DNA from: Medakamo hakoo
Taxonomy: Eukaryota; Chlorophyta; Trebouxiophyceae; Coccomyxaceae
Direction: 5' to 3'
DNA length: 64,000 nt
Assembly (NCBI GenBank): GCA_026636295.1
Contig: CP089459.1
Coordinates: 558,001 to 622,000, forward strand
The notes under the pieces: model-generated
Told to the model about the DNA's origin: nothing
What the model saw: only the letters and a program-made list of their open reading frames with translations
Database searches by the model: none
Position numbers and translations under genes: made by a program
In this document: positions 1 through 64,000 of the stretch, one piece after another
Layout of the letters: each line of letters starts with the position of its first letter
Numbering within the stretch: position 1 is the first letter of the stretch

Positions 1-2288
1 CGGCCGTCCTGCTGGGCATACAGGACGACGCCTTCATGGCCGGCGTCGCGGCCGCCACCATCGCGCGCATCGACTACTGCTCGCCCCAGTCCGTCTCCAA
101 CACGGCGTGGGCGTTCAACGACGCCAACTACTACCACTCCGCCGCGTACGACGCGGCCGCCGCGCACGTGGCGGCGCGCACGCCCGAGTACAAGCCCCAG
201 GAACTGTGCAATGTGCTGTACGCCCTGGCCAAGATGGAGCACGTGGACGCCCGCGCGTTCGCGGCCGTGGACGCCGACGTCGGCCGCCCGGAACGGTGGG
301 GTGGCGCGCACGCGCCCGCGCCCGCCGGCTCGGACGACGACGACGCGGGCGGCCCGTCGCCGCGGGCCTTTGCGCCCGGCTGGGCCAACCAGGCCATCGC
401 CAACCTGGCCTACTCCTTCGCTCGGGCGGGCTGGTACGCGGCGGCCGCGCTGCCGCGCCTGGCCGCCGCCGCGCTCGCGCGCATGCCCCGCTTTGAGGAG
501 CAGGAAATCTCAAACGTGATCTGGGCGTTTGGCCGGCTGGGCTACGACCCGGGCCCGGCCTTCCTGGCCGCCTTCTCGGACCGGGTGCTGGTCCTGCTGA
601 AGAGGGCGGAGGAGGCTGACGCGGAGGCCCGCGCCGGCGGCGGCGGCGGCCGCGGCGGGCGCGGCGGCCGCGGCGGCCGCGGCGGCCGGGGTGGCGGGCG
701 CGACGCCGGCCCGCCCGGCAGGAGCAGCACCCTCTCCACGCAGGCGGGCGCCAACACGCTCTGGGCCCTGGCCGCCCTGCCCGGCGGCACGCGCACGCCC
801 GCCTTCAACGCCCTCGCCGCCCGCCTGGCCGCCTCGGTCGACGCCCTGGCGACCGACCGCATCCAGGTCAACCAGCTGTTCCAGGCCATGCTGCTCGTCC
901 GGCTGGAGCGGGACGCGGCGGGGGCGGGCGACGGCGGCGGGGGAGGCGGGGAGGGCGGCGACGCCCTGCCCTTCATCCCGGACGCCATCGCCCGCCTCGT
1001 GACCGCGTCCTGGAAGGAGTCCGCCAAGCAGACGATGATCTCCGTCTTCCAGGAGGACGTCTCTCAAACGCTGCGCCTGCTGGGCGTGCCGCACGACATG
1101 GAGGCCTTCACGGCGGACGGCCTGTTTTCCGTGGACATAGCGGTGACGAGCCCGCCCGTGTGGGGCGTCGGGAGCGGGAGCGGGAGCGGTGGTGGTGGTG
1201 GTGGGGCGGGGGGCGGGGGCGGAGGCGGAGGGTGGAGCGAGGCAGGCGGCGGCGCGCCGCCGCCCGCCTCCCCCACCCCCACCTCCCCGCCCCTCCGCAT
1301 CGCCATCGAAGTCGACGGCCCCTTCCACTTCACCGCCAACACCCAGGCGCCCCTGGGCTCCACCCGCCTGCGGCGCCGCATCCTGGGCATGATGGGCTGG
1401 ACCGTCCTGTCCGTCCCGCACTTTGAGTACCAGGCCCTGCCCGACTCGCGGGCGCGGGGGCAGTACCTGGCGGACAAGCTGGCGGGGGCGGGGGCGGCGG
1501 TCGACCCGGCGCGGGTGGCGGCGCTGGGCGGCGGCGGCGGCGCCGGCCGGGCGGGCGCCGCCGCGGCGCCCGCCGCCTCCGCGCCGCCGCCCAAGGACCC
1601 GGTCACCGCCGCGGGCGGGGCCGTCGGCGCGGGCGCCCCCCTCCGCCCCACCCCCGCCGGCGGGCCGCTCCCCTCCCCGCTGGCCCGGGAAGCCCTGCCC
1701 GCCGTCGTCCGGCGGGCGGCCGCGCGGGCCGAGCGCCGCCCGCCGCCGGACATCACGCCGGCCATGGCGGCCGCGGCCGCGGCCGCCGCCGCCGCCGCCC
1801 AGGGGCCCAAAGGCCCGCGCCCGCGCGCGTCCATCGGTGGGCTGTCGGCCTCGCAGCGCAGGCGGGACGCGGCGTTCACGGAAGTCGCGCGGGCCGCGCT
1901 GGCGGCCGCGCTCGCGCGCGAGCGCGCGCGCCCATACGCGCGCGAGCACCGCCTGGAGCCGCCGGCCGTCCGGATCGAGTTGGGCGGGAGCGGCGCGGCT
2001 GGCGCGGCGTCGGCAGGGCTGGCGGTGCGGGGCGGTGCCGAGAGCGCTCCCGCCAGCCCCGCGCCGGCCGTGGCTGCGGCGGCGGCGTCGGCGGCCGTGG
2101 AGGAGGAGGCTGGCGCGCTGACGGCCGCCGCCGCCGCGCGCGCCGCGCGCGAGGCAGAGCTGCTGGCGCTGCCGGTGAAAGGCGGACTGGACGCGCTTTG
2201 CAAGGCGCGTGGGCTGCCCAAGAGCGGAAGAAAGGCGGAGGTCGTGGCCCGCCTGTTGGACGACGAGTTTAGGGAGGGGGCGGCGTGA
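1..2288 (+). CDS. Octotricopeptide/FAST-like RAP-domain RNA-binding protein with C-terminal SAP motif (5' partial)
   Basis: The reading frame is open from base 3, so the start lies outside the window; the first in-window Met at 36 is internal. The N-terminal half holds degenerate repeats of the type NVIWAFGRLGY / NTLWALAALP / NVLYALAKMEH, as in algal octotricopeptide proteins. A RAP domain follows at about 1297-1480, with the hallmark IAIEVDGPFHF and a GWTVLSVPHFEY strand. After a long Ala/Pro/Gly linker the C-terminus carries a SAP-like helix pair (GGLDALCKARGLPKSGRKAEVVARLL). The family acts in chloroplast or mitochondrial RNA processing and translation; which organelle cannot be told because the targeting peptide is missing. 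Gly/Arg-rich GGRGGR repeats near 640-700 are an RGG-like insertion. Single exon within the window. The class is confident; the RNA target is unknown. Confidence 0.85.
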   Translation, partial: AVLLGIQDDAFMAGVAAATIARIDYCSPQSVSNTAWAFNDANYYHSAAYDAAAAHVAARTPEYKPQELCNVLYALAKMEHVDARAFAAVDADVGRPERWGGAHAPAPAGSDDDDAGGPSPRAFAPGWANQAIANLAYSFARAGWYAAAALPRLAAAALARMPRFEEQEISNVIWAFGRLGYDPGPAFLAAFSDRVLVLLKRAEEADAEARAGGGGGRGGRGGRGGRGGRGGGRDAGPPGRSSTLSTQAGANTLWALAALPGGTRTPAFNALAARLAASVDALATDRIQVNQLFQAMLLVRLERDAAGAGDGGGGGGEGGDALPFIPDAIARLVTASWKESAKQTMISVFQEDVSQTLRLLGVPHDMEAFTADGLFSVDIAVTSPPVWGVGSGSGSGGGGGGAGGGGGGGGWSEAGGGAPPPASPTPTSPPLRIAIEVDGPFHFTANTQAPLGSTRLRRRILGMMGWTVLSVPHFEYQALPDSRARGQYLADKLAGAGAAVDPARVAALGGGGGAGRAGAAAAPAASAPPPKDPVTAAGGAVGAGAPLRPTPAGGPLPSPLAREALPAVVRRAAARAERRPPPDITPAMAAAAAAAAAAAQGPKGPRPRASIGGLSASQRRRDAAFTEVARAALAAALARERARPYAREHRLEPPAVRIELGGSGAAGAASAGLAVRGGAESAPASPAPAVAAAAASAAVEEEAGALTAAAAARAAREAELLALPVKGGLDALCKARGLPKSGRKAEVVARLLDDEFREGAA

Positions 2289-2425
2289 GGAGAGTGAGTT
2301 TCCCTGGAACCGGCGTGTATTGTTTTTTTTCGTGGCAGGCTCGGCAACACACCTGGGTTGGGCCCGCGCCCGCGCCGGAAAGAGAGGGACAAGAAGGGGG
2401 CACGCCCGCACACACAAAACCCCTC

Positions 2426-4402
2426 ATGCCGCCCCGCCCCACCAGCGGTGGGTCGGCCCGCCCGCGCTTCCGCCTGGGCCAGCGGGTCATGATCCCGTTC
2501 TCTGACGGGACGATGGCCGAAGCCAAGGTGCGGCGGTTTTTTTGGCGCGGCCCCGATGCTCTCCATTCGCTTCGCCTCTGCCCGCCACACGCCCGCGCTC
2601 CCGCACACACCCTCAGGCCCAGTGGGCCGTGTGCTCAACTCCACCCTCTCCATGGCTGGGTGTGGGAAGGCGGGAGGGCCTCTCTGCTTCGCGGGCGGGC
2701 GACGCGATGGCTCCTCACCCCGCGCTCTCCCCCCGTCCAACCCGCCTCCCACACTCAACTCATCAGACCCTGAGAATGGAGAAGCGCGACGACGGCTTCT
2801 ACCACTACCTCGTCCACTACCCGGTGCGTGCCCAGAGGGCGGGCGCGTGAAGAAAGGAAACACGGCGGAAAAAGCCGCTGCGCTCCGCCCCGCTCACAAC
2901 CTCCTTTATATCCCCCATCATCCATTCCAACAAAAAAACAGGGCTGGAACAAGGCGCAGGATGAGTGGGTGGAGGAAGACGGCATCTCCAAGTGGGATGA
3001 AGCCACGCTGACGAGGGCCAACGCCGATGCCCGGGCCTCGCCTGCCGCGGACGCGGGTGGCCCGGCCACGACGCTGGGCGCGTCGGCCGCCACGTCGCCG
3101 TCATACAAGCCGCCCGGCTCCGGCCCCGTGCCACCCCCGCCCACCGCGGGCGCCGTCGGCGACGCCGTCATCGCCGCCGTGGAGATCGAAGCCGACGTCG
3201 CGGCCAAACGCCGCAAGAAGAAGCGCAAGCTGGACGACGATCCGGGCTTTGGCGGCGGTGGAGGGAGTGGCGGCGGCGGCGGCGGCGGCGGAAAGAAAGG
3301 GTCGGCCCGCCCGGCCGTGGTGGTGACGTTTTCGGCCGCCCTCACCCGCGCCCTGGCCGACGACGCGGCCGCCGCCGCCGCCGGCTCGATTCCGCCCATT
3401 CCGGCCACGCCGTCCGTCGACGACATCCTGGACGCGTACGCGGCCGCGGCGGACGCGGCTAAAGCGGAGGCGGACGCGGCCGCGAACGCAGCGCACGGCG
3501 CGAGCGTCGCGTCGGCCAAGGAAGCCGAGCTGGTGGCGGCGGGCGCGGACCCGGCCTTGGCGGCCGAGCTGGGCGCCAAGGCGGGGGCGGCCGCCCTGCA
3601 AAACGCGGTCACGGAAGCGGTCGTCTCCGCGGCCGAGGACGCGGCCCGGGCGGCAAAGGGCGGGCTGACGGGCGGGATTGCGGCGGGCGTGGGCGTCGTG
3701 ACCGCGGCCGCCGCCGCGGCGGCGGGAGCGGCCGCGCCCGCCGCGCCGGGAGCTGTGCTACCCGCCCGCGCTTTTGCCGACGACCTGCGGTCGTACTTCG
3801 ACAAGGCCCTGCCCGTGCTGCTGCTGACGGACGGCGAGCTGGCTGCGGCGGTGAAAGCGCGCGCGCCGGGCGCGCCGGGCGTGAACTCGGACGCCGCGCC
3901 GTCGTCCGCCTACGGTGGCCGCCACCTGCTGCGCCTAGTGGCGCTGCTCCCCAACCTGGTCCCGCGCGCTGTGTCCGGCGGGACCATCGGCGTCGGCGTC
4001 CCGGACAGTGACGTGGACGCCCTGAACGCCCAGATCGCGCATTTCATGGCCTGGCTGCACCGGTCGCGGTCGGACGTGCTGCCGGGGCTGTGCGGGGAGG
4101 GTGGCGAGGGCGGAGACGAGCAAGAGGGACGTGATGGCGCGCCCGCCCAGGAAGAGGGCGCAAAGGCGGCGTCGGCGGGCGGGGGTGACGACGACGAGGA
4201 TGGTGGAGGGGTCGGGGCGGGCGTCAAGGCCGAGGAGCCCCCTGCGCCCGCGCCGCAGGCCGGTCCCGCCGTCGCGCCGCCGCCGAAAGTCAGCGTGTTT
4301 GGTCCGGGCGGAATTGCGGGCGCTGCCATTGCGGCGGGCAGAGCGGCCGCCGCTGAGGCGGCCCGGCGGCCGACGGAGGACGGGATGGAGGAGGGTGGGT
4401 GA
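2426..4402 (+). CDS. MRG15/Eaf3-like chromodomain protein (NuA4-type acetyltransferase complex subunit)
   Basis: Exons 2426-2527, 2767-2823 and 2942-4402 join in phase 0 to give about 539 residues. Residues 12-75 form a chromo-barrel: FRLGQRVMIPF, DDGFYHYLVHYPGWNK and QDEWVEEDGISKWDE align along the human MRG15 N-terminus. A basic stretch (KRRKKKRK) and a Gly tract follow. The C-terminal half matches the MRG domain: ALTRALADD, FADDLRSYFDKALPVLLL, YGGRHLLRLVALLPNL, AQIAHFMAWL. MRG proteins read methylated histone H3 and scaffold Tip60/NuA4 and Sin3-type complexes. A long Ala-rich insertion (about residues 210-320) expands the MRG domain. The acidic C-tail is low-complexity. The three-exon join is supported because the chromo-barrel is continuous only after splicing. 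Both introns are about 120-240 nt with GTGCG donors. Confidence 0.88.
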
Positions 4403-4536
4403 GGTTTTGTCAGGTTATGTCGAATGTTCGTTTTCCAGCAGAGCGCACAGAGAGGCGAATGCATTCGTCCTCACAAGACGCGGCGGCGCGGGCGCCCGTC
4501 TCACACACACCCACACACCCTCACACACACCACTAA

Positions 4537-5208
4537 ATGGCCGCCTCACGCCTGCCCCGCGCCCTGTCCACGCTGGCCTGGCTGCCCGTGGGCATCGCGG
4601 CGGCCGACGTCCTGGGCATGCCGGCGCTCGTCGCGGACGCCCGCTTGGCGCCGTCTTTGCAACCGGGCGACGTGGCGCTGGTGGACCGCCTGTCCTGCCG
4701 CCTGTACCGGTTCAGGCGAGGCGACATCATTCAGATGAGGTTAGTTTTTAGAGTGCTGGAGGCGCTTTGAGCCCGCGCGGCGGCGTTTTTTCTCGTGCAA
4801 CCACTCTCAACTCCCCCCCCCCCCGACCGACACTCCAGATCGCCGGACGACCCGGGCGCGACCGTCACGGCCCGCCTAGTAGCTTTGCAAGGCGACTGGG
4901 TGTCGACGGCCGCCGTGCCTGCCGGTGCGGCGTCGCCCTCCTCGTCGCCACGGTCGCGTGTGCGGTTGGAAATCCCGCTCGGCCACGGGTGGGTGGAGGC
5001 AGACGACGCGGGCGCAGCGAGTGCGGCGCCCGTTGCGACGGACTCGCCCACCGGGTGGGGCCCTGTCCCGCTGGCGTTGATAGAAGGCCGGGTCGTGGGT
5101 GTGGTGTGGCCGCCGGGCCGGGCCGGGAGGGTGGGGGAGAAGCGGGCGGGCGGCGACGGTGGACCGATGGTGGTGGTCGGCGGCGGCGGCACACTGAAAA
5201 AGCACTGA
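4537..5208 (+). CDS. IMP2-like mitochondrial inner-membrane peptidase homologue (S26), apparently lacking the catalytic Ser/Lys dyad
   Basis: Exons 4537-4739 and 4839-5208 (phase 2) give about 190 residues, close to IMP2 length. An N-terminal membrane segment (STLAWLPVGIAAADVLGM) is followed by the S26 fold: PSLQPGDVALVDR, RRGDIIQM, SPDDP, RLVALQGDWV, IPLGHGWVEADD, WGPVPLALIEGRV, VVWPPGR. These match boxes of human IMMP2L in order. The residue aligned with the catalytic Ser (SMQPSL in the human protein) is Arg (RLAPSL), and the residue aligned with the catalytic Lys (IKRVIAL) is Ala (TARLVAL). IMP2 normally cleaves presequences in the intermembrane space, with IMP1. This copy therefore looks non-catalytic, or is a highly diverged paralogue. 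The 5' leader (4501-4536) is CA-rich and the ATG follows directly. Confidence 0.8.
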
Positions 5209-5431
5209 CACGGTTTCCAGCGGGGGCGGTGGGGGGACGGCGCGTGTGTTTTGCAGCAGACAGATGATCGGTAGTCTCCTTGCCTCTCTTCCTACACCCG
5301 CAACAACAACAAGAAAAAAAAAAAAACTCTCTCCCCTCTCGCGCGCGCGCGCGGCTGGGTTGGGCGCCGGTGTCGCCACCCCCCAGTCGCTCCCCCGCCT
5401 CATCCGCCCCGTCGTCCCCACGCGTGTGCGC

Positions 5432-5899
5432 CTACTTGTACTTGTCCATCAGGCGGCGCGCTTCCGCCAGGGCGTCCGCCGCACCGCCCTTGCCCTTGCC
5501 GCCCTTGCCGCCGCCGCCGCCGCCGTCGCCCTCCTGGCTCGCGGTGTACAGCAAGAAGCCGCCCGCGCCGACGAGGCCGACGAACAGGGCCGTGGAAATG
5601 AGCTTGCCCACGACGGACAGGGCGACCGCGCCGCCGGCGATGAGGACGCCCGTTTTGACGACGGGGCGGGGGGCGACGTCGGCGGGCACCAGCCCGGCGA
5701 TCGAGTCCGCCGCGGTATCGGCCAGGTCGAGCGCGCGGCCGAGCGGGCCGCGCTCCTCCGCGCGGACGCGCAGGCCGCGGCGCGCGGGCCGGCGGGTCGC
5801 GACGGGCGCCCGCCGCGTGCGCCCCTCCGGCCGCGACAGCGTGGTCAGGCCGTTGGCCAGAGCGCGCACGCCGGAAATCAGGGGGGCGGGCAGGGCCAT
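5432..5899 (-). CDS. Small plastid-targeted membrane protein of unknown function
   Basis: Single exon of 155 residues. Residues 1-47 look like a chloroplast transit peptide (Ser/Arg/Ala-rich, no acidic residues until RVRAEERG, with a plausible VRA cleavage site). Residues 80-115 are hydrophobic (KTGVLIAGGAVALSVVGKLI, then ALFVGLVGAGGFLLYTA) and could form one or two membrane spans. The C-tail is Gly/Lys-rich and ends in a short helix (ALAEARRLMDKYK). I do not recognise the family. It is divergent from NUP188 with 143 bp between start codons and convergent with the IMP2-like gene. Confidence 0.7.
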   Translation of the reverse strand: MALPAPLISGVRALANGLTTLSRPEGRTRRAPVATRRPARRGLRVRAEERGPLGRALDLADTAADSIAGLVPADVAPRPVVKTGVLIAGGAVALSVVGKLISTALFVGLVGAGGFLLYTASQEGDGGGGGGKGGKGKGGAADALAEARRLMDKYK

Positions 5900-6042
5900 C
5901 GTGGTGTGCGTGGGCGCGGGTGTTTTGTTTTGGGACAGAAGCGCACGCGCGCTCGCGGAGAAATTGGGGAGTGGGCGTGCGCGGGAGCGAGCATGCGTTT
6001 CTCCCTAAAACTTTTGTTTGTCTCTCCCTCTCGGCCGGGACG
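5900..6042. promoter_or_regulatory. Shared divergent promoter region (plastid membrane protein / NUP188)
   Basis: The 143 bp between the two opposed start codons must hold both promoters and 5' leaders. No TATA box is evident. T-rich and CT-rich tracts flank each ATG. Confidence 0.45.
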
Positions 6043-6836
6043 ATGGACGCCTCGAGCCTGTGGTGGCCGCCGGCCGCCAAGCTCCAGGCCGCCCTGGCCC
6101 AAGCAGCGGTCGACCCGTCGCAAAGCACGGCCGAGGCCCTGACGGCCCTGCTGCGCGACCGCCGCGCCTGGCTCGTCTCCGGCGTTGACACGTTCAAACC
6201 GCCGAGCCCTGCTTCCCGCGCTGCGTTAGAGGCCGGAGCTCCGCTGAGCCTGGGACCGTCCTCGGGCAAGAAGATCCCGGTGGATGCTGCGCTAGTGGGG
6301 GACGCCCTGGAACTGAGCGCGGTCGCGGTGCGTTTCCTTTTTGTTGATGCGTCGAGGACAAGGAACGGCCGCGCGGCCCTCGAACTCGCACGGGCGGGAT
6401 TGCCTGCGCGCACACTGCTGTGCATGCGCAGGGGATGGCGCCAGCCTGTGAGCCGGGCGAGTGCGGGCGGCCGCCGCCGTCGCACGCCTGCTGCTGGGCG
6501 CGGACCCGCCGCTCCGCGCCATCGGCGTCGCTCCCCTCAACCCGGCAAACCCGGCCCGCCCTCCAGCCACTCACCCACCCACTCACACAAACCGCGCACG
6601 GCCCGCATTCTCAACAGGGCATCGACGAGGTCCAGGCCTACATCCTGGTCCGCCGCTACGATGCCGCCCGCGGCGTCGGGGTGGGCGGCGGGGCGGCTCC
6701 GCCCGCCGACCAACCTCTGCCGCCGCCGCCCCGCCCGCCCGCGCCCGTGCCCGCCCTCCTCGCGTCCTACGCCGCCGAACGCGCCGCCCTGCTCAAGTGC
6801 CAGGAACTGGTGCTCGGCTGGAATGCGGGGGGCGAG

Positions 6837-6867
<31 letters not shown>

Positions 6868-9800
6868 GGGCGGAGGAGGAGGAGGGCGGCCGCGGTCCGG
6901 CCGCGTCTCCGTCTGCGGCCGCGCGCGCCGCCGTCGCGGCGGCCGTCTCGTCCGTGGCCGACGACCTGGTGTCTCCCGGCGGCGGGTTGATCGAATCCAT
7001 CACCTCTGCCGTCTGCGCTGCCGCGTCGGCCCCGCCCGGCGCGCCCGCGCCGCCCGCCCGGCCGCCGGGCGCTCTTCTCGGCGCGGCCGCACTCGCGCGC
7101 GCGCGCCCACCGCCCGCGCTCGCCGCCGCCGCCGCCGCGGAAGTCGTGGCACTGCTGGACGTCGCCATCCTGGCGGTGACCCGACGACCCGCGAAACCCG
7201 GCGTGGCCGTCGACGCGTCCGCGGAAGAGGCCCGGTGGGTGGCACTGGCGTCGTCCCTCCTGGCCGCCGCCGCCGACGGCGCCGCGCTCGCGTCCCCGCC
7301 GCCGCCGGGCGGGCGCCGGGCCGACCACCTGGCCGCCGTCCTCCTGGTCGCGGGCCTGGGCACGGGCCAGCTGCTGGCCCGCCTGGCGGGCGATGCGGCG
7401 GGCTCGCCCGTGGAGGTGTCCCTGCCACCGCTGGCCAGCCCGGCCGCGCGGCGCGCGCTCGCCGCGGCCGTCGCGCCCTGGGTGAGCGGGAGTGGGGGCG
7501 GCGGCGGCACCGCCCCGCCCCCGACCGCCGCCGCCGCCGTCTCGTTCGCCCTGGCCGCCTTTGACACGCTGGCGTCCGTGGCGGGTGGGGAGGGCGCCAG
7601 CCCGGGCGCCGCGGCGGGCGCGCTCCTCCCACCCGCCGCCGCGCTGTGCACGCTGAGCTCCCTGGCCACCGGCGCGGGCGGCGCGGCCGCGTCCGTGTGC
7701 GGCCCGGCCGCGCCGACGGGCCCGGCCTGCCGGGCCGTCCTGGCCGACGCCCTGGCCGCCGGCGCCGCCGCCTTCGACCTGGGCTTTGCCCGCCTGGCGC
7801 CCGGGCCGGCGGCCGCGCTGCTCGGCGCGCTGGCCGGCGTGTTTGGGGGGGACGTGTCCCTGTGCGCGCGCGTGTGGGGCGGCGGCGCCGGCGCCAGCGA
7901 CGACGGCTCGTCTCCGCCGCCCGCCGGCGCCGCGTCGGCTGAACCCATCCGCCGCCTGCTGGCGTCGGCGCGGGCCGTTTACCCGGCGCTGCCCACGCTG
8001 CTCCCGGCCGCGCTGAGCGCGCTGTGCGCCGGCCCGGCCGGCGCCGCCGGCGCGGCCGCCTTCTTGGCGTCCGCGCCGGGCGTCACCACGCTGCACGCGC
8101 CGGGAGACCCCGCGCTCCGCGGCGTGCGCGGTCCGGGAGCGTCGACGGTCGCGCCCGACCGCCTGCCGCTGCCCGGCGCGCGGTGGCTGGCCGTGCCGCC
8201 CGGCGCGGCCGGCGTGTGCGTCGGCGCGCCGCCCGCGGGCTGGGGCGCCGCCGGCTGGGGACCCTCGCCCGCGGACGCCTACGGCGACGGCGCACCTCCG
8301 CCGCCCCGCCTGCTCGTCCAGTGGGCCGTGCCCGGCCTGCCGCCGGGCGCGGGCTCGCACCTGCTGCTGTCCCGGGCGTGGGCCGCGCTCGCCGCGGTGG
8401 AGGCGGGCGGCGGTGGGGCGGGGGCCGCGCCGCCAGGCGCCGCCGCGCACGGCTCCGTCCTGGGCCCCGTCGCCGAGCTGGGCGCGGCCCTGCGCCTCCT
8501 GTCCCGCCTGGCCGGGCCGGGCGGTGGGGGCGGCAGCGGCGCGGCCGCCTTGGCCGGCCTGTCCCCCCCCGGCGCGCCGCCGGGCGGGGCCCTCGCCCTC
8601 GCCGCCGCCGCTGCGTCCGCCCTCGCCCGGTCGTCGCCCGACCCTCCCTTGGACGCCATCGCAGACGCGCTGTCCTACGCGCATGCGTTGGCACGCATCG
8701 CTCCCGCGCGCGTGGCGGCGGCGCTGACGGGCGGCGGCGGCGGCGGGAGTGGGGCGGCGACCCACCTGCTCGCGCCGGCGCCCGGCGCGCGGGCGGGCGC
8801 GCGCGGCGGCGGCGGCCTGCCCGCCCTGGACGCCCTGCGCTCCACGGCCGAAGCGTCTGCGGGGCGGTACCCCGTCACGCTGGCGGCCCTGCGCCTGGGC
8901 GCTCGCCTCATCGCGGCGGGCGTCGTGGACGGCGGCGGCGGGTTTGGGGAGGCGGCGCTCGCGCACGCGCTCGACTGCGTCCTCCCGGCCGTCCGGTCCT
9001 GGCCGGCGGCCGACCCCGCCGAGCGGTGGGCGGTGGCCGCGGCCGCGCTGCGCGTTGTCCGCCGAGCCCTCACCGCCGGTGGCCCGGCGTTGCGTGCGCG
9101 GGCGGCGGCGGCGCTGCGCGTGCCGGGCGCCGTCGAAGCGGCGCTGCTGCCCGCCCTGCCGCCGGCCGGCAGGCCGGGCGTCGGGTCCTTGTTGAGTGGC
9201 GGTGGCGGCGGCGCGGGGGGGGAGGACGGCGGCGGCGGCAGCGCGGCTCCGCCCCCGTCCTCCGAGGCGGCAGCAGAAGCCGAAGCCGCGGCCCAGTGGC
9301 TGCGCCTGCTGCCGGCCCTGGTCCCGCCCGGCGGCGGCCCGTCGGCCGCGCCCGTCGCGGCCGCGCTCTTCCGCCCGGGCCCTGGCCGCGGGCCGCCCGC
9401 GGCCACGGCCCTGGCCGCCCTGGCGACCCGCCCCGCGCCGGACGCGGCAGCCCGATGTGCGGGCTTGCGCGCGGTCGCCGCCCTCGCCCGGGCAGCGGCC
9501 GCGTTGCCGGGCCGCGTGTCGCTGGCGGCGTCCCTGCCACAAGCGCGGGCGGCAGGCGCGGCGGGCGTGGGGGTCGCGCCATCCGTCCGCGCCGCCCTCA
9601 CGGCCCCCCTCAGCCCGGACGCCGCGGCGGACGACCCGGCGTCTGCGTCCGCGGCGGTAGACGTGCTGGCCATTGCCCTGGCCTCGCACCCGGCCCTGGC
9701 GGCGGAGCTGCTGCTGCCGGCGGCGGGCGAGGGCGGCGCGGCCACGGCGGGAGGCGGCGGCCCGCTGCACACACCCCTCTCCCCGCTCGTCGCCTCCTTG

Positions 9801-12800
9801 CGGGCGGGCGTCGCGGCCGCGCCCCGCTTGGCGGCGGACGCGCCCGCTGCCGCAGCTGCCACCCTGGCGGCCGCGACGGCTGTGCTGGCCGCGGGAGGGC
9901 GGGCGGCGGGCGACCTGGCGGGGACGCCCAGGTTCTGGGAAGACCTCGCGGCCGCGGCGGGGCTCTCCACCCCGCCGCCGCCGCCGCCCTCCGCGCCCGC
10001 CACCGCGGCCGGCCTGGCGCGGGAGGCCTGGCGGGGAGCAGCAGTCGCCGCTGCTCTGGAAGGCTTGGCCGTGGGCCTGCTGGCCTGCCCGCCGCCGGCC
10101 GGGCCGCCGGGCGGGGAGGGCGACGGCGACCCCGCGGCGCGCGCGCTGTGGGCAACCGCCTCGGCGTGGAGCGCCGCTCCCAGCGGCGGCGGTGGCGACG
10201 CCCTCGTCCGTTCTCTGTCCGCCCTGGCGTCCGCGGCAGAATCGGCTCCTGCCCCGTCCCCTGCCCGCCTGGCCGCTGCCGCGGACGCGGCGGCGGCAGA
10301 GCTGTTGGCGGCCGTGGCGGCGGATGGCGCAGCCGGGGGCGGCCGCCACGCGGGCGGCACGGGCGGCGGCCTCGCGGCCCTCGTCCTCGCGCCGGGCGGC
10401 CTGGCGGCAGCTGTGGCGGCGGCGGCGGCGCCCGCGTTGACCTCTGTCGGCCTGGCCGTCGACGCGGAGACGGGCGCGCCGCCGCCCAGCGCGGCCGCCC
10501 CGCTCGCGGCCGCGGCAGCAGCGCTCGGCGGGCCCGCCACGCCCGCGCCGGGCAGCCTGGCCGCGGCGCTGGCCGCCGCCCACCCGGGCGCCCCGCTCCT
10601 GGCCGCCGCCGCCGCGCCCGCGTCGCCCGCCTGGTCGCCGTCCGCGTCCGCCCAGGGCGCGCCGCCCGCCCACGCCTGGGACACGGCCGCCCTGGAGCGC
10701 GGCCTGGGGCCCGACCTCGCGCGGCGCCTGCCCGCGGTGCGCGCGCTGTGCGCGTCCCTGCGCGGCGCGGCCGCCGCCGCCGCGGCGGCGGCCGGCCGGG
10801 GGTCCGCCCTCTCCTCCCTGGCTGCCCTGGCCGCTGTCCGCGCAGCGGGCCCGCCGCCACCGCGCGGCCCGCCCCGCCCGGGCTGGGCCGACGCGGCCGA
10901 CGCGGCGGCTGTGTTGCGCGGCGCGCTCGCGGCCGAGGTCGCGGCCGCGGCGGACGCGGCCGCGAGCGCCGGCGCCGGCGGCGGCTCCCCGGCCCGCCGC
11001 CCGCCCGGGCCGCCCCCGCCCCACCAGCGCCTGGACCCCATCCCGCTGGCCCGCACCTTCCTCCTCCTGGTCGACGGCGCGGCGGCAGCGGACGTGGCGG
11101 CGGGCCGGCGCGGCGGCGGCCTGGGCGGTGCCGGCGGCAGCCAGGGTTCCGGCGGCGAGTGGCCGACGCACGGCACGTCTGCCCACCCGCCGGCGCTGCC
11201 GAGCTTGCCGGAAGAAGGGTGTGAAGGCCGTGGCGGCGTCGACGCGGCGGCCGTCACGGAGGCGGCGCTGTCGCTGCTCACGCTGTGGCTGCGCCGCCCG
11301 GCCGCGGTGGGTGGAGTCGGCGGCGGCGGCAGCGCCGGCGTGGGCGGGCCCGTCACGGACGCGCTCTTGGCCGCCACGCTGACGTGCTTGCGGTGCGCTG
11401 GGGCCGTGACGGTGGCGGGTACCGCCGCCGGCGGCCCGCCGGGCGCGTCCCCCGCAAAACGGGCGGTCGCCGCGCGCCCGGCCCTGGCCGCGCTGCTGGC
11501 CGCGACGGCCGCCGCGGCCGCGTCCGACGCGCCAGCCGCCTCCGCCGCCTCCGCCACGCACGCGGCCGCCGCCCTGCCCGTCGTTGCCGCATCCCTGCGC
11601 CGGGCCCTGCTCCCGCCGTCGGAGTGGTTGCCCGCCCTGGACGGGGCGGGGCTGGACCCCGTCGCGCTCGTCGCGCGCGCGGCCGACGCGGCTGCGGCCG
11701 CCGCCGCCGCGTCGTCCGCCCCGCCGGCCTCGCCGGCGCCCACCGCCGCCGCCGCCGCCGCCAACCGGGCCCTGTCCTCCGCCCTCCTGCTGGCCCTGGA
11801 CGTGGCCCGCGCCCCGGGCGGCGTGGACGCGCTCGCCGCCCGCTGCGCGGGCGCGCGCGCGGCCGCGCTTGGCCGCTGGCTGCTCGCGCCCGAAGGCGGC
11901 GGCCTGGCGAGCGGCGGCGTCGCGGGCGCGGGCGCGTACGCCCTGCCCGCGTCCGCGGACGGCGCGCCCGGCGCACCGGCGCCGGCCGTGTGGGAGGCCG
12001 CGCCCGCGCACGGGCACTGGGTGTCGACGCTGTCCCTGGCGGCCGCGGCCGCCCGCGGCGGCGGCGGCGGCCAGGACGGCGGCGGCGCCGCCGCGTCCGC
12101 CGGCCTGTCCCCTACCTCTCCCGGAGCAGCCGCCATCGCCTTGCTCGCCGCGGCCCAGCCCCGTGTCCTGGGCGCCCTGGGCCTGGGCGGCGGGGGCGGA
12201 GGCAAGGCGGAGCCGCTGGCCGCGGCCGCGCGCGGAGCGCTCGGCCCGCCGTGGCTCGCCACGCCCGCCCTGCCCGCCCCCACCCCGCCGCCCACGCTCA
12301 CCCTGGCGGGTGCACGGGAAGCTGCGGCAGCGGCGGCCCTGTTGCAGGCCGCCGCTCGGGCGCGCGGGCGGTGGGAGGCGGCCCTGCCTGGGTCGCCCGC
12401 GGCCGCGCGCGCCGCAGCCGCTCGCTTCCTAGAAGCCGTCGCGGCGGGCGGCGCGCCTGCGCCGGCCGTGGGCCTGGTCGGCGGCGGCGGGGGCGGGCGC
12501 CCGCCGGTGGGCCTGGTCCTCGCGGTCACGCCCGCCGAGCGGGGCGCGGCCCGGCGGCCGGCGCGCTTCCCGCTGCCGCCCGGCGCGCGAGCCGGCTGGT
12601 TTGGCGCGGCCGCCGCCGACGCGGACGGCGACGGCGTCCCGGTGGAGGGCGGCGGCGGCGCACAGCCGTGCTGCCCGCCCGGCGTGCCGTCGACCCTGGC
12701 CGCCGCCGCCGCGGCGGCGCTGTACGGCGCCGCCGGCCGGGCGGCGGCTTTCCTGGCCGCCGCTGCGCCCGCGGTGGACGAAGACGAGGCGGCCGCCGCC

Positions 12801-13175
12801 GCCGCCAGGGCCGCCAGGGCCGGCGCAGGAGGCCCGGACGGGCCGGGACCTGGCGCGTCGCCCCTGGGCCCCGAGTGGCCGGACCCGGGCGCGGTGCTGG
12901 CCCTGGCCGGCGTCGCGGTCGCGGTGGCGGAGGCGCTGCCGCACGCGCCGGCGGCCGCGGCCGCGGCCGCGGCGGCGGGGTCGGGCCCGCCGCTGGGCCC
13001 GGCCGCCCTGGCCGAGGCGGCCCGGGCGGCGCGCGCGGCGCGCGGGCTGCTGCGGTCCACCCTGGCCCTCGCCGCCGCGGCGGGCACGCCCCTGTCCGAC
13101 GGCGACGCGGCGGCGGCCGACGCGGCGGCGGGCCGGCTGGACGCGTGGGCGGCCGCGGACGGCGTGGTCGGGTGA
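6043..13175 (+). CDS. NUP188: Nucleoporin NUP188-like scaffold of the nuclear pore inner ring
   Basis: Exons 6043-6327 and 6618-13175 join in phase 0 for about 2280 residues. The N-terminus follows plant NUP188: SSLWWPPAAKLQAAL, RAWLVSGVDTFKPPSPASR, then across the intron GIDEVQAYILVRRYD and RAALLKCQELVLGW. The rest is an alpha-solenoid-like sequence with extreme Ala/Gly/Pro content and many poly-Gly inserts, so similarity fades. NUP188 is a large inner-ring nucleoporin that binds NUP93. Its length is near the family's, slightly expanded by low-complexity loops. The second exon (6.56 kb) is uninterrupted; hidden in-frame introns cannot be excluded. Identification rests on the first ~140 residues plus size. 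Confidence 0.8.
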
Positions 13176-13218
13176 GGAAAGGGTGGGGGAAGGCCTTGTT
13201 GCAAGCACACGGGAACGA

Positions 13219-13262
13219 GGGTGGTGTCAGTGACCTCGGGCGGTGTCAGTGCCCTCGGGCGG
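13219..13262. repeat. Short direct tandem repeat, about 19-bp unit, two copies
   Basis: Two near-identical adjacent copies of a GGTGTCAGTG(A/C)CCTCGGGC unit lie between NUP188 and the next gene. They differ by one base; a recent small duplication. Confidence 0.7.
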
Positions 13263-13467
13263 CGGCCGGAGGCCGTGCGGGTGCGGATCCGTGCACCCGC
13301 GCGGAAGACGGCCGGTAGGTGGGAGGAGGCTTGCGCGCAGGGGGCTCGTCCGCCGCCCTCCACTCGCGAAAAAGTCGCGGCTGCCGCGCACGCGCGACCG
13401 TAAAAAGGAGGGGCGGGGAATCGCCTGTGGTGCCGCCGCGGGCCCACGCGTTCCCCCTTCGCCCGGT

Positions 13468-15437
13468 ATGGGCGACATCACGCCCCTGGGCGAGGCCGGG
13501 CCGTCGGCGGCTGGAGGCGTGAAGCCGGCCGCGCCGCGCCCGCCGCCTGCCGCCGCGCCCGTCGCGACAAACGAGCCGGCCGCCCCCTCGTCCGGCCGGT
13601 CCAGTGGCGAGCCCATCTACGCCAAGTCGCACTCTGATGCGTCCGTCCTGGCGTGCCGCGTGCCGGTGAGTTGACGGGTGGTGGGGAGGGCGGGGCGGGA
13701 GCGCGCGCGAGGACCGGAGCGCATGCGGCCGCCCGACCCAAAAACCAACGCTCCTCCCTCCTCCCAAACTTTTTCTTCAGGTCGCCGACGATTTCCTGCT
13801 GACCGCCCCTCCCGAAGCCCAGCTGGCCTGGCTGCACGACCTCAACGTCCGCATCGACGCCGTGCTGGATCGGGTGCCGGCGACGAAAGTGTCGCTGACA
13901 GGTGAGCGGGGCGTTGCTTTTTTGGGGGAGGGCATCGGTCGGCAGTCGGCGCTCTCGCCGTCCCGCTCCGCGTGGCTTCCCACCGCTTTCCTCATCCCAT
14001 CATCCCATCCCCTCGTCCATCCGCGCAGGCAACACCATGCTCTTCGTCTCCGGCGCCGAAAACGGGGACGCCGACCACGTCGCGGCACTGGTCCGGCTGG
14101 CTGACGAACTGGACGCCCTGGGCCGGCCGGCCGCGGCGGCGAATGGCGGGGGTGGCGAGGGCGGAGGGGGCGGCGCGTCGACCTCGGCCGCCCCGCCGCC
14201 GCCGCCGCCGCCCCTCCGCCTGCCCGGCGGCCAGCCGCTCCGCTTCCAGATGGGCTTGGCGTCCGGACCCGTCGCGTCCGGCATTGTGGGCACGGCCGCC
14301 CTGCGCTACGGCGTCTACGGCCCCACCGTCTCCCTGGCGCGCGCGCTGGAAGCCGCGTCGGCGCCCGGCGTGCTGCGCGCCGCGGCCGCCAGCGTGGCGT
14401 CGCTGGCCGCCCGCCCCGGCGCCGCCGCCGCGTCCCTCGCGTCCGGCTGGCGTGATGGAGGCGACCTGGTCGTGCCCGGCGGCGCGGGCGGCGGCCGGGC
14501 CTCCCCGCTCCGCCTGTCAACCCGCATCCGCGGCCGCGACGCGGGCCTGGCCCCCCTCGCCGACCTGCGCGCGGCCGCGGCCGCCGTCGGCGCAGGCTGG
14601 GACGCGGCGGCGCGCGGCCTGCCCCGGTCCGCGGCCCGGGCGCCCCCCCTGTCGGCCGCGCTCGCGGCCGGCCGGGCCCGGGCGCTCGCCGCCACCGACG
14701 CCGCCGTGTTCGGGTGCGCGCTCGCCGGGACGGTCCTGTACGGTGCGGCCATGGCCGCCCACGGCCGCCTGGTGTCCCTGTCCGCCGCGCGGGCGGGCGC
14801 CGGCGCCGGCGCGGGCGCGACCGCCGCCGCCTTCACAGCGCCCGCCGCCGTCCCCGCCCCCGCCATCTCCGCCGCCTGCCTCGTGTGGGCGGCCGCCCTG
14901 GGCGCGGCCGGGTCGCCGGGGTACGCGGGCCCGCCGCGCGACGCGCTCGCGCTCGGCTTGCGCGCCCTGGCGTCCGTGCCGCGCGTCTGGCGCGTGTACG
15001 CGGGCGTGCCCGGCCTCGTGGCGCGGGCGGCGGACGCGGCGGCGGCGGGCACCGGGCCGCTCGCCCCGCTGGGCGCGGCCGTCGCGGCGGGCGTGGCCCG
15101 GGCGGGCGCCGCCGCCGCGCGCGCCCCGCCCGGCGTCCGCGCCGGCCTGGCCGCCGCCGCGCCGCAGGCCGCCCTGGCCGCCCTCCTGCCCGTCCCGCTG
15201 CCCGCGGCCGTGCGCGCGTCCGTGGCGTGCGCCGTCCTGGCGGCTGTCTCCGCGACGGGCGGGTCCGGCCTGCTCCGCGGCGGCGGTGGTGGTGGGCTGT
15301 GGGCTTCGGCCGCCGCCGGCGGGGCGGGCGGCGCCGCGGCCGCGTACGCGGGCCTGGGCGTCCTCCTCCCGCTCCTCCTCCAGGCGGCGTCGGACCGGCT
15401 GGCCGTGCGGCGCATGCTGCGCCAACTGACGGCATGA
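13468..15437 (+). CDS. Degenerate class III nucleotidyl-cyclase-like protein with C-terminal membrane segments
   Basis: Exons 13468-13665, 13781-13901 and 14029-15437 give about 575 residues. The cyclase-like half reads SVLACRVPVADDF, LNVRIDAVLDRVPATKVSLTGNTMLFVSG, LRFQMGLASGPVASGIVG and LRYGVYGPTVSLARALEAAS, collinear with class III cyclase boxes. Metal and substrate positions appear lost: the FAD-type Asp is replaced (ACRV), GD becomes GN, WGDTVN becomes YGPTVS, and NxxSR becomes SLARA. After about residue 330 the protein has several hydrophobic Ala-rich segments (AVFGCALAGTVLYGAAMAA; ISAACLVWAAALG; ASVACAVLAAVSA; AYAGLGVLLPLLLQA) and ends in a basic tail. This order (domain first, membrane part last) is unlike typical receptor cyclases. 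Function unknown; probably not a cyclase. Confidence 0.7.
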
Positions 15438-15535
15438 AGTTTTTCTTTCTGTCTCCAAAAATTCATTAGACCGACTTTCTTTTCACCCCATTTTTTTTTA
15501 ACCTTCTCCATCCTTTTGTTCTTTTTTCCGTGATG

Positions 15536-15567
15536 TGTGGGTGTGCGTGGGTGTGTGTGTGTGTGCG
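15536..15567. repeat. (TG)n microsatellite
   Basis: An imperfect TG/GTG tract of about 30 bp. Confidence 0.7.
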
Positions 15568-15779
15568 GGGCCCGCGAGCCCGTTCCCCCTTCCCCCTCCA
15601 CACAGGCTATTCGCACGGCGCGGGCGCTGTGTCCGCTCGCGTGAGGGTGCGGGCAGGCCTGTGTGGGGTTGAAGGCTGGGCAGGGAGCGGCTCGCGGACG
15701 AACGAAAAAAAAGGAGAGACACAGCCGGCGCGTGCCTCCCTCCTTCTCTGCGTGGAGGGAACATGGAGGCACGCGTACG

Positions 15780-15844
15780 AGCGTGTGTGTGTGGGTGTGT
15801 GTGTGGGTGTGTGGGTGTGTGTGGGTGTGTGTGTGTGTGTGTGT
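15780..15844. repeat. (TG)n/(TGGG) microsatellite
   Basis: About 65 bp of TG repeat interrupted regularly by GGG, ending in a pure (TG) run. Confidence 0.9.
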
Positions 15845-15964
15845 CCCGCCCTCTTGGTCGACAGTTCTTGTTTTTTCTGGCCAGTGGTTTTTTTTGTGAC
15901 ACACACACTGAGAAGAAAAACAAAGGGCGCGATGGAGTGGACAAAGTTACCTGCACTTGAAGCC

Positions 15965-16900
15965 TTAGCTCCCTCCGCTCCCCGCGCCGCCGCCCTCCCG
16001 CGCCGCCAGGGCCGCCACCACGGACCCGCCCAGGCCGCCGCCCCCGCGCTCGCCCCCGCCGTCAAGCCCCATGCCCAGGTAGGCCATGACGGACTGCAGG
16101 CGGGCCGGGTCCGTCACATACAGCCACCCGACCAGCACTTCCAGGGCGGTCGCGGACCTGTACAGGCCGGCCGTCGCCGCCCCGCCGCCAGTTAATCTTT
16201 TAGGAATGGCCTTGACTTTGGCGTTGCGGCCCCAGCGCAGGATGTCGCGCTCGGCGTCGGTCAGGAACGGGCCGGCCGTCAGTTGTTCGACGGCGGCGGC
16301 CTGCGCTTCGGCGCGCACGCACCCCGTCACGGCGTCGTAGTACGCCGTCAGCCGCTTGGGCGGCGCAAAGTACCGCGCCCGGGCGTACAGTTCCCAGACG
16401 GCGTCGCCTAAGAAGGCGAGAGGCGTGGGGCCGTAGCCGGCGCGGACGGCGGACGCGGTGGTTTCGGGAGGGGGTGGGAGGTGGAGCGGGGAGGCTGCAG
16501 GCGCTGTTGATGGGGACGGACATGTGTGAGCGTGCATGGCAATGGGAGCGCGTCCGACACGCACAGCTGGGTGCACGACACCATCATCTACTTTTGTATG
16601 TGTCTAGTTTTGGACGCACTCACCTAGTGCGTCGGCGGGCCGGCCGAAACCGCGGACGTCGGCGGCCGCGCATGCACAGCCTGGCCGCCGTCGGCTGGAC
16701 GGCAGCGGTGCGCCGACACAGCGAGGAGACGGCGAGGCAATGGGCTGGGGTGGAGTTGAAGGGCCGCGGCCCGCAGCGGGCTGGGCGCCTGGGCCAGGCG
16801 AGGGCAGGGGCGGCCGCATTTCTTCCCTCAAGCACAACAGTGTGTGCAAAAATTTGGGCGCGGGGCCGTCGGTTCGGTTCGACGGTCCGGGAAGAGGCAC
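15965..16900 (-). CDS. Mini-ribonuclease III (organellar RNC3/RNC4-type)
   Basis: Exon 1 16624-16900 and exon 2 15965-16494, joined at phase 1, give about 268 residues. The core matches Mini-RNase III: PLAFLGDAVWELYAR (metal-binding Asp), a long helical middle with AEAQAAAVEQL and FLTDAERDILRWGRNAK, then LYRSATALEVLVGWLYV with the second acidic catalytic residue. The dsRNA-binding domain is absent, as expected for this family, which matures 23S-type rRNA and intron RNAs in plastids. Exon 1 encodes a Pro/Arg/Ser-rich leader suited to plastid import. The start is uncertain: Met at 16900 or an internal Met near 16817 are both possible. A second acceptor 9 nt upstream (at about 16503) would keep the frame. 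Confidence 0.8.
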
Positions 16901-16988
16901 ACGGCCCCGCGCGCGACCTTACCTTTACTCACACCCTTCAACCCCGTTCCCGCCGCCCCTGACTACACACCACCCGCCCCCACAACTC
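16901..16988. promoter_or_regulatory. Shared divergent promoter region (Mini-RNase III / AOX)
   Basis: Only 88 bp separate the most upstream Mini-RNase III Met from the AOX start. CT/CA-rich, no TATA seen. Confidence 0.4.
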
Positions 16989-17586
16989 ATGACCGGCCAC
17001 GCCGCCCGCCGCCTGGCTGGGTCCCTCCTGCGACCACTGATCACCTCCGCGGCCGGCCCCGGTGCCGGCGGCGCCGGCACCGGCGCGTGCGCGGCCCTCT
17101 TTGCGGCCGGCCTCCCAGCTGCGGCTGCGGCTCGCGGCGCGGCCGCCACCCCACGCTTCGCCGTCGCGGCCGCGCCGCTGGCGCTCGCGTCGCGCGGCAT
17201 GCACAAGACAGGCGCTCCTTTTGCGACCAACCCGGCGCCGCTGGCGGACGACAGCGGCGACGAGGGCGCCAAGGTGAATTGGGGAGGGGAGGGTGTTTTT
17301 GAAGCTGTGGGGGTGCGAGGGTTGGAGCATGCGGCCCTCCGGTGCCTCCTCCCGCCAGCGCCGAACGCGCTGCGCCGGGCCCCGTCCACGTCCTCAGACC
17401 CAGCCTGGTGGACCAGGGAAAGCGTCCGAGTGGGCGGAAGAGACGTGAAAGCTTCGCGTTCGGCCCCGCACACGGAACGGCAGCGCGCGCGCAGTGCCCC
17501 CCGCCAAACGCGCGTCGCGCGACCGTTCGGGCACGGCACGTCCGCTCGTGCGCGCACAACCCACACCGACTCTCTGCCCTCTCTCA

Positions 17587-17631
<45 letters not shown>

Positions 17632-18508
17632 GGCCCCTCCCACCACCCTGGCCGCCGCCGCGGCCCCGTCCATTCCGGACGCCGTCGCGGCCGCGTCGGC
17701 CGCCGCCACGGCCCCCGGCGTCACGTGCCACCCCATCCTGGACGCGTCCACGGTCATCGCCCAGCCCGTGTACTCCAAAGACTACCTGGAGTCCATCCGC
17801 CCCACGCACCTGCCGCCGTCGTCGGCGCGGCAGCGCTTCGCTTACCGCTTCATCCAGACCGTGCGCACCGTCTTCGACACACTCACCGGGTACCGGGCCG
17901 ACGGCCCCAACTCCGAGGCGGTCTGGGTGCGCCGCATGCTGTTCCTGGAGACGGTCGCGGGCGTGCCCGGCATGGTGGCGGGCGCGATCCGGCACCTGCA
18001 GTCGCTGCGCCTGATGCGGTACGACGGCGGCTGGATTTCCGACCTGCTGGCCGAGAGCGAGAACGAACGCATGCACCTCGTGACGTTCATGGAGCTCCGG
18101 CGCCCCGGCCCCCTGTTCCGCGCGGCCGTCTTCGCGGCCCAGGGCGTCTTCTGGAACATGTTTTTCTTTTCGTACCTCTGCTCGCCCAAGACCGCGCACG
18201 CGGTCGTCGGCTACCTGGAGGAAGAAGCCGTGAAGACGTACACGCACGCGCTGGCGGAAATTGATGCCGGCCGCCTGTGGCCGGCCGAGTCGGGCGTGAA
18301 GGTGCCCAAGGTCGCGAAAGCGTACTGGTCCCTGCCGCCCGGCGCGACGATGCGCGACCTCATCCTGGCCATCCGGGCGGACGAGTACGACCACGCGCGC
18401 GTCAACCACACGTTTTCGCTGATCCCGCACGACGCGCCCAACCCCTTTGTGCTGTCGCGGCAACAGGAGCAGGGAGCGGCGGCGGGCGCTGCTGGCGCGC
18501 GGCAGTGA
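16989..18508 (+). CDS. AOX: Mitochondrial alternative oxidase
   Basis: Exons 16989-17273 and 17633-18508 join in phase 0 for 386 residues. All di-iron motifs are present: LET (about 200), NERMHL (about 239), LEEEAV (about 290) and RADEYDHARVNH (about 343), giving the expected four Glu and two His ligands. AOX is a ubiquinol oxidase of the matrix face of the inner mitochondrial membrane, bypassing complexes III and IV. Exon 1 is a long Ala/Arg-rich mitochondrial presequence. The last motif reads DEYDH where most have DEAxH, still ExxH. A (CA)19 tract abuts the 3' splice site of the single 359-nt intron. It is divergent from Mini-RNase III. Confidence 0.96.
17590..17629. repeat. (CA)n microsatellite at AOX 3' splice site
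   Basis: An uninterrupted CA repeat (about 19 units) ends 3 nt before the CAG acceptor, in the place where a polypyrimidine tract is expected. Confidence 0.95.
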
Positions 18509-18831
18509 AAGGTGTGTGAGGTGAGGGAGCGAGGGGCGTGATTTGAAGTGTTCCATGGGGGACGGGCGTGCGTGCGTGTGTGTGTGGTGTGTGTTCCTTG
18601 TTTCTTGCTCGGGTGTGTGGGTGGCGTGGGTGTTGCAACCCCCTTCTTGTTTTTCCACACGGCGCGGCCGCACGCGGCCTCCACACGACACACACACACA
18701 CACACCGCCCGCGTCTTATTCCTTGTGTTCAGGGAGGACCAAGCCGCACGTGCCCGTGCCTCCTGCATGAGCTCTCTCATGTCGGAGGAGAAGACAGGCG
18801 CGGAAAGGCAGCGCCCCGCCCCCGCCCCGTC
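18509..18831. other. Convergent intergenic region, AOX / MGST3
   Basis: 323 bp between two stop codons. It holds short TG and CA repeats (about 18570-18600 and 18688-18706) and T-rich stretches; no gene seen. Confidence 0.6.
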
Positions 18832-19624
18832 TCAGCCGCGCAGGAGCGCGCACGCCGCTTTCGCGACGATGACCAGCAAGCCGAGCGACCCAAAGTTCGC
18901 AAAGGCGCCGCGCATGCGGTTGGACGGCGTCCCCGTCGAGTAACCGATGAAGTATAGGATGCGGCCGACCAGCCAGAGCGCGCCACACGCGGCGACGGCT
19001 TTTTGCTGGTGGCCGCCCGCGACGAGGGCCGCGGTGATGAGCAGCGCGTAGTGCGCCGGCGCGGCTTCGGCGACCGTGTTTTGGTGCGCCCGCTGGATGC
19101 AGTTGAACGTGTTGGCGTTGGCATTGCTGGAATCCGCGTACAGGGCCGGGTAGGCGACGCCAAACCGCTTGCGGGCCTTGCCGACTTGGACGGCCATCCA
19201 GCCGTTGAGGCTGGTGTGTGTGTGTTGGCCCGCGACACACACACCCGCGTGTGTGTGTGTGTGGAGGGAGGGGGAGGCGTGAGGGGAGGCCAGGTTGCTG
19301 GAGCTGCGGGCGAAAAACCAAATGGCTATGTTTTTTTTTCCGCGACGCCACGGCGCAGACGCAGCATCACCGACGCCGCCCGCGCCTTGCCAGACAAACC
19401 CAACATCCGCACAAGCGAGCCGATGGGTGCAGATCTGAAACACACGCCCCCGCCGCCGGCACGGCGCCCTACTATAAATGCTGGCACTGCGCAAAGCGCA
19501 AACAAAAAACGCACGTCAGCACCGTCGCCACGAGGACGGCCAGCACGTAACCATGGTCGTGCGTCAGAGTCAGACCAATGGAGTGCGCGGCCGGCTGGGA
19601 TTTCAAAAAGTCGAGGAGCGGCAT
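18832..19624 (-). CDS. MGST3: MAPEG-family microsomal glutathione S-transferase 3-like
   Basis: Exon 1 19515-19624 and exon 2 18832-19210 (phase 2) give 162 residues. The spliced protein reads GYVLAVLVATVLT, then LNGWMAVQVGKARKRFGVAY, FNCIQRAHQNT, WLVGRILYFIGYSTGTPS and RGAFANFGSLGLL, collinear with human MGST3 including the FNCIQRAHQNT signature. There are four predicted membrane helices. The family conjugates or reduces lipid hydroperoxides and leukotriene-like substrates with glutathione in ER or outer mitochondrial membranes. The splice was chosen because GTGCGT donor plus CAG acceptor restores the exact family spacing. An N-terminal extension of about 20 residues precedes the first helix. 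Confidence 0.88.
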
Positions 19625-19752
19625 GGCTGTTGGTTTTTTTTTGGCAAAAGATGGGAGTGCGGCGACGACCGTACTCCCCTTTCTTCTTTCACTTCCGCTT
19701 TTTTCTAACCGGGGCGCCCGCACAACACCAGGACGCCCTACGCCCCCATTTC
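19625..19752. promoter_or_regulatory. Shared divergent promoter region (MGST3 / CSL4)
   Basis: 128 bp between opposed start codons with T-rich runs; no recognised box. Confidence 0.45.
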
Positions 19753-20531
19753 ATGCCAGTGGGACTGGTCACGCCCGGCGACGCCCTCCACCCGTCGTCA
19801 ACCCACGCAGCGGGCCCCGGCACCCACGTCCGCCCGTCCGACGGCTGCATTGTCGCGTCGCTCGTCGGCACGCCGGTCGTGGAAGACGTCGACGGCCAGG
19901 TGCGAGGATTTGGGATGATGCGTGGCACGCACTAGGGATTCAGCAGGCTCCGGCCTGGGTTGGGAATGGGATTGGTTGGAGGGGCGCGCGCCGCCTCTCC
20001 GCAAACGAAAAAAGCCCACCCCTGGGCCGCCGCTCTCAACCCACCACCTGCCCCTCCTCCCCCCCCCCTCACAACCCACAGCCGACCGTCCGCGTCGTCC
20101 GCCCGGCCGGCACACAGACCGTGACCACCCCACGCCCGGGTGACACCGTCACTGTCCGCATCTTGCGCACGTCTGCGCGGGCAGCGGGCGTGGAGATTCT
20201 GTGCGTAGAAGGCGCCGACGGCACGCCCACTCCTTTGCCCGACCCGGGCCCGCCCGGCGTCATCCGCGCCGCCGACGTCCGGTCCACGGCCGTCGACTCC
20301 GTCGACGTGGGCGCTTGTTTCCGCCCTGGAGACCTGGTGCGCGCGACCGTCTCGTCAGTCGGCGACGCCCGCGCGTTCTACCTCTCCACCGCCTCCCCTG
20401 GCTTGGGCGTCGTCTCCGCCCGGTCGGCCTCCCACCCGGCCCGCCCGCGCCTGGAGCCCGATTCCGACCAGGGCATGCGCTGCCCGCTGACGGGGACTGT
20501 GGAACCGCGCAAAGTGGCGGTCAAGCCTTAG
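19753..20531 (+). CDS. CSL4: RNA exosome cap subunit CSL4 (EXOSC1-like)
   Basis: Exons 19753-19899 and 20082-20531 join in phase 0 for 198 residues. The N-terminal domain has VTPGDAL, GTHVRPSDGCIVASLVG; the S1 domain follows with RPGDTVTVRILRTSARAAGVEIL, GVIRAADVRSTAVD, FRPGDLVRATVSSVGDARAFYLST; the C-terminal zinc-ribbon-like part reads GLGVVSARS, MRCPLTGTVEPRKVA. This order equals CSL4, which caps the nuclear and cytoplasmic exosome. The zinc-ribbon is reduced: only one Cys of the usual set is visible (RCPLTG). The stop is followed after 15 nt by the ALG13 start on the same strand. Confidence 0.92.
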
Positions 20532-20546
20532 AAGAAGAAGTTTAGA

Positions 20547-21278
20547 ATGGCGCCTGAAAAGCGCTGCGCGGGCGGGCGTGGTGGTGGAGCGCGGCCGCGC
20601 TCGCCGGCCGGCCGGGCTGCGTCGACGCGCACGAAAGCCAGTGCGAGTGACGCTCAGACCGCCGCCACCACCACCGCCCGCCGTGGCGGACGCAGCGCCA
20701 GCACCGCAAAGGAGAGCGGAGGCAAGACGGCGTTCGTCACTGTCGGCACGACACGCTTTGATGCCCTGGTGGCCGCCGTCGACGCGCCGGCCTTCAAAAC
20801 CGCGCTGGCAGAGCGAGGGTTCAGTCGTTTAGTTGTCCAGGCGGGAGCGTACGAGGCGCCGGCGGCGCCGGCGCCGCCGGCGGCGCGCCGCGGCGGCGGC
20901 AAACGCAAAGCCTCGCCTCATCTCTCTGTCGACCGTTTTGCCTACGCGCCCTCCCTGGCCGCGCACATGGCCGCCGCCGACCTCGTCATCTCCCACGCCG
21001 GCGCCGGCTCGCTCTTTGAAGCCTTGCGCGGCGGCAAGCCCACTATCGCCGTCCCCAACCCCGCGTTGATGGGCGACCACCAGGGCGAGCTCGCGCGCAC
21101 GCTCGCGGCGGGTGGACACGTCACGGTCGCGAGCCCGTCCGCGGCGGCCCTCGTGGAAGCGGTGCGCACCGTGAATTTGGAGCGGCGGGCGGCGACGTGG
21201 GAAGCTGGAAGCCCTGCGGGGATTGTGGCGGCACTGGACGAGCTGGCGGGGCGGACGAAGAAAAAACAGCGGGTGTGA
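20547..21278 (+). CDS. ALG13: ALG13-like catalytic subunit of UDP-GlcNAc transferase (N-glycosylation)
   Basis: Single exon, 243 residues. After a 60-residue Ala/Arg/Thr-rich extension the GT-B C-terminal-type domain starts with KTAFVTVGTTRFDALV, continues with RLVVQAGAY, FAYAPSLAAHMAAADLVISH, AGAGSLFEALRGGKPTIAVPN, LMGDHQGELARTL. These are the ALG13/MurG UDP-GlcNAc-binding motifs. With ALG14 it adds the second GlcNAc to the dolichol-linked precursor on the cytosolic face of the ER. No other in-frame Met precedes the domain, so the ATG 15 nt after the CSL4 stop is the only reasonable start. That leaves no room for an independent 5' leader outside CSL4. Confidence 0.93.
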   Translation: MAPEKRCAGGRGGGARPRSPAGRAASTRTKASASDAQTAATTTARRGGRSASTAKESGGKTAFVTVGTTRFDALVAAVDAPAFKTALAERGFSRLVVQAGAYEAPAAPAPPAARRGGGKRKASPHLSVDRFAYAPSLAAHMAAADLVISHAGAGSLFEALRGGKPTIAVPNPALMGDHQGELARTLAAGGHVTVASPSAAALVEAVRTVNLERRAATWEAGSPAGIVAALDELAGRTKKKQRV

Positions 21279-21352
21279 AAAAGAAAAAAAAAACTCTCGC
21301 CCTTCACTTTCTCATTTTTTATTCCACGGCCTCCGAAGAGCGCTCATCCTCA

Positions 21353-23340
21353 ATGTCTCGCCTGGCCGGCGTCCTGGTGGACGCCCTCTTCCCGCCGGCT
21401 GCCGACGCCCTAGCCCGCGCCCTGGACGAGGTGGGCGCCCGCCTGCTCTTTGGCGGTGGCGGCGGCGGTGGCGGCAGCAGCAACCAGGCGTCGCGCCCGC
21501 ACCTGGCCCTCGGCCTCGTCGCCCGCCAGCCGTCCGGCGCCGCGCCGGCGCCCCGGTCGGTGGCCAAGGTCCAGGTGAGGGGTGGAGGGGTGGAGCCGAG
21601 GCGGGTGGGAGGCGTGCCGAGGGTGCGGTTTCCTCTCCTCACCGCCTCTCCGACCTCCCACCACGACAGATCCTCGTCCGGCCGGGCCCGCTCGACCCGC
21701 GCGATTTCGCCAAGCTGCCCAAGCTCGCCGCCCTGGCCGCGTCGCACGCGTCCGAGACCGCGGGCACGACGGACGCCGACGCTGAAGCGGGCGCGGCCGC
21801 GCTGAAATCGTTTGTCGGCCTCATCTCCCGGGCGGCGGGCGCGGCCACGGCCGCGGCCGTCGCCGCCGGGGCGGGCGCGCCCGCCGCCCAGCCGGCCGTC
21901 CACATGTTTGCCCACGGCTTTGGCGCGTCGCCCGCCGCCTGGGCGGCCGCCCTGGCGGCCTGCCCACCGGGCATCGCCATTAAATTCCACGCCTTGCCGT
22001 CCGGTTTGCCGCCGGCACGGGCGGCGGAAGCCGGGCGGGCGCTGGCCCGCTTTGCGGACGAAGCCGTCGCGGCGGCCGAGGCGGCCACGCTCGCCGTCCT
22101 GCCCTCCGACCCGGCCGCCCTGCGCGCCGCCCTGCTGGCCGGCCTGTTCCGGGACCTGGCGGGCACGGCCACGCCGAGTCCGCTGACCCTGCACTTGCCC
22201 GCGCACGCCGGCGCCACCACGTCCATCGCGTGCGTCGCCCAGGCGGAGGTGACGCCCCTCGCCGCGCCCGTCCTGCGCGGCCACGCCCGCACGTGCCCCT
22301 GCCACGGCGCGCCCGTGTGGACGGCGGGCACGACGCCGGCGTACCCAGCTGCCGTCTGTCCGCACACAGGCCGGACCCTGCGCCTGGACGCGTGCCCGCC
22401 GGACGCCCGATCCCTGCGCGTGGGTGGCACCGGCGCGCCCCTGACGCTCGCGCCGACGGCCGTCGCGGCCGCGGCCGCGGAGGAGCTGGTCTTGCGCGAC
22501 GGCGGCGGCGCGGACGACGCGGGACCGCCCTCCTTGCACATCGTCGCGTGCGTGCCGGCTGCCAGCCTGGACGCGGGCGCCCTGCACGGCGTGCCGACGG
22601 TGGTGATGGCCGACCCGCTGGCGGACGACGAGGAGGGCGAAGGGCAGCGCCCCGGCCGCGCTGCCCACGACCACCCGCCGGGCGGCCCGCGCGGCGGGGA
22701 CCCGTTTGCCGGGCCGTCTGACGACGACGACGACAACGGCTTTGAAGACATGCAGGCCGCCCGCTCTCCTCCCTTACCCTCCACCGGCCCGCCACAGTCC
22801 GTGCGCATGTTCGCCGGCTTGTGCACGGCCCTGCGCCTGCGCGGCGACGCGCTGGTCGCCGCCGCCCGCGCCGACTTGCTGACCGCCTCCGCCCCACCCA
22901 CCTCGCTCCTGCGATACTACGCCTTGCGCCCGGCCGCGGACGCGGACTGCCTGCTGGTCGTCGGCCTGGCGGGCGATGAGGAGCGCGTGCCGCTGACGGT
23001 CGCGCCGCCGCGGGCTGGGGGCGGTGGCGGGGACGGGGCGGCTGAGTTGGCCGCCGTCGTGACGGCCCTGGACGCCGTCCGCGTCAGTGCGGGCGTGGGC
23101 CCGGCATCTTTATCTTGCGGCCTGCGCGACCGCCTGCCGGGCTTGGCGGCCCGGTGCGTGGCGACGCAGGCGGTCGTCCCGCCGCTGCCTGCTGCTGGAG
23201 GGGGTGGTAAGGCTGGAGGGTCGGGCGAAGCCAGTGGCTCTCGCCAGCCTGCTGCCGGCGGCGGCGGCACCAAGCGCCGCAAGCCCTTGGCGGCGGCCGC
23301 GGCCGCCCTGTGCCTGGCGTCCACGGCGGTGCGGGAGTGA
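21353..23340 (+). CDS. Uncharacterised protein with a CxCH...CxH metal-site-like motif
   Basis: Exons 21353-21574 and 21670-23340 join in phase 0 for about 630 residues. I do not recognise the family. Visible features are a hydrophobic amphipathic start (LAGVLVDALFPPAADALARAL), a mixed alpha/beta region with HMFAHGFGAS, a compact Cys/His cluster at about residues 283-306 (CPCHGAPV ... CPHTGRTL) that could bind zinc, an acidic low-complexity loop (SDDDDDNGFEDM, about residue 435), a conserved-looking SVRMFAGLCTALRLRGDALVA / SLLRYYALRPAADADCLLVVGL block, and a basic C-tail (TKRRKPL). The basic tail hints at nuclear location (inference). The start lies 74 bp after ALG13 on the same strand. Confidence 0.7.
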
Positions 23341-23767
23341 GTGGAGAGTGCGTGCGTGTGAAACGAAACGGCGGAAAAAAGTCAACCACTCCAAAGCACT
23401 CTCTCTTGCAGTTCATTCGTTTTGTTCTCGATAATCTCTTTCCCGCGCGCACTCTCTTTTTGTCTTTTTCGGTAAAGGGGAAGGGGGGGCCTGCTCACTC
23501 GGTAAAATCGTATAGACGGGGGGTTCGACGCGCGCTCAAAGGAGGAATGAGGGACAGGGCTGCTGTGTGCGCCCTCAAACCTCCCGCAACACCCTGCGCA
23601 GCGTCTCGCTCCCTCAAAAAAAGAAGGAAAAAGGGGGGAACGGACGCACACTTCTCTCGCCATGCGCACACGCACGCACACACGCACACACACTCGGTTT
23701 TCCAGCCCCTACGAGAAAAAGCAAAAGACGGAAGAAAGACAACGGACAAAAAAAAAGGCGCGCTCTC
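23341..23767. other. Convergent intergenic region with CA-rich tract
   Basis: Region between the Cys/His protein and the bromodomain gene 3' ends. It contains poly-A runs and an imperfect CA/CGCA tract at about 23664-23695. No gene seen. Confidence 0.6.
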
Positions 23768-26700
23768 TCAAGCGCCGCTGGGCGCCATGGCCATGTCGCC
23801 GCCGCCGCCCGCCGGGGCAGGGCCGGGTAGGCCGTCGCCCGACGCGCCGACGCCGACTTCTTCGTCTAGGAGCGCGGCCAGGTCTTCGGCCACGGTGGTG
23901 GCGGCCGCAGCAGCGACCGCCGCCGCGGCAGCGTCGTCCAGCGCACCGCGCCCGCCCACGGACGCAGAGACGGACATCTGGTGCTCCACGGCGGCGGCAC
24001 GGGACGCGCCGCCGGCAGCCGCACGAGAAGCCGAGCGCTTGGGCGGCCGGCCGCGCGGGCGCGGGGACGCGACGGCCGTGTCGTCGCCGTCGGCACCAGC
24101 CGCGGGCGCGGAACGCGCGGTCGCCAGCGCGGCCGTCGACACGTCCGGCGCGGCCGTGCCTCCAGCGGGCGCGGACGCGGTCAGGCCGGTCGTCGTCGTC
24201 GTCGTCACCACGTCGCCGCCCGACCCGGACGACGGCGGCGGCTTGGTGGACGCGGGTTTCGGCCCGCTGCCAGCCGCGCCGCGGCGCGCGCCGCGGCCGT
24301 CCGCGGCCTTGACAGCGGCCTCGAACCGGGCGCGTTCCTCGGCTTCGCCGCCGGCGTGCCGGGCCGCGAACGCTTCGTCGTCCGTCGCCTCGTCCTCACT
24401 GCCGTCAAAGGGTGGCGGGAGTGGTGGGGGAGGCGGGTCGGCGCCGTCGAAACCCGCGGCGTCGACCGCGGCGAGCGCAGCGGCCAGGTCGGGCGGCAGG
24501 TCGGCCATCAGGAGGGAGACGGCCGGCGCGGGCGTGGGGGAGGGCCGGGCCGCGCCGGCGCCGCCGTGGCGGGCGCGGGCAGCCGCCGCCGCGCTGGGGC
24601 CTCTCCCGCCGCCTTTACCGCCAGACCGGATGTGGGCGCGCAAAGCGGCCACGGTCGCGTCGCGCGCTTTCGCCGCGGCCGGGTCGAGCGTGCGGACGCG
24701 AGGCGTGGAGATGGGCGCGACGGGCGCGCGCTCGACAAATTTAGGCGCGCCGCCCGGCAGGGCCGGCATGACGATCTCGGACAGGGCGTACTCGGTGCGG
24801 CGGCGCTTGAGGGAGGGGCCGGACATGAAGTGGGGCGTCGCGCCGCCCGACCGCTCCCCGCCACCGTCGGCGCGCGAGTCGCCGTCGCCCGCCCCACGGT
24901 CGCCGCGGCGGGCGGACCGGTCACGCCGGTCACGCCGGTCCCCCGCACGCGGCGTGGTGGCGGGCTTTGAAAGGCCGCCGCGCGTGGTGGTGGTGGTGCG
25001 GTCGCGGCGGCGGTCGGCTTTCGCCGAAGAGGGGCGGGCGGCCGGGCGGCCACTACCCACCCGGTCGCGGCCGGGCGCCCCGCCAAACTCTTGCACCGCC
25101 GCGGCCGCGGCCGCCGCCGCCGCAGCGGCTTGCATGGCCGCCGCGCGGCGGGCAGCAGACGGTGGCAGCAGGCGCAAGCGCAACGCGTCCACGGCCCGGC
25201 CCGCCGCGTCCAGGGCGGCGTGCGCGAGCGCGGGGAAGGCCCGCGCGTCGGCGGCCAGGGCGGCCGCGGCCGCGGCACCACCCGCCGAAGGCCGCGGCGG
25301 CGCCGGAATGGCCGCCAGCGCCGCAAAGTACGGGTGGGACGCTAGGTCGGCCGGGGAGAGGCCAGGGAAGGGTGCCCGGGCCCGGCGGGCGCGCGGCGCG
25401 TCGCCCGGCAGCGTCGACGGACGAGGAGGCGGCGCGGGCTTTTTCTGCGCGCCGTCGTCGTCTCCGCCGTCCTCTTTCGCCGGTGCGGCCGCGGCCGCCG
25501 CGTCCATGCGGGCGAGCCGCTCCACGTACCGAGCCTCGTCCCGGCGCAGCTGGCGCATGCGAGCCTCCAACCAGCGCAGGCGCCACTCCAAGGCCCGGGC
25601 CGCGGGCGTGGGCGGCGCGGTCAGGGACGGAGCGCCGGCCGCGGCGTTGTCGCCCTCTCCACCAGGCACGACGACCGCGCCCGGCCCGCCGAGCGGCCAC
25701 GCACCCGGCGCCGTCGCCGCGCCGTCCGCCGCCTCATCGTCCGACGAGCCCGCGTACGCGGAAAAGTCTGCGTCCTCGTCCGTGGCGTCGTCGTCCAGGC
25801 CCCAGGTGGCGGGTGGCAGGGACGGCGGCGGGCGGATGCCGAGGAGCGAGGCCGCCTCGTCCGCGGCCGTGCGGGCGGCCGGCGCCGGCGCCGCGCCGCC
25901 CTCGCTCGCCGTCGGCGGAGGAGGCGCGGCGGGTTCGACCGCCATGTCTTCCGCTTTTGGCGCGTCCAAGCTCACAGCAGAGGCCAGGCTGGGCGGCAAG
26001 AGCGCGGCAACCGCTTCGGGCGGGAGCAGCGCGGCGGCAGCCGCGCCGTCGCCCGCGGCGAGCGCGGCGACCGCCGCACCCAGCGCACCTTTCACCGGCG
26101 GGCCCGCCAGCGAGGCCGGCGGCAGGAGCATGCTGGCCGCCAGGTCACCCGACCCACCGCCAGCGCCGGTCGCGACTTTGACGCCGTTGCGGGCGCCGGC
26201 AGCGGCGGCGGCGAGCGCGACGCCGGCAGCGGCGGCGCGGGGGCCGCGCGGAGTGGACCCACCCGAGTCGCCCACGCTTGCGGCGACGGCCGCGGCAGCG
26301 GCCGCGCGGCGGGCGGCGGCAGCGGCAGCGGAGGCAGCAGCCGCAGAGGCGGCGGCTTCACGCTCCGCCGCTTCTTCGGCAGCCGCGGCGGCGGGGCCCT
26401 CAGGGTGTAGGGCCGCCAGGGCCGACCGCCCAGCCGCGGCCGCCGCCCCACTCAGCGCGCGGCGCCCGGCGCGCTGCAGCGCGCCCGCCGCCTTGTGCAC
26501 GCGCGACTTGCGCCGGTTGAAGGTCAGGCCGTTGCGGCAGATGAGTTCAAAGTCGGCGGTCAGCTGGCGCCATGTGCGGTAGTGGCGGGCGCGGACCTGT
26601 CGGACGAGAGTGGTGGTTTTGTGATGAGGAGGGAGGAGCGTGTGAGGGAATCGTGCGAGAAGAAAAGAGCGCCTGCGTCCGTGCGAGCCTCTCGCGACGA

Positions 26701-27512
26701 GAGGGGGCGGGAACGGAGCCCGCGGCGCCGCGGTCGGTTGCGGCCGTGGTGGGCGGCGTGAATGCCCGTAAACCGCTCTGCCACCCACACGGGCGAGCAG
26801 CTGAGACGCACGGCTGTCCGCCAAGGTGGGTGGCGTCGATGGACCGCGCCGTTTTCGAGGGGCGGCCCCCGCGTGCCTTGCTGGCTTTTTGGCCCCATCG
26901 CATGCAGGAGCGGAGCTTGCCGCCGTCGAGGGAGCGGCGTCGCCGCGCTTTTTCCTGCCCCAGGCCCCTCGCCGCACCACCACCACGCCCTCTCCCGCAA
27001 CGAACCTTGGCCTTGATCATCGCGAAGGACATGGGGTTGGCGACGATCGTGTAGTAGTTGGGCACGGCGACCGGGTCGACGGGAAACAGGAAAAACTTGT
27101 CCGTGTCGGTCGCGGCCGCTGCGTCCAGGATCGCGTCCAGCTGGGCCGCCGCTGCCAGCTCGGTGGGCCCTAGCGACGGGTCCGGATCCGGCAGGGTGGG
27201 TGGGACGCCCGACCCTTGGGGAGGTGGGGGCGGGCCGGGCGGCACACCGCCAGCAGACCGTGCGGGCGCCGACGGCAGCGGCGCGGAAGCGGGCGCAGAG
27301 CCACCGCCGCCAGCTTCGCCTGCGCCCACCGCGGGCACGGGTCCAGGCGGAGGAGGGGCCATGGACCCAGCTGCCGCGCTGCGTGGTGGACCACCCGGCT
27401 CCGAGGCGGACCGCGGCGGCGAGCCAGCAGAGGCGTTGCCACCCGCCGCGGCCGCAGCGCTGCTTTTCCCGGGCAGCCCGGCCTCACCGCCAGCCGACTC
27501 GGCCGGCGGCAT
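23768..27512 (-). CDS. Bromodomain protein (BRD7/9 or plant BRD1/2/13-like)
   Basis: Exon 1 27006-27512 and exon 2 23768-26596 join in phase 0 for about 1111 residues. The single bromodomain spans about residues 122-215 and is split by the 409-nt intron: KFFLFPVDPVAVPNYYTIVANPMSF and MIKAK before it, YRTWRQLTADFELICRNGLTFN after it. The acetyl-lysine-binding Asn is at about 196. The remainder is Ala/Pro/Asp-rich with no clear second domain, but holds short charged helices (WRLRWLEARMRQLRRDEARYVERL). Similar single-bromodomain proteins are subunits of SWI/SNF remodellers in plants and animals; assignment to that complex is inference. It is divergent from ASCC2. Confidence 0.85.
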
Positions 27513-27800
27513 GGTGGCGCGCGGGGCGTCGCGTGCGAGCCGCGAGCTATCCCAGCGGGACGGCCAGGGGAAGGCTCCGCTGGGCGTGCGCGCGGGTTCT
27601 TCTTTTTTGCTTTTTAGGACTGGAGAGTGAGTGAGAACGGGTCACAGCACTTGGCCACAAAGCAAAAAAAAAAAAAGAAGACGAGAGGGAGGAGAGAGGC
27701 ACGCGGCCCCGGCGTGGAGGGCACGCGGCAGCAGGGCGGGCCGTCCTACCACACGCCGCACGCACGGACGAGGCCGCCCGCCTCCCCCCGCTAAAACAGC
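27513..27800. promoter_or_regulatory. Shared divergent promoter region (bromodomain protein / ASCC2)
   Basis: 288 bp between opposed ATGs. It contains an A-rich run (about 27664-27678) and T-rich leader of the bromodomain gene. No TATA seen. Confidence 0.45.
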
Positions 27801-30571
27801 ATGGTGGCAGACGAGGTGCGTGGAGGCTGTGGCGGCGGCGGCGAACAAAACCATTCGGGCGGCGGCCCGGAAAATAAAAAAAACCAACCTTGCCTCCTCT
27901 CCCTCCCCTTCCAGGCGACGGCGGCGGCGCCACAGCCGCAGCCCTTCATCCCTTACCTACCCAGCGATGCACGGGCATCGACTGCTTCACCCTCAGCGCC
28001 TGCAGCGGCAGCAGCCGCTTTAGAGTCTGCCCTGCGCTCGCCTGCGCCTGCCTTCTGGGCCGGCCTGTTGTTGCACAGAGGGGACGCGACTGCTGCACCC
28101 AGCCCTGCCCGCACCGGCCTGGCAGCCGCCTTGAACTCGTACCTGCAGCACGCACGGTGCGTTTTGTGGGGGTGGGGCGTGGAGGCGTGCGACCCGCCTC
28201 CCCCTTTTTTTCCTCCACCCCACCCCCTCCCCCTCTCATCCCACCTCCACCTCCCTCCATCCTCCGTCCAGGCGCCCGCACGACCCGCCATCCCCAACCC
28301 CGCCCACCCCTGCCGACCGGGCGCTGCACCGATCCACCCTGCTGACCCTGCTCCGCCTGGTAACGACGGGCGAGGCGGGCGGGCCCGACCCCGCCGCTCA
28401 AGCCGCGGCCCTCCGCGGCGGTGGGCCCGCCCGACCTCCACTCGTCTCCCTGCCCACGCTGCTGGACGCCGCCGCTCTCTACGGCGCGGGGCCCAACGCC
28501 CCGCTGGTCGCCACGCTGTTTCAACGCGCTTTAACGCTCTTACCAGAGCTGGGCCCGGCGTGGGAAGCGGCGTGCCCGGACTTGGCCGCGTCGTTGGGCG
28601 GGGTGCAGGCCCAGCTCGCCCAAGCCGCGGCCGGGCTGCGGCGCAGTGGCGGCGGCCCGGACACCGCCGACCTCGTCCGCACGGTCGGTGCCGGCATTTC
28701 CTTTGCCCGTGACGCGGCCGCGACGCTCGCCTCCGTCTCCGCCGCGTCGCCCTCGCCCTTTGCGTCGGGCCTGCTCGCCGCGGGCGGCGGGTGCGTCGTC
28801 GGCGCACTGGCAGCCCTGCACGACGACGCGGCGCCCGGTGTGGCGTCGGCTTTGCGTGGGCTCGTCGCGACGGGTGGACAGGCCAGCACGGCTGCGACAC
28901 AGGTGAGAGGTTGAAAGAAGCGGGTGGAAGGAGACGCGAGGACACGCACAAAAAGCATCTGATCCGAGCTGTGGTTTTTTGGCGCTCTCAACCGCCCCAC
29001 GGTCTTTATCATGCATGCGAGATGGAGAGGCCGCGGTTAGATAACCCGGCGGGTGCTTGTGTGGTACGCTGTGCCTCTGTACAGCGTCCACGCCTTCCCA
29101 TCGCCTGCCTGCGGTATGATCCCCGCGCAACACAAAAAAAAATGGAATTTTTTCTCACCAAATTTTTTCCACCCCTCAAACACAAAAACAGGCGCTCGCC
29201 CAGGTCGACGCCCTGCGTATCGACTACGAGGACGCCTTGGGTGCGGCCGTCCGGTCCGCCCTATCAGAAGGCGGCGGCGAGAGCGAGCCGGCGGGCCTGG
29301 GCGAGGCGCTGGTCGCGGCCCTGGCTGCTGCTTCAAGTGCTGCGACGACGACCGCCACCTCCTCTTCCGCTCATTTACTGCCCGCCACAGCCGCCCGGTG
29401 CGGCCTGCCGGCCCGCATCGCGGACGCGCTGGCGGCGGGGCGCCTAGCCCTGGACGGCGTGCAGCGGGAGTACCTGGAAGCGCTGCTGACGGCGACGGCG
29501 GGCGGCGGCGGCGGTGGGCCGGCCGTGCCCGCAGCAGGTGCGCCGCAGCACCCGCCCGCTCCATCATCATCGTCCGGCCCGCCCACCCCAGACCCCACCA
29601 CCCGCGCCTCCCTGGCCTCCACCATCACGGACGTCCTCCCTCACATCGGCGCGGGCTACGCGACGGCGTGCCTGGCCGCCCTGCGGTGGGACGCGCAAGC
29701 CGCGCTCGCGGCCCTGCTGGACGGCGCCCCCCCACCCGCTGTCGCGGGCATGGACCCGGGCACGGCGGCCTGGGAGCCGGGGCCTGGCGCTGCTGGTGGC
29801 GGTGGTGGCCATGTGGACCGCAAGGGCAAGGGCAAGGTGGGCGTGGCCGGAGCACTGGCCGCGCCGCCAGCTCCGCCTCCACCCCCACCCCCACCCCCGC
29901 CGCCCCAACAACCGCCTGCCGTCTCCCGGTCCGTCGCCCGTTTCTTAGAAGGCGCGGGCGTGGCGCCCGACCAGCGGGCCGCCTTGCGCGCCGCCACCCT
30001 GGCCGCCGGCGCCTGGAGCGAGGGAGAGGAAGGCGGAGGCGGCGGCGACGACGACGACGACTTTGACGACGAAGACGACGGCGGCGCGGCGGGCGCGGCG
30101 GACGGGCTGTCGGACGCGGAGGGGGTGGGCGGCGGACCGGCCCTCCCCTCCTCCTCGTCCTCGTCCACGTACTACGTCGCGGACGGCAAGGTGTACAACT
30201 ACAAAAAGGCTGTCGCCTCCGCCGTCCGCGGGCCGGGCGGCGTGCAGGCGGCGCTGGCGGTCGCCGAAGCCAGGGCGGCCGAAGTGCACGGGCGGGGGCC
30301 GGGCGGCAACAAGGCTGCTGGCGTCGTGCCGCCGCCGCCGCCGCCTGCCGGCGGACGCGGCCGTGGCGGTGGGCGTGGAGGCGGTGGGCGTGGAGGCGGG
30401 CGTGGTGGTGGCGGCCGCGGTGGCCGTGGCGGCCCGCCACCCGCCGACGGCGCGGCTGGTGGGAGCGGCGACGCTCGCGCCCACGCACGCGCAGAGCGGC
30501 ACAAAGCCGCGGCGGGCAACCACCACCGCCGGGACCGGGCGGCACAGAAAGCTGGGAGGGGGATGCTCTGA
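27801..30571 (+). CDS. ASCC2: ASCC2-like CUE-domain protein (ribosome quality-control trigger complex)
   Basis: Exons 27801-27815, 27915-28156, 28272-28902 and 29192-30571 give about 755 residues; the first coding exon holds only MVADE. The N-terminal half is the helical ASCC2 region (AFWAGLLL; LLTLLRLVTTGEAGG). A CUE domain sits at about residues 440-476 (STITDVLPHIGAGYATACLAAL, ALLDG), which binds ubiquitin. The C-terminus carries the family tail: STYYVADGKVYNYKK, then Gly/Arg repeats and RHKAAAGNHHRRDRAAQKAG. ASCC2 with the ASCC3 helicase splits collided ribosomes and acts in alkylation repair. The RGG-rich insertion near the end is an RNA-binding-type sequence. It is convergent with ISE2 (73 bp between stops). 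Confidence 0.87.
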
Positions 30572-30644
30572 TGGTGTGTGGGTCTGCTGTAGAAAACATG
30601 AGGCTTTAGCAAAACACTGCTTCTCTTTTCCTTTTTTTTTCTCT

Positions 30645-33600
30645 TTACACCACCAGGTCCGCGATCGGTTTGCGGTCGCACGCTTTCGCCGCCGCCCGGG
30701 CCGCGATCCTGAGGCCGGGCGGCAGCGCTTCACAGTGCCCCGCCTGGCGCAGCAAGTCCACGGTCCGGCTCATCAGCCGGGCAACGTCGCCCGGGTCGAG
30801 CTGGCAGTCGGAGACGGCATCGCTCCATTCCAACCCGGACGCCCACGCCTGGACGACGCCCGACAGGCGGGCGTCGATGGCCAAGGGCGCGTCCACGCCG
30901 TGGCGCCACTGCAGCTTGCTCAGCATCGACCGCGCCGCCTCCGCGTCTTCCAGGGCTTCGATGACGGAGGGCGAGGGCGGGTAGCGCGCGCGCACGCCCG
31001 GGCGCACGCCCAGCTCGCCCGCCAGCACGGCGGCCAGGACGCCCGCCAGTTCGGGTGGGGGCAAGGCCTGGACGCCGGGCGAGGCCAGCAGAGACGCCAG
31101 CCACAGCTCGTTCTCGCCGTGCAAGCTCCGCGCGACTTCGCCCAGGGGCAGCAGGCGCATGGACGGAGGGGTGGCGGGCGCGCCCTCCCCGCCGCCTCCG
31201 CCTTTCTCTTCCACCGCGCCCGCGCCGACCAACACGCCAGCCACGGCTTCGAACGACCGCCACGTCGCAGCCGCTCCCTCTTCCAGAGCAGCCCGCATGG
31301 CCCGGGCGGTGGACCGGGCGGCCCGGGCTTCACGCGCCGCGTTCCAGGCCGCGGCCTCCACGCGGGCCGCGTCGTCGGGTGGGGGGAGCGCCCCACGCTT
31401 GCCGCCGGCCTTGTTCCGGCCTTTGCGGCCCTTGGCGCCGCCGACTCCACCGCGGGACAGGCGGGACTCGCGCCGGGCCGCGGAGCGCAAGGCGCGCACC
31501 TCGGCGCGCGCGGATTTGAGGGCCACGGCCGCGGCGGCGTCGGGGAGCAGCAGGTCCAGGGCGCACCCATCGCCCGAGGCCGCCAAATCGCCGAGGCTCG
31601 CCGCAAGGGCCGCCGTCGCGCCGCCGCCCGCCGCGGCGAGCGCGCCGCCCGGCACGCCCGTCCACCCGCCACCACCCGCCGCCGCGGCTGCCACGTCCGC
31701 GACGGCCGCACTGACGCCCGCCGCGCCGCCGTGCGCGGCCAACCACGCCGCCGGTGGAGGCCCAGGCGCGACCGCCGCGACGTGCGCCGCCCGCACGCGC
31801 ACGCACCGGTTGTCGTCCAGCAGGCACAGCAGCTCGCCCGGAGGTTCACCAGGTGCGGGCGGGCGGGGCAAGGAGACGTCGCCGGACGGGTCGGAGGGCG
31901 GCGGCGGTGGCGCGTCATCACTGTCGCTCTCGCTGCCACCGACCAGCGCCGGCCCGCCCCAATCCGCGCTGGCCCGCACCGCCAGCGCCGGCGCCGCGTC
32001 CGCGCCGTCCGGGTCGGCGGCAGACAGGTCGAGTAAGACGAGGCGAGGGAGGGACGGGGGTGGCGCGCCGTCCCCGCCGCCGCCGCCCAACGCGGCGGCA
32101 GCTCGCACCGCCCGGTCGGTGACCGCCGCCCGCTCCAGCCCCCGCAGCACGCGGCGCGCCTCCTTTTTACGCGCCGTCGCCGACGCGTCCGGGCTGGCCG
32201 CCGCAGCCGACGCCGCGGCCGCAGCCGCCTCTGCCGCCTCTTCCAGCTCGTCAGCCAGCTTTTCGGCCGCCGCGACCTGGGCCGCCCGCCGGGCGGCGCC
32301 CTCGCCGCCCAGGTACGCGCCGAACGAGCGCTCCACAAACGCGCGGGCGTCGGGGAGCGACCGCGTCGCGACCAGGTTGAGCACCATCGAATACCCCGGC
32401 CTGAACTGGGACGCCAGGCGTTCGGGCCCGCGCGCGATGAGTGCCGCCGCGCCCCCCGGCCCCCCACCGCCGGGGCCGTGCACGATGACGCAGTGGCCGA
32501 CGGAGTCGTACCCCCGCCGCCCGGCCCTGCCCGCCATTTGGAGGAGTTCGTTGTGTTTCAGGGGCGCGACGCCTTCGGCGCCACGGCGGCGGGACAGGGC
32601 AGAAATGACGGTCGTGCGCGCCGGCATGTTGATCCCGGCCGCCAGCGTCTCCGTCGCGACGACGAGGCGCAGGTGGCCCGCCTGGAACAGGCGTTCGACG
32701 ACGCCCTTCCAGCCCGGCAAGCAGCCCGCGTGGTGGGAGGCGATGCCGGCCTTCAGGGCGGGGACCATGTCTTCGCGCACGGCTTCGGGCTGGTCGGCGC
32801 GCAGCGCGGCCAGGGCTTCAGCGATGGCGGCCGCGGACGCGGGCGGCGGCGGGCGGACGGCGCGCGCGCCAGCCAGGGACCTCGCCGTGCCGTCGCAGCC
32901 CGCCCGGGAGAAGATGAACCAGATGGCGGGCAGCAGGTCCCGGGCGTCCAGGACGCGGGCCAGGGCTGCGGGGTCGGGCGGCGCGCGGGGGGTGGGCGCC
33001 CCGCCCCCGCGCGGCGGGCGCAGGCGCGGCGCGAGGCGGCCCGGCCGGCCCGGCCGCACGCGCTCGAAAGACAACAGGTCGTCGACGACCGCGCCCTCGC
33101 CCGGCACGGACCGGGCGCCCGGGTACGCGGGCGTCCACCGGCTGGGCGTCCCCCACGCGTACAGCCAGTTGAGCGGGACGGGGCGGGACGCCGTCCGCAG
33201 CGTGACGGTCGGCGCGTGGACGGCGGACATCCAGTCGCCCAGGTCCGAGGGGTTGCGCACGGTCGCGCTCATGGCCAGGATGGCCGTCGCGCGCGGCGCG
33301 GCGATGATGGTCTCCTCCCACACCGTGCCGCGTGACGCGTCGCCCAGATAGTGGACCTCGTCCAGGACGATGAGGCCCACGTCCGCGACGCGGGCCGGGA
33401 CGGAGGTGGGCGGGGGGGGAGGGCCGCCGCCTCCACCCCGCGCCGCCGCCGCCGCCGCTGCCGCTGCTGCCGCAGCTTCGGCTTCCGGGTCCGCCCGGTA
33501 CAGAATGTTGCGCAGCACTTCCGTCGTCATGACGACGATATCGCCCTCCGCGTTCAGCGTGGCGTCCCCGGTTTGGAGCCCCACCCTCTCCGCCCCGAAG

Positions 33601-34364
33601 ACGGCTTTGAACTCCAGCAGTTTTTGGTTGGACAGCGCCTTGAGCGGCGTCGTGTAAATCACGCGCTGGCCGCGGGCGAGGGCGCCAAACGCGGCGGCAG
33701 CGGCAATGGCGGTCTTGCCCGCGCCTGTGGGCGCGCAAACCAGCACGTTGGACCCGGCGAGCGCGTGGCGCACCGCCCGGCGCTGGAACGGGTCGAGGCG
33801 GTACGGGAAGATGCCCGTGACGGTGGAGAGCGGCGGCGGCGAGCACGACGGGTTTGGGGCGTGCAAGACCGCGTCCACGTAGGCCGTGACGTCTCCACCC
33901 GCTGCCGGTGGGAGGACGGCCTCGCCCGTGGAAGACACCAACGCCGGCGGCGGCCAGTCGTCGCCGGCGTCGTCTTCGTCCTCTTCTTCGGAGGACGGGC
34001 CGCCCTCCCCGTCCGAGGTGCGACCGCCGCTGCGGACTTCAAAGGGATCAAAGCCTGGGTGGGCCAGGCCGCCCTCGTCCGCGTCGTCGTCCTCGTCGAC
34101 GATGAGCCCGTCCTCGTCGCCGCCCTCCAGGGCGAACCAGCCGTCGTCGTCGTCTTCACCGCTGGAGGACGAGCCCTCGTCTTCTTCTTCTCCTCCATCC
34201 TCGCCCGCGCCCGCCGCGCCGGGGCGGGAGCCGAGGCCGGGGGTTGAGGCGTGCACGGTCAGCACGCGGTGTGGGCGACGGGCAGGAAGCGGCAGCGGCG
34301 GCCGGCCTGAGCGAGGCACGGCCAGCAGCGGCCGGGCGGGCGTGACGACCCGGCCCAGCCTCAT
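30645..34364 (-). CDS. ISE2: Ski2-like DExH RNA helicase, plastid ISE2-type
   Basis: Single uninterrupted exon of 1239 residues. Residues 1-38 look like a plastid transit peptide; an acidic Asp/Glu/Ser region follows (about 54-135). Helicase motifs: LDPFQRRAV (Q-like), APTGAGKT (211-218), TTPLKALSNQK, TTEVLRN, LDEVHYLGD (DEVH about 335), MSATVRN, then IWFIFSRAGCD, QMAGRAGRRGYDS. The C-terminal DSHCT-like region has ELWLASLLASPGVQAL, WASGLEWSDAV and LDPGDVARLMSRTVDLLRQ. Plant ISE2 is a chloroplast helicase needed for RNA processing and plasmodesmal control; the latter role does not apply to a unicell. Its ATG lies only 10 nt after the COA5 stop on the same strand. The TAA stop is itself part of a TGTAA. 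Confidence 0.93.
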   Translation of the reverse strand: MRLGRVVTPARPLLAVPRSGRPPLPLPARRPHRVLTVHASTPGLGSRPGAAGAGEDGGEEEDEGSSSSGEDDDDGWFALEGGDEDGLIVDEDDDADEGGLAHPGFDPFEVRSGGRTSDGEGGPSSEEEDEDDAGDDWPPPALVSSTGEAVLPPAAGGDVTAYVDAVLHAPNPSCSPPPLSTVTGIFPYRLDPFQRRAVRHALAGSNVLVCAPTGAGKTAIAAAAAFGALARGQRVIYTTPLKALSNQKLLEFKAVFGAERVGLQTGDATLNAEGDIVVMTTEVLRNILYRADPEAEAAAAAAAAAAAARGGGGGPPPPPTSVPARVADVGLIVLDEVHYLGDASRGTVWEETIIAAPRATAILAMSATVRNPSDLGDWMSAVHAPTVTLRTASRPVPLNWLYAWGTPSRWTPAYPGARSVPGEGAVVDDLLSFERVRPGRPGRLAPRLRPPRGGGAPTPRAPPDPAALARVLDARDLLPAIWFIFSRAGCDGTARSLAGARAVRPPPPASAAAIAEALAALRADQPEAVREDMVPALKAGIASHHAGCLPGWKGVVERLFQAGHLRLVVATETLAAGINMPARTTVISALSRRRGAEGVAPLKHNELLQMAGRAGRRGYDSVGHCVIVHGPGGGGPGGAAALIARGPERLASQFRPGYSMVLNLVATRSLPDARAFVERSFGAYLGGEGAARRAAQVAAAEKLADELEEAAEAAAAAASAAAASPDASATARKKEARRVLRGLERAAVTDRAVRAAAALGGGGGDGAPPPSLPRLVLLDLSAADPDGADAAPALAVRASADWGGPALVGGSESDSDDAPPPPPSDPSGDVSLPRPPAPGEPPGELLCLLDDNRCVRVRAAHVAAVAPGPPPAAWLAAHGGAAGVSAAVADVAAAAAGGGGWTGVPGGALAAAGGGATAALAASLGDLAASGDGCALDLLLPDAAAAVALKSARAEVRALRSAARRESRLSRGGVGGAKGRKGRNKAGGKRGALPPPDDAARVEAAAWNAAREARAARSTARAMRAALEEGAAATWRSFEAVAGVLVGAGAVEEKGGGGGEGAPATPPSMRLLPLGEVARSLHGENELWLASLLASPGVQALPPPELAGVLAAVLAGELGVRPGVRARYPPSPSVIEALEDAEAARSMLSKLQWRHGVDAPLAIDARLSGVVQAWASGLEWSDAVSDCQLDPGDVARLMSRTVDLLRQAGHCEALPPGLRIAARAAAKACDRKPIADLVV

Positions 34365-34374
34365 CGTCTCTCCT

Positions 34375-34787
34375 TCACCGGTCGAGCTTGTTGCCCTGGA
34401 TGCGGCTGCGCGCGTCCACGGCCGCTCTCTTACAGTGGAACAGGGTCGCCCTCAGGGCCGCGCACTCAGGGGACGCGCCGGCGCAGTGAGTCACGGACTT
34501 GCCTTCGACCTGTTTTGTGTATGGATGGGAGTGGGGTGTGGGGGGTCGAAAATGAATTGGTCGACAAAAAAGATTCGTGCGGCGGCGGACGGCCCTACGT
34601 TCCGCGCGCTCCTACGCCAGATCCAACGCTGACTGTCCGCGCCACACGGCTGAGGGCGCAGAGTCCTCAAACAAACCTGCATGCACGGGGACCGGCGCAG
34701 GCACCGCACAAACTCGGCCAGCACACCCGCGCACGCGGCGTGGTCGTCGGTCGACGCTGGCGGCGATGTGGGTGGTGCGTCAGGCAT
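34375..34787 (-). CDS. COA5: COA5/PET191 cytochrome c oxidase assembly factor (twin CX9C)
   Basis: Two short exons, 34677-34787 and 34375-34509, join in phase 0 across a 167-nt intron (donor GTTTGT, acceptor CAG) to give 81 residues. The protein keeps the COA5 Cys pattern: C-x9-C (CAGVLAEFVRC), C-x5-C (CLRRSPC), C-x10-C spanning the splice (MQVEGKSVTHC, human VVQEGKSPRQC), and a last C-x9-C ending FHCKRAAVDARSR. The intermembrane-space protein is imported by the Mia40 route and is needed for complex IV assembly. It is too short and too split to be found by an ORF-length scan. Its stop is 10 nt before the ISE2 start; divergent from the DUF1517 gene. Confidence 0.9.
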
Positions 34788-34978
34788 GAAGGCGCCCGCA
34801 GCAGGGCATGCACAGGGAGCGCAGTGTCTCTCCCGCGCGCTGTTTGTGTCTCGAGTAGACGGGACGGAGAAAAAAAGGTGTGCGCTCTCCGATGCGCGCC
34901 CGGTCGCCACACCTCTGTCCTCGTTTTTGCAAGACGCAAAACTCTCTCTTCTCCCGCCCCGAACAACCAACGACAACG
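34788..34978. promoter_or_regulatory. Shared divergent promoter region (COA5-ISE2 / DUF1517)
   Basis: 191 bp between opposed ATGs. CT-rich leader before the DUF1517 ATG; no TATA recognised. If COA5 and ISE2 share a transcript, this spacer drives both. Confidence 0.45.
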
Positions 34979-36722
34979 ATGTCCGCCCGGGCCCTGACCA
35001 TGACTCCGGCTGCAGTAGCCACCCCCCGCCGGGCTGGACCTGCCCTGCCGGCGCGCGGCGTGGCAACGCCCGCGCTGGCTCCGTTTGCGGTCGCGCCTCG
35101 TCGCCCAATTGCCGTCGTCGCGGCCTCCCCCAAGCGCTCCGGCTCGGACCTCGCCTCCCTGGCGGCCGACGTGGAGAACACGCAGCCGACTACCCCGGCG
35201 CCGGCGGCGAAGCCCAGCCTGACGGACCGGGCGGCGGCCGCGGCCCGCGTCACGGTCGCGAGTGCGCTGGCCCTCGCCCTGATGGCCACGCCCGCCCTCG
35301 CCGCGGGCAGCGGCGGCCGCGTCGGCGGCGCGGGCGGCTTCTCCGCGGCGCGGAGCATGCCCTCGTACAGCGCGCCGCGCAGCAGCTACGGCGGCGGCGG
35401 CGGGGCGCGGTTCGACAGGTGAGAGAGATGGTGGAATCGGCGGTGAGGTCGGGAAGGTCGAGCGCACCTGCCGCGCCGGCCCCCCCCTCTCATCGTCGGC
35501 CGACCTCCCCCCATCCCCACGCCTGCCTCCGTCCCCTTCTTCCTCACGCGCCTCCGTCCCTCCACGCCTTTCCACTCCCTCTCACGCCCTCCTTCCATCC
35601 ACACACACACAAACACAAACACAGCCGCACCGCCCCGCCCTTGCGCGTCGCCCCGCGCTCCCTCAACGGCGTCGGCCTGGGCTGGGGCCTGGTGCCGTTT
35701 GGCGGGTATGGGTTTGGGTACGGCTACCCGGCGCCCGTCGTCGTGGGCGGCGGCGGTGGCGGCGGACTGGGCGACCTGCTCATCTTTGGCCTGTTCGCGG
35801 CCGTCGCCGTCTCCATCATCTCCTCCTTCCTCAACAACCGGGAGGGTGAGGATGAGAGCGGCGCGGGCGCCGGCTACGGCCGCGTGACGGTCGCCAAGCT
35901 GCAGGTCGGGCTGTTGGGGAGCGCGCGTTCCCTGCAGCGCGACCTCGACCGCATCGCTGGCAAAGCCGACACGTCCAGCCCGTCGGGGTTGCACTTCGTC
36001 CTCCAAGGTAAGGTTGAGAGAGAGAGAGAGGGACGAGACCAGCATGACATGCGTGACATGCCTGCCCCACACGGCGCGAATGTTTGAGGCGGCGGCGGGT
36101 TTTTCTTTTCGTCCAGTCCCGCCGCCGTTTAGGATTCGAACGCGCCCAGACCGAAACCGCGGCCGCGCCAAGTTTTCGCCCGGGGAGCGCTCTTCCAACC
36201 TTCCTGGGACTCAGTGCCGGCCCCTCAAAAACCCCTCGTCTCACACACCCTCATCCAAACACACACAAACACACACACTCAGAAACCGTGCTCGCCCTGC
36301 TGCGCAACCCGGAGTACGCGATCTACGGCTCGTCCGCCACGCGCAACACGCGGTCGCTGGCTGCAGGCGAGGCCGCGTTCAATGAAGCCTCGCTGGAAGA
36401 ACGCGGGAAGATGGCGGAGGAAACGCTCGTCAACGTGGGCGGGCGGTCCCGCGCCGGCGCGTACTCCAAGGGCGGCAGCAGCGGCAACGCGCCCGACGAC
36501 GACGAGCTGGTCGTCGTCACGGTCCTGGTCGCCGCGCGCGGCGGCCTGTCGCTGCCCAAAGTCACGTCGGCGTCGGAACTGCGCACTGCGCTCAACCGCC
36601 TGGGCGCCGTCCCCGCGGACGACGTCCTGGCCGTCGAGGTGCTGTGGACGCCGCAGGACCCGCGGGACAAGTACTTCCGGAGCGATGCCCTGGCGGACTA
36701 CCCGACGCTCAACGTGCTCTGA
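34979..36722 (+). CDS. DUF1517 chloroplast membrane protein (FLAP1-like)
   Basis: Exons 34979-35418, 35625-36007 and 36283-36722 give 420 residues. A plastid transit peptide is followed by a hydrophobic stretch with an ATPALAA site near residue 103, like a thylakoid-transfer or membrane signal. Then come a Gly/Ser/Tyr-rich loop, a membrane helix (GDLLIFGLFAAVAVSIISSF) and the DUF1517 domain: VTVAKLQVGLLGSARSLQRD, ETVLALLRNPEYAIYGSS, FNEASLEERGKMAEETLVN, DDELVVVTVLVAARGG, DVLAVEVLWTPQDPRDKY. Arabidopsis FLAP1, a member, helps acclimation to fluctuating light. Both introns end in CA-rich tracts directly before the acceptor. The phases (2 and 1) are consistent with the conserved frame. Confidence 0.88.
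35601..35624. repeat. CA-rich tract at DUF1517 intron 1 acceptor
   Basis: A CA/CAAA tract runs into the CAG acceptor at 35624. Confidence 0.8.
36240..36282. repeat. CA-rich tract at DUF1517 intron 2 acceptor
   Basis: CA repeat with short interruptions runs into the CAG acceptor at 36282. Confidence 0.8.
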
Positions 36723-36878
36723 GACGGAGACCTCGGCGGGCGGAGGGATGGATGGATGGAGAGCGTTTCGATGGAGAGAGTTGTTTTTAGATTTTTTTGA
36801 TTGATTTTTCGAGTGAGATGAATTATTTTTTTCGTGCGCGAAACGCCAGCCAGCAGCGGGAGAGGTCGCGCGCGCCTG

Positions 36879-36883
36879 TGTAA
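36879..36883 (+). terminator. Candidate TGTAA poly(A) signal of the DUF1517 gene
   Basis: TGTAA, the chlorophyte poly(A) signal, about 157 nt after the stop codon. Short motif; position supports but does not prove use. Confidence 0.4.
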
Positions 36884-37005
36884 CAAACCTGGGCCGTGGG
36901 TCGTCAAATTTCCTTCATGCATCCACGCAACGCTCTCTTTTACACGACCACGCCCCGCGCGGTCGCCTGTGTGAATTCCCTGCCTCCCTCTTCACGACTC
37001 CATTC

Positions 37006-37887
37006 TCATGGCCGCCACGTCACGACCGTGTTGACCAGCCCCGCCGTCGCCAGGCTGGCGCCCCCGTCCTCCAAAGGCGCGGGAGGGAAGCCGGCGACCA
37101 AGGACCCGCCCTTGGACGCGCCGTGGGCCAGGGCGAACGCGGCCACGTCTTTGACCGTGTGCCGGGCCGGGTTGAAGCGGCCGACGACCTTGCCGCCGTT
37201 TTGCAAGCGGATGGTGACCAGGCAGGTCGGGGCGGCGTCTTCCAAGCCAGGGGCGTCGATGGCGGCCGCGGCGGGGGCGGGCGCGGGCGCGGTCGCGGTC
37301 GCGGTTGCGCTCGACCCGCCGCCGCCACCACCACCCAGCGTCCGGCCCGTCCCCGCAAACGACGCGGGTTTCGCAATCCGCGCTAGGTTGGACACCAGGG
37401 TCTCTAGCCCACCCGGGTCCGCGCCCGTTAAGCGCCCCGCTTCCTTGCCCGAAGCGTACGCGACAAACGTCGGCATGCCCGACACGCCCGCACCCGCCGC
37501 GATGGCCTGGTGGGCGTCCACGTCCACTTTGACAAACGTTAGGGCCGGGTACTTTTTGGACAGGGACTCGAAGATGGGGGCCATCATGCGGCAGGGGCCA
37601 CTGGTGTGTGGTGTGTGGATGGACGGGAGGGGGCGTGAGAGAGAGAGAGAGAAAGGGGGGGGTGGATCCCACCGTCCGTCGGCGCGGGACGGCGCCAGGC
37701 CCTGGTGGCCCAGGGCGAAGAGAGGGGAAGGCGGGCGGAAAGAACACGCCGCGCTGTTGCGCCGCGGGGTCGCGCGCTCTCGCTTTTCGCCAACGCACCA
37801 CCACGACGCCGTAAAGTCGACCACCAGGCCGGTGCTTGACGCCAGCAGCCCGCGGTATTCCGCCTCGCTAGAAATCTCGCGGACCAT
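37006..37887 (-). CDS. Thioredoxin-UBX fusion protein
   Basis: Exon 1 37799-37887 and exon 2 37006-37600 (phase 2) give 227 residues. Residues 1-105 are a full thioredoxin: [20 protein letters not shown] with intact WCGPC after splicing, [20 protein letters not shown], and MPTFVAY with the cis-Pro. A Gly/Ala/Thr linker (about 110-150) leads to a UBX domain: [57 protein letters not shown]. UBX domains bind Cdc48/p97; the FPP in the loop stands where others have FPR or FPxK. No targeting peptide, so cytosolic or nuclear. UAS-UBX proteins have a thioredoxin-like fold without the CxxC, so an active-site thioredoxin in this position is unusual. The intron splits the first active-site Cys codon. 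Confidence 0.85.
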   Translation of the reverse strand: [293 protein letters not shown]

Positions 37888-38029
37888 CTTTTGCGCTCGC
37901 TCCGTCGTTTTTGTTTGTTTGTTTGTTTTTTGTTGATGGGGGTGTGACGAGCGAGCGAGTGAGCGAGAGGCTGCCGAGCCAGAGCGCCTTTCTCTCTTGC
38001 TCTTCCGCCCCAAACGAAAGAACTACCCC
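37888..38029. promoter_or_regulatory. Shared divergent promoter region (thioredoxin-UBX / CAS)
   Basis: 142 bp between opposed ATGs, including a (GTTT)n run at about 37909-37928. Confidence 0.45.
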
Positions 38030-39469
38030 ATGCGCACGCTCGCGCCCACGACGCCCGGCCCCATCGTGCGCGGCAACGCGCCGCGCAGAGCGTCAGCCGT
38101 CGCGCGGGCCGCGCCGCGCGAGCGGCAGGGTGCGTTCTGCTGTGCGCAAAACCTTGTGCACTCCTCGCGTGCCGACGAATTCTATCCGCCGTCTCTCTCA
38201 CCATCTTCCGCGAAAAAAAAAACACAGGCGCGGCCCTCGTCAAGACCGCCCTGCCCCTGGCGACTCTGCTAGCTTCTTCTCCAGCGAAAGCGGACGAAGT
38301 GGACAGCGTGGTCGATGGCACGATCCAGGTCGTCAAGGTGAAAGAAAAAGGGAGCGAGCGGAGAGCAGCGCCCCCCCTCTGTGTGTCTCGGCCCGCGCCA
38401 CCCTCACCCACTCCACCTCCTCCACCCCAACACCCAGGCCGCGGGCGCGGGCGCCAAAGCCGCCGTCGGCGCCGTCGCCGCCGCTGCGGGTGCCTTACAC
38501 GACATCTACGCCCGGTTTGCCCCCGTCGCCAAGGACACCGCCGCGGCCCTCCAACCCGCCGTCTCTGGCGTCGCCAAGCTCGTCGGCGCGGCGGCCGACC
38601 CGCTCCTGAAGGCGGCGGGCCCGGCCCTGCGCGCCTCCACGGGCGCGGCCGAAGATTTCTTGGCGTCCCAAGGCTTGAACGCGCGCGTCATCGTGGACGG
38701 CGCCAAGTCCGCGGGCAAGGCCGCCGACGCCGCGATCAACACGGCCGTGCCCGCCGCCGAGAAGGCCGCGGCCGCCGCCGCGGCGGCCGGGCCCGTCGCC
38801 ATCGCCCAAGCCGCCGCGGGCCTGGCTGTCCTGTACGTGGCGGGCCCGCCCCTGGTGCGCGGCCTCTCCACGGCGGCGCGCGGCTACGCGGGCGACGTCT
38901 CCCCCGCCGCCGCCCTCGACGCCGTCTCGTCGGGGTCCGACGCCGTCCTCGTCGACATCCGCACGCCGCGCGAAAAAGAGTCGGCGGGCTTGCCCGACGT
39001 CCCCGCCGGCGGCCTGGCGGGCGGCGGCGGGCGGTACCTGGAAGTCGAGTACGCGGCGGTGGAGGACCGCCGGCTGCGCGGCGCGCTCCGCGACGCGGGC
39101 GCGGTCGAACGCCGGGTGACGGCCCTACAGATCGGCGCGCTCAAGCGCATTGGCAAGGGCACGCGCGTCCTGCTGTTGGACCGCAACGGCGGCGGCGGGG
39201 CCAAGGCCGTCGCGCGCGAGCTGCGCGGCCTGGGCTTTAAGAACGTGTTTGTCGTCAGCGGCGGCTTTGCCGGGTGGGCGGGGTCGAAGCTCAAGACGCG
39301 CCCGTCCTCGACGGTGTCGCGGGTGGACGTGCTGCCGGCCCTGCCATCGTTCGGGACGGGGACCGTGCGCAAGGTCGGGCCGGGCGGCGGTGGGAGCCAG
39401 CGCGTGATTGCGGGGGGCAAGCGGGCTGGCGGGTCCCAGCGCTACCTGCCGCCGCCGTCGCAGCGGTGA
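38030..39469 (+). CDS. CAS: Thylakoid calcium-sensing receptor homologue with rhodanese-like domain
   Basis: Exons 38030-38129, 38228-38337 and 38438-39469 give 413 residues. A transit peptide is followed by a hydrophobic ALPLATLLASSPAKA stretch. A long Ala-rich amphipathic region (about 75-185) precedes one membrane helix (AIAQAAAGLAVLYVAGPPLV, about 190-210). Then comes the rhodanese-like domain: RGYAGDVSPAAALDAV, AVLVDIRTPREKE, VTALQIGALKRIGKGTRVLL, GLGFKNVFVVSGGFAGW. The active-site Cys of true rhodaneses is absent (RVLLLDRNGGGG), as in plant CAS, so no sulfurtransferase activity is expected. In plants and Chlamydomonas CAS works in thylakoids in calcium-linked photoacclimation and state transitions. 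The basic C-tail with GSQR repeats resembles the phosphorylated stromal tail. Confidence 0.9.
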
Positions 39470-39916
39470 GAAAGAGGCGTGAGAGAGAGAGAGAGGGAGG
39501 AGCGGGTTTTGGGGGGAGGGGGTGACTGTGCAACACACAAGCGTGGGGGCGCGAGGAGCCCCGCGGTTTCGAAAAACGCGGACCGGACTCTTGTGTGTGT
39601 CTCAGGGCGGGCGAGCGGGGAGGGGGGAGGGGGGGAGGGGGGAGAGGGAGAAGCGGCGGTTTTTATTTGCCTTCCGTAGACTCGCATTGCGCTCCCCCCA
39701 CGCACGTAGGGAGAGAGCACGCCGGCCCCACCCGCTCTCTCCGAGCCGCAGCAGAGGTTGGTGGGCCCTCCACAGCCCGGCGCGCCTGCTTGACCGCGCC
39801 GCACGCCCTCCCAAAGCACCCAAGAGGGCGCAGCTTCCGGCGACGCGTCGCGCTCGTCGCTCTCGCCGCGCAGTTCGTCCCCTCGTCGATTCGTCGCGCG
39901 AAAAAGCAACCCTCCC
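39470..39916. other. Intergenic region with GA-rich repeats
   Basis: (GA)n at about 39480-39498 and G-rich GGGGGA repeats at about 39610-39650, then a CT-rich leader for the next gene. No reading frame that I can support. Confidence 0.5.
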
Positions 39917-41680
39917 ATGGACCGTGAAGCCGTCGCGGGCCTGATCGGCCTGAGCCAGGGCGAGGACGGGCCAACGGCCAGCGCGGGCGCGGGCGCCAAG
40001 GCGGGCGGCGGCTTCCGCGGCGCCGGGGCCGCCGCCGCCGCGGCCGCCCCGGCCGCCCCGCTCTCCCAGCACGACCCGCTCCTCCCCTCCCAGGTCATGC
40101 TCAACTCCCAGGAGCTGGCCCGCACGCCGGTCCCCCTGGAAGGCGCGGCCGTGACGGGCGAGCCGGGCGCGGGCGGCGGCCTGCCGGCCGGCGTGGGCGG
40201 CGCGGCGCTCGACCTCGGCGGCGCGGCGGCCGCGCCTCCGGCCCACCACCACCACCGCCTGAGCGTCGGGTCCCGCCCGCCCAGCGGCGCGGTGGACGGC
40301 GGCGGCGGCGCCATGCGCCGCGACCCGCGCGCCGCCCTCAAGCCGGCGGCCATGCCGGCGGTGGTCGTGCCCACGTCCGTGCCGAGGCCGGCGCCGGAGG
40401 CGGCGCCCAAGCCTGGAGCCGATCCCGTGGCGGCGGCGCTGCCGCCGCCGCCGCCGCCCGCGCCCGGCGCGCTCGCCGCCCTGTCGTCCGGCCTCGGCGC
40501 GCCCGCGCCGACCGCGCCGACCGCCCCGTCCGCCCCCCGCCCCGTCCGCCGCGGGCCCATGGACGAAATGCGCCAGCTGGTCCGCATCCTGGTGAAGCTG
40601 GTCCCGCACGCGGCCGCGTACGTCATGACGGCCGACGAGGGCGGCGGCAACCGCCTCGCGGAAGCGGAGGTCAAGCACTTCCTGACCTGCACCCTGGGCG
40701 ACGCCCCGCCGCCGGAGTGGGGCCTGCCCAACGGGTGGGGCGAGTACCTGGCCGCCCTCTTCACGTGGGCGCGGGCCGCGCAGGGCCGGTCGGGCGAGGT
40801 GTCGGCGGCGGAAGCGATGCGGTGCGCGCGCCGCCTGCCCGGGCGGTCGTGGGAGGCCGTCGAACCGGAGCTGCGCCGCCTGGGCCTGGCGCCGGCCAGC
40901 TGGCCCCTGCCACTGACGCGGGCGGGGTTGGCGGCCGCGGCGCGCGGCGGGGACGCGCCCGTCGCTGCGGCGGCGGGTGGCGACGCCGCGCTCGCAGCGG
41001 CCGGCGCGCCTGGTGGCGGGTCGGCGCCCGCCTCCCCGGCCGCCGCCATGGCCGCCGCCACGGCGGGCGGCGTGCCGACCGTCCTGCCCACCCTCCCCGG
41101 CGCCCAGGCCGTGGACATGACCGCGCTGACCGAGGTGGAGCTGTGGCACCTGGCGGCGCGGGCGCTGAGCATGGCGGGCGCGCGCGCGGGCACCGCGGCC
41201 GCGGCCGCGCCGGCCCCGCCGCCGCCGTCCGACGACCCCGCCGCCGCGGCCGCCGCCGCGGCCGCCGCCGCCTCCACCGCCGCCCACATCGTCAAGCTGA
41301 AGACCCAGATTGCTTACCACGTCGGCATGCTGGTCGCCCGCGGCGAGATGCCGGCCCCCGCCGCGGCGATGGCCGCGGGCGCGCCTGGCGCGCCCGCGCC
41401 GCCCGCCGCGCGCGCCGCGCCTGCCGCGCCCGCCGCGCCCGCTGCCGCCGCTGCTGCCAAGGCCCGCAGCGCCACCCGGTCCCCTGAGCCTGAGCCGGCG
41501 GACACGGCGGCGGGCGGCGCCGCCCTGGCGGTCGAGCCGTCGCCGCCGCCGGCCGGCGGCGGCGGCCGTAGAAAAGGGCGGGCGGCTAAGCGTGGTGGTG
41601 GTGACGCGGCCGTGGGCCTGACGCCGCTGAGCATGGAGCCGACGAAGAGGGCCCGGTCGGGGGGGGCGGTCGGGGTGTGA
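39917..41680 (+). CDS. Uncharacterised Ala/Pro/Gly-rich protein with a compact conserved-looking core
   Basis: Single exon, 587 residues; family not recognised. Most of it is low-complexity. The part that looks folded is about residues 215-330: MDEMRQLVRILVKLVPHAAA, YVMTADEGGGNRL, EVKHFLTCTLGDAPPPEWGL and NGWGEYLAALFTWARAAQ, then EAVEPELRRLGLAPASWPLP. A second short helical block is TALTEVELWHLAARALSM and AAHIVKLKTQIAYHVGMLVA. The C-tail has a basic nuclear-signal-like stretch (GRRKGRAAKRGG) and ends MEPTKRARSG, suggesting a nuclear protein (inference). The gene lies on the same strand as CAS and HGD with ordinary spacing. Confidence 0.7.
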   Translation: MDREAVAGLIGLSQGEDGPTASAGAGAKAGGGFRGAGAAAAAAAPAAPLSQHDPLLPSQVMLNSQELARTPVPLEGAAVTGEPGAGGGLPAGVGGAALDLGGAAAAPPAHHHHRLSVGSRPPSGAVDGGGGAMRRDPRAALKPAAMPAVVVPTSVPRPAPEAAPKPGADPVAAALPPPPPPAPGALAALSSGLGAPAPTAPTAPSAPRPVRRGPMDEMRQLVRILVKLVPHAAAYVMTADEGGGNRLAEAEVKHFLTCTLGDAPPPEWGLPNGWGEYLAALFTWARAAQGRSGEVSAAEAMRCARRLPGRSWEAVEPELRRLGLAPASWPLPLTRAGLAAAARGGDAPVAAAAGGDAALAAAGAPGGGSAPASPAAAMAAATAGGVPTVLPTLPGAQAVDMTALTEVELWHLAARALSMAGARAGTAAAAAPAPPPPSDDPAAAAAAAAAAASTAAHIVKLKTQIAYHVGMLVARGEMPAPAAAMAAGAPGAPAPPAARAAPAAPAAPAAAAAAKARSATRSPEPEPADTAAGGAALAVEPSPPPAGGGGRRKGRAAKRGGGDAAVGLTPLSMEPTKRARSGGAVGV

Positions 41681-41726
41681 GGGAGGCGACGATCCTTCCC
41701 CATCCATCCCTTGACGGCTGGATGGG

Positions 41727-41758
41727 ATGGAGAGGAGAGGAGAGGAGAGGAGAGGAGC
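41727..41758. repeat. (GGAGA)n pentanucleotide microsatellite
   Basis: About six units in the leader of the homogentisate dioxygenase gene. Confidence 0.9.
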
Positions 41759-41861
41759 GTGCCACTCCGCTGTTGCAGAGAGAGAAGGGCCCGCGCGCCC
41801 GTGCCTTGCCTCTCTTTTTTCTACTCCCCGCCGTCCGCAACACACCGCACCCTCCACAGCA

Positions 41862-43740
41862 ATGAAGCCCGGCGGCGACGAGTGGGACACGCTGGCCTAC
41901 CAGTACGGGTTTGGTGCGTGGGTGCCCGGCATCTTGTGCGGGCGGGACGGCGGAAAACGGCCATGCGTCGTCGGGTTTTTTTCGTTCGCAATTTCCGCTC
42001 ACGTTCCTTCCCTCCCCACCCAGGCAATGAGTTCACGTCGGAAGCCGTGCCCGGCGCCCTGCCGGTCGGGCGCAATAGCCCGCAGGTGAGCGTGTGGGTG
42101 GTGGTGTGGGTGGTGGGTGGAGGGCGGGTGGAGGGCGGGGCGGAGAGAGAGGCGCGCGCGCCGCGCGCCACCCGCGACCTCGCACGCTGACGCCGCGCAC
42201 CTTCCCCACCCCAACAGATCTGCCCGTTCGGCCTGTACGCCGAACAGATTAACGGCACGCCCTTCACCGTGCCGCGCCGGTGCGTGATGCATGGGGAAAT
42301 GCGGGGGGTGGAGAGGGCGGGCGGGCGCGCCGCACGGCTCTTCCCTCTTTCGTCTCCTGCCTCTCCAGGCGCGGGGGCGGACACCCGGTGTTCCTCCTCT
42401 CACACTCTCACACGCCGCGTCCGCCCACCCCCCAAAACCTCATCCACAGCCAAAACCTCCGCACCTGGATGTACCGCGTCAAGCCCTCCGTGACGCACGA
42501 GCCGTTCCACCCGCTGGACTTTGCCGCCGAAGCCCTGACCGCGGACTTTGCGCACGCCCCCCTGACGCCCAACCAGATGCGCTGGCGGCCGTTTGCCATC
42601 CCGGCCGACCCGGTCGACTGGGTGCGCGGCCTCTTCACCGTCGCCGGCGCGGGCGGGGCGGGCGCCCGCGACGGGTACGCCATCCACGTGTACGCCGCCA
42701 GCGCGGACATGGGCGACACCTGCCTGGGCAACGCCGACGGCGACTTCCTCGTCGTGCCCCAGCAGGGCCGGCTGTGCATCACGACCGAGCTCGGCCGGCT
42801 GGCCGTGGCGCCGGGCGAGGTCGCCATCCTGCCCCGCGGCCTGCGCTTTTCCGTCGCGCTGCCCGACGGCACGGCGCGCGGCTACGTGCTCGAAGTCTTT
42901 GGCGGCCACTTCCAGCTGCCCGACCTGGGGCCGATCGGCGCCAACGGCCTGGCCTCCCCCCGGGACTGGGCGGCGCCGACCGCCTGGTACGAGGACCGGG
43001 CGTGCGAGTACACCGTCCTGCACAAGCTGGGCGGCGCCCTGTTCGCCGCCCGCCAGACGTTCTCGCCCTTCAACGTCGTCGCCTGGCACGGCAACTACGC
43101 GCCGTCCAAGTACGACCTGGCCCGGTTCTGCCCCGTCGGCGCGGTGGCCTTCGACCACCCCGACCCCTCGATTTTCACCGTCCTCACTGTCCCGTCGTCC
43201 ACGCCCGGCGTCGCCGTCGCGGACTTTGTCGTCTTCCCGCCCCGCTGGACGGTGGCGGACGGCACGTTCCGGCCGCCCTACTACCACCGCAACATGATGA
43301 ACGAGTTCATGGGCCTCGTCCGCGGCGCGTACGAGGCCAAGGCCGCGTCTGAGTTTGCGCCCGGCGGCGCGTCGCTCCACCTGGCCATGACGCCGCACGG
43401 CCCGGACGCCGCGACGTTTGAAGCCGCGACCGCGCCTGGAGCCGCCGACGCGCCCGCCCGCCTCCCCGCCGACACACTCGCCTTCATGTTCGAGACGCAC
43501 GCGCCGCCGCGGGTGACGGCCGCGGCCCTGGCCTCCCCGCACGTGGACCGGGGGTACTACCGGTGCTGGGCGGGGCTGAAATCGCACTTTGACGCCGAGG
43601 GCGCGGCCCGGGCGGTGGCGGAGGCCAAGGCGAAGGCGGGCGGCGGTGGGCCTGGTGCGGCGGCGGCGGCGGCGGCGTCCAACGGGCACGCCAAAGCGGC
43701 GGACAAGGCTGCTGAACTGGAGGCCGTCGCGATGGGCTGA
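41862..43740 (+). CDS. HGD: Homogentisate 1,2-dioxygenase (tyrosine catabolism)
   Basis: Exons 41862-41913, 42024-42085, 42218-42279 and 42450-43740 give 488 residues; the phases (1, 0, 2) close perfectly. The N-terminus has the family line-up [46 protein letters not shown] and RTWMYRVKPSVTHEPF. Iron ligands are present: His and Glu in YYHRNMMNEFMGL (about 337 and 343) and His in MTPHGPD (about 374), matching the human numbering within a few residues. The enzyme opens homogentisate to maleylacetoacetate in the cytosol. A 40-residue Ala/Lys/Gly-rich tail extends past the usual C-terminus. Three of four exons are under 65 nt. Confidence 0.96.
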
Positions 43741-44128
43741 TGGGGGGGGGGGGGAGGGAGAGAGATTTTTTTTGAGGGAGGGACAGAGACAACGGGTGTA
43801 CCAACAACAAAGCGAGACCGTTTTCGACCTGTACGAGTGTGTGAGACTGTTTGTGTGGGAGTGTGTGTTTGTTTTTTTGTAGACGATCGAGCCGAGAGAA
43901 CACCGGATGGAACGACGGGCGGGAATGGATGGATTGGGGAGAAAGTTTTGCGGGCGGGGCGGCGCACCACTTCTTCGAAAAACTCGAGCGAGAAGCGCGA
44001 CAGGTCAACCCTTTCGCGCCGCGTGCGTCGTCGCGACCCCACACCCGGGCTTCCTCCTCAGCCAGGCGGCCTCTCCTTCCAGTTCGTCCCCCACTCAGCG
44101 CGAGCGCGTGATCGAAACTCTCTCCAAA
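43741..44128. other. Intergenic region between HGD and the transporter gene
   Basis: A poly-G run of about 12 just after the HGD stop, T-runs near 43767 and 43871, then a leader. No gene seen. Confidence 0.5.
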
Positions 44129-45759
44129 ATGGCGTCCGCGCTCCCCGACGCTGCGCTCGCGGCCGCTGCGCCGCCGCACGGCCTGCTCGGCGCCCTGGCC
44201 CGGGTGTCCGCCTCCATCGGCGGCGCCCTGGGCGTGTCGCCCGAGTCCGTTTCGTCCACGCTGACGTGAGTTTGAGTGGGTGGAGGGGTGGCAGGGCGGG
44301 AGGGAAGAAAATATCGCTGGGCGAATTCGTCTTCACCCCTATTCCGCGCGCCTGTTTGTTTTTTCTTGCCTCTCCCCTTCCACCGCACGCCGTGCCGCCC
44401 CGCCGGCACCGCCTTCCCGGCGTCATCCCATCCCGCGTCTCCGCCCATGAGGTGGCCCGGTCCATTGCCTAACTGGAACCCTACATAAAACACACAGGAT
44501 TTGCATCATCGGCCTGGCCGTCCTGGCGGCCGTGCCGGCGTCTCGCGCGCTGCGAGGTGAGGGAGGCAGGGGTGGGCGGCCGACAACTCGCGGCCCCCAC
44601 CCTCCTCCTCCGCCCATCAACTCACGCCCCCTCCCTCCCCTTTTTTCTTCCCGCAGGCCGCCGCGGCCCCACCACCCCGCTCACCGGCCAGGTCACCTTC
44701 CTCATCGTCGCCTACTCCATGTGCTCGTCCATGCTGCTGATCCTCAACAAAGTCGCCGTGACGGCCGTCCCCGCGCCCGCGTTCATCCTCCTCGCCCAGG
44801 TCGCCTCGTCCGCCGCGTTTGTGAAGGCCCTGGCGGCGGGCGGCGTCGTCTCCTGCGAACCGCTCGAACCAGCCAAAGCCCGCGCGTTCGCCCTCATCGT
44901 CTTCGGCTTCATTGGGACGCTGTTCTCCAACGTGTCCGCCCTCAAGCACGTGCCGGTCGACACCATCATCTGCTTCCGCGCGTCGACGCCCCTCGTCATC
45001 GCCGTCATCGAGTACCTGCACCTGGGCCGCGAACTGCCCTCCCCGCGCTCCTGGGCTGCCCTGGGTGGCGTCTTTGCGGGAGTGGCTGCCTACGCCGCCA
45101 CGGACGTCCATTTCACGCCCATTGGCTATTTTTGGCTCGCCGTCTGGTACTGTTTCGCCGTTGCGGAAATGGTGTGGGTCAAACAAGTCGTCGACGGCAT
45201 TGCGATGTCCACCTGGTCCCGGTCGTTCTACCAGAACGCGCTGGCCATCGGGCCCATGGCCCTGATCACGCTCGTCAACGGCGAGCTGGGGACTGCCCTG
45301 TCGGGGGCGGGCGGGGTGGGCGCGGGCGGGTGGGCCGCGATCGCCGCGTCGTGCGTGGCGGGCCTGGGCATGAGCTACTTCTCCTTCGCCCTGCGCGCCG
45401 CCATCTCCGCGACGTCCTTCTCCGTCATCGGCAACATCTGCAAGGTGCTGACGATCCTTGTGAACGCGGCCATGTGGGACCAGCACGCGGGGCCGGCGGG
45501 CACGGCGGCGCTGCTGGTCTGCCTGGCCGCGGGCGCGCTCTACCGCCAGCCGCCGCTGCGGGCCGGGTACGTCCCGGGAGCGGGCGCGGCCGCCACCGCG
45601 GCGGCCGTGGCGGGCGTGGGTGGGGGCGCGGCCGCGGCGCGCAAAGCCGGCTTTGCCCTGCCGGGCATGGGCGGCGGCGGCGGCAGCCTGGACGGCGGCA
45701 AGATCGCGGTCGGCGGCGGGCGGGGCGGCGGTGTCGGCGTGGTCGCGGCCGCGGTGTGA
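44129..45759 (+). CDS. Drug/metabolite-superfamily nucleotide-sugar (GDP-mannose/GONST-like) or triose-P-type transporter
   Basis: Exons 44129-44265, 44498-44556 and 44657-45759 give 432 residues. The body has about ten membrane helices in the NST/TPT pattern: VTFLIVAYSMCSSMLLILNK, FILLAQVASSAAFVKAL, FALIVFGFIGTLFSNVSALK, VDTIICFRASTPLVIAVIEY, LHLGRELPSPRSWAALGG, YFWLAVWYCFAVAEMVWVK, SRSFYQNALAIGPMALITL and SATSFSVIGNICKVLTILVN. This resembles plant Golgi GDP-sugar transporters (GONST3/4), but substrate cannot be fixed from sequence. The C-tail is Gly/Ala-rich. The GTGAGT donor after exon 1 splits a Thr codon. Confidence 0.85.
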
Positions 45760-45812
45760 GAGGGCTGAATGGAAGTGGCGCGCCGGCCCGCGTTCGCCCG
45801 CCCACCCGTGTA

Positions 45813-45817
45813 TGTAA
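45813..45817 (+). terminator. Candidate TGTAA poly(A) signal of the transporter gene
   Basis: TGTAA 54 nt after the stop codon, followed by T-rich sequence. Confidence 0.5.
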
Positions 45818-45894
45818 AAATCGAGACTACCCTGTTTGTTTTTTTCAGAAACCAACACGTCCGACCCGCCTTCCCCCCACAAAAAAAAAGAATG

Positions 45895-46959
45895 TCACGC
45901 TTTCTTGGCCGCCTCGCGCACCGTCTCGCACACTTCATCCCCCAGGGCCCGGCTCATGACTTCGTCGATGACCGCGACAGGGTCGGCACCCTCATGGATC
46001 ACCCGGTAACACCCTTTCACGATGGGTGCGTCCACGCCTTCACGGTCGGCCAGTTCAGCGGCCGCTTTGGATGTGAGGACGCCTTCGGCCACGGCCGTCA
46101 TGGAGCTCAGAATCGCGTCGAGTTTTTCACCCCGGCCCAACCGCATGCCGACAGTTCTGTTGCGGGACAAATCACCCGTGCACGTCAGGACCAGGTCGCC
46201 CACGCCGGCGAGGCCCAAGCCCGTCAGCGGGTTGCCGCCACGGGCGACCGCAATCTTAGTCAGCTCAGCCAGGCCGCGCGTGATCAGAGCGGCGCGCGCG
46301 TTGCAGCCCAACTCCAGGCCATCCGACACGCCGACCGCGATGGCCAGCACGTTTTTCAGGGCGCCGCCCAATTCGACGCCAGTGACGTCCGGCGTGTAGT
46401 AGCACCGGAAACGACGGGATGACAGCAGCGCCTGGGCGCGTTTGCCAGTGGCCGGGTCGGTCGACGCAATGGTCACAGCCGTCAACGCTTCCGCCGCCAC
46501 TTCGGCCGCAAAGGACGGGCCGGATAAGTAGGTGAGGCGGGAATGGAAGGATGGCGGTAGGACGCGCGTCAGGATGTCGGCCGGCGTTTCCAGCGACTCG
46601 TTGAGGATGCCTTTCGTGCACGAGACGAGGATGTGTTTTTTCGCGTCGAGGTGGGGTGCCAAGGCGGCCGCCGTCGCGGCGACAAAGGGCGTGGGCACGA
46701 CCAAGAGCAGCAGCTCGCTGGCCGCCACCATGCCAGGCATATCACCTGTTGCTGTCAGGCCGTCCGGGCATTTAAAGCCTTTCAAAAACGCGGTGTTTTC
46801 GCGGACGGCCGGGTCGTTGATGGACGACACGACGTCCGCCTCGCGCGCGTACAGTTGCACGGCGTGGCCCATCCGCGCCGCGTGGATGGCAAGCGCCGTG
46901 CCCCAGGCGCCCGCGCCGATGACGCCGACGGCCGTGCGTTCGGCGGGCAGGCCGGCCAT
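45895..46959 (-). CDS. NAD-dependent glycerol-3-phosphate dehydrogenase (GpsA-type)
   Basis: Single exon, 354 residues from the Met at 46959. Motifs: VGVIGAGAWGTALA (dinucleotide-binding), VVPTPFV, SCTKGI (Lys), YLSGPSFAAEVA, GALKNVLAIAVGVSDG (catalytic Lys), AGVGDLVLTCTG, SRNRTVGMRLG. This is the bacterial/plastid type that reduces dihydroxyacetone phosphate for glycerolipids or osmotic glycerol. The chosen start sits just before the Rossmann strand and gives the usual GpsA length. The frame stays open to 47109 (MKNHQLATP...), and the sequence before the ATG (CACACGCACCAG) looks like a 3' splice site, so an upstream exon with an organelle signal is possible. Localisation is thus open. Confidence 0.93.
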   Translation of the reverse strand: MAGLPAERTAVGVIGAGAWGTALAIHAARMGHAVQLYAREADVVSSINDPAVRENTAFLKGFKCPDGLTATGDMPGMVAASELLLLVVPTPFVAATAAALAPHLDAKKHILVSCTKGILNESLETPADILTRVLPPSFHSRLTYLSGPSFAAEVAAEALTAVTIASTDPATGKRAQALLSSRRFRCYYTPDVTGVELGGALKNVLAIAVGVSDGLELGCNARAALITRGLAELTKIAVARGGNPLTGLGLAGVGDLVLTCTGDLSRNRTVGMRLGRGEKLDAILSSMTAVAEGVLTSKAAAELADREGVDAPIVKGCYRVIHEGADPVAVIDEVMSRALGDEVCETVREAAKKA

Positions 46960-47546
46960 GTGGTCTGGTGCGTGTGTTTTGTTTCCTCTGTCGGATGGGA
47001 TGAGGGTGGAGGTGAGGGTTGAGGCAGAGGTTGGCAGTCCGAGCGAGCGCTTTGGTGCGAAAAAGAAAAAAGACATCGGGTCAGGAGTCGCAAGTTGATG
47101 GTTCTTCAAAGAGCGCGGCCAAAGCCGTCACTCTTAGACCTTTTACTGGAGCGGGGCGGCGACGCGCGCGCGCAGGGGCACAGAGGGGAGGGCGAAACCA
47201 AACGGCGGCGCGAAGAGACCCATGCTTTTCACGTCCCCGGGCGCAACAACTCCCGCAGTGTGTCCGTTTCTCGTGCGCGCGCGCAGGCACGCGCCCCGGC
47301 GACAAAGCATCACGCCCGGTGATTGTGTGTGTGCGTGTGTGTGAGAGAGAAAGAGAGGGGATAAGGGGAAACCGCACCTGCTGCAGACGCGTGTGCCGAA
47401 CAGCAAACTCAAAAGTGGATGGCAGGCGCTGTCTCTCCTCTCCCACCCTCCACCCTTTCCATGCGCCCTGGAGCCACGCGACACGGAAGGGGTCACCGGC
47501 CCGGGCCACACCTCTCCATCAGGGGCGCTGTGTAACACACGCCGAT
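46960..47546. other. Intergenic region between GPDH and the oxygenase gene
   Basis: 587 bp. It could include an upstream exon of the GPDH gene (a GTGCGG donor-like site on the minus strand near 47383, CA-rich minus-strand sequence near 47325-47345). No independent gene that I can support. Confidence 0.45.
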
Positions 47547-49022
47547 TCACGCCAACCTCACCGGCCCGCCCTGACTGGCCGTCCCCAACCGCAGCGGCGG
47601 GCCCCACTCCGGCCGGATCAGGCTGGTCGGCCCTCGCCGGCCGGACGCCCGTGGATGCAAGACGAGCTTCAAAACCAGCGAGTAGCGGGGCAGCGTGCCA
47701 GACGCGGGCGGGCTGATGCGGTGCGCCAGGTCGCCCTCCATCAAGACCACCCGCCCCGCGCGCGGCGCGGAAAACAGGCCCAGCCCACTGCCTTCGTCCA
47801 AGAACAGCGTCTCGCCGTTCAGGCTCGCCACGTCCCAGTCTTGCAGGTAGACAATGGCGGACGCAAGGAGGGGCGCGCCCGGCGAACGGTTTGGGTGCAG
47901 GCCGTGCAGGGCCGCCCAGGCGCCGGTGGGATCCAGGCAGGCCGGGTCGGCGTCGAGGTGGTAGTGCGCCGGGTCGCCCGCTGAGACGGCGTTTGCGACC
48001 AGCGAGGTCAGGCCCGGGTCGCAGGCTTCTCCCGGGGAGAAGGCCAGCACGTATTCGGGCGCGTACAGGGACGCCAGGCGGGCTTGGAGGGCGGCAAAGG
48101 CGGGCGGCGGGTCGGCCATGAGGCCGTCCAACAGCTCCGGCCGCGCGCCCCAGGTCGGCGCGTCGCCCTCCCGGTCCGCCGTCGCCCTGTCCCACTTCGC
48201 GGGTGGGGGGCCGGTGCTGTGGTCCCAGCCGGCCTCTGTCAGCGCGTCCAGCAGGTCGCCGGCTTCAAAGGGCGTGAGCAGGCCGTCCAGGACGACGACC
48301 GCCGACGCGTCCTCTGCGTCCTCCTCCCCACCCGCCGCGGCTTGCCCGCCGTCCCCATCCCACCAGGCCGGAGGGCGGGCCGCGTCAAGCAAAGCGTGCA
48401 GAGTCACAGCCGCACCGGGCGGAAAAGCCGCGGCCCTGTCCCCGACCTCCGCCGCCGTCAGCAGCGGCAGGTCAAGGCCGTGGACGCGGGCGTGCGCGGC
48501 CCGGACGGCGGCGAGGGCGTCGCCCAGGCTGCGGCCGTCGTGGGACGGGACGCACCCGCCCGTGACGGTGGGCCACAGCCCCAAGTCTTCCAGGGCGGAC
48601 GACAGGGCGGCCGGGTAGAGCGCCGTGTCCGAGCCGGGCGGGGCGAGCAGGTAGGCGACCCGGCCGAGTGACGCGGGCGGCGAGGTTGGTTGTTGCCTTG
48701 CTGGATCGACCACCACTCTCCCGCCCGCCACGTCCACTTTCGCGAACAGGTCGGCCGGCGCACGAGTCACCCGCCAGGGCACGTCGCCCGCCTCTTCCAG
48801 GTACTCGTTCAGGGCGGCCACTTCTTCGTCGCAAAAGCCAGTGAGGAGGACGTGAGGCGGCCGGGTCGAGGTTGGTGGCGGCGGACCGGGCGGGCGGGCT
48901 GAGGCCGCACCCGAGTCGACAGCGCGCCGGGCATGGCGTCCTCCGCGGCTTGGCTGACGAGGTGGATGAGCCGTGCGTGCGCCCAGCCTTCCAGGCGCGT
49001 GTCGGAGCGTGGGCGGCCGCAT
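47547..49022 (-). CDS. 2-oxoglutarate/Fe(II) oxygenase (prolyl-4-hydroxylase-like) with an uncharacterised N-terminal domain
   Basis: Single exon, 491 residues from Met 49022 (Met 49061 is an alternative). An Arg/Ala/Pro-rich leader (about 50 residues) suggests organelle import. Residues 55-240 form an uncharacterised domain starting HVLLTGFCDEEVAALNEYLE and containing VAYLLAPPGSDTALYPAALS. The C-terminal half is a P4H-type double-stranded beta-helix: VVVLDGLLTPFEAGDLLDAL, AHYHLDADP with the HxD iron ligands (about 355/357), ASAIVYLQDWD, GETLFLDE, GRVVLMEGDLAHRI with the distal His (about 434) and LPRYSLVLKLVL with the 2OG-binding Arg (about 446). All catalytic positions look intact. Substrate unknown. 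Confidence 0.82.
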   Translation of the reverse strand: MRPPTLRHAPGRLGARTAHPPRQPSRGGRHARRAVDSGAASARPPGPPPPTSTRPPHVLLTGFCDEEVAALNEYLEEAGDVPWRVTRAPADLFAKVDVAGGRVVVDPARQQPTSPPASLGRVAYLLAPPGSDTALYPAALSSALEDLGLWPTVTGGCVPSHDGRSLGDALAAVRAAHARVHGLDLPLLTAAEVGDRAAAFPPGAAVTLHALLDAARPPAWWDGDGGQAAAGGEEDAEDASAVVVLDGLLTPFEAGDLLDALTEAGWDHSTGPPPAKWDRATADREGDAPTWGARPELLDGLMADPPPAFAALQARLASLYAPEYVLAFSPGEACDPGLTSLVANAVSAGDPAHYHLDADPACLDPTGAWAALHGLHPNRSPGAPLLASAIVYLQDWDVASLNGETLFLDEGSGLGLFSAPRAGRVVLMEGDLAHRISPPASGTLPRYSLVLKLVLHPRASGRRGPTSLIRPEWGPPLRLGTASQGGPVRLA

Positions 49023-49154
49023 TGATTGTTCGCTCTCCCCACGTCTTTGCTGTGAGGACATCCGCGCCGCTCTCGACTGGCATTCGTTTGTTTCTTTCCC
49101 CGCGCGCTCGAGAGGGAAAGAAGCGTTCGTCCCCGAAACCCTGCCGCCCCACCC
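49023..49154. promoter_or_regulatory. Shared divergent promoter region (2OG oxygenase / one-TM protein)
   Basis: 132 bp between opposed ATGs; no recognised box. Confidence 0.4.
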
Positions 49155-49808
49155 ATGGCCGGCGAGCCAGACTGGGAGGACGTGCGCGCGGCCTCGCCCG
49201 AGCAAGCGTCGACCAGTCGGAGTGTCGGGTGGCTGCGCCGCCGCCCGACGGGTTTGACGACGAGCGCGCCCGCGCCCGCGCCCGACCCGACGCCGCCACC
49301 TCCACCTCCGCCTTCGCCCCCGCCTCCATCCCTGCTGGCCACCCTCCTGGACCGTGCGCGGGCCGTGGCTGCCTACTTCACCAGCACGACGACCTCGAGA
49401 GCCGCCCGCCTTCGCGCAGCGACAACCTCCGCGCTCGCCCGCGCCCGCACCGCGGTCGAGGCCCGCTTCACGGCGCTCGTTTTACCCTCCGCCCGCGTCC
49501 CTTACACGCTCGCGGCCATCGCCAGCGCCGCCTTCCTCGCCTTGCTCGCCCGCCACGCCCGGGCCATGCGCCTCCTGCGCACAAAGGACCGGGACTGCCG
49601 CGCCCTTGCTGCAGCGCTGGCGGCCCTCCACCGCGCTGTTGTGACCAGCAGCGGCCGCGCTGGAGGGCCGCCCACCCCGCTCCACCCCGTTTTGGCGGCG
49701 GCGGGGTACACAGTTGACGGTTTGGCTGCCGCGGCCAAAGACGGTACTGGCGCGCTCGAGATGGCGGGCGTCGTCTTGAGTGAGGTCACGCAGGCGGCGG
49801 TGGGGTGA
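49155..49808 (+). CDS. Small single-span membrane protein of unknown function
   Basis: Single exon, 217 residues. A Pro-rich linker (about 38-60) is followed by an amphipathic Ala/Arg helix (LLDRARAVAAYF ... ALARARTAVEARF) and one clear membrane span (VPYTLAAIASAAFLALLARH, about 115-134). After the span come a basic coil (RAMRLLRTKDRDCRALAAALA) and a short helical tail. Family not recognised. It is convergent with PEN-2 (64 bp between stops). Confidence 0.65.
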   Translation: MAGEPDWEDVRAASPEQASTSRSVGWLRRRPTGLTTSAPAPAPDPTPPPPPPPSPPPPSLLATLLDRARAVAAYFTSTTTSRAARLRAATTSALARARTAVEARFTALVLPSARVPYTLAAIASAAFLALLARHARAMRLLRTKDRDCRALAAALAALHRAVVTSSGRAGGPPTPLHPVLAAAGYTVDGLAAAAKDGTGALEMAGVVLSEVTQAAVG

Positions 49809-49872
49809 GGGAATGAGCACGGGAGCTTTTCTATCTTAAAAAACCTTTTTTGCTTTTTTTTTCTCTGCCACA

Positions 49873-50325
49873 CTAAAACCTCAGCCCGTACGCGTCCAGG
49901 TCGATGCCCGCCACGTTCAGCTTGTCGAAGAGGGCCTGGCTCACAAGGCGTGGGCCTCCTAGCGTGAAAGCCGCCGCCCACGGCAGGAGCAGGGTGGTGG
50001 CGACGGCACAGCCCACGGCCGAGCGCCGGGCGTACAGCGCGACGGTCGGGTGGCCGGTTCCGCCAGCCTTCACCACGGGCCAGAACAGCCATGCGTTGAG
50101 CAGCCAGAGGGCCGGCAGACCCAGCCAGCCTGCGAAGAAGAGGTTGCGGGCCAGGGACTGGGCGGACGCGGCGTCCAGGGCATCGCCGTCGACCGTGGGG
50201 ACGGGGCGGGTGGATGGCGCAGAGGGTGGGGGGCGCGGCGTCGCGGCGGCGGGCGCACTCTCCTCCGCGTGCAGCAGCGGGGCGCCTTCGCCGTCGGCCA
50301 TGGCTGTCTTTGCGTAGAAGGCCAC
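49873..50325 (-). CDS. PEN2: Presenilin enhancer 2 (gamma-secretase subunit)
   Basis: Single exon, 150 residues from Met 50325 (Met 50301 possible). After a 55-residue Pro/Ala-rich N-terminal extension, the PEN-2 core reads ARNLFFAGWLGLPALWLLNAWLFWP, then YARRSAVGCAVATTLLLPWAAAF, matching the two-helix human protein (YYLGGFAFLPFLWLVN; WRSAVGFLFWVIVL). PEN-2 stabilises presenilin in the intramembrane protease complex of endomembranes. The extension is longer than in animals. It is divergent from PWP1. Confidence 0.88.
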   Translation of the reverse strand: MAFYAKTAMADGEGAPLLHAEESAPAAATPRPPPSAPSTRPVPTVDGDALDAASAQSLARNLFFAGWLGLPALWLLNAWLFWPVVKAGGTGHPTVALYARRSAVGCAVATTLLLPWAAAFTLGGPRLVSQALFDKLNVAGIDLDAYGLRF

Positions 50326-50489
50326 GCAGCGTGCGCAAGGCTGCTCTGAGCGAAGGCACGAGCACCTGCTGGGGCCGCGGGCTTTTTTTCAATCCCCTTC
50401 GAGCAGAATTCTGCCGCCCCGACACACTGCGCTAAAAAAGCGAAGCAGGGCCATTTCTTTTCGGCACACGCGCGACAACCAAAGCGGCC
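50326..50489. promoter_or_regulatory. Shared divergent promoter region (PEN-2 / PWP1)
   Basis: 164 bp between opposed ATGs; a short T-run at about 50383-50391. Confidence 0.45.
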
Positions 50490-52293
50490 ATGCTCTCCGC
50501 CTTGGCCTGGCTGCCCAGGGGCGCAGCCAAGCCCATCCCCCGTGCGGCGCCCCCGACAGAAGAAGAACTGGCCGAGGGCGCCCGCCTGGCGGCCGCCCGC
50601 GCCGCGGCCGGCTGCGGCGGCTCTTCCTCTGAAGAAGAGGAAGAAGAAGACGAGTCCTCTGAATGGGAGACCGACTCTGGCGCGTCCGATGACGCCATGG
50701 ACGAGGCCGCGCCCGTGACGCCCACGCCAGGGCCGGAGCTGGCCCGGGCGAAGAAGGCGGCGGCGCGTGTCAGGGCGGGTGCAGGTGTGTTGCGAAAGAA
50801 AAAAAAAGCGCGGCGCTGCCTAGCCACTGGGGACCGCGCGGGCGGACGGACGGACTCACTCACTGCCACGCCACGACACGACACCACCAGCCCCTAAAAC
50901 CGCCGACCCGGCCCTGGACGCGGCCATGGCCGCCCTGGACATGGACCGGTACGACGACGACGACGAGGAAGTGGAGGAAGAGGATGAAGAAGGTGGCGGC
51001 AGCAAAACCAGCCGCCGCGTCCTGGACGGCCTGTTCGGCGGCGACGACGCGCTGTTCTACGCCTCCAACGCGGACGACCCGTACATGGCCCTGGCCCGGG
51101 GCGCGGAGGCGCGCGGTGGTGGTGGTGAGGACGACGAAGCCGCCGCGCCCGCCGCGTCCGACTCTGAAGACGGCGACGCGTGGCACCTGCGCCCGTCCGA
51201 CTTCGTCCTCGCCGCCGCCCGGTCGGAAGACGACGTGTCCACGCTCGAAGTCTGGGTGTATGAAGCGGGCGAGCCGTCGCCCGACGGGTCCGGCGGCCGC
51301 GGCCCCGCCAACCTGTACGTCCACCACGACCTCCTCCTCGGCGCGTTCCCGCTCTCGCTCGCGTGGCTCGACTGCGCGCCCGGCGGCGGCGCCGGCGGCG
51401 GCGGTGCAGCGAACTTTGTCGCCGTCGGCACCATGGACCCGGGCATTGAGCTGTGGGACCTGGACGCCGCGGACGCGGTCGCACCCGTCGCGACGCTGGG
51501 CGGCGGTGGCGGTGAGGGCGGCGGGAAAAAGAAGAAAGGGAAAAAAGCGGCGAAGGCGGACGCCAAGGCCGGCGGCGGGCACGCCGACGCCGTCCTGGGC
51601 CTGGCCTGGAACGCGGCCGTCCGCAACGTGCTGGCGTCCGCGTCCGCCGACGGCGCGGTCAAAGTGTGGGACGTGGCGGTGGCGGCGGCGGGTGGCGAGG
51701 CGCCGACCTGCCCTGTCGTGGCCACTCTCACCCACCACACCGACAAAGTCCAGGCCCTGGCCTGGCACCCGGCCGACGCGTCCGTGCTCCTGTCCGGTGG
51801 CTTTGACGGGCGGGCGTGCCTGGCCGACGTCCGCGCGCCTGGCGCACCCAACCTGCCGGCCTGGGCGGTCGGGTCCGACGTCGAGGCCGTCGCCTGGAAC
51901 CCGTCCGCCCCGACTGAGTTTTGTGTGTCGGCCGAAAACGGGTCCGTCGCCTGCTTCGACGCCCGGGCGGGGGGTGGGAGCGCGCCCCGCTGGACGCTGG
52001 CCGCCCACCACCGTCCGGCCAGTGGGCTGGCCTTTGCGGGCGCGGGCGCGCCCGGCCTGCTGGCGACGGGGTCGACCGACAAAAAAGTGAAGGTCTGGGA
52101 TGTGAGCGGGAGCGGGCCGACCCTCCTGGCGTCGGAAGACTTGAAGGTCGGCGCCATTTTTGCTCTGGGCTTTGCAGGCGATGCTGAACTGCCTGGCATC
52201 CTGGCGGCGGCGGGCGCGAAAGGGACGGTCGCGGTGTGGGAGGTCGGCGCGGCGGACGCGGTGGCTGAAAGGTGGCCGGGGTTGAAGGTTTGA
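50490..52293 (+). CDS. PWP1: PWP1-like WD-repeat protein (ribosome biogenesis/chromatin)
   Basis: Exons 50490-50784 and 50891-52293 (phase 1) give about 565 residues. The N-terminus has ALAWLPRGAAKPIP, PPTEEELAEGARLAA, acidic tracts and, after the intron, AMAALDMDRYDDDDEE, as in PWP1. WD repeats follow: NFVAVGTMDPGIELWDLD, HADAVLGLAWNAAVRNVLAS, ASADGAVKVWDVA, HTDKVQALAWHP, LLSGGFDGRACLADVR, VEAVAWNPSAPTEFCVSAEN and ATGSTDKKVKVWDV. PWP1 acts in the nucleolus on rRNA transcription and pre-60S maturation. A Gly/Lys insertion (EGGGKKKKGKKAAK) lies between two blades. It is convergent with the Cys-rich protein gene, 40 bp between stops. Confidence 0.93.
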
Positions 52294-52333
52294 TTGCAAC
52301 ACACAAACGAAATGAAAACGAAAAGTTACACCG

Positions 52334-53130
52334 CTACGACTTGTCCCGCCCCGGCAGGACCGCGTCCGCCAGGGATTCCGCGGCTTTGCGCGCCGCCGCT
52401 AAACCCGCGCCCGCGTTGCGGCCCATCTGTTCTGCGACGCGGCGGGCGGAGCGGCCCAAGCGCCCCGCCGCGTCGGGCAAGCCAGAGAGAGCGTCGCTCG
52501 GGGACGGAAAGCTCGGTCCGTCGACGCCGCGGGCCAGCGGGTCTCGCCGGGCCGGCCGGGACGGCGTCGAAGGCGCCTCGGCCGCCTTGCCGCCTTCCCC
52601 GCCGCCCGCCGTCGCGGGGAGTGGGGCGCCCCTCATGGCCTGCGCCCGGATGATCTGGACGCCCAGGCACTGCGGCAGGGCGACGTCGTCCGGGTCGCCT
52701 GGGCCCGGCAAGCGGTCGTGCCCGCTGCCATCCTTCTTGAACGCGCGCTTGTGGCCGTCCGCGTCGGTGTAGACGGAGTAGCCGAGGCAGATGAACTGTT
52801 TTTTAGTGAGGGGTGGAAGGGTTAGCTGGCGGGGTCGTCAAGGTGCGGAAACACGCCGGGAACGCGCGCGTGTGCGGGTCGTGCGCGCCCTTTTTTCCTG
52901 GCCCGCCGCGTCCTCCTCACCGAGAAGTCGCCGTGTGGCGCGACGTCGGGTGGAAGAGCGGCCGGCTCCACCTCCAAATCTGCGGCCAGGCGCTTGGAGA
53001 TGCCCGCGCATCGAGGCGGCGCGTGCGCGGCAGCCCGCGCCCGATTGTAAAAAGTGGCACCCACGCAGGCGCGGCAGGGCGGGGCCCGGCCGGACGGCCC
53101 GGCTGGGGCGTCGCCGGGCTCGGACGGCAT
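52334..53130 (-). CDS. Uncharacterised protein with N-terminal Cys motif
   Basis: Exon 1 52921-53130 and exon 2 52334-52795 join in phase 0 for 223 residues. The N-terminus has CRACVGATFYNRA and a further PRCAG, a possible zinc site. The intron falls at PHGDFS and the frame continues into a distinctive, probably conserved block FICLGYSVYTDADGHKRAFK, KDGSGHDRLPGPGDPDDV, ALPQCLGVQIIRAQ. The C-terminal half is Ala/Arg-rich and predicted helical (RRVAEQMGRNAGAGLAAARK). I do not know the family. The continuity of the block across the intron supports the splice. It lies 121 nt after the glutaredoxin gene on the same strand. Confidence 0.72.
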
Positions 53131-53251
53131 GAGGCGCGTGCAAAAAAACGAAAGCGACTCTGAACTCTTTGCAACGTCTCGCGACCTGGCCCTCCTGTCT
53201 CTCTCTCTTTTCTCTCTTTCTCACGGAAAACGCGGCTCTCTCAAGCCTCTC

Positions 53252-53504
53252 TCAAACATTGATGCCCACGCCCGCCAGCAGCTTCTTCAGCTCGCCGCTC
53301 TTGTGGGCGGCCACCGTGTCATCACACCCGCCGACGTGCTTGCCCCCGATGAAGACTTGCGGCACGGTGCGCCGGCCCGTGACTTCCGCCACGCCCGCCT
53401 GGACCGCGTCGCCGTCGGCCAGCGTGTCCAGCTCCACGACCGTGGCCGGGACGGACAGGCCTTTCAGCAGGGTCTTGACTTCGGTGCAGTACTGTGGAGG
53501 CGGG

Positions 53505-53539
<35 letters not shown>

Positions 53540-54106
53540 ACGGGGCGTCGGCCAAGGTCGGAGACAGCAAGGTCGGGGAGCGCGAAAAAACACGCACGGG
53601 CGAGAAAAGGGGGGCAACATCCCGACGGGACGCGCTCCCTCGCTCCCTCCACACGCGCGTCCCCACGCCCGCCCAACTCACCGGACAGTACGTCTTGCTG
53701 TACACGATCACGGGGTACTTGCTGTTCTTGGCGCGGACGTCGTCGGCCTGCGTTTTTTGTTGTTGTTGTTGTTCGGGGTAGAGTGCGGTGTGAGACCCTG
53801 TTGCGAGGCGTCACCCGGTGGCATGCAAACGTCTTCATGCCTAGCGGCCCAGCGCGTCAAGCAGGTCAGCCCATCGGCTAGCCGCAGGAGGGTCGAGCGC
53901 TCCCAACACACCATGGACGCCCGCACGGCCAGGCCGCGCGCGGCGGGGCCAGCGGCGCGGCGAATGGGCGAGGGCTTGATGGCCAGGCCGGCCACGCTCC
54001 GACCCGCCAGCCGGGCCGCGGCCGGACGAATGCTCAGCGATGCCAGGGCAACGCGCTGGGCGGCGGCGGATAAGGTGGAGACGGAGGACAGGGTGGAGAC
54101 AGGCAT
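53252..54106 (-). CDS. Chloroplast-type glutaredoxin with CPYC active site
   Basis: Exons 53912-54106, 53682-53747 and 53252-53491 all join in phase 0 for 166 residues. Exon 1 is a Ser/Arg/Ala-rich transit peptide. Exon 2 carries KYPVIVYSKTYCP and exon 3 begins YCTEVKTLL, so the CPYC site forms only after splicing. The rest is canonical: VELDTLADGD, GRRTVPQVFIGGKHVGGCDD (GSH-binding TVP and GG motifs). This is a class I dithiol glutaredoxin that reduces glutathione-mixed disulfides. An additional Cys near the C-terminus (GGCDD) is usual for plant GrxC types. Intron 2 holds a (TG)n tract, CA on the coding strand. Confidence 0.93.
53509..53537. repeat. (TG)n microsatellite in glutaredoxin intron 2
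   Basis: On the coding (minus) strand this is (CA)n, about 17 nt upstream of the 3' splice site. Confidence 0.9.
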
Positions 54107-54339
54107 GTTTGGAAGTGTGAGCGAAAAACAACGCGCTGCTCCACTTCCCGCTTTCACTCTAGTAAGCGCGTTTTTTCCATCGCCTGCGCCGCGCTCCACT
54201 CCAACGCACACGCCTGTCCGCACGCGTGTCGACTCGGGCCTCTCGTTGATCTTGACTTCAACTCGCACGCATCCCCCCGCATACCCGCGTCTCGCTCTAA
54301 AAACGCACCCAGCGCGCCGCGCTCACTTGCCGTTCCGCA
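54107..54339. promoter_or_regulatory. Shared divergent promoter region (glutaredoxin / NIP7)
   Basis: 233 bp between opposed ATGs; no clear TATA box. Confidence 0.45.
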
Positions 54340-55598
54340 ATGCGGCCGCTGACAGAAGAGGTGCGGAGCCGTGAGAGAGGGTCAAACACCGTCATGCAGG
54401 ACCTGCATGACATGGGGCACAGGCTCGGAGGGCGAAGTGGAGTGGGAGGGCGCCAGGAGTGGGAGCGCGCGGCCGTCTTCTAGTTTTCTCCAGCCGCCGG
54501 CGGCCCTCAACCTGGCCCGGCCCTCTCGCTCGTCGACACGGCCGGCGCCGTGAAATGACTCCCGGCCCGCCCGCCCGTGCTCCCTCATACCACATGTTGT
54601 ACTGGTTTGTTCTCACCCCAAAAACCGATCCAAAAAAAAAACATGCCGCCCCCAACAGGAAACAAAAGCCGTCTTTGAAAAACTGCACAAGTACCTGGGC
54701 AAAGCCATCCGTTCGCTCGTCGAACGCCCCGATGAAGAGCACGTGCTGCGCTTGCACCGCAACCGGGTGTACTACGTGCGGGCCGACCTCATGCGCAAAG
54801 CCACGAATGTGAGTTGGTGGTGGTCGTGACGGACGTGTTTTTTTCTCCGCTGTGCCTCTCAACCCTAGCCCTCCTCATCCATCACTCTTCCCACTCTTCC
54901 TCTCAAAAAACAGGTCGCCCGCGACAAACTGGTCCACCTGGGCCAGTGCATCGGCAAGCTGACGCACTCGGGCAAATTCCGGCTGACGGTGGGCTCGTTG
55001 GACTTGCTGGCCCAACACGCGAAGTACAAGGTGAGGCGACGGACGGACAGAGAGTGGGAGGGTGAGTGGGTGCGACCAAACGCGCGGGAGCGCACCGCCG
55101 CACTGCCGCTCTCCTGCCCATTTTTTTTCCCTGCACCTCCGCCGGTGATGCTATTTCTTTGCGTTATCATTCAGTCTTCAACCAGAGCGCTTCTTGAGCG
55201 TGCTGAAGAGACCACAAAACGCACAACCTTTCTCCATCTGAGGCGCGGCGGAGCGCGGCGCTCCGACGAGAGAGGAGGGGGGAAGGGGCCCAGCCCACGC
55301 GCTCAACCACTCACCTCACTCGCCACGCCCTCCACACCACCAGGTCTGGGTCAAGCCGTCGGCAGAGATGCAGTTCCTGTACGGCAACCACGTGCTCAAA
55401 TCGGGCCTGGGCCGCATCACGGAAGCGACGCCGGCGTACACAGGCGTCGTCGTCCTGTCCATGGCGGACGTGCCGCTCGGGTTTGGTGTCACGGCCAAAT
55501 CGACGGCGGACTGCCGGGGTTTGGAGCCGGGCGGCATCGCGGTCTTCCACCAGTCTGACGTGGGCGAGTACTTGCGCAAGGAGGACGAAGGGTTGTGA
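54340..55598 (+). CDS. NIP7: 60S ribosome biogenesis factor NIP7
   Basis: Exons 54340-54360, 54659-54808, 54914-55030 and 55344-55598, all phase 0, give 180 residues. The first coding exon is only MRPLTEE, identical to the yeast and human start, followed by [63 protein letters not shown], then the PUA domain [35 protein letters not shown] and [14 protein letters not shown]. It binds pre-rRNA in the nucleolus for 27S processing. Length equals the family's. The 298-nt and 313-nt introns are long for this window. Confidence 0.97.
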
Positions 55599-55621
55599 GG
55601 AGGCGTGGCGTGGAGTTGAAA

Positions 55622-55626
55622 TGTAA
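55622..55626 (+). terminator. Candidate TGTAA poly(A) signal of NIP7
   Basis: TGTAA 24 nt after the stop, followed by an A-run. Confidence 0.5.
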
Positions 55627-55703
55627 AAAAAAGAAACGAACAACAGGTCAGAGGACAACGACAGACAAAGAAAAACTAGATGGGACGCACCCTCTCTCCC
55701 CCC

Positions 55704-58508
55704 TCACACCGCCTGGGCCGGCGCTCCTTTCACTGGCGCCGCTGCAACTTTCACCTGCTCCGCGACCAACACCAGCGCCGCCCGTGCCCCTAAATCATAT
55801 CCAGGAGCCGAGAGCAACAGCCCCTCCCCCGGCCGCGACGCGGGCGCCTGGGGAGGGACCAGGGACGTGTCGACGGCCCGGCGCCAGGCGTGGCCGGCCG
55901 GCGGGGGCGGCAATGTCAAGGCAACCGCGCCGACGTGCGGGTTGACGCAGGCAAAGACCGCGACGTCTGTGCTTTTCCCACCGCCCGGCCCGCTGGTTTC
56001 CTTGCCGGCCGCCGCCGTCCACGCGACGACGTTGCAGCCCCACTCGCCCGCGGCCGCCCGGCCTTCATCCCAGTCCGGTTCAGAGGCGGCGTGCGCGCCG
56101 TGCCAGGTGACGGACCGCCAGGGGAGTGGGGATGGGGCGGCACCGGGAGGCGGCACTGCGCACGCCTGCTCCGCCGCGGCAGCGGCGGCCGCCCGTCCCG
56201 GAGGCGGACACAGCGCGTCACGGGCGGTTTTGCGTAACGCCAACAGCGTGGAGACAAATTCAGGGCCGCCCAAAGGTCCGCCTTCCGCGAGCGCATCCGC
56301 CGGCAGCAGCGGCGCGCCCGGCAGCAAGCACGCCGAGACGGCCAGCGTTTTCGCGAGCGTCGCGGTCTGCAGCGCAGCCGCGCCCGGGTCCAGGTGCGGG
56401 CCGGCAGCGACCGCGGCCGCCGCCGCAGCACCAAGCCCACCTCCCACCGCGTCCACGTCCGCCGGGACGACGGCATTGAGGAGGAAAGCCGGCCGGCGCG
56501 GTGCGGCCAGGCAGTCCGGGCTCACACCCCAGGCGGGGCCGGTCAGGTCGGCCGCACCTAGGACGGCGCCCGCCACGGCCGCCGCCTGCCCGGGCGCGCC
56601 TTCACCCAACCAGCGACGCAGCAGTCCGGCCAGGCGCCAATGTTTTTCCAGCCAGGCGCCCCAATGCGGGAAGCCCCGGCTGCCGTGGCGGGGCAGGAGG
56701 GACGCGTCGGCCGCGGACGCGATGAGCTTGGCCCGCCCCGCGAGCGCTGGGTCCGCCGCGAGGGCAGCAGGCAGCGGCGGGCCATCCAACACAATGCCAT
56801 CCGCGTCTTGCACCAGGGCTTCCGCGTGCGCCCACACCAGGCCGTCCGCGCCCGCGGCGGTGACCCAGTGCCTGGCGGCGTCCGCGGCCAAACGGCGGAC
56901 GGCGGGCGAACCAGCGTTCAAGACGCGGCCGCCCGGGCGGTAGTACGATGCGGCGTCCAGGCCACGCAAGGACAAGGCGCGTGGGAGGGCAGTCGACGGC
57001 GCGCCGTCGACGCCGGGCGCGCCCGCCGACTCGGCCGTGAAACAGGCCTCCGTCTGGAGCCAGGCTTCCATGCCCGCGGCGCGCAGCGCACCAAACAGGC
57101 CTCCCACCGCCGCACCCGCGCCTGTGCCAAACCCGGCCGCGCCCGGTGGAGCCAAGGCTGGGTCGGGCGCAAAGAGCGAGATGGGCGCGGGCGGCGCGCC
57201 CGGCGCCGGCCCCGGCGCGGACGCCAGGACGGGCAGGCTAAGAGTGGTGACGCCAGACGCAGCGAGCGCAGGGACACGCGCCGTCAAGTCCGCCAGCGCG
57301 GCCGCCGGGTCGTCCGCGCGCAGCGGGTCGACTTCCAGGACGACCAGGTCCTCGGCCGCCAGGTTGGCAGGGAGTGGCAAGGGCGGGGACGGCGGGGAGA
57401 GGAGGGCGCCGAGGCAGCCAACCAGGGCGGGCGGGTTGGACAAGCCGCCGCAGTCGCCCCTCCCCGCCGCGACGTTTGTGCCTTCCGGCAGGGCCACCCA
57501 CGCCGCGGCGCGTGCGGTCGGGTCCAGCAGCACTTGCCCAGGCACGAACGCAGCACCGCGGGCCTCCCCACCCAGCCCACCATCCGCCCGCCACGCCCAG
57601 GTCAGGGTCGCCAAATCGGTGAGGCCATCGATCCGGGCGTGCCACACGTCGCCCGTCCGCTGGAGGTCGGGCGAGAGCGCGATCTCCAGGCAGGAAGCCG
57701 CGGGCGCTGGGGCTTGCACACTCCGCCCATCCGCGCTCCCATCGACGCTAGGCGCCGCCCGGGCCAGGACCAGGGACATGGCGACCGCTCCCGCCGACCG
57801 CACCGCGAAATTGACGGAAAACGTGCCCGCTTTCGCACCCGCGGGCGGGCGGGCCAGGCTCGCGCCCAGGCGGGTCGGGTCGCCCGCGCCCATGCCGACA
57901 GGGATGGCGAGGGATTCGACACCCCCACCCTCACCAAAGTCCAGGGCCAGCGTGACCGGCGCCAGTTTGGCCGGCAGGGACAGGGCGGCTTGGGCAGACC
58001 CGTCTTGTGCGCGCACCAGGGGGCTGACCACGCCGCCCGGCCCGCCCGCCGGGGCGGGCGTGCTGCCCGGCGGCTGGACCACACCCGATGGCACGTGCCA
58101 CTTCGCGGGCGACGTCCGGTACGTGCCCCAGGTCAGGCTGGAAGGGGTGGCGGCGCCTCCCTCCTCGTCGGCCGTCGATTGCAGCACGTCGGCCATGGTC
58201 GGCGGGTCGGGCGCGGCCGCGCGCGGCCGGCGAATGCCTACCGCGAAAGCGTCTGCCGTCGGCGTGACGGTGACGACAGCTTCGGGTGCGGCGCGTCCAC
58301 CGCCCACCTTATAGGTGACAGTGCCCGTTTGCTTGACAGACGGCTTGGCCTTGGATCGCGGCGGGCTGGGCGGCGGCGGCGGCGGGGATTGGGCTCGTTT
58401 GGCCGCGGCCGCGGCGGCAAGCCTGCGCGTCGACGGCCCGTGCGGTCGACGCGCCGCGCCAACTGGCACGTCCGCCGCGCCTGGCCGACGAGGCCCAGCC
58501 AGGCGCAT
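55704..58508 (-). CDS. ISA2: Isoamylase-2-like starch debranching enzyme homologue, catalytically degenerate
   Basis: Single exon, 934 residues from Met 58508 (transit-like leader MRLAGPRRPGAADVP). Sequence order is that of isoamylases: N-terminal CBM48-type beta domain, linker, then a GH13 barrel with ASYYRPGGRVLNAGSPAVRR, VTAAGADGLVWAHAEAL and SRGFPHWGAWLEKHWRLAGL. The catalytic Asp of region II is Ala (GLVWAH, about 553), the acid/base Glu of region III is Ser (KLIASAAD, about 594), and region I lacks the D..NH motif (LQTEACFT, about 488). Plant ISA2 is likewise inactive and works as a regulatory partner of ISA1 in amylopectin trimming in plastids. It is the downstream member of a tandem with branching enzyme. 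Confidence 0.8.
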   Translation of the reverse strand: MRLAGPRRPGAADVPVGAARRPHGPSTRRLAAAAAAKRAQSPPPPPPSPPRSKAKPSVKQTGTVTYKVGGGRAAPEAVVTVTPTADAFAVGIRRPRAAAPDPPTMADVLQSTADEEGGAATPSSLTWGTYRTSPAKWHVPSGVVQPPGSTPAPAGGPGGVVSPLVRAQDGSAQAALSLPAKLAPVTLALDFGEGGGVESLAIPVGMGAGDPTRLGASLARPPAGAKAGTFSVNFAVRSAGAVAMSLVLARAAPSVDGSADGRSVQAPAPAASCLEIALSPDLQRTGDVWHARIDGLTDLATLTWAWRADGGLGGEARGAAFVPGQVLLDPTARAAAWVALPEGTNVAAGRGDCGGLSNPPALVGCLGALLSPPSPPLPLPANLAAEDLVVLEVDPLRADDPAAALADLTARVPALAASGVTTLSLPVLASAPGPAPGAPPAPISLFAPDPALAPPGAAGFGTGAGAAVGGLFGALRAAGMEAWLQTEACFTAESAGAPGVDGAPSTALPRALSLRGLDAASYYRPGGRVLNAGSPAVRRLAADAARHWVTAAGADGLVWAHAEALVQDADGIVLDGPPLPAALAADPALAGRAKLIASAADASLLPRHGSRGFPHWGAWLEKHWRLAGLLRRWLGEGAPGQAAAVAGAVLGAADLTGPAWGVSPDCLAAPRRPAFLLNAVVPADVDAVGGGLGAAAAAAVAAGPHLDPGAAALQTATLAKTLAVSACLLPGAPLLPADALAEGGPLGGPEFVSTLLALRKTARDALCPPPGRAAAAAAAEQACAVPPPGAAPSPLPWRSVTWHGAHAASEPDWDEGRAAAGEWGCNVVAWTAAAGKETSGPGGGKSTDVAVFACVNPHVGAVALTLPPPPAGHAWRRAVDTSLVPPQAPASRPGEGLLLSAPGYDLGARAALVLVAEQVKVAAAPVKGAPAQAV

Positions 58509-58620
58509 GGAGGCGGATGGAGGAACGGAGATGTGGGGGCGGGACAGGGGGAGGGGAGGCGGCGAAAAGATGAAAGGTGTGGGCAAACGACTGAAAAAAT
58601 CAACCATCTATCTCTAACAC

Positions 58621-61098
58621 TCATTCCACGACCCGCGCGTACGCCACGGCCGTCCGCGGCGGCGCGCACACTTTCATCCAATGCGGGCGCCCGTTGAATC
58701 CACCCTCCTCTTCTGCGGGCGTCGTGAAGTGATCCACGCCGTGGCCAAGCCGCCCTTCCCCACCAAAAGCGCGGTCGTCCGAGTCGACCGCGACGCGGTA
58801 GCGGCCGCCCATGCCCACGCCCACACGGACACTCTCGGCATGGGCCGTCGGGGAGAAATTGAAGACGAAGAGCAGGGGGCCACGCTCCGCGACGATGAGG
58901 TGGGAGGCCGCGGCGGGCGAGGCGGCGCCCCCGTCCTCGCTGCCACCGGGGCCGGCGAAGGAGACGACCTGGTGGGCGTGCGCCAAAAAGCCGTGGTCCG
59001 CCTCCAACGCCATGCACGCCGCGTCCCACGCGCCCAACTGCCCGTACCGCAGGTGAGGGGAGTCGACCAAACTCCACGCCCGCCGCGCCCGGGCGTGCGA
59101 CCAGCCGTTGCCCTCCCGGGGGAAGTCCACCCACTCAGGGTGGCCCCACTCGTCGCCCATGAAGCTCAGCCACCCCTCCCCACCCAGGGCCAGCGTGGCC
59201 AGGCGGGTCAGTTTGAGCAGGGCCATGCCGCGGGCGATGACGGGCGAGGGCGGGGCCAGCGCGGACATGCCGTCGTACATCGCGCTCCCCATGAGCGTCC
59301 ACGCCAGCGGCGCGTCGCCCACCATCGACTGGTCGTGGCACGACACGTACGCGATCGTTTTCTCGGAATAGCGCCGGTTGGTCAACCCCGCGACAATGGT
59401 GGGCGGGTGCCAGACTGTGGCGTCGACGGCCGCCAGGGCTGCACCAGACGCGTCCGGACCGGGCGGCGCCGAGCTCCTCGCCAGCCGCGCCCACATGTCC
59501 GGCAGGCCCATCCCCATGCGGGCGGTGAACCCGACGCCGCCTTCGGCGACCGGGCGGCACAGGCCGGGCAAGCCGGACACGTCTTCCGCGATGGTGAGGA
59601 GCGGGCCACCGGTTCCACGGCTCAAGGACAGCCTCTGACACAGCTCGTTTGCCAGCATGAGGTACACCGTCGCTTCCACGTCCGCGGCGGGCGAGAAGTA
59701 TTCGCGGTAATCGCCCGAAAAGCCGATGCCGACGCCGTGGTGGCGAAACAGCATGGACGTCACGCCGTCGAAGCGGAAACCGTCCACGCGGAATTCGTCC
59801 ACCCACCACCGGATGTTAGACAGCAGGTATTCCAGGACGCGCGGGCGGTCGTAGGCAAGGAGGCGGGAGCCCCAGGCCGGGTGCTTGCCCGCGCGGCCGG
59901 GGACGCAGTAAGCAGACGCGTGTGGAGGGGGAGGGGCGGTGCCGCCGTCGACACGTTTTCCGCTCCCGTCCTCGTCGTCCTGGGCAGAGAAATCGTACCC
60001 AGCCAACCCATCCGTCGCGTTGGAGGAGACGTGGGCGTGGACCAGGTCGACGAGGACGCCCAGGCCCAAGCCGTGCGCAGCGTCAACCAGCGCTTTCAGG
60101 TCTTCGGGCGTGCCGGACCGGGACGACACGGCGAAAGGGGAGGTGACCTGGTAGCCAAAGGACGCGTAGTAGGAGTGTTCAGCCAAGCCCATGAGCTGGA
60201 CGTGGGTGTAGCCCGCCGCGGCGATGCGTGGCAGGACGGCCTCCCGGAAATGGTCGTACGACGCGACCACCGGAGCTTCGGCCGACATGCCGACGTGCGC
60301 TTCATAAATGCGCGGGGCGGGGACGTGAGGTGGTGACGCGTGCGTCCAGACGTGCCTCTCCCTCTCTGGCGGGTTCCAGTGCACGCCGTCGTAGCGGGCG
60401 CCCATGCCGCCGCCGGCTTCCGGCAGCGCGCGGCGCGCCCAGGCGGGCACGGCCTCGACCGTCCACCCGGCTGGGTGGCGCAGCCGGACGCGGAGGCGGG
60501 CGCCGTGCGGGATGGAGTTTGGTGGCAGACTCGCCGTCCACACGCCCGGCTGCACAGGGTCTGGTGCGAGCGGCACGCCGTCCCCCCACCCGTCGAAATC
60601 GCCGACCAGGGCCGCGCCGACCGCGCCGGGCGCCCATTCCCGGTAGGTCGCCCCGCCGTCGACGAGTCCGAACCGGCCAAACCCCGCCGCAGCGGCTTCC
60701 AAGGAGCCGTGCTCGGCTTCTAGGGCCGCCAGCGTTTGCCTGTACCGGTCGAACCGGTAGCGCAGGTGGGCCTCGTGGGCAAAGAGGCCCGGGTCGACCG
60801 CGCGGGCCAGGTCCTGGGGGTTGGTGGATGGAGTGGGCCGGTGGTGAGGGGAAAAAACGATGCGAGGACTCCGTTCACATGCCTCTCCTCACTCATTTGC
60901 TCTCACCATGCCGTCTCCTACCGGCACGCCGTCCCAGGCCGGGGTTGTGGGGTCGGACCGTGCGGCAGGCAGGCCGTGCGGGGTCGCGGAGTGTGGGGTC
61001 GTGGAGTGACGGCCAGTGTTTGGCGACAGCCGCGGTCGCCTACGCCCGGCTGGGCGCTGCCAGGGCAACGGGGCTCCGGTGTGGACGAGGGCGTGCAT
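58621..61098 (-). CDS. 1,4-alpha-glucan (starch) branching enzyme
   Basis: Exon 1 60907-61098 and exon 2 58621-60813 join in phase 0 for 794 residues. The eukaryotic-type N-terminus spans the splice (VDPGLFAHEAHLRYRFDRYR). Next come CBM48 (ATYREWAPGAVGAALVGDFD) and GH13 with all catalytic regions: GVLVDLVHAHVSSN, DEFRVDGFRFDGV with the nucleophile, LTIAEDVSGLP with the acid/base Glu, and IAYVSCHDQSMVG. The family hallmarks GYQVTSPFAVSSRSGTPEDL and WLSFMGDEWGHPEW are present. It forms alpha-1,6 branches in plastid starch. The start is set at Met 61098, after a CA-rich leader, leaving a 60-residue import-type leader; it is divergent from the exonuclease gene. Confidence 0.95.
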
Positions 61099-61210
61099 GC
61101 ATGTGCGAGAGGGTCTTGTGTGTGCGTGTGTGTGAGCGGGCGTTTCTCCCGGGACGGGAAAGAGCGAATTGTGACCAGCCAGACGCGAGTTTTTTTTGGC
61201 ACAAGCAAAA
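61099..61210. promoter_or_regulatory. Shared divergent promoter region (branching enzyme / REXO exonuclease)
   Basis: 112 bp between opposed ATGs, with CA repeats on the minus strand (leader of branching enzyme) and an out-of-frame ATG 4 nt upstream of its start. Confidence 0.4.
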
Positions 61211-63377
61211 ATGCAGGCGGCCGCCGTCAAAGGCGACGCGCCGCCCGACCGCGGGCGGCGCGGCGACGGCGCCACCACCTCAGGCCGACAAGAGGAGGAC
61301 TCACCCAGCCCAGGTCACGCCAAATCGGACGCCGTCACCGCCAGCCACCGTCCGTCCGACACGGCCAATGGGGCCGAGCTGGCCGTGCCACCTCCGCCTC
61401 CGACCATCCGCTCCAAAAAACGCAAGCGAAAAGATGCGAGCGGGCCCACCGGCCCGCCGCCACCCGACAGCCGCACGCTCATCTACGGCGCAGAGGTACG
61501 GGAGCCTTGGACAAGAGGGGAATGGAGTCTAGACGGCAGCCGTGGAAGACAGCGCTCCCATCCATCCCGTCCCATCCCGCACCCCCAGGCCCGCGCGTCC
61601 ATCGAGCTCAAGCCCGTCCGCTTCATCCGCCTGCAAGACGTCCAAAACCTGGTCCTGTGGGTGCTGGGAGACGGTCCCAACCCGGCCAAATGGGCGTTTG
61701 TCCGAAACAAAGCCCTGGTCGACCGCGTCGTCCTGGTGGGGCTGCCTGGGCTGGACGCGCAGACGTGGCGAGCGAAACGGTCGAACCTGCCCACGCTGGG
61801 CGGGCGCCTAAGTGAGCCCGTCACCGTCTTAGCCCAGCGTGCAGATGTGTGGCACTCCCAGTCTGTGCGGGCGCTGTTTAGTGTGCCCGAAACGAAAAAG
61901 GCCAAGGCCGCCAAGTCGGCGACGGCCCGCCCACCGCTGCCGCCACCGCACCCGCCGGCTCATTACACGCTGACGGCCGAGCAACTGCGCGTCTGCGAGT
62001 TCCCGCTGGCTGGGGTCGGGCAAGATGGGCAAGCGGTCCCGCCAGAAGGCTACACCGCCACCCAGCCGCGGACCGACGGTGAAGCACAGCCCCACGCCCT
62101 CGTCGCGCTGGACTGCGAAATGTGCGAGACGGCGTCCGGCTTTGAGCTGACCCGCGTCTCCCTGGTCGACGGCGAAGGACACGTCTTAGTAGACGAGCTG
62201 GTGGTGCCCGAAGCGCCCATCACCGAGTACCACACCCGCTTCTCCGGCATCACGGCGGCCATGCTGGAGGGCGTGACCACGCGCCTGGCCGACGCCCAGG
62301 CGCTCGTCCTCGCGCACGTCGCGTCGACCACGCTCCTGGTCGGCCACGGCCTGGAGAATGACCTGAGGGCGTTGCGCATTTCCCATGCTTTGATCATCGA
62401 CACCAGCGTGCTGTACCCGCACCCGCGTGGCCTGCCCTCCCGCACGGCCCTGCGCCGCCTGGCGGCCACGTTTTTGAAAAAAAACATCCAGGGCGGCGAG
62501 CACGACAGCGTCGAAGACGCGCGCGTGGCGCTGGAGCTCGCGCACCTGAAATTCAAGCACGGCCCGACGTGGGGCGTGGAAGCGCCCGATAAAGGCGAGA
62601 AGCTGTGCGCGGTGCTGGCGGACGCGGGGCGGGGGGCGACCCTGGTGGACCGGCCAGACGTCATCAACCGCTTGGTCGCAGGTGCGTGGGCTGAGGAGGC
62701 ATGCGCCCCCCCCCCCCGGGAAACACTCCGCCACGCCCACCGCGCGTCCCTCCCCTTTTCACGCGCCTCCGGCCCTCACCGTACGCCTCTCCCAATCCAT
62801 CTCAACAAACCTGGGCGCAGGGCGCACCAACGCGCTGCCGTCCGCGACCGACAGGGAGGCGGCGGCCAAGGCCGCGCGCGAAGCGGCTGCGCCTGGCGTC
62901 GGCTTTGTGTGGACCCAGTTTACGGCGTTGGACGCGTTCTGGCGCGCCCGCGCCGAGGCCCGGCGTGGCGCGGTCGAGGCCTGGGCGGTGCGGGCAAGTG
63001 GGGAGGGAGGGAAAGGAGGCGGCGAGCCAGCGGGGCCGATGCCGGCGCTGCATGATGGAGGCGGAGGGGGTGCGGGTGGAGGCCTGGCCGCCGACCCGCC
63101 ACCCGACGACGAGCAGGGGCAGCGCGTCGACGCAATCTTGGCCGGCCTGGACGAGCACGTCGCCCGCCTGTACGAGGCTTTACCGCCCAACACCCTGCTC
63201 ATCGTGGCGACCTGCCAGGGCGACACCCATGACACGCGGCGCCTGCAGCAGCAAGCCTACCGGCGGGCGCAGGGCCTGGACGGCCTGCCGCCCTGGTCGC
63301 CCGCGTGCGAGGCCCACTTGGACGCCGTGCGTGACCGGGGAATGCAGGCCCTGGCCTTTTTTACGGTGAAGCAGTGA
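61211..63377 (+). CDS. REXO1/REXO5-like DEDDh RNA exonuclease
   Basis: Exons 61211-61495, 61589-62681 and 62821-63377 give 644 residues. A basic nuclear-signal-like stretch (SKKRKRKDA, about residue 70) is followed by a domain with RFIRLQDVQNLVLWVLGDG and KALVDRVVLVGLPGL, then the exonuclease: ALVALDCEMCET (Exo I, about 268), ITEYHTRFSGITAAML, LLVGHGLENDLRALRI (Exo II) and HDSVEDARVALELAHLK (Exo III with the DEDDh His and Asp). The third exon carries a C-terminal part with VGFVWTQF, NTLLIVATCQGD. Such enzymes trim 3' ends of rRNA, tRNA or snRNA in the nucleus. The active-site set looks complete. Confidence 0.88.
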
Positions 63378-63728
63378 GGTGGTGGGCGGGCGTGTGGGAC
63401 CATGTGCATGCCCTGGCAGTGGCGGACGGGGTGTAGAGGGGTTGGCGGGGGCGCGGCGGGCGGGGCTGTAGAAAACCCAGGCAGAGCGAACCAACTCCTT
63501 CCCCCCTCGGTCGCGCGAGGTCCGTACACTTGACTTTCGTGAATCGCGCTGTCCGCAGCTCACCCGCCCACGCGGAGGTCCTTGAAGGGCCGTGACCCAG
63601 AATTGGGGGTGGCGGAGAGGTAAGAGGGCGTTGGACGCGGCGTTCGTCGGCCTTCAATGACACCAAAAGCAACACACACCAGCCTGCGCTCTCCCCCACT
63701 CGACCTCGCTCCCAGCCCGTCTCCCTCT
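63378..63728. other. Convergent intergenic region at the right end
   Basis: 351 bp between the exonuclease stop and the next minus-strand stop; GC-rich, no repeat or frame of note. Confidence 0.5.
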
Positions 63729-64000
63729 CTACTCGAGCTCGTGAGCCGGCACGTCGGCGTAGCACCCGTTGGTGCGGTCGTACTTCAAGAAGGCTTCGCC
63801 AATCATGCCGGCCGCCTTGTTGCGCACTTTACGCACCAGGATTTGAACCTAAGAAAAGGATGGGGACAAGATGATGAGACGACGGACACGAGGAAGGATG
63901 GAGAAAGAAAGAAGACGCCCGCCCCCCGCCACCACTCACCTTGTCGTTCGGCCCGTTTTCGTTGCGGACCCGGTGCACCACAATGCCGGCATCCGCCTTG
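63729..64000 (-). CDS. 3' end of an unrecognised gene (5' part outside the window)
   Basis: Two exon pieces join in phase 0: 63940-64000 (KADAGIVVHRVRNENGPNDK) and 63729-63848 (VQILVRKVRNKAAGMIGEAF, LKYDRTNGCYADVPAHELE, stop). The 91-nt intron has a GTGAGT donor and a TAG acceptor. The frame and codon use are coding-like and both splice sites agree, so I consider it a real C-terminus. About 59 residues are visible, compactly charged; I do not recognise the family. Confidence 0.6.

Follow-up and report, generated by a model that had tools for sequence, protein, structure and literature searches.

Gene structure and splicing

The window, a stretch of 64,000 nucleotides from the genome of Medakamo hakoo, carries a two-exon gene on its minus strand (37006-37887) that encodes a thioredoxin domain followed by an SHP box and a UBX domain. 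Medakamo hakoo is an ultrasmall trebouxiophyte green alga, the genome of which is reported as 16 chromosomal contigs with 72.7% G+C (PMC9871001). The features of the gene, given by window position, are as follows:

37799-37887, minus strand: exon 1, 89 nt; ATG at 37887; residues 1-29 and the first two bases of the Cys30 codon
37601-37798, minus strand: intron, 198 nt, GT-AG, phase 2; donor GTGCGT at 37798, acceptor CACCAG ending at 37601
37006-37600, minus strand: exon 2, 595 nt; CGPC to the stop codon (37006-37008) in one uninterrupted frame
37405-37866, minus strand (the range spans the intron): thioredoxin domain, PF00085, residues 8-95, profile positions 7-97 of 103
37336-37359, minus strand: SHP box FAGTGRTL, residues 111-118, an exact fit to F-x-G-x-G-x-x-h
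37021-37236, minus strand: UBX domain, PF00789, residues 152-223, with a GFPP loop from residue 200

The codon for the first active-site cysteine (Cys30) is split by the intron, and predicted splicing and translation yield a product of 227 residues with FTASWCGPC and MPTF. An enumeration of splice sites, with donors at nucleotides 60-159 and acceptors up to nucleotide 419 from the ATG and introns of at least 40 nt, gave 156 GT/GC-AG pairs, of which 24 keep GPCRMMAP in a frame of more than 180 residues and exactly one of those 24 restores WCGPC. This is the same intron that had been chosen in the preliminary description of this DNA, whose coordinates and protein length also hold. The 3' end of the intron is pyrimidine-rich (80% of the last 60 nt) and, judged from the DNA sequence, the predicted splice at 37798/37601 is the most probable one.

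The intron has a length of 3n and is free of stop codons, and its retention would produce an in-frame protein of 293 residues without CGPC. An intron that is open in frame could point to a gene in which it is often kept, or to a gene that is poorly expressed or marginal, an explanation that we regard as very improbable. Open frames of 66 codons are common (2003 of 3450 sampled) in this window, which is poor in stop codons, so that the open intron is unremarkable, while its GT-AG ends are canonical, its 3' end is rich in pyrimidines and its removal exactly rebuilds WCGPC.

Exon 2 encodes most of the thioredoxin, from CGPC on, together with the SHP box, the linker and the UBX. Since all but the first 29 residues come from this exon, the joining of thioredoxin and UBX is independent of splicing and of the gene model, and a mis-annotation is ruled out as the source of the fusion by the presence of these parts within a single exon of 595 nt. 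The divergent neighbour (window 38342-39466, plus strand) is a rhodanese-domain gene (29.4 bits) with an Ala-rich N-terminal part, and the neighbour on the other side (window 34654-36719, plus strand) carries DUF1517, spread over two or more exons (46.1 and 146.2 bits).

Thioredoxin domain

The claim that the gene encodes an active-site thioredoxin is supported. The Pfam scan assigned the domain to Thioredoxin (PF00085) with 84.1 bits (8e-24), and the motifs WCGPC, VVDF and MPTF are all intact, as in a redox-active thioredoxin; we take VVDF to carry the buried Asp and MPTF the cis-Pro of the fold. Among the best 60 of 291 matches to solved structures, a PDI-family protein and a reconstructed ancestral thioredoxin lead, and h-type plant and algal, yeast and animal cytosolic thioredoxins come next. 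From these matches, we infer that the domain is of the h-type or cytosolic type.

A family profile search found at least 31 thioredoxin-family exon matches in the genome. The closest of those listed is a stand-alone thioredoxin at C13:430327, which is 43% identical over residues 21-147 of the fusion, a stretch that passes the stop codon of the stand-alone gene. The thioredoxin domain is common to the fusion and the cytosolic/h-type thioredoxins, whereas the C-terminal SHP-UBX extension is the fusion's own. A 1996 paper by Sahrawy and co-workers reportedly relates intron position to thioredoxin descent. At C13:430327 the WCGPC lies inside one exon and intron position therefore gives no support for a descent of the fusion from this gene.

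Searching viral contigs with the whole protein recovered 100 encoding stretches, and all 80 of those listed match only residues 1-123, which comprise the thioredoxin and the start of the linker, with the UBX matched by none of the 80. Searches with the UBX by itself found no relative in viral contigs (0 of 13 and 0 of 16 stretches) or in prokaryote genomes (0 of 155), which is expected because UBX is a eukaryotic domain.

UBX domain and SHP box

The UBX-like C-terminus that had been proposed was borne out by the domain search, in which UBX (PF00789) scored 27.4 bits (3.8e-6), above the cut-off of 21; the same domain was recovered with 30 bits in profile searches of the whole genome (15,638,232 bases in 16 contigs). 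The UBX score of the fusion is modest. The genome-wide searches returned five UBX loci, which comprise the thioredoxin-UBX gene, a SEP-SHP-UBX gene on contig C4, a Josephin-UIM-UBX gene on C2 (L003), a UBX gene with a UAS-like stretch on C13 (L004) and an unclassified locus on C8. Among the matches listed, a thioredoxin match stands beside a UBX match only at the thioredoxin-UBX locus. In L003 (C2:194666-197902, minus strand) one open frame holds Josephin (115.1 bits), UIM (23 bits), FGGAGRRL and UBX (24.9 bits), and by its sequence this is an ataxin-3-like deubiquitinase, the tail of which is of the same type as that of the fusion. In L004 (C13:309365-312493) the UAS-like stretch lacks CxxC and was recognized by eye, with no Pfam domain call.

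Compared to solved structures, the C-terminal 84 residues of the fusion matched PUX5 (1.1e-8) and p47 (2.1e-6), and the seven PDB sequences found at E<=10 comprised a chain named CDC48A + PUX5, p47 chains and UBX domain-containing protein 2B. Local alignment to the fusion UBX gave z scores of about 21 for PUX5, p47 and p37 and of 14.5 for the alga's own p47-like UBX, with lower values for L005 (7.7), L003 (2.4) and the UAS-like L004 (0.7). On these scores, the fusion UBX is closest to that of PUX5/p47. In an alignment of five UBX sequences (the fusion, PUX5, p47, p37 and the alga's p47-like protein) 12 columns are invariant, including the Pro-Thr start, an Arg in strand 1, a Phe-Asn pair and the loop Pro. 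The loop sequence GMPP/GFPP has been described, from in-silico docking, as the motif through which Leishmania p47 and FAF2 dock (PMC7403338). The fusion has an extra cysteine, Cys156 (window 37222-37224), immediately ahead of UBX strand 1; at the aligned position, PUX5, p47 and p37 carry Thr.

An AlphaFold2 model of the UBX built from the single sequence was of low confidence (pLDDT 53.5, pTM 0.41), with elements in the order strand-strand-helix-strand-strand, and a Foldseek comparison of this model with the PDB returned 15 hits, none at E<=0.001 and none of them a UBX. Given the poor model and the lack of a convincing PDB match, the UBX fold, expected to be a beta-grasp, is assigned from the sequence profiles alone.

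Upstream of the UBX, FAGTGRTL fits F-x-G-x-G-x-x-h, the consensus of the SHP box that serves as the second CDC48-binding element of UBX proteins (PMC8181520, PMC7403338). On shuffling, FxGxGxx[LIVM] arose in 962 of 300000 versions of the 48-residue linker and in 2856 of 100000 versions of the whole protein, and the box on its own is weak evidence. Its support comes from position more than rarity, given these counts and the matching place of the box in relatives. The alga's SEP-SHP-UBX protein has FTGTARTLGG in the corresponding position (by eye), with one consensus Gly replaced by Ala, and the distance from the box to the UBX Arg is 50 residues in the fusion and 57 in that protein; in the Josephin-UBX protein FGGAGRRL lies 47 residues before the UBX Arg (by eye). 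The SHP box is placed as in p47. The preliminary description had been right about the UBX, about the intact active site of the thioredoxin and about its difference from UAS domains, and had overlooked the SHP box and the kinship of the UBX with PUX5 and p47.

Relation to known CDC48 cofactors and TXNL1

The architecture looks like that of p47/PUX5 with the UBA-SEP front swapped for a thioredoxin. The fusion has its nearest UBX relatives among the SEP-SHP-UBX CDC48 cofactors (PUX3, PUX4, PUX5 and p47/Shp1) and shares with them an SHP box upstream of the UBX (in the fusion at residues 111-118), whereas SEP and UBA are theirs and the fusion has the thioredoxin instead. The Pfam scan of the fusion detected no SEP domain, as present in p47 and PUX3-5, and no UBA or other ubiquitin-binding domain, so the fusion may not itself recruit ubiquitylated clients. 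The idea that the fusion is the alga's only p47-like protein is ruled out by the SEP-SHP-UBX gene on C4, which contains the single SEP match of the genome.

A thioredoxin fold, in the form of a UAS domain, occurs with a UBX in one protein in FAF1, FAF2, UBXN7, PUX7 and PUX10 (PMC12965308, PMC8181520). The fusion has both elements in common with these proteins, but UAS domains of UBX proteins are reported to be without CxxC (PMC8181520), in agreement with the earlier note of this difference, while WCGPC is intact in the fusion. With WCGPC present and a UBA absent, the fusion departs from the FAF/UBXN7 class, in which a CxxC-less thioredoxin fold is preceded by a UBA. A re-armed FAF/UBXD7 protein is made unlikely by the PDB matches to PUX5, p47 and 2B and by the existence of the separate UAS-like protein L004, the UBX of which is unlike that of the fusion (z 0.7), on comparisons that are few in number and include L005 (z 7.7), which is unclassed.

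In TXNL1, the PITH domain places a redox-active thioredoxin on the proteasome (PMC12700817), which makes the analogy with TXNL1 drawn in the preliminary description a sensible one. In both proteins a redox-active thioredoxin would be tethered to a protein-unfolding machine, with the tether of the fusion to CDC48 being predicted; the tail is PITH in TXNL1 and SHP-UBX, a predicted CDC48 dock, in the fusion, in which the Pfam scan found no PITH domain. The genome has three PITH matches at two places, L124 on C13 and L125 on C12, and both genes start at their own Met (by eye). None of the 31 listed thioredoxin matches occurs within 300 kb of either place and a six-frame CxxC scan of about 4 kb upstream of each, which misses an intron-split CxxC that the family search may still catch, revealed no thioredoxin by eye. 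A TXNL1-type thioredoxin-PITH fusion was not found at either of the two PITH places.

The thioredoxin fold could also act as a non-catalytic adaptor that merely binds clients or partners, with the active site as a retained passenger. The existence of UAS domains as thioredoxin-fold modules without CxxC in UBX proteins (PMC8181520) and the report that TXNL1 is also a redox-independent chaperone (PMC10570131) are in keeping with such a role. The catalytic motifs of the fusion are all intact, unlike those of UAS domains, and we consider a purely non-catalytic role improbable.

Proposed role at CDC48

Taken together, the domains suggest a cytosolic-type thioredoxin with a p47/PUX5-type SHP-UBX tail, a candidate redox-active CDC48 cofactor, to which we assign a probability of about 0.62. 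The predicted cofactor would probably reduce clients or the thiols of CDC48 itself. The genome has one match to the CDC48 N-domain, on C8, in an open frame that has two Walker A motifs and ends in DDDDLYN, and the N-domain stretch is identical to Arabidopsis CDC48A at 123 of 148 positions.

As a cofactor, the UBX would seat in the groove of the CDC48 N-domain and the SHP box on the Nc lobe. Some 8-15 residues separate the end of the thioredoxin fold from the SHP box and, with UBX and SHP both docked, this short gap would keep the thioredoxin close to the rim of the CDC48 hexamer, near the point of client entry. The literature is divided over simultaneous binding of SHP and UBX to a single N domain (PMC8181520), which makes two-point docking on one protomer uncertain. 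Once in place, Cys30 would attack a disulfide and Cys33 would resolve the mixed disulfide.

The most likely targets, by analogy, would be disulfide-linked or oxidised clients undergoing unfolding, an assignment that we rate at about even odds and with clients slightly favoured over the cysteines of CDC48. For TXNL1, the authors likewise consider substrate reduction more likely than reduction of proteasomal cysteines (PMC12700817). The same source reports that proteasomes can process unstructured chains with two or three disulfides between them, and a reductase therefore need not be required.

Alternatively, and as a target that the preliminary description did not weigh, the docked thioredoxin could keep the cysteines of CDC48 reduced, restoring cofactor binding and ATPase activity after oxidative stress, and would act chiefly on an N-domain cysteine in the UBX site (yeast Cys115) and the Walker A cysteine of D2 (human Cys522). 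The algal CDC48 has HQCPDVKYG, which aligns with CPDVKYG of human and Arabidopsis CDC48, and GPPGCGKT. We take the first to be the yeast Cys115 site, by residue numbering and a 10-residue offset between yeast and human, and the second to be the human Cys522 site, again by residue numbering. On this basis, the two redox-sensitive cysteines appear to be conserved in the alga. The same study of yeast from which the offset was taken places Cys115 in the UBX site, reports that it is reversibly oxidised in early stationary phase, links it to the binding of Shp1 and of antioxidants and finds that the association of Trx1-3 with Cdc48 rises in early stationary phase (PMC12137173). Oxidation of Cys522 in VCP, a residue absent from yeast, inactivates the ATPase, and the authors suggest its restoration by thioredoxin recovery (PMC3573100). 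A UBX seated in the groove would probably cover the cysteine there, however, so that the thioredoxin would have to act on neighbouring protomers, and free thioredoxins could also serve. We place such protection of CDC48 second after the reduction of clients, as plausible but not probable.

In the open-access literature, as far as its accessible text extends, no description was found of a CDC48 cofactor that incorporates a catalytically competent thioredoxin. Judged from that text, the fusion is a new arrangement of familiar parts, in which a thioredoxin that bears its active site has a docking tail of the p47 type, and a single protein brings together redox control of CDC48 and the cofactors of CDC48. 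The fusion suggests that disulfide reduction can be brought directly to CDC48. As a natural fusion, it points directly to a pairing of thioredoxin and CDC48, offers a small reagent (227 residues) and makes the coupling of disulfide reduction to CDC48 unfolding testable. More tentatively, and with the fusion known here from one genome, it may belong to a redox arm that serves CDC48 specifically, in the form of a thioredoxin-SHP-UBX family conserved in algae that would reduce clients or CDC48 cysteines at the mouth of the unfoldase and that would have been born by a swap of UBA-SEP for thioredoxin in a p47-type cofactor, in a lineage without a thioredoxin-PITH fusion; we think it somewhat more doubtful than probable that all of this holds.

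The thioredoxin of the predicted cofactor would be recharged by an NADPH-thioredoxin reductase. Nine matches to the TRX_reduct model, none above the model's cut-off, mark thioredoxin-reductase-like genes in the genome. On C6, a reductase-like match is followed by a thioredoxin match in a frame of the same length, and a second reductase-like match is also located on this contig.
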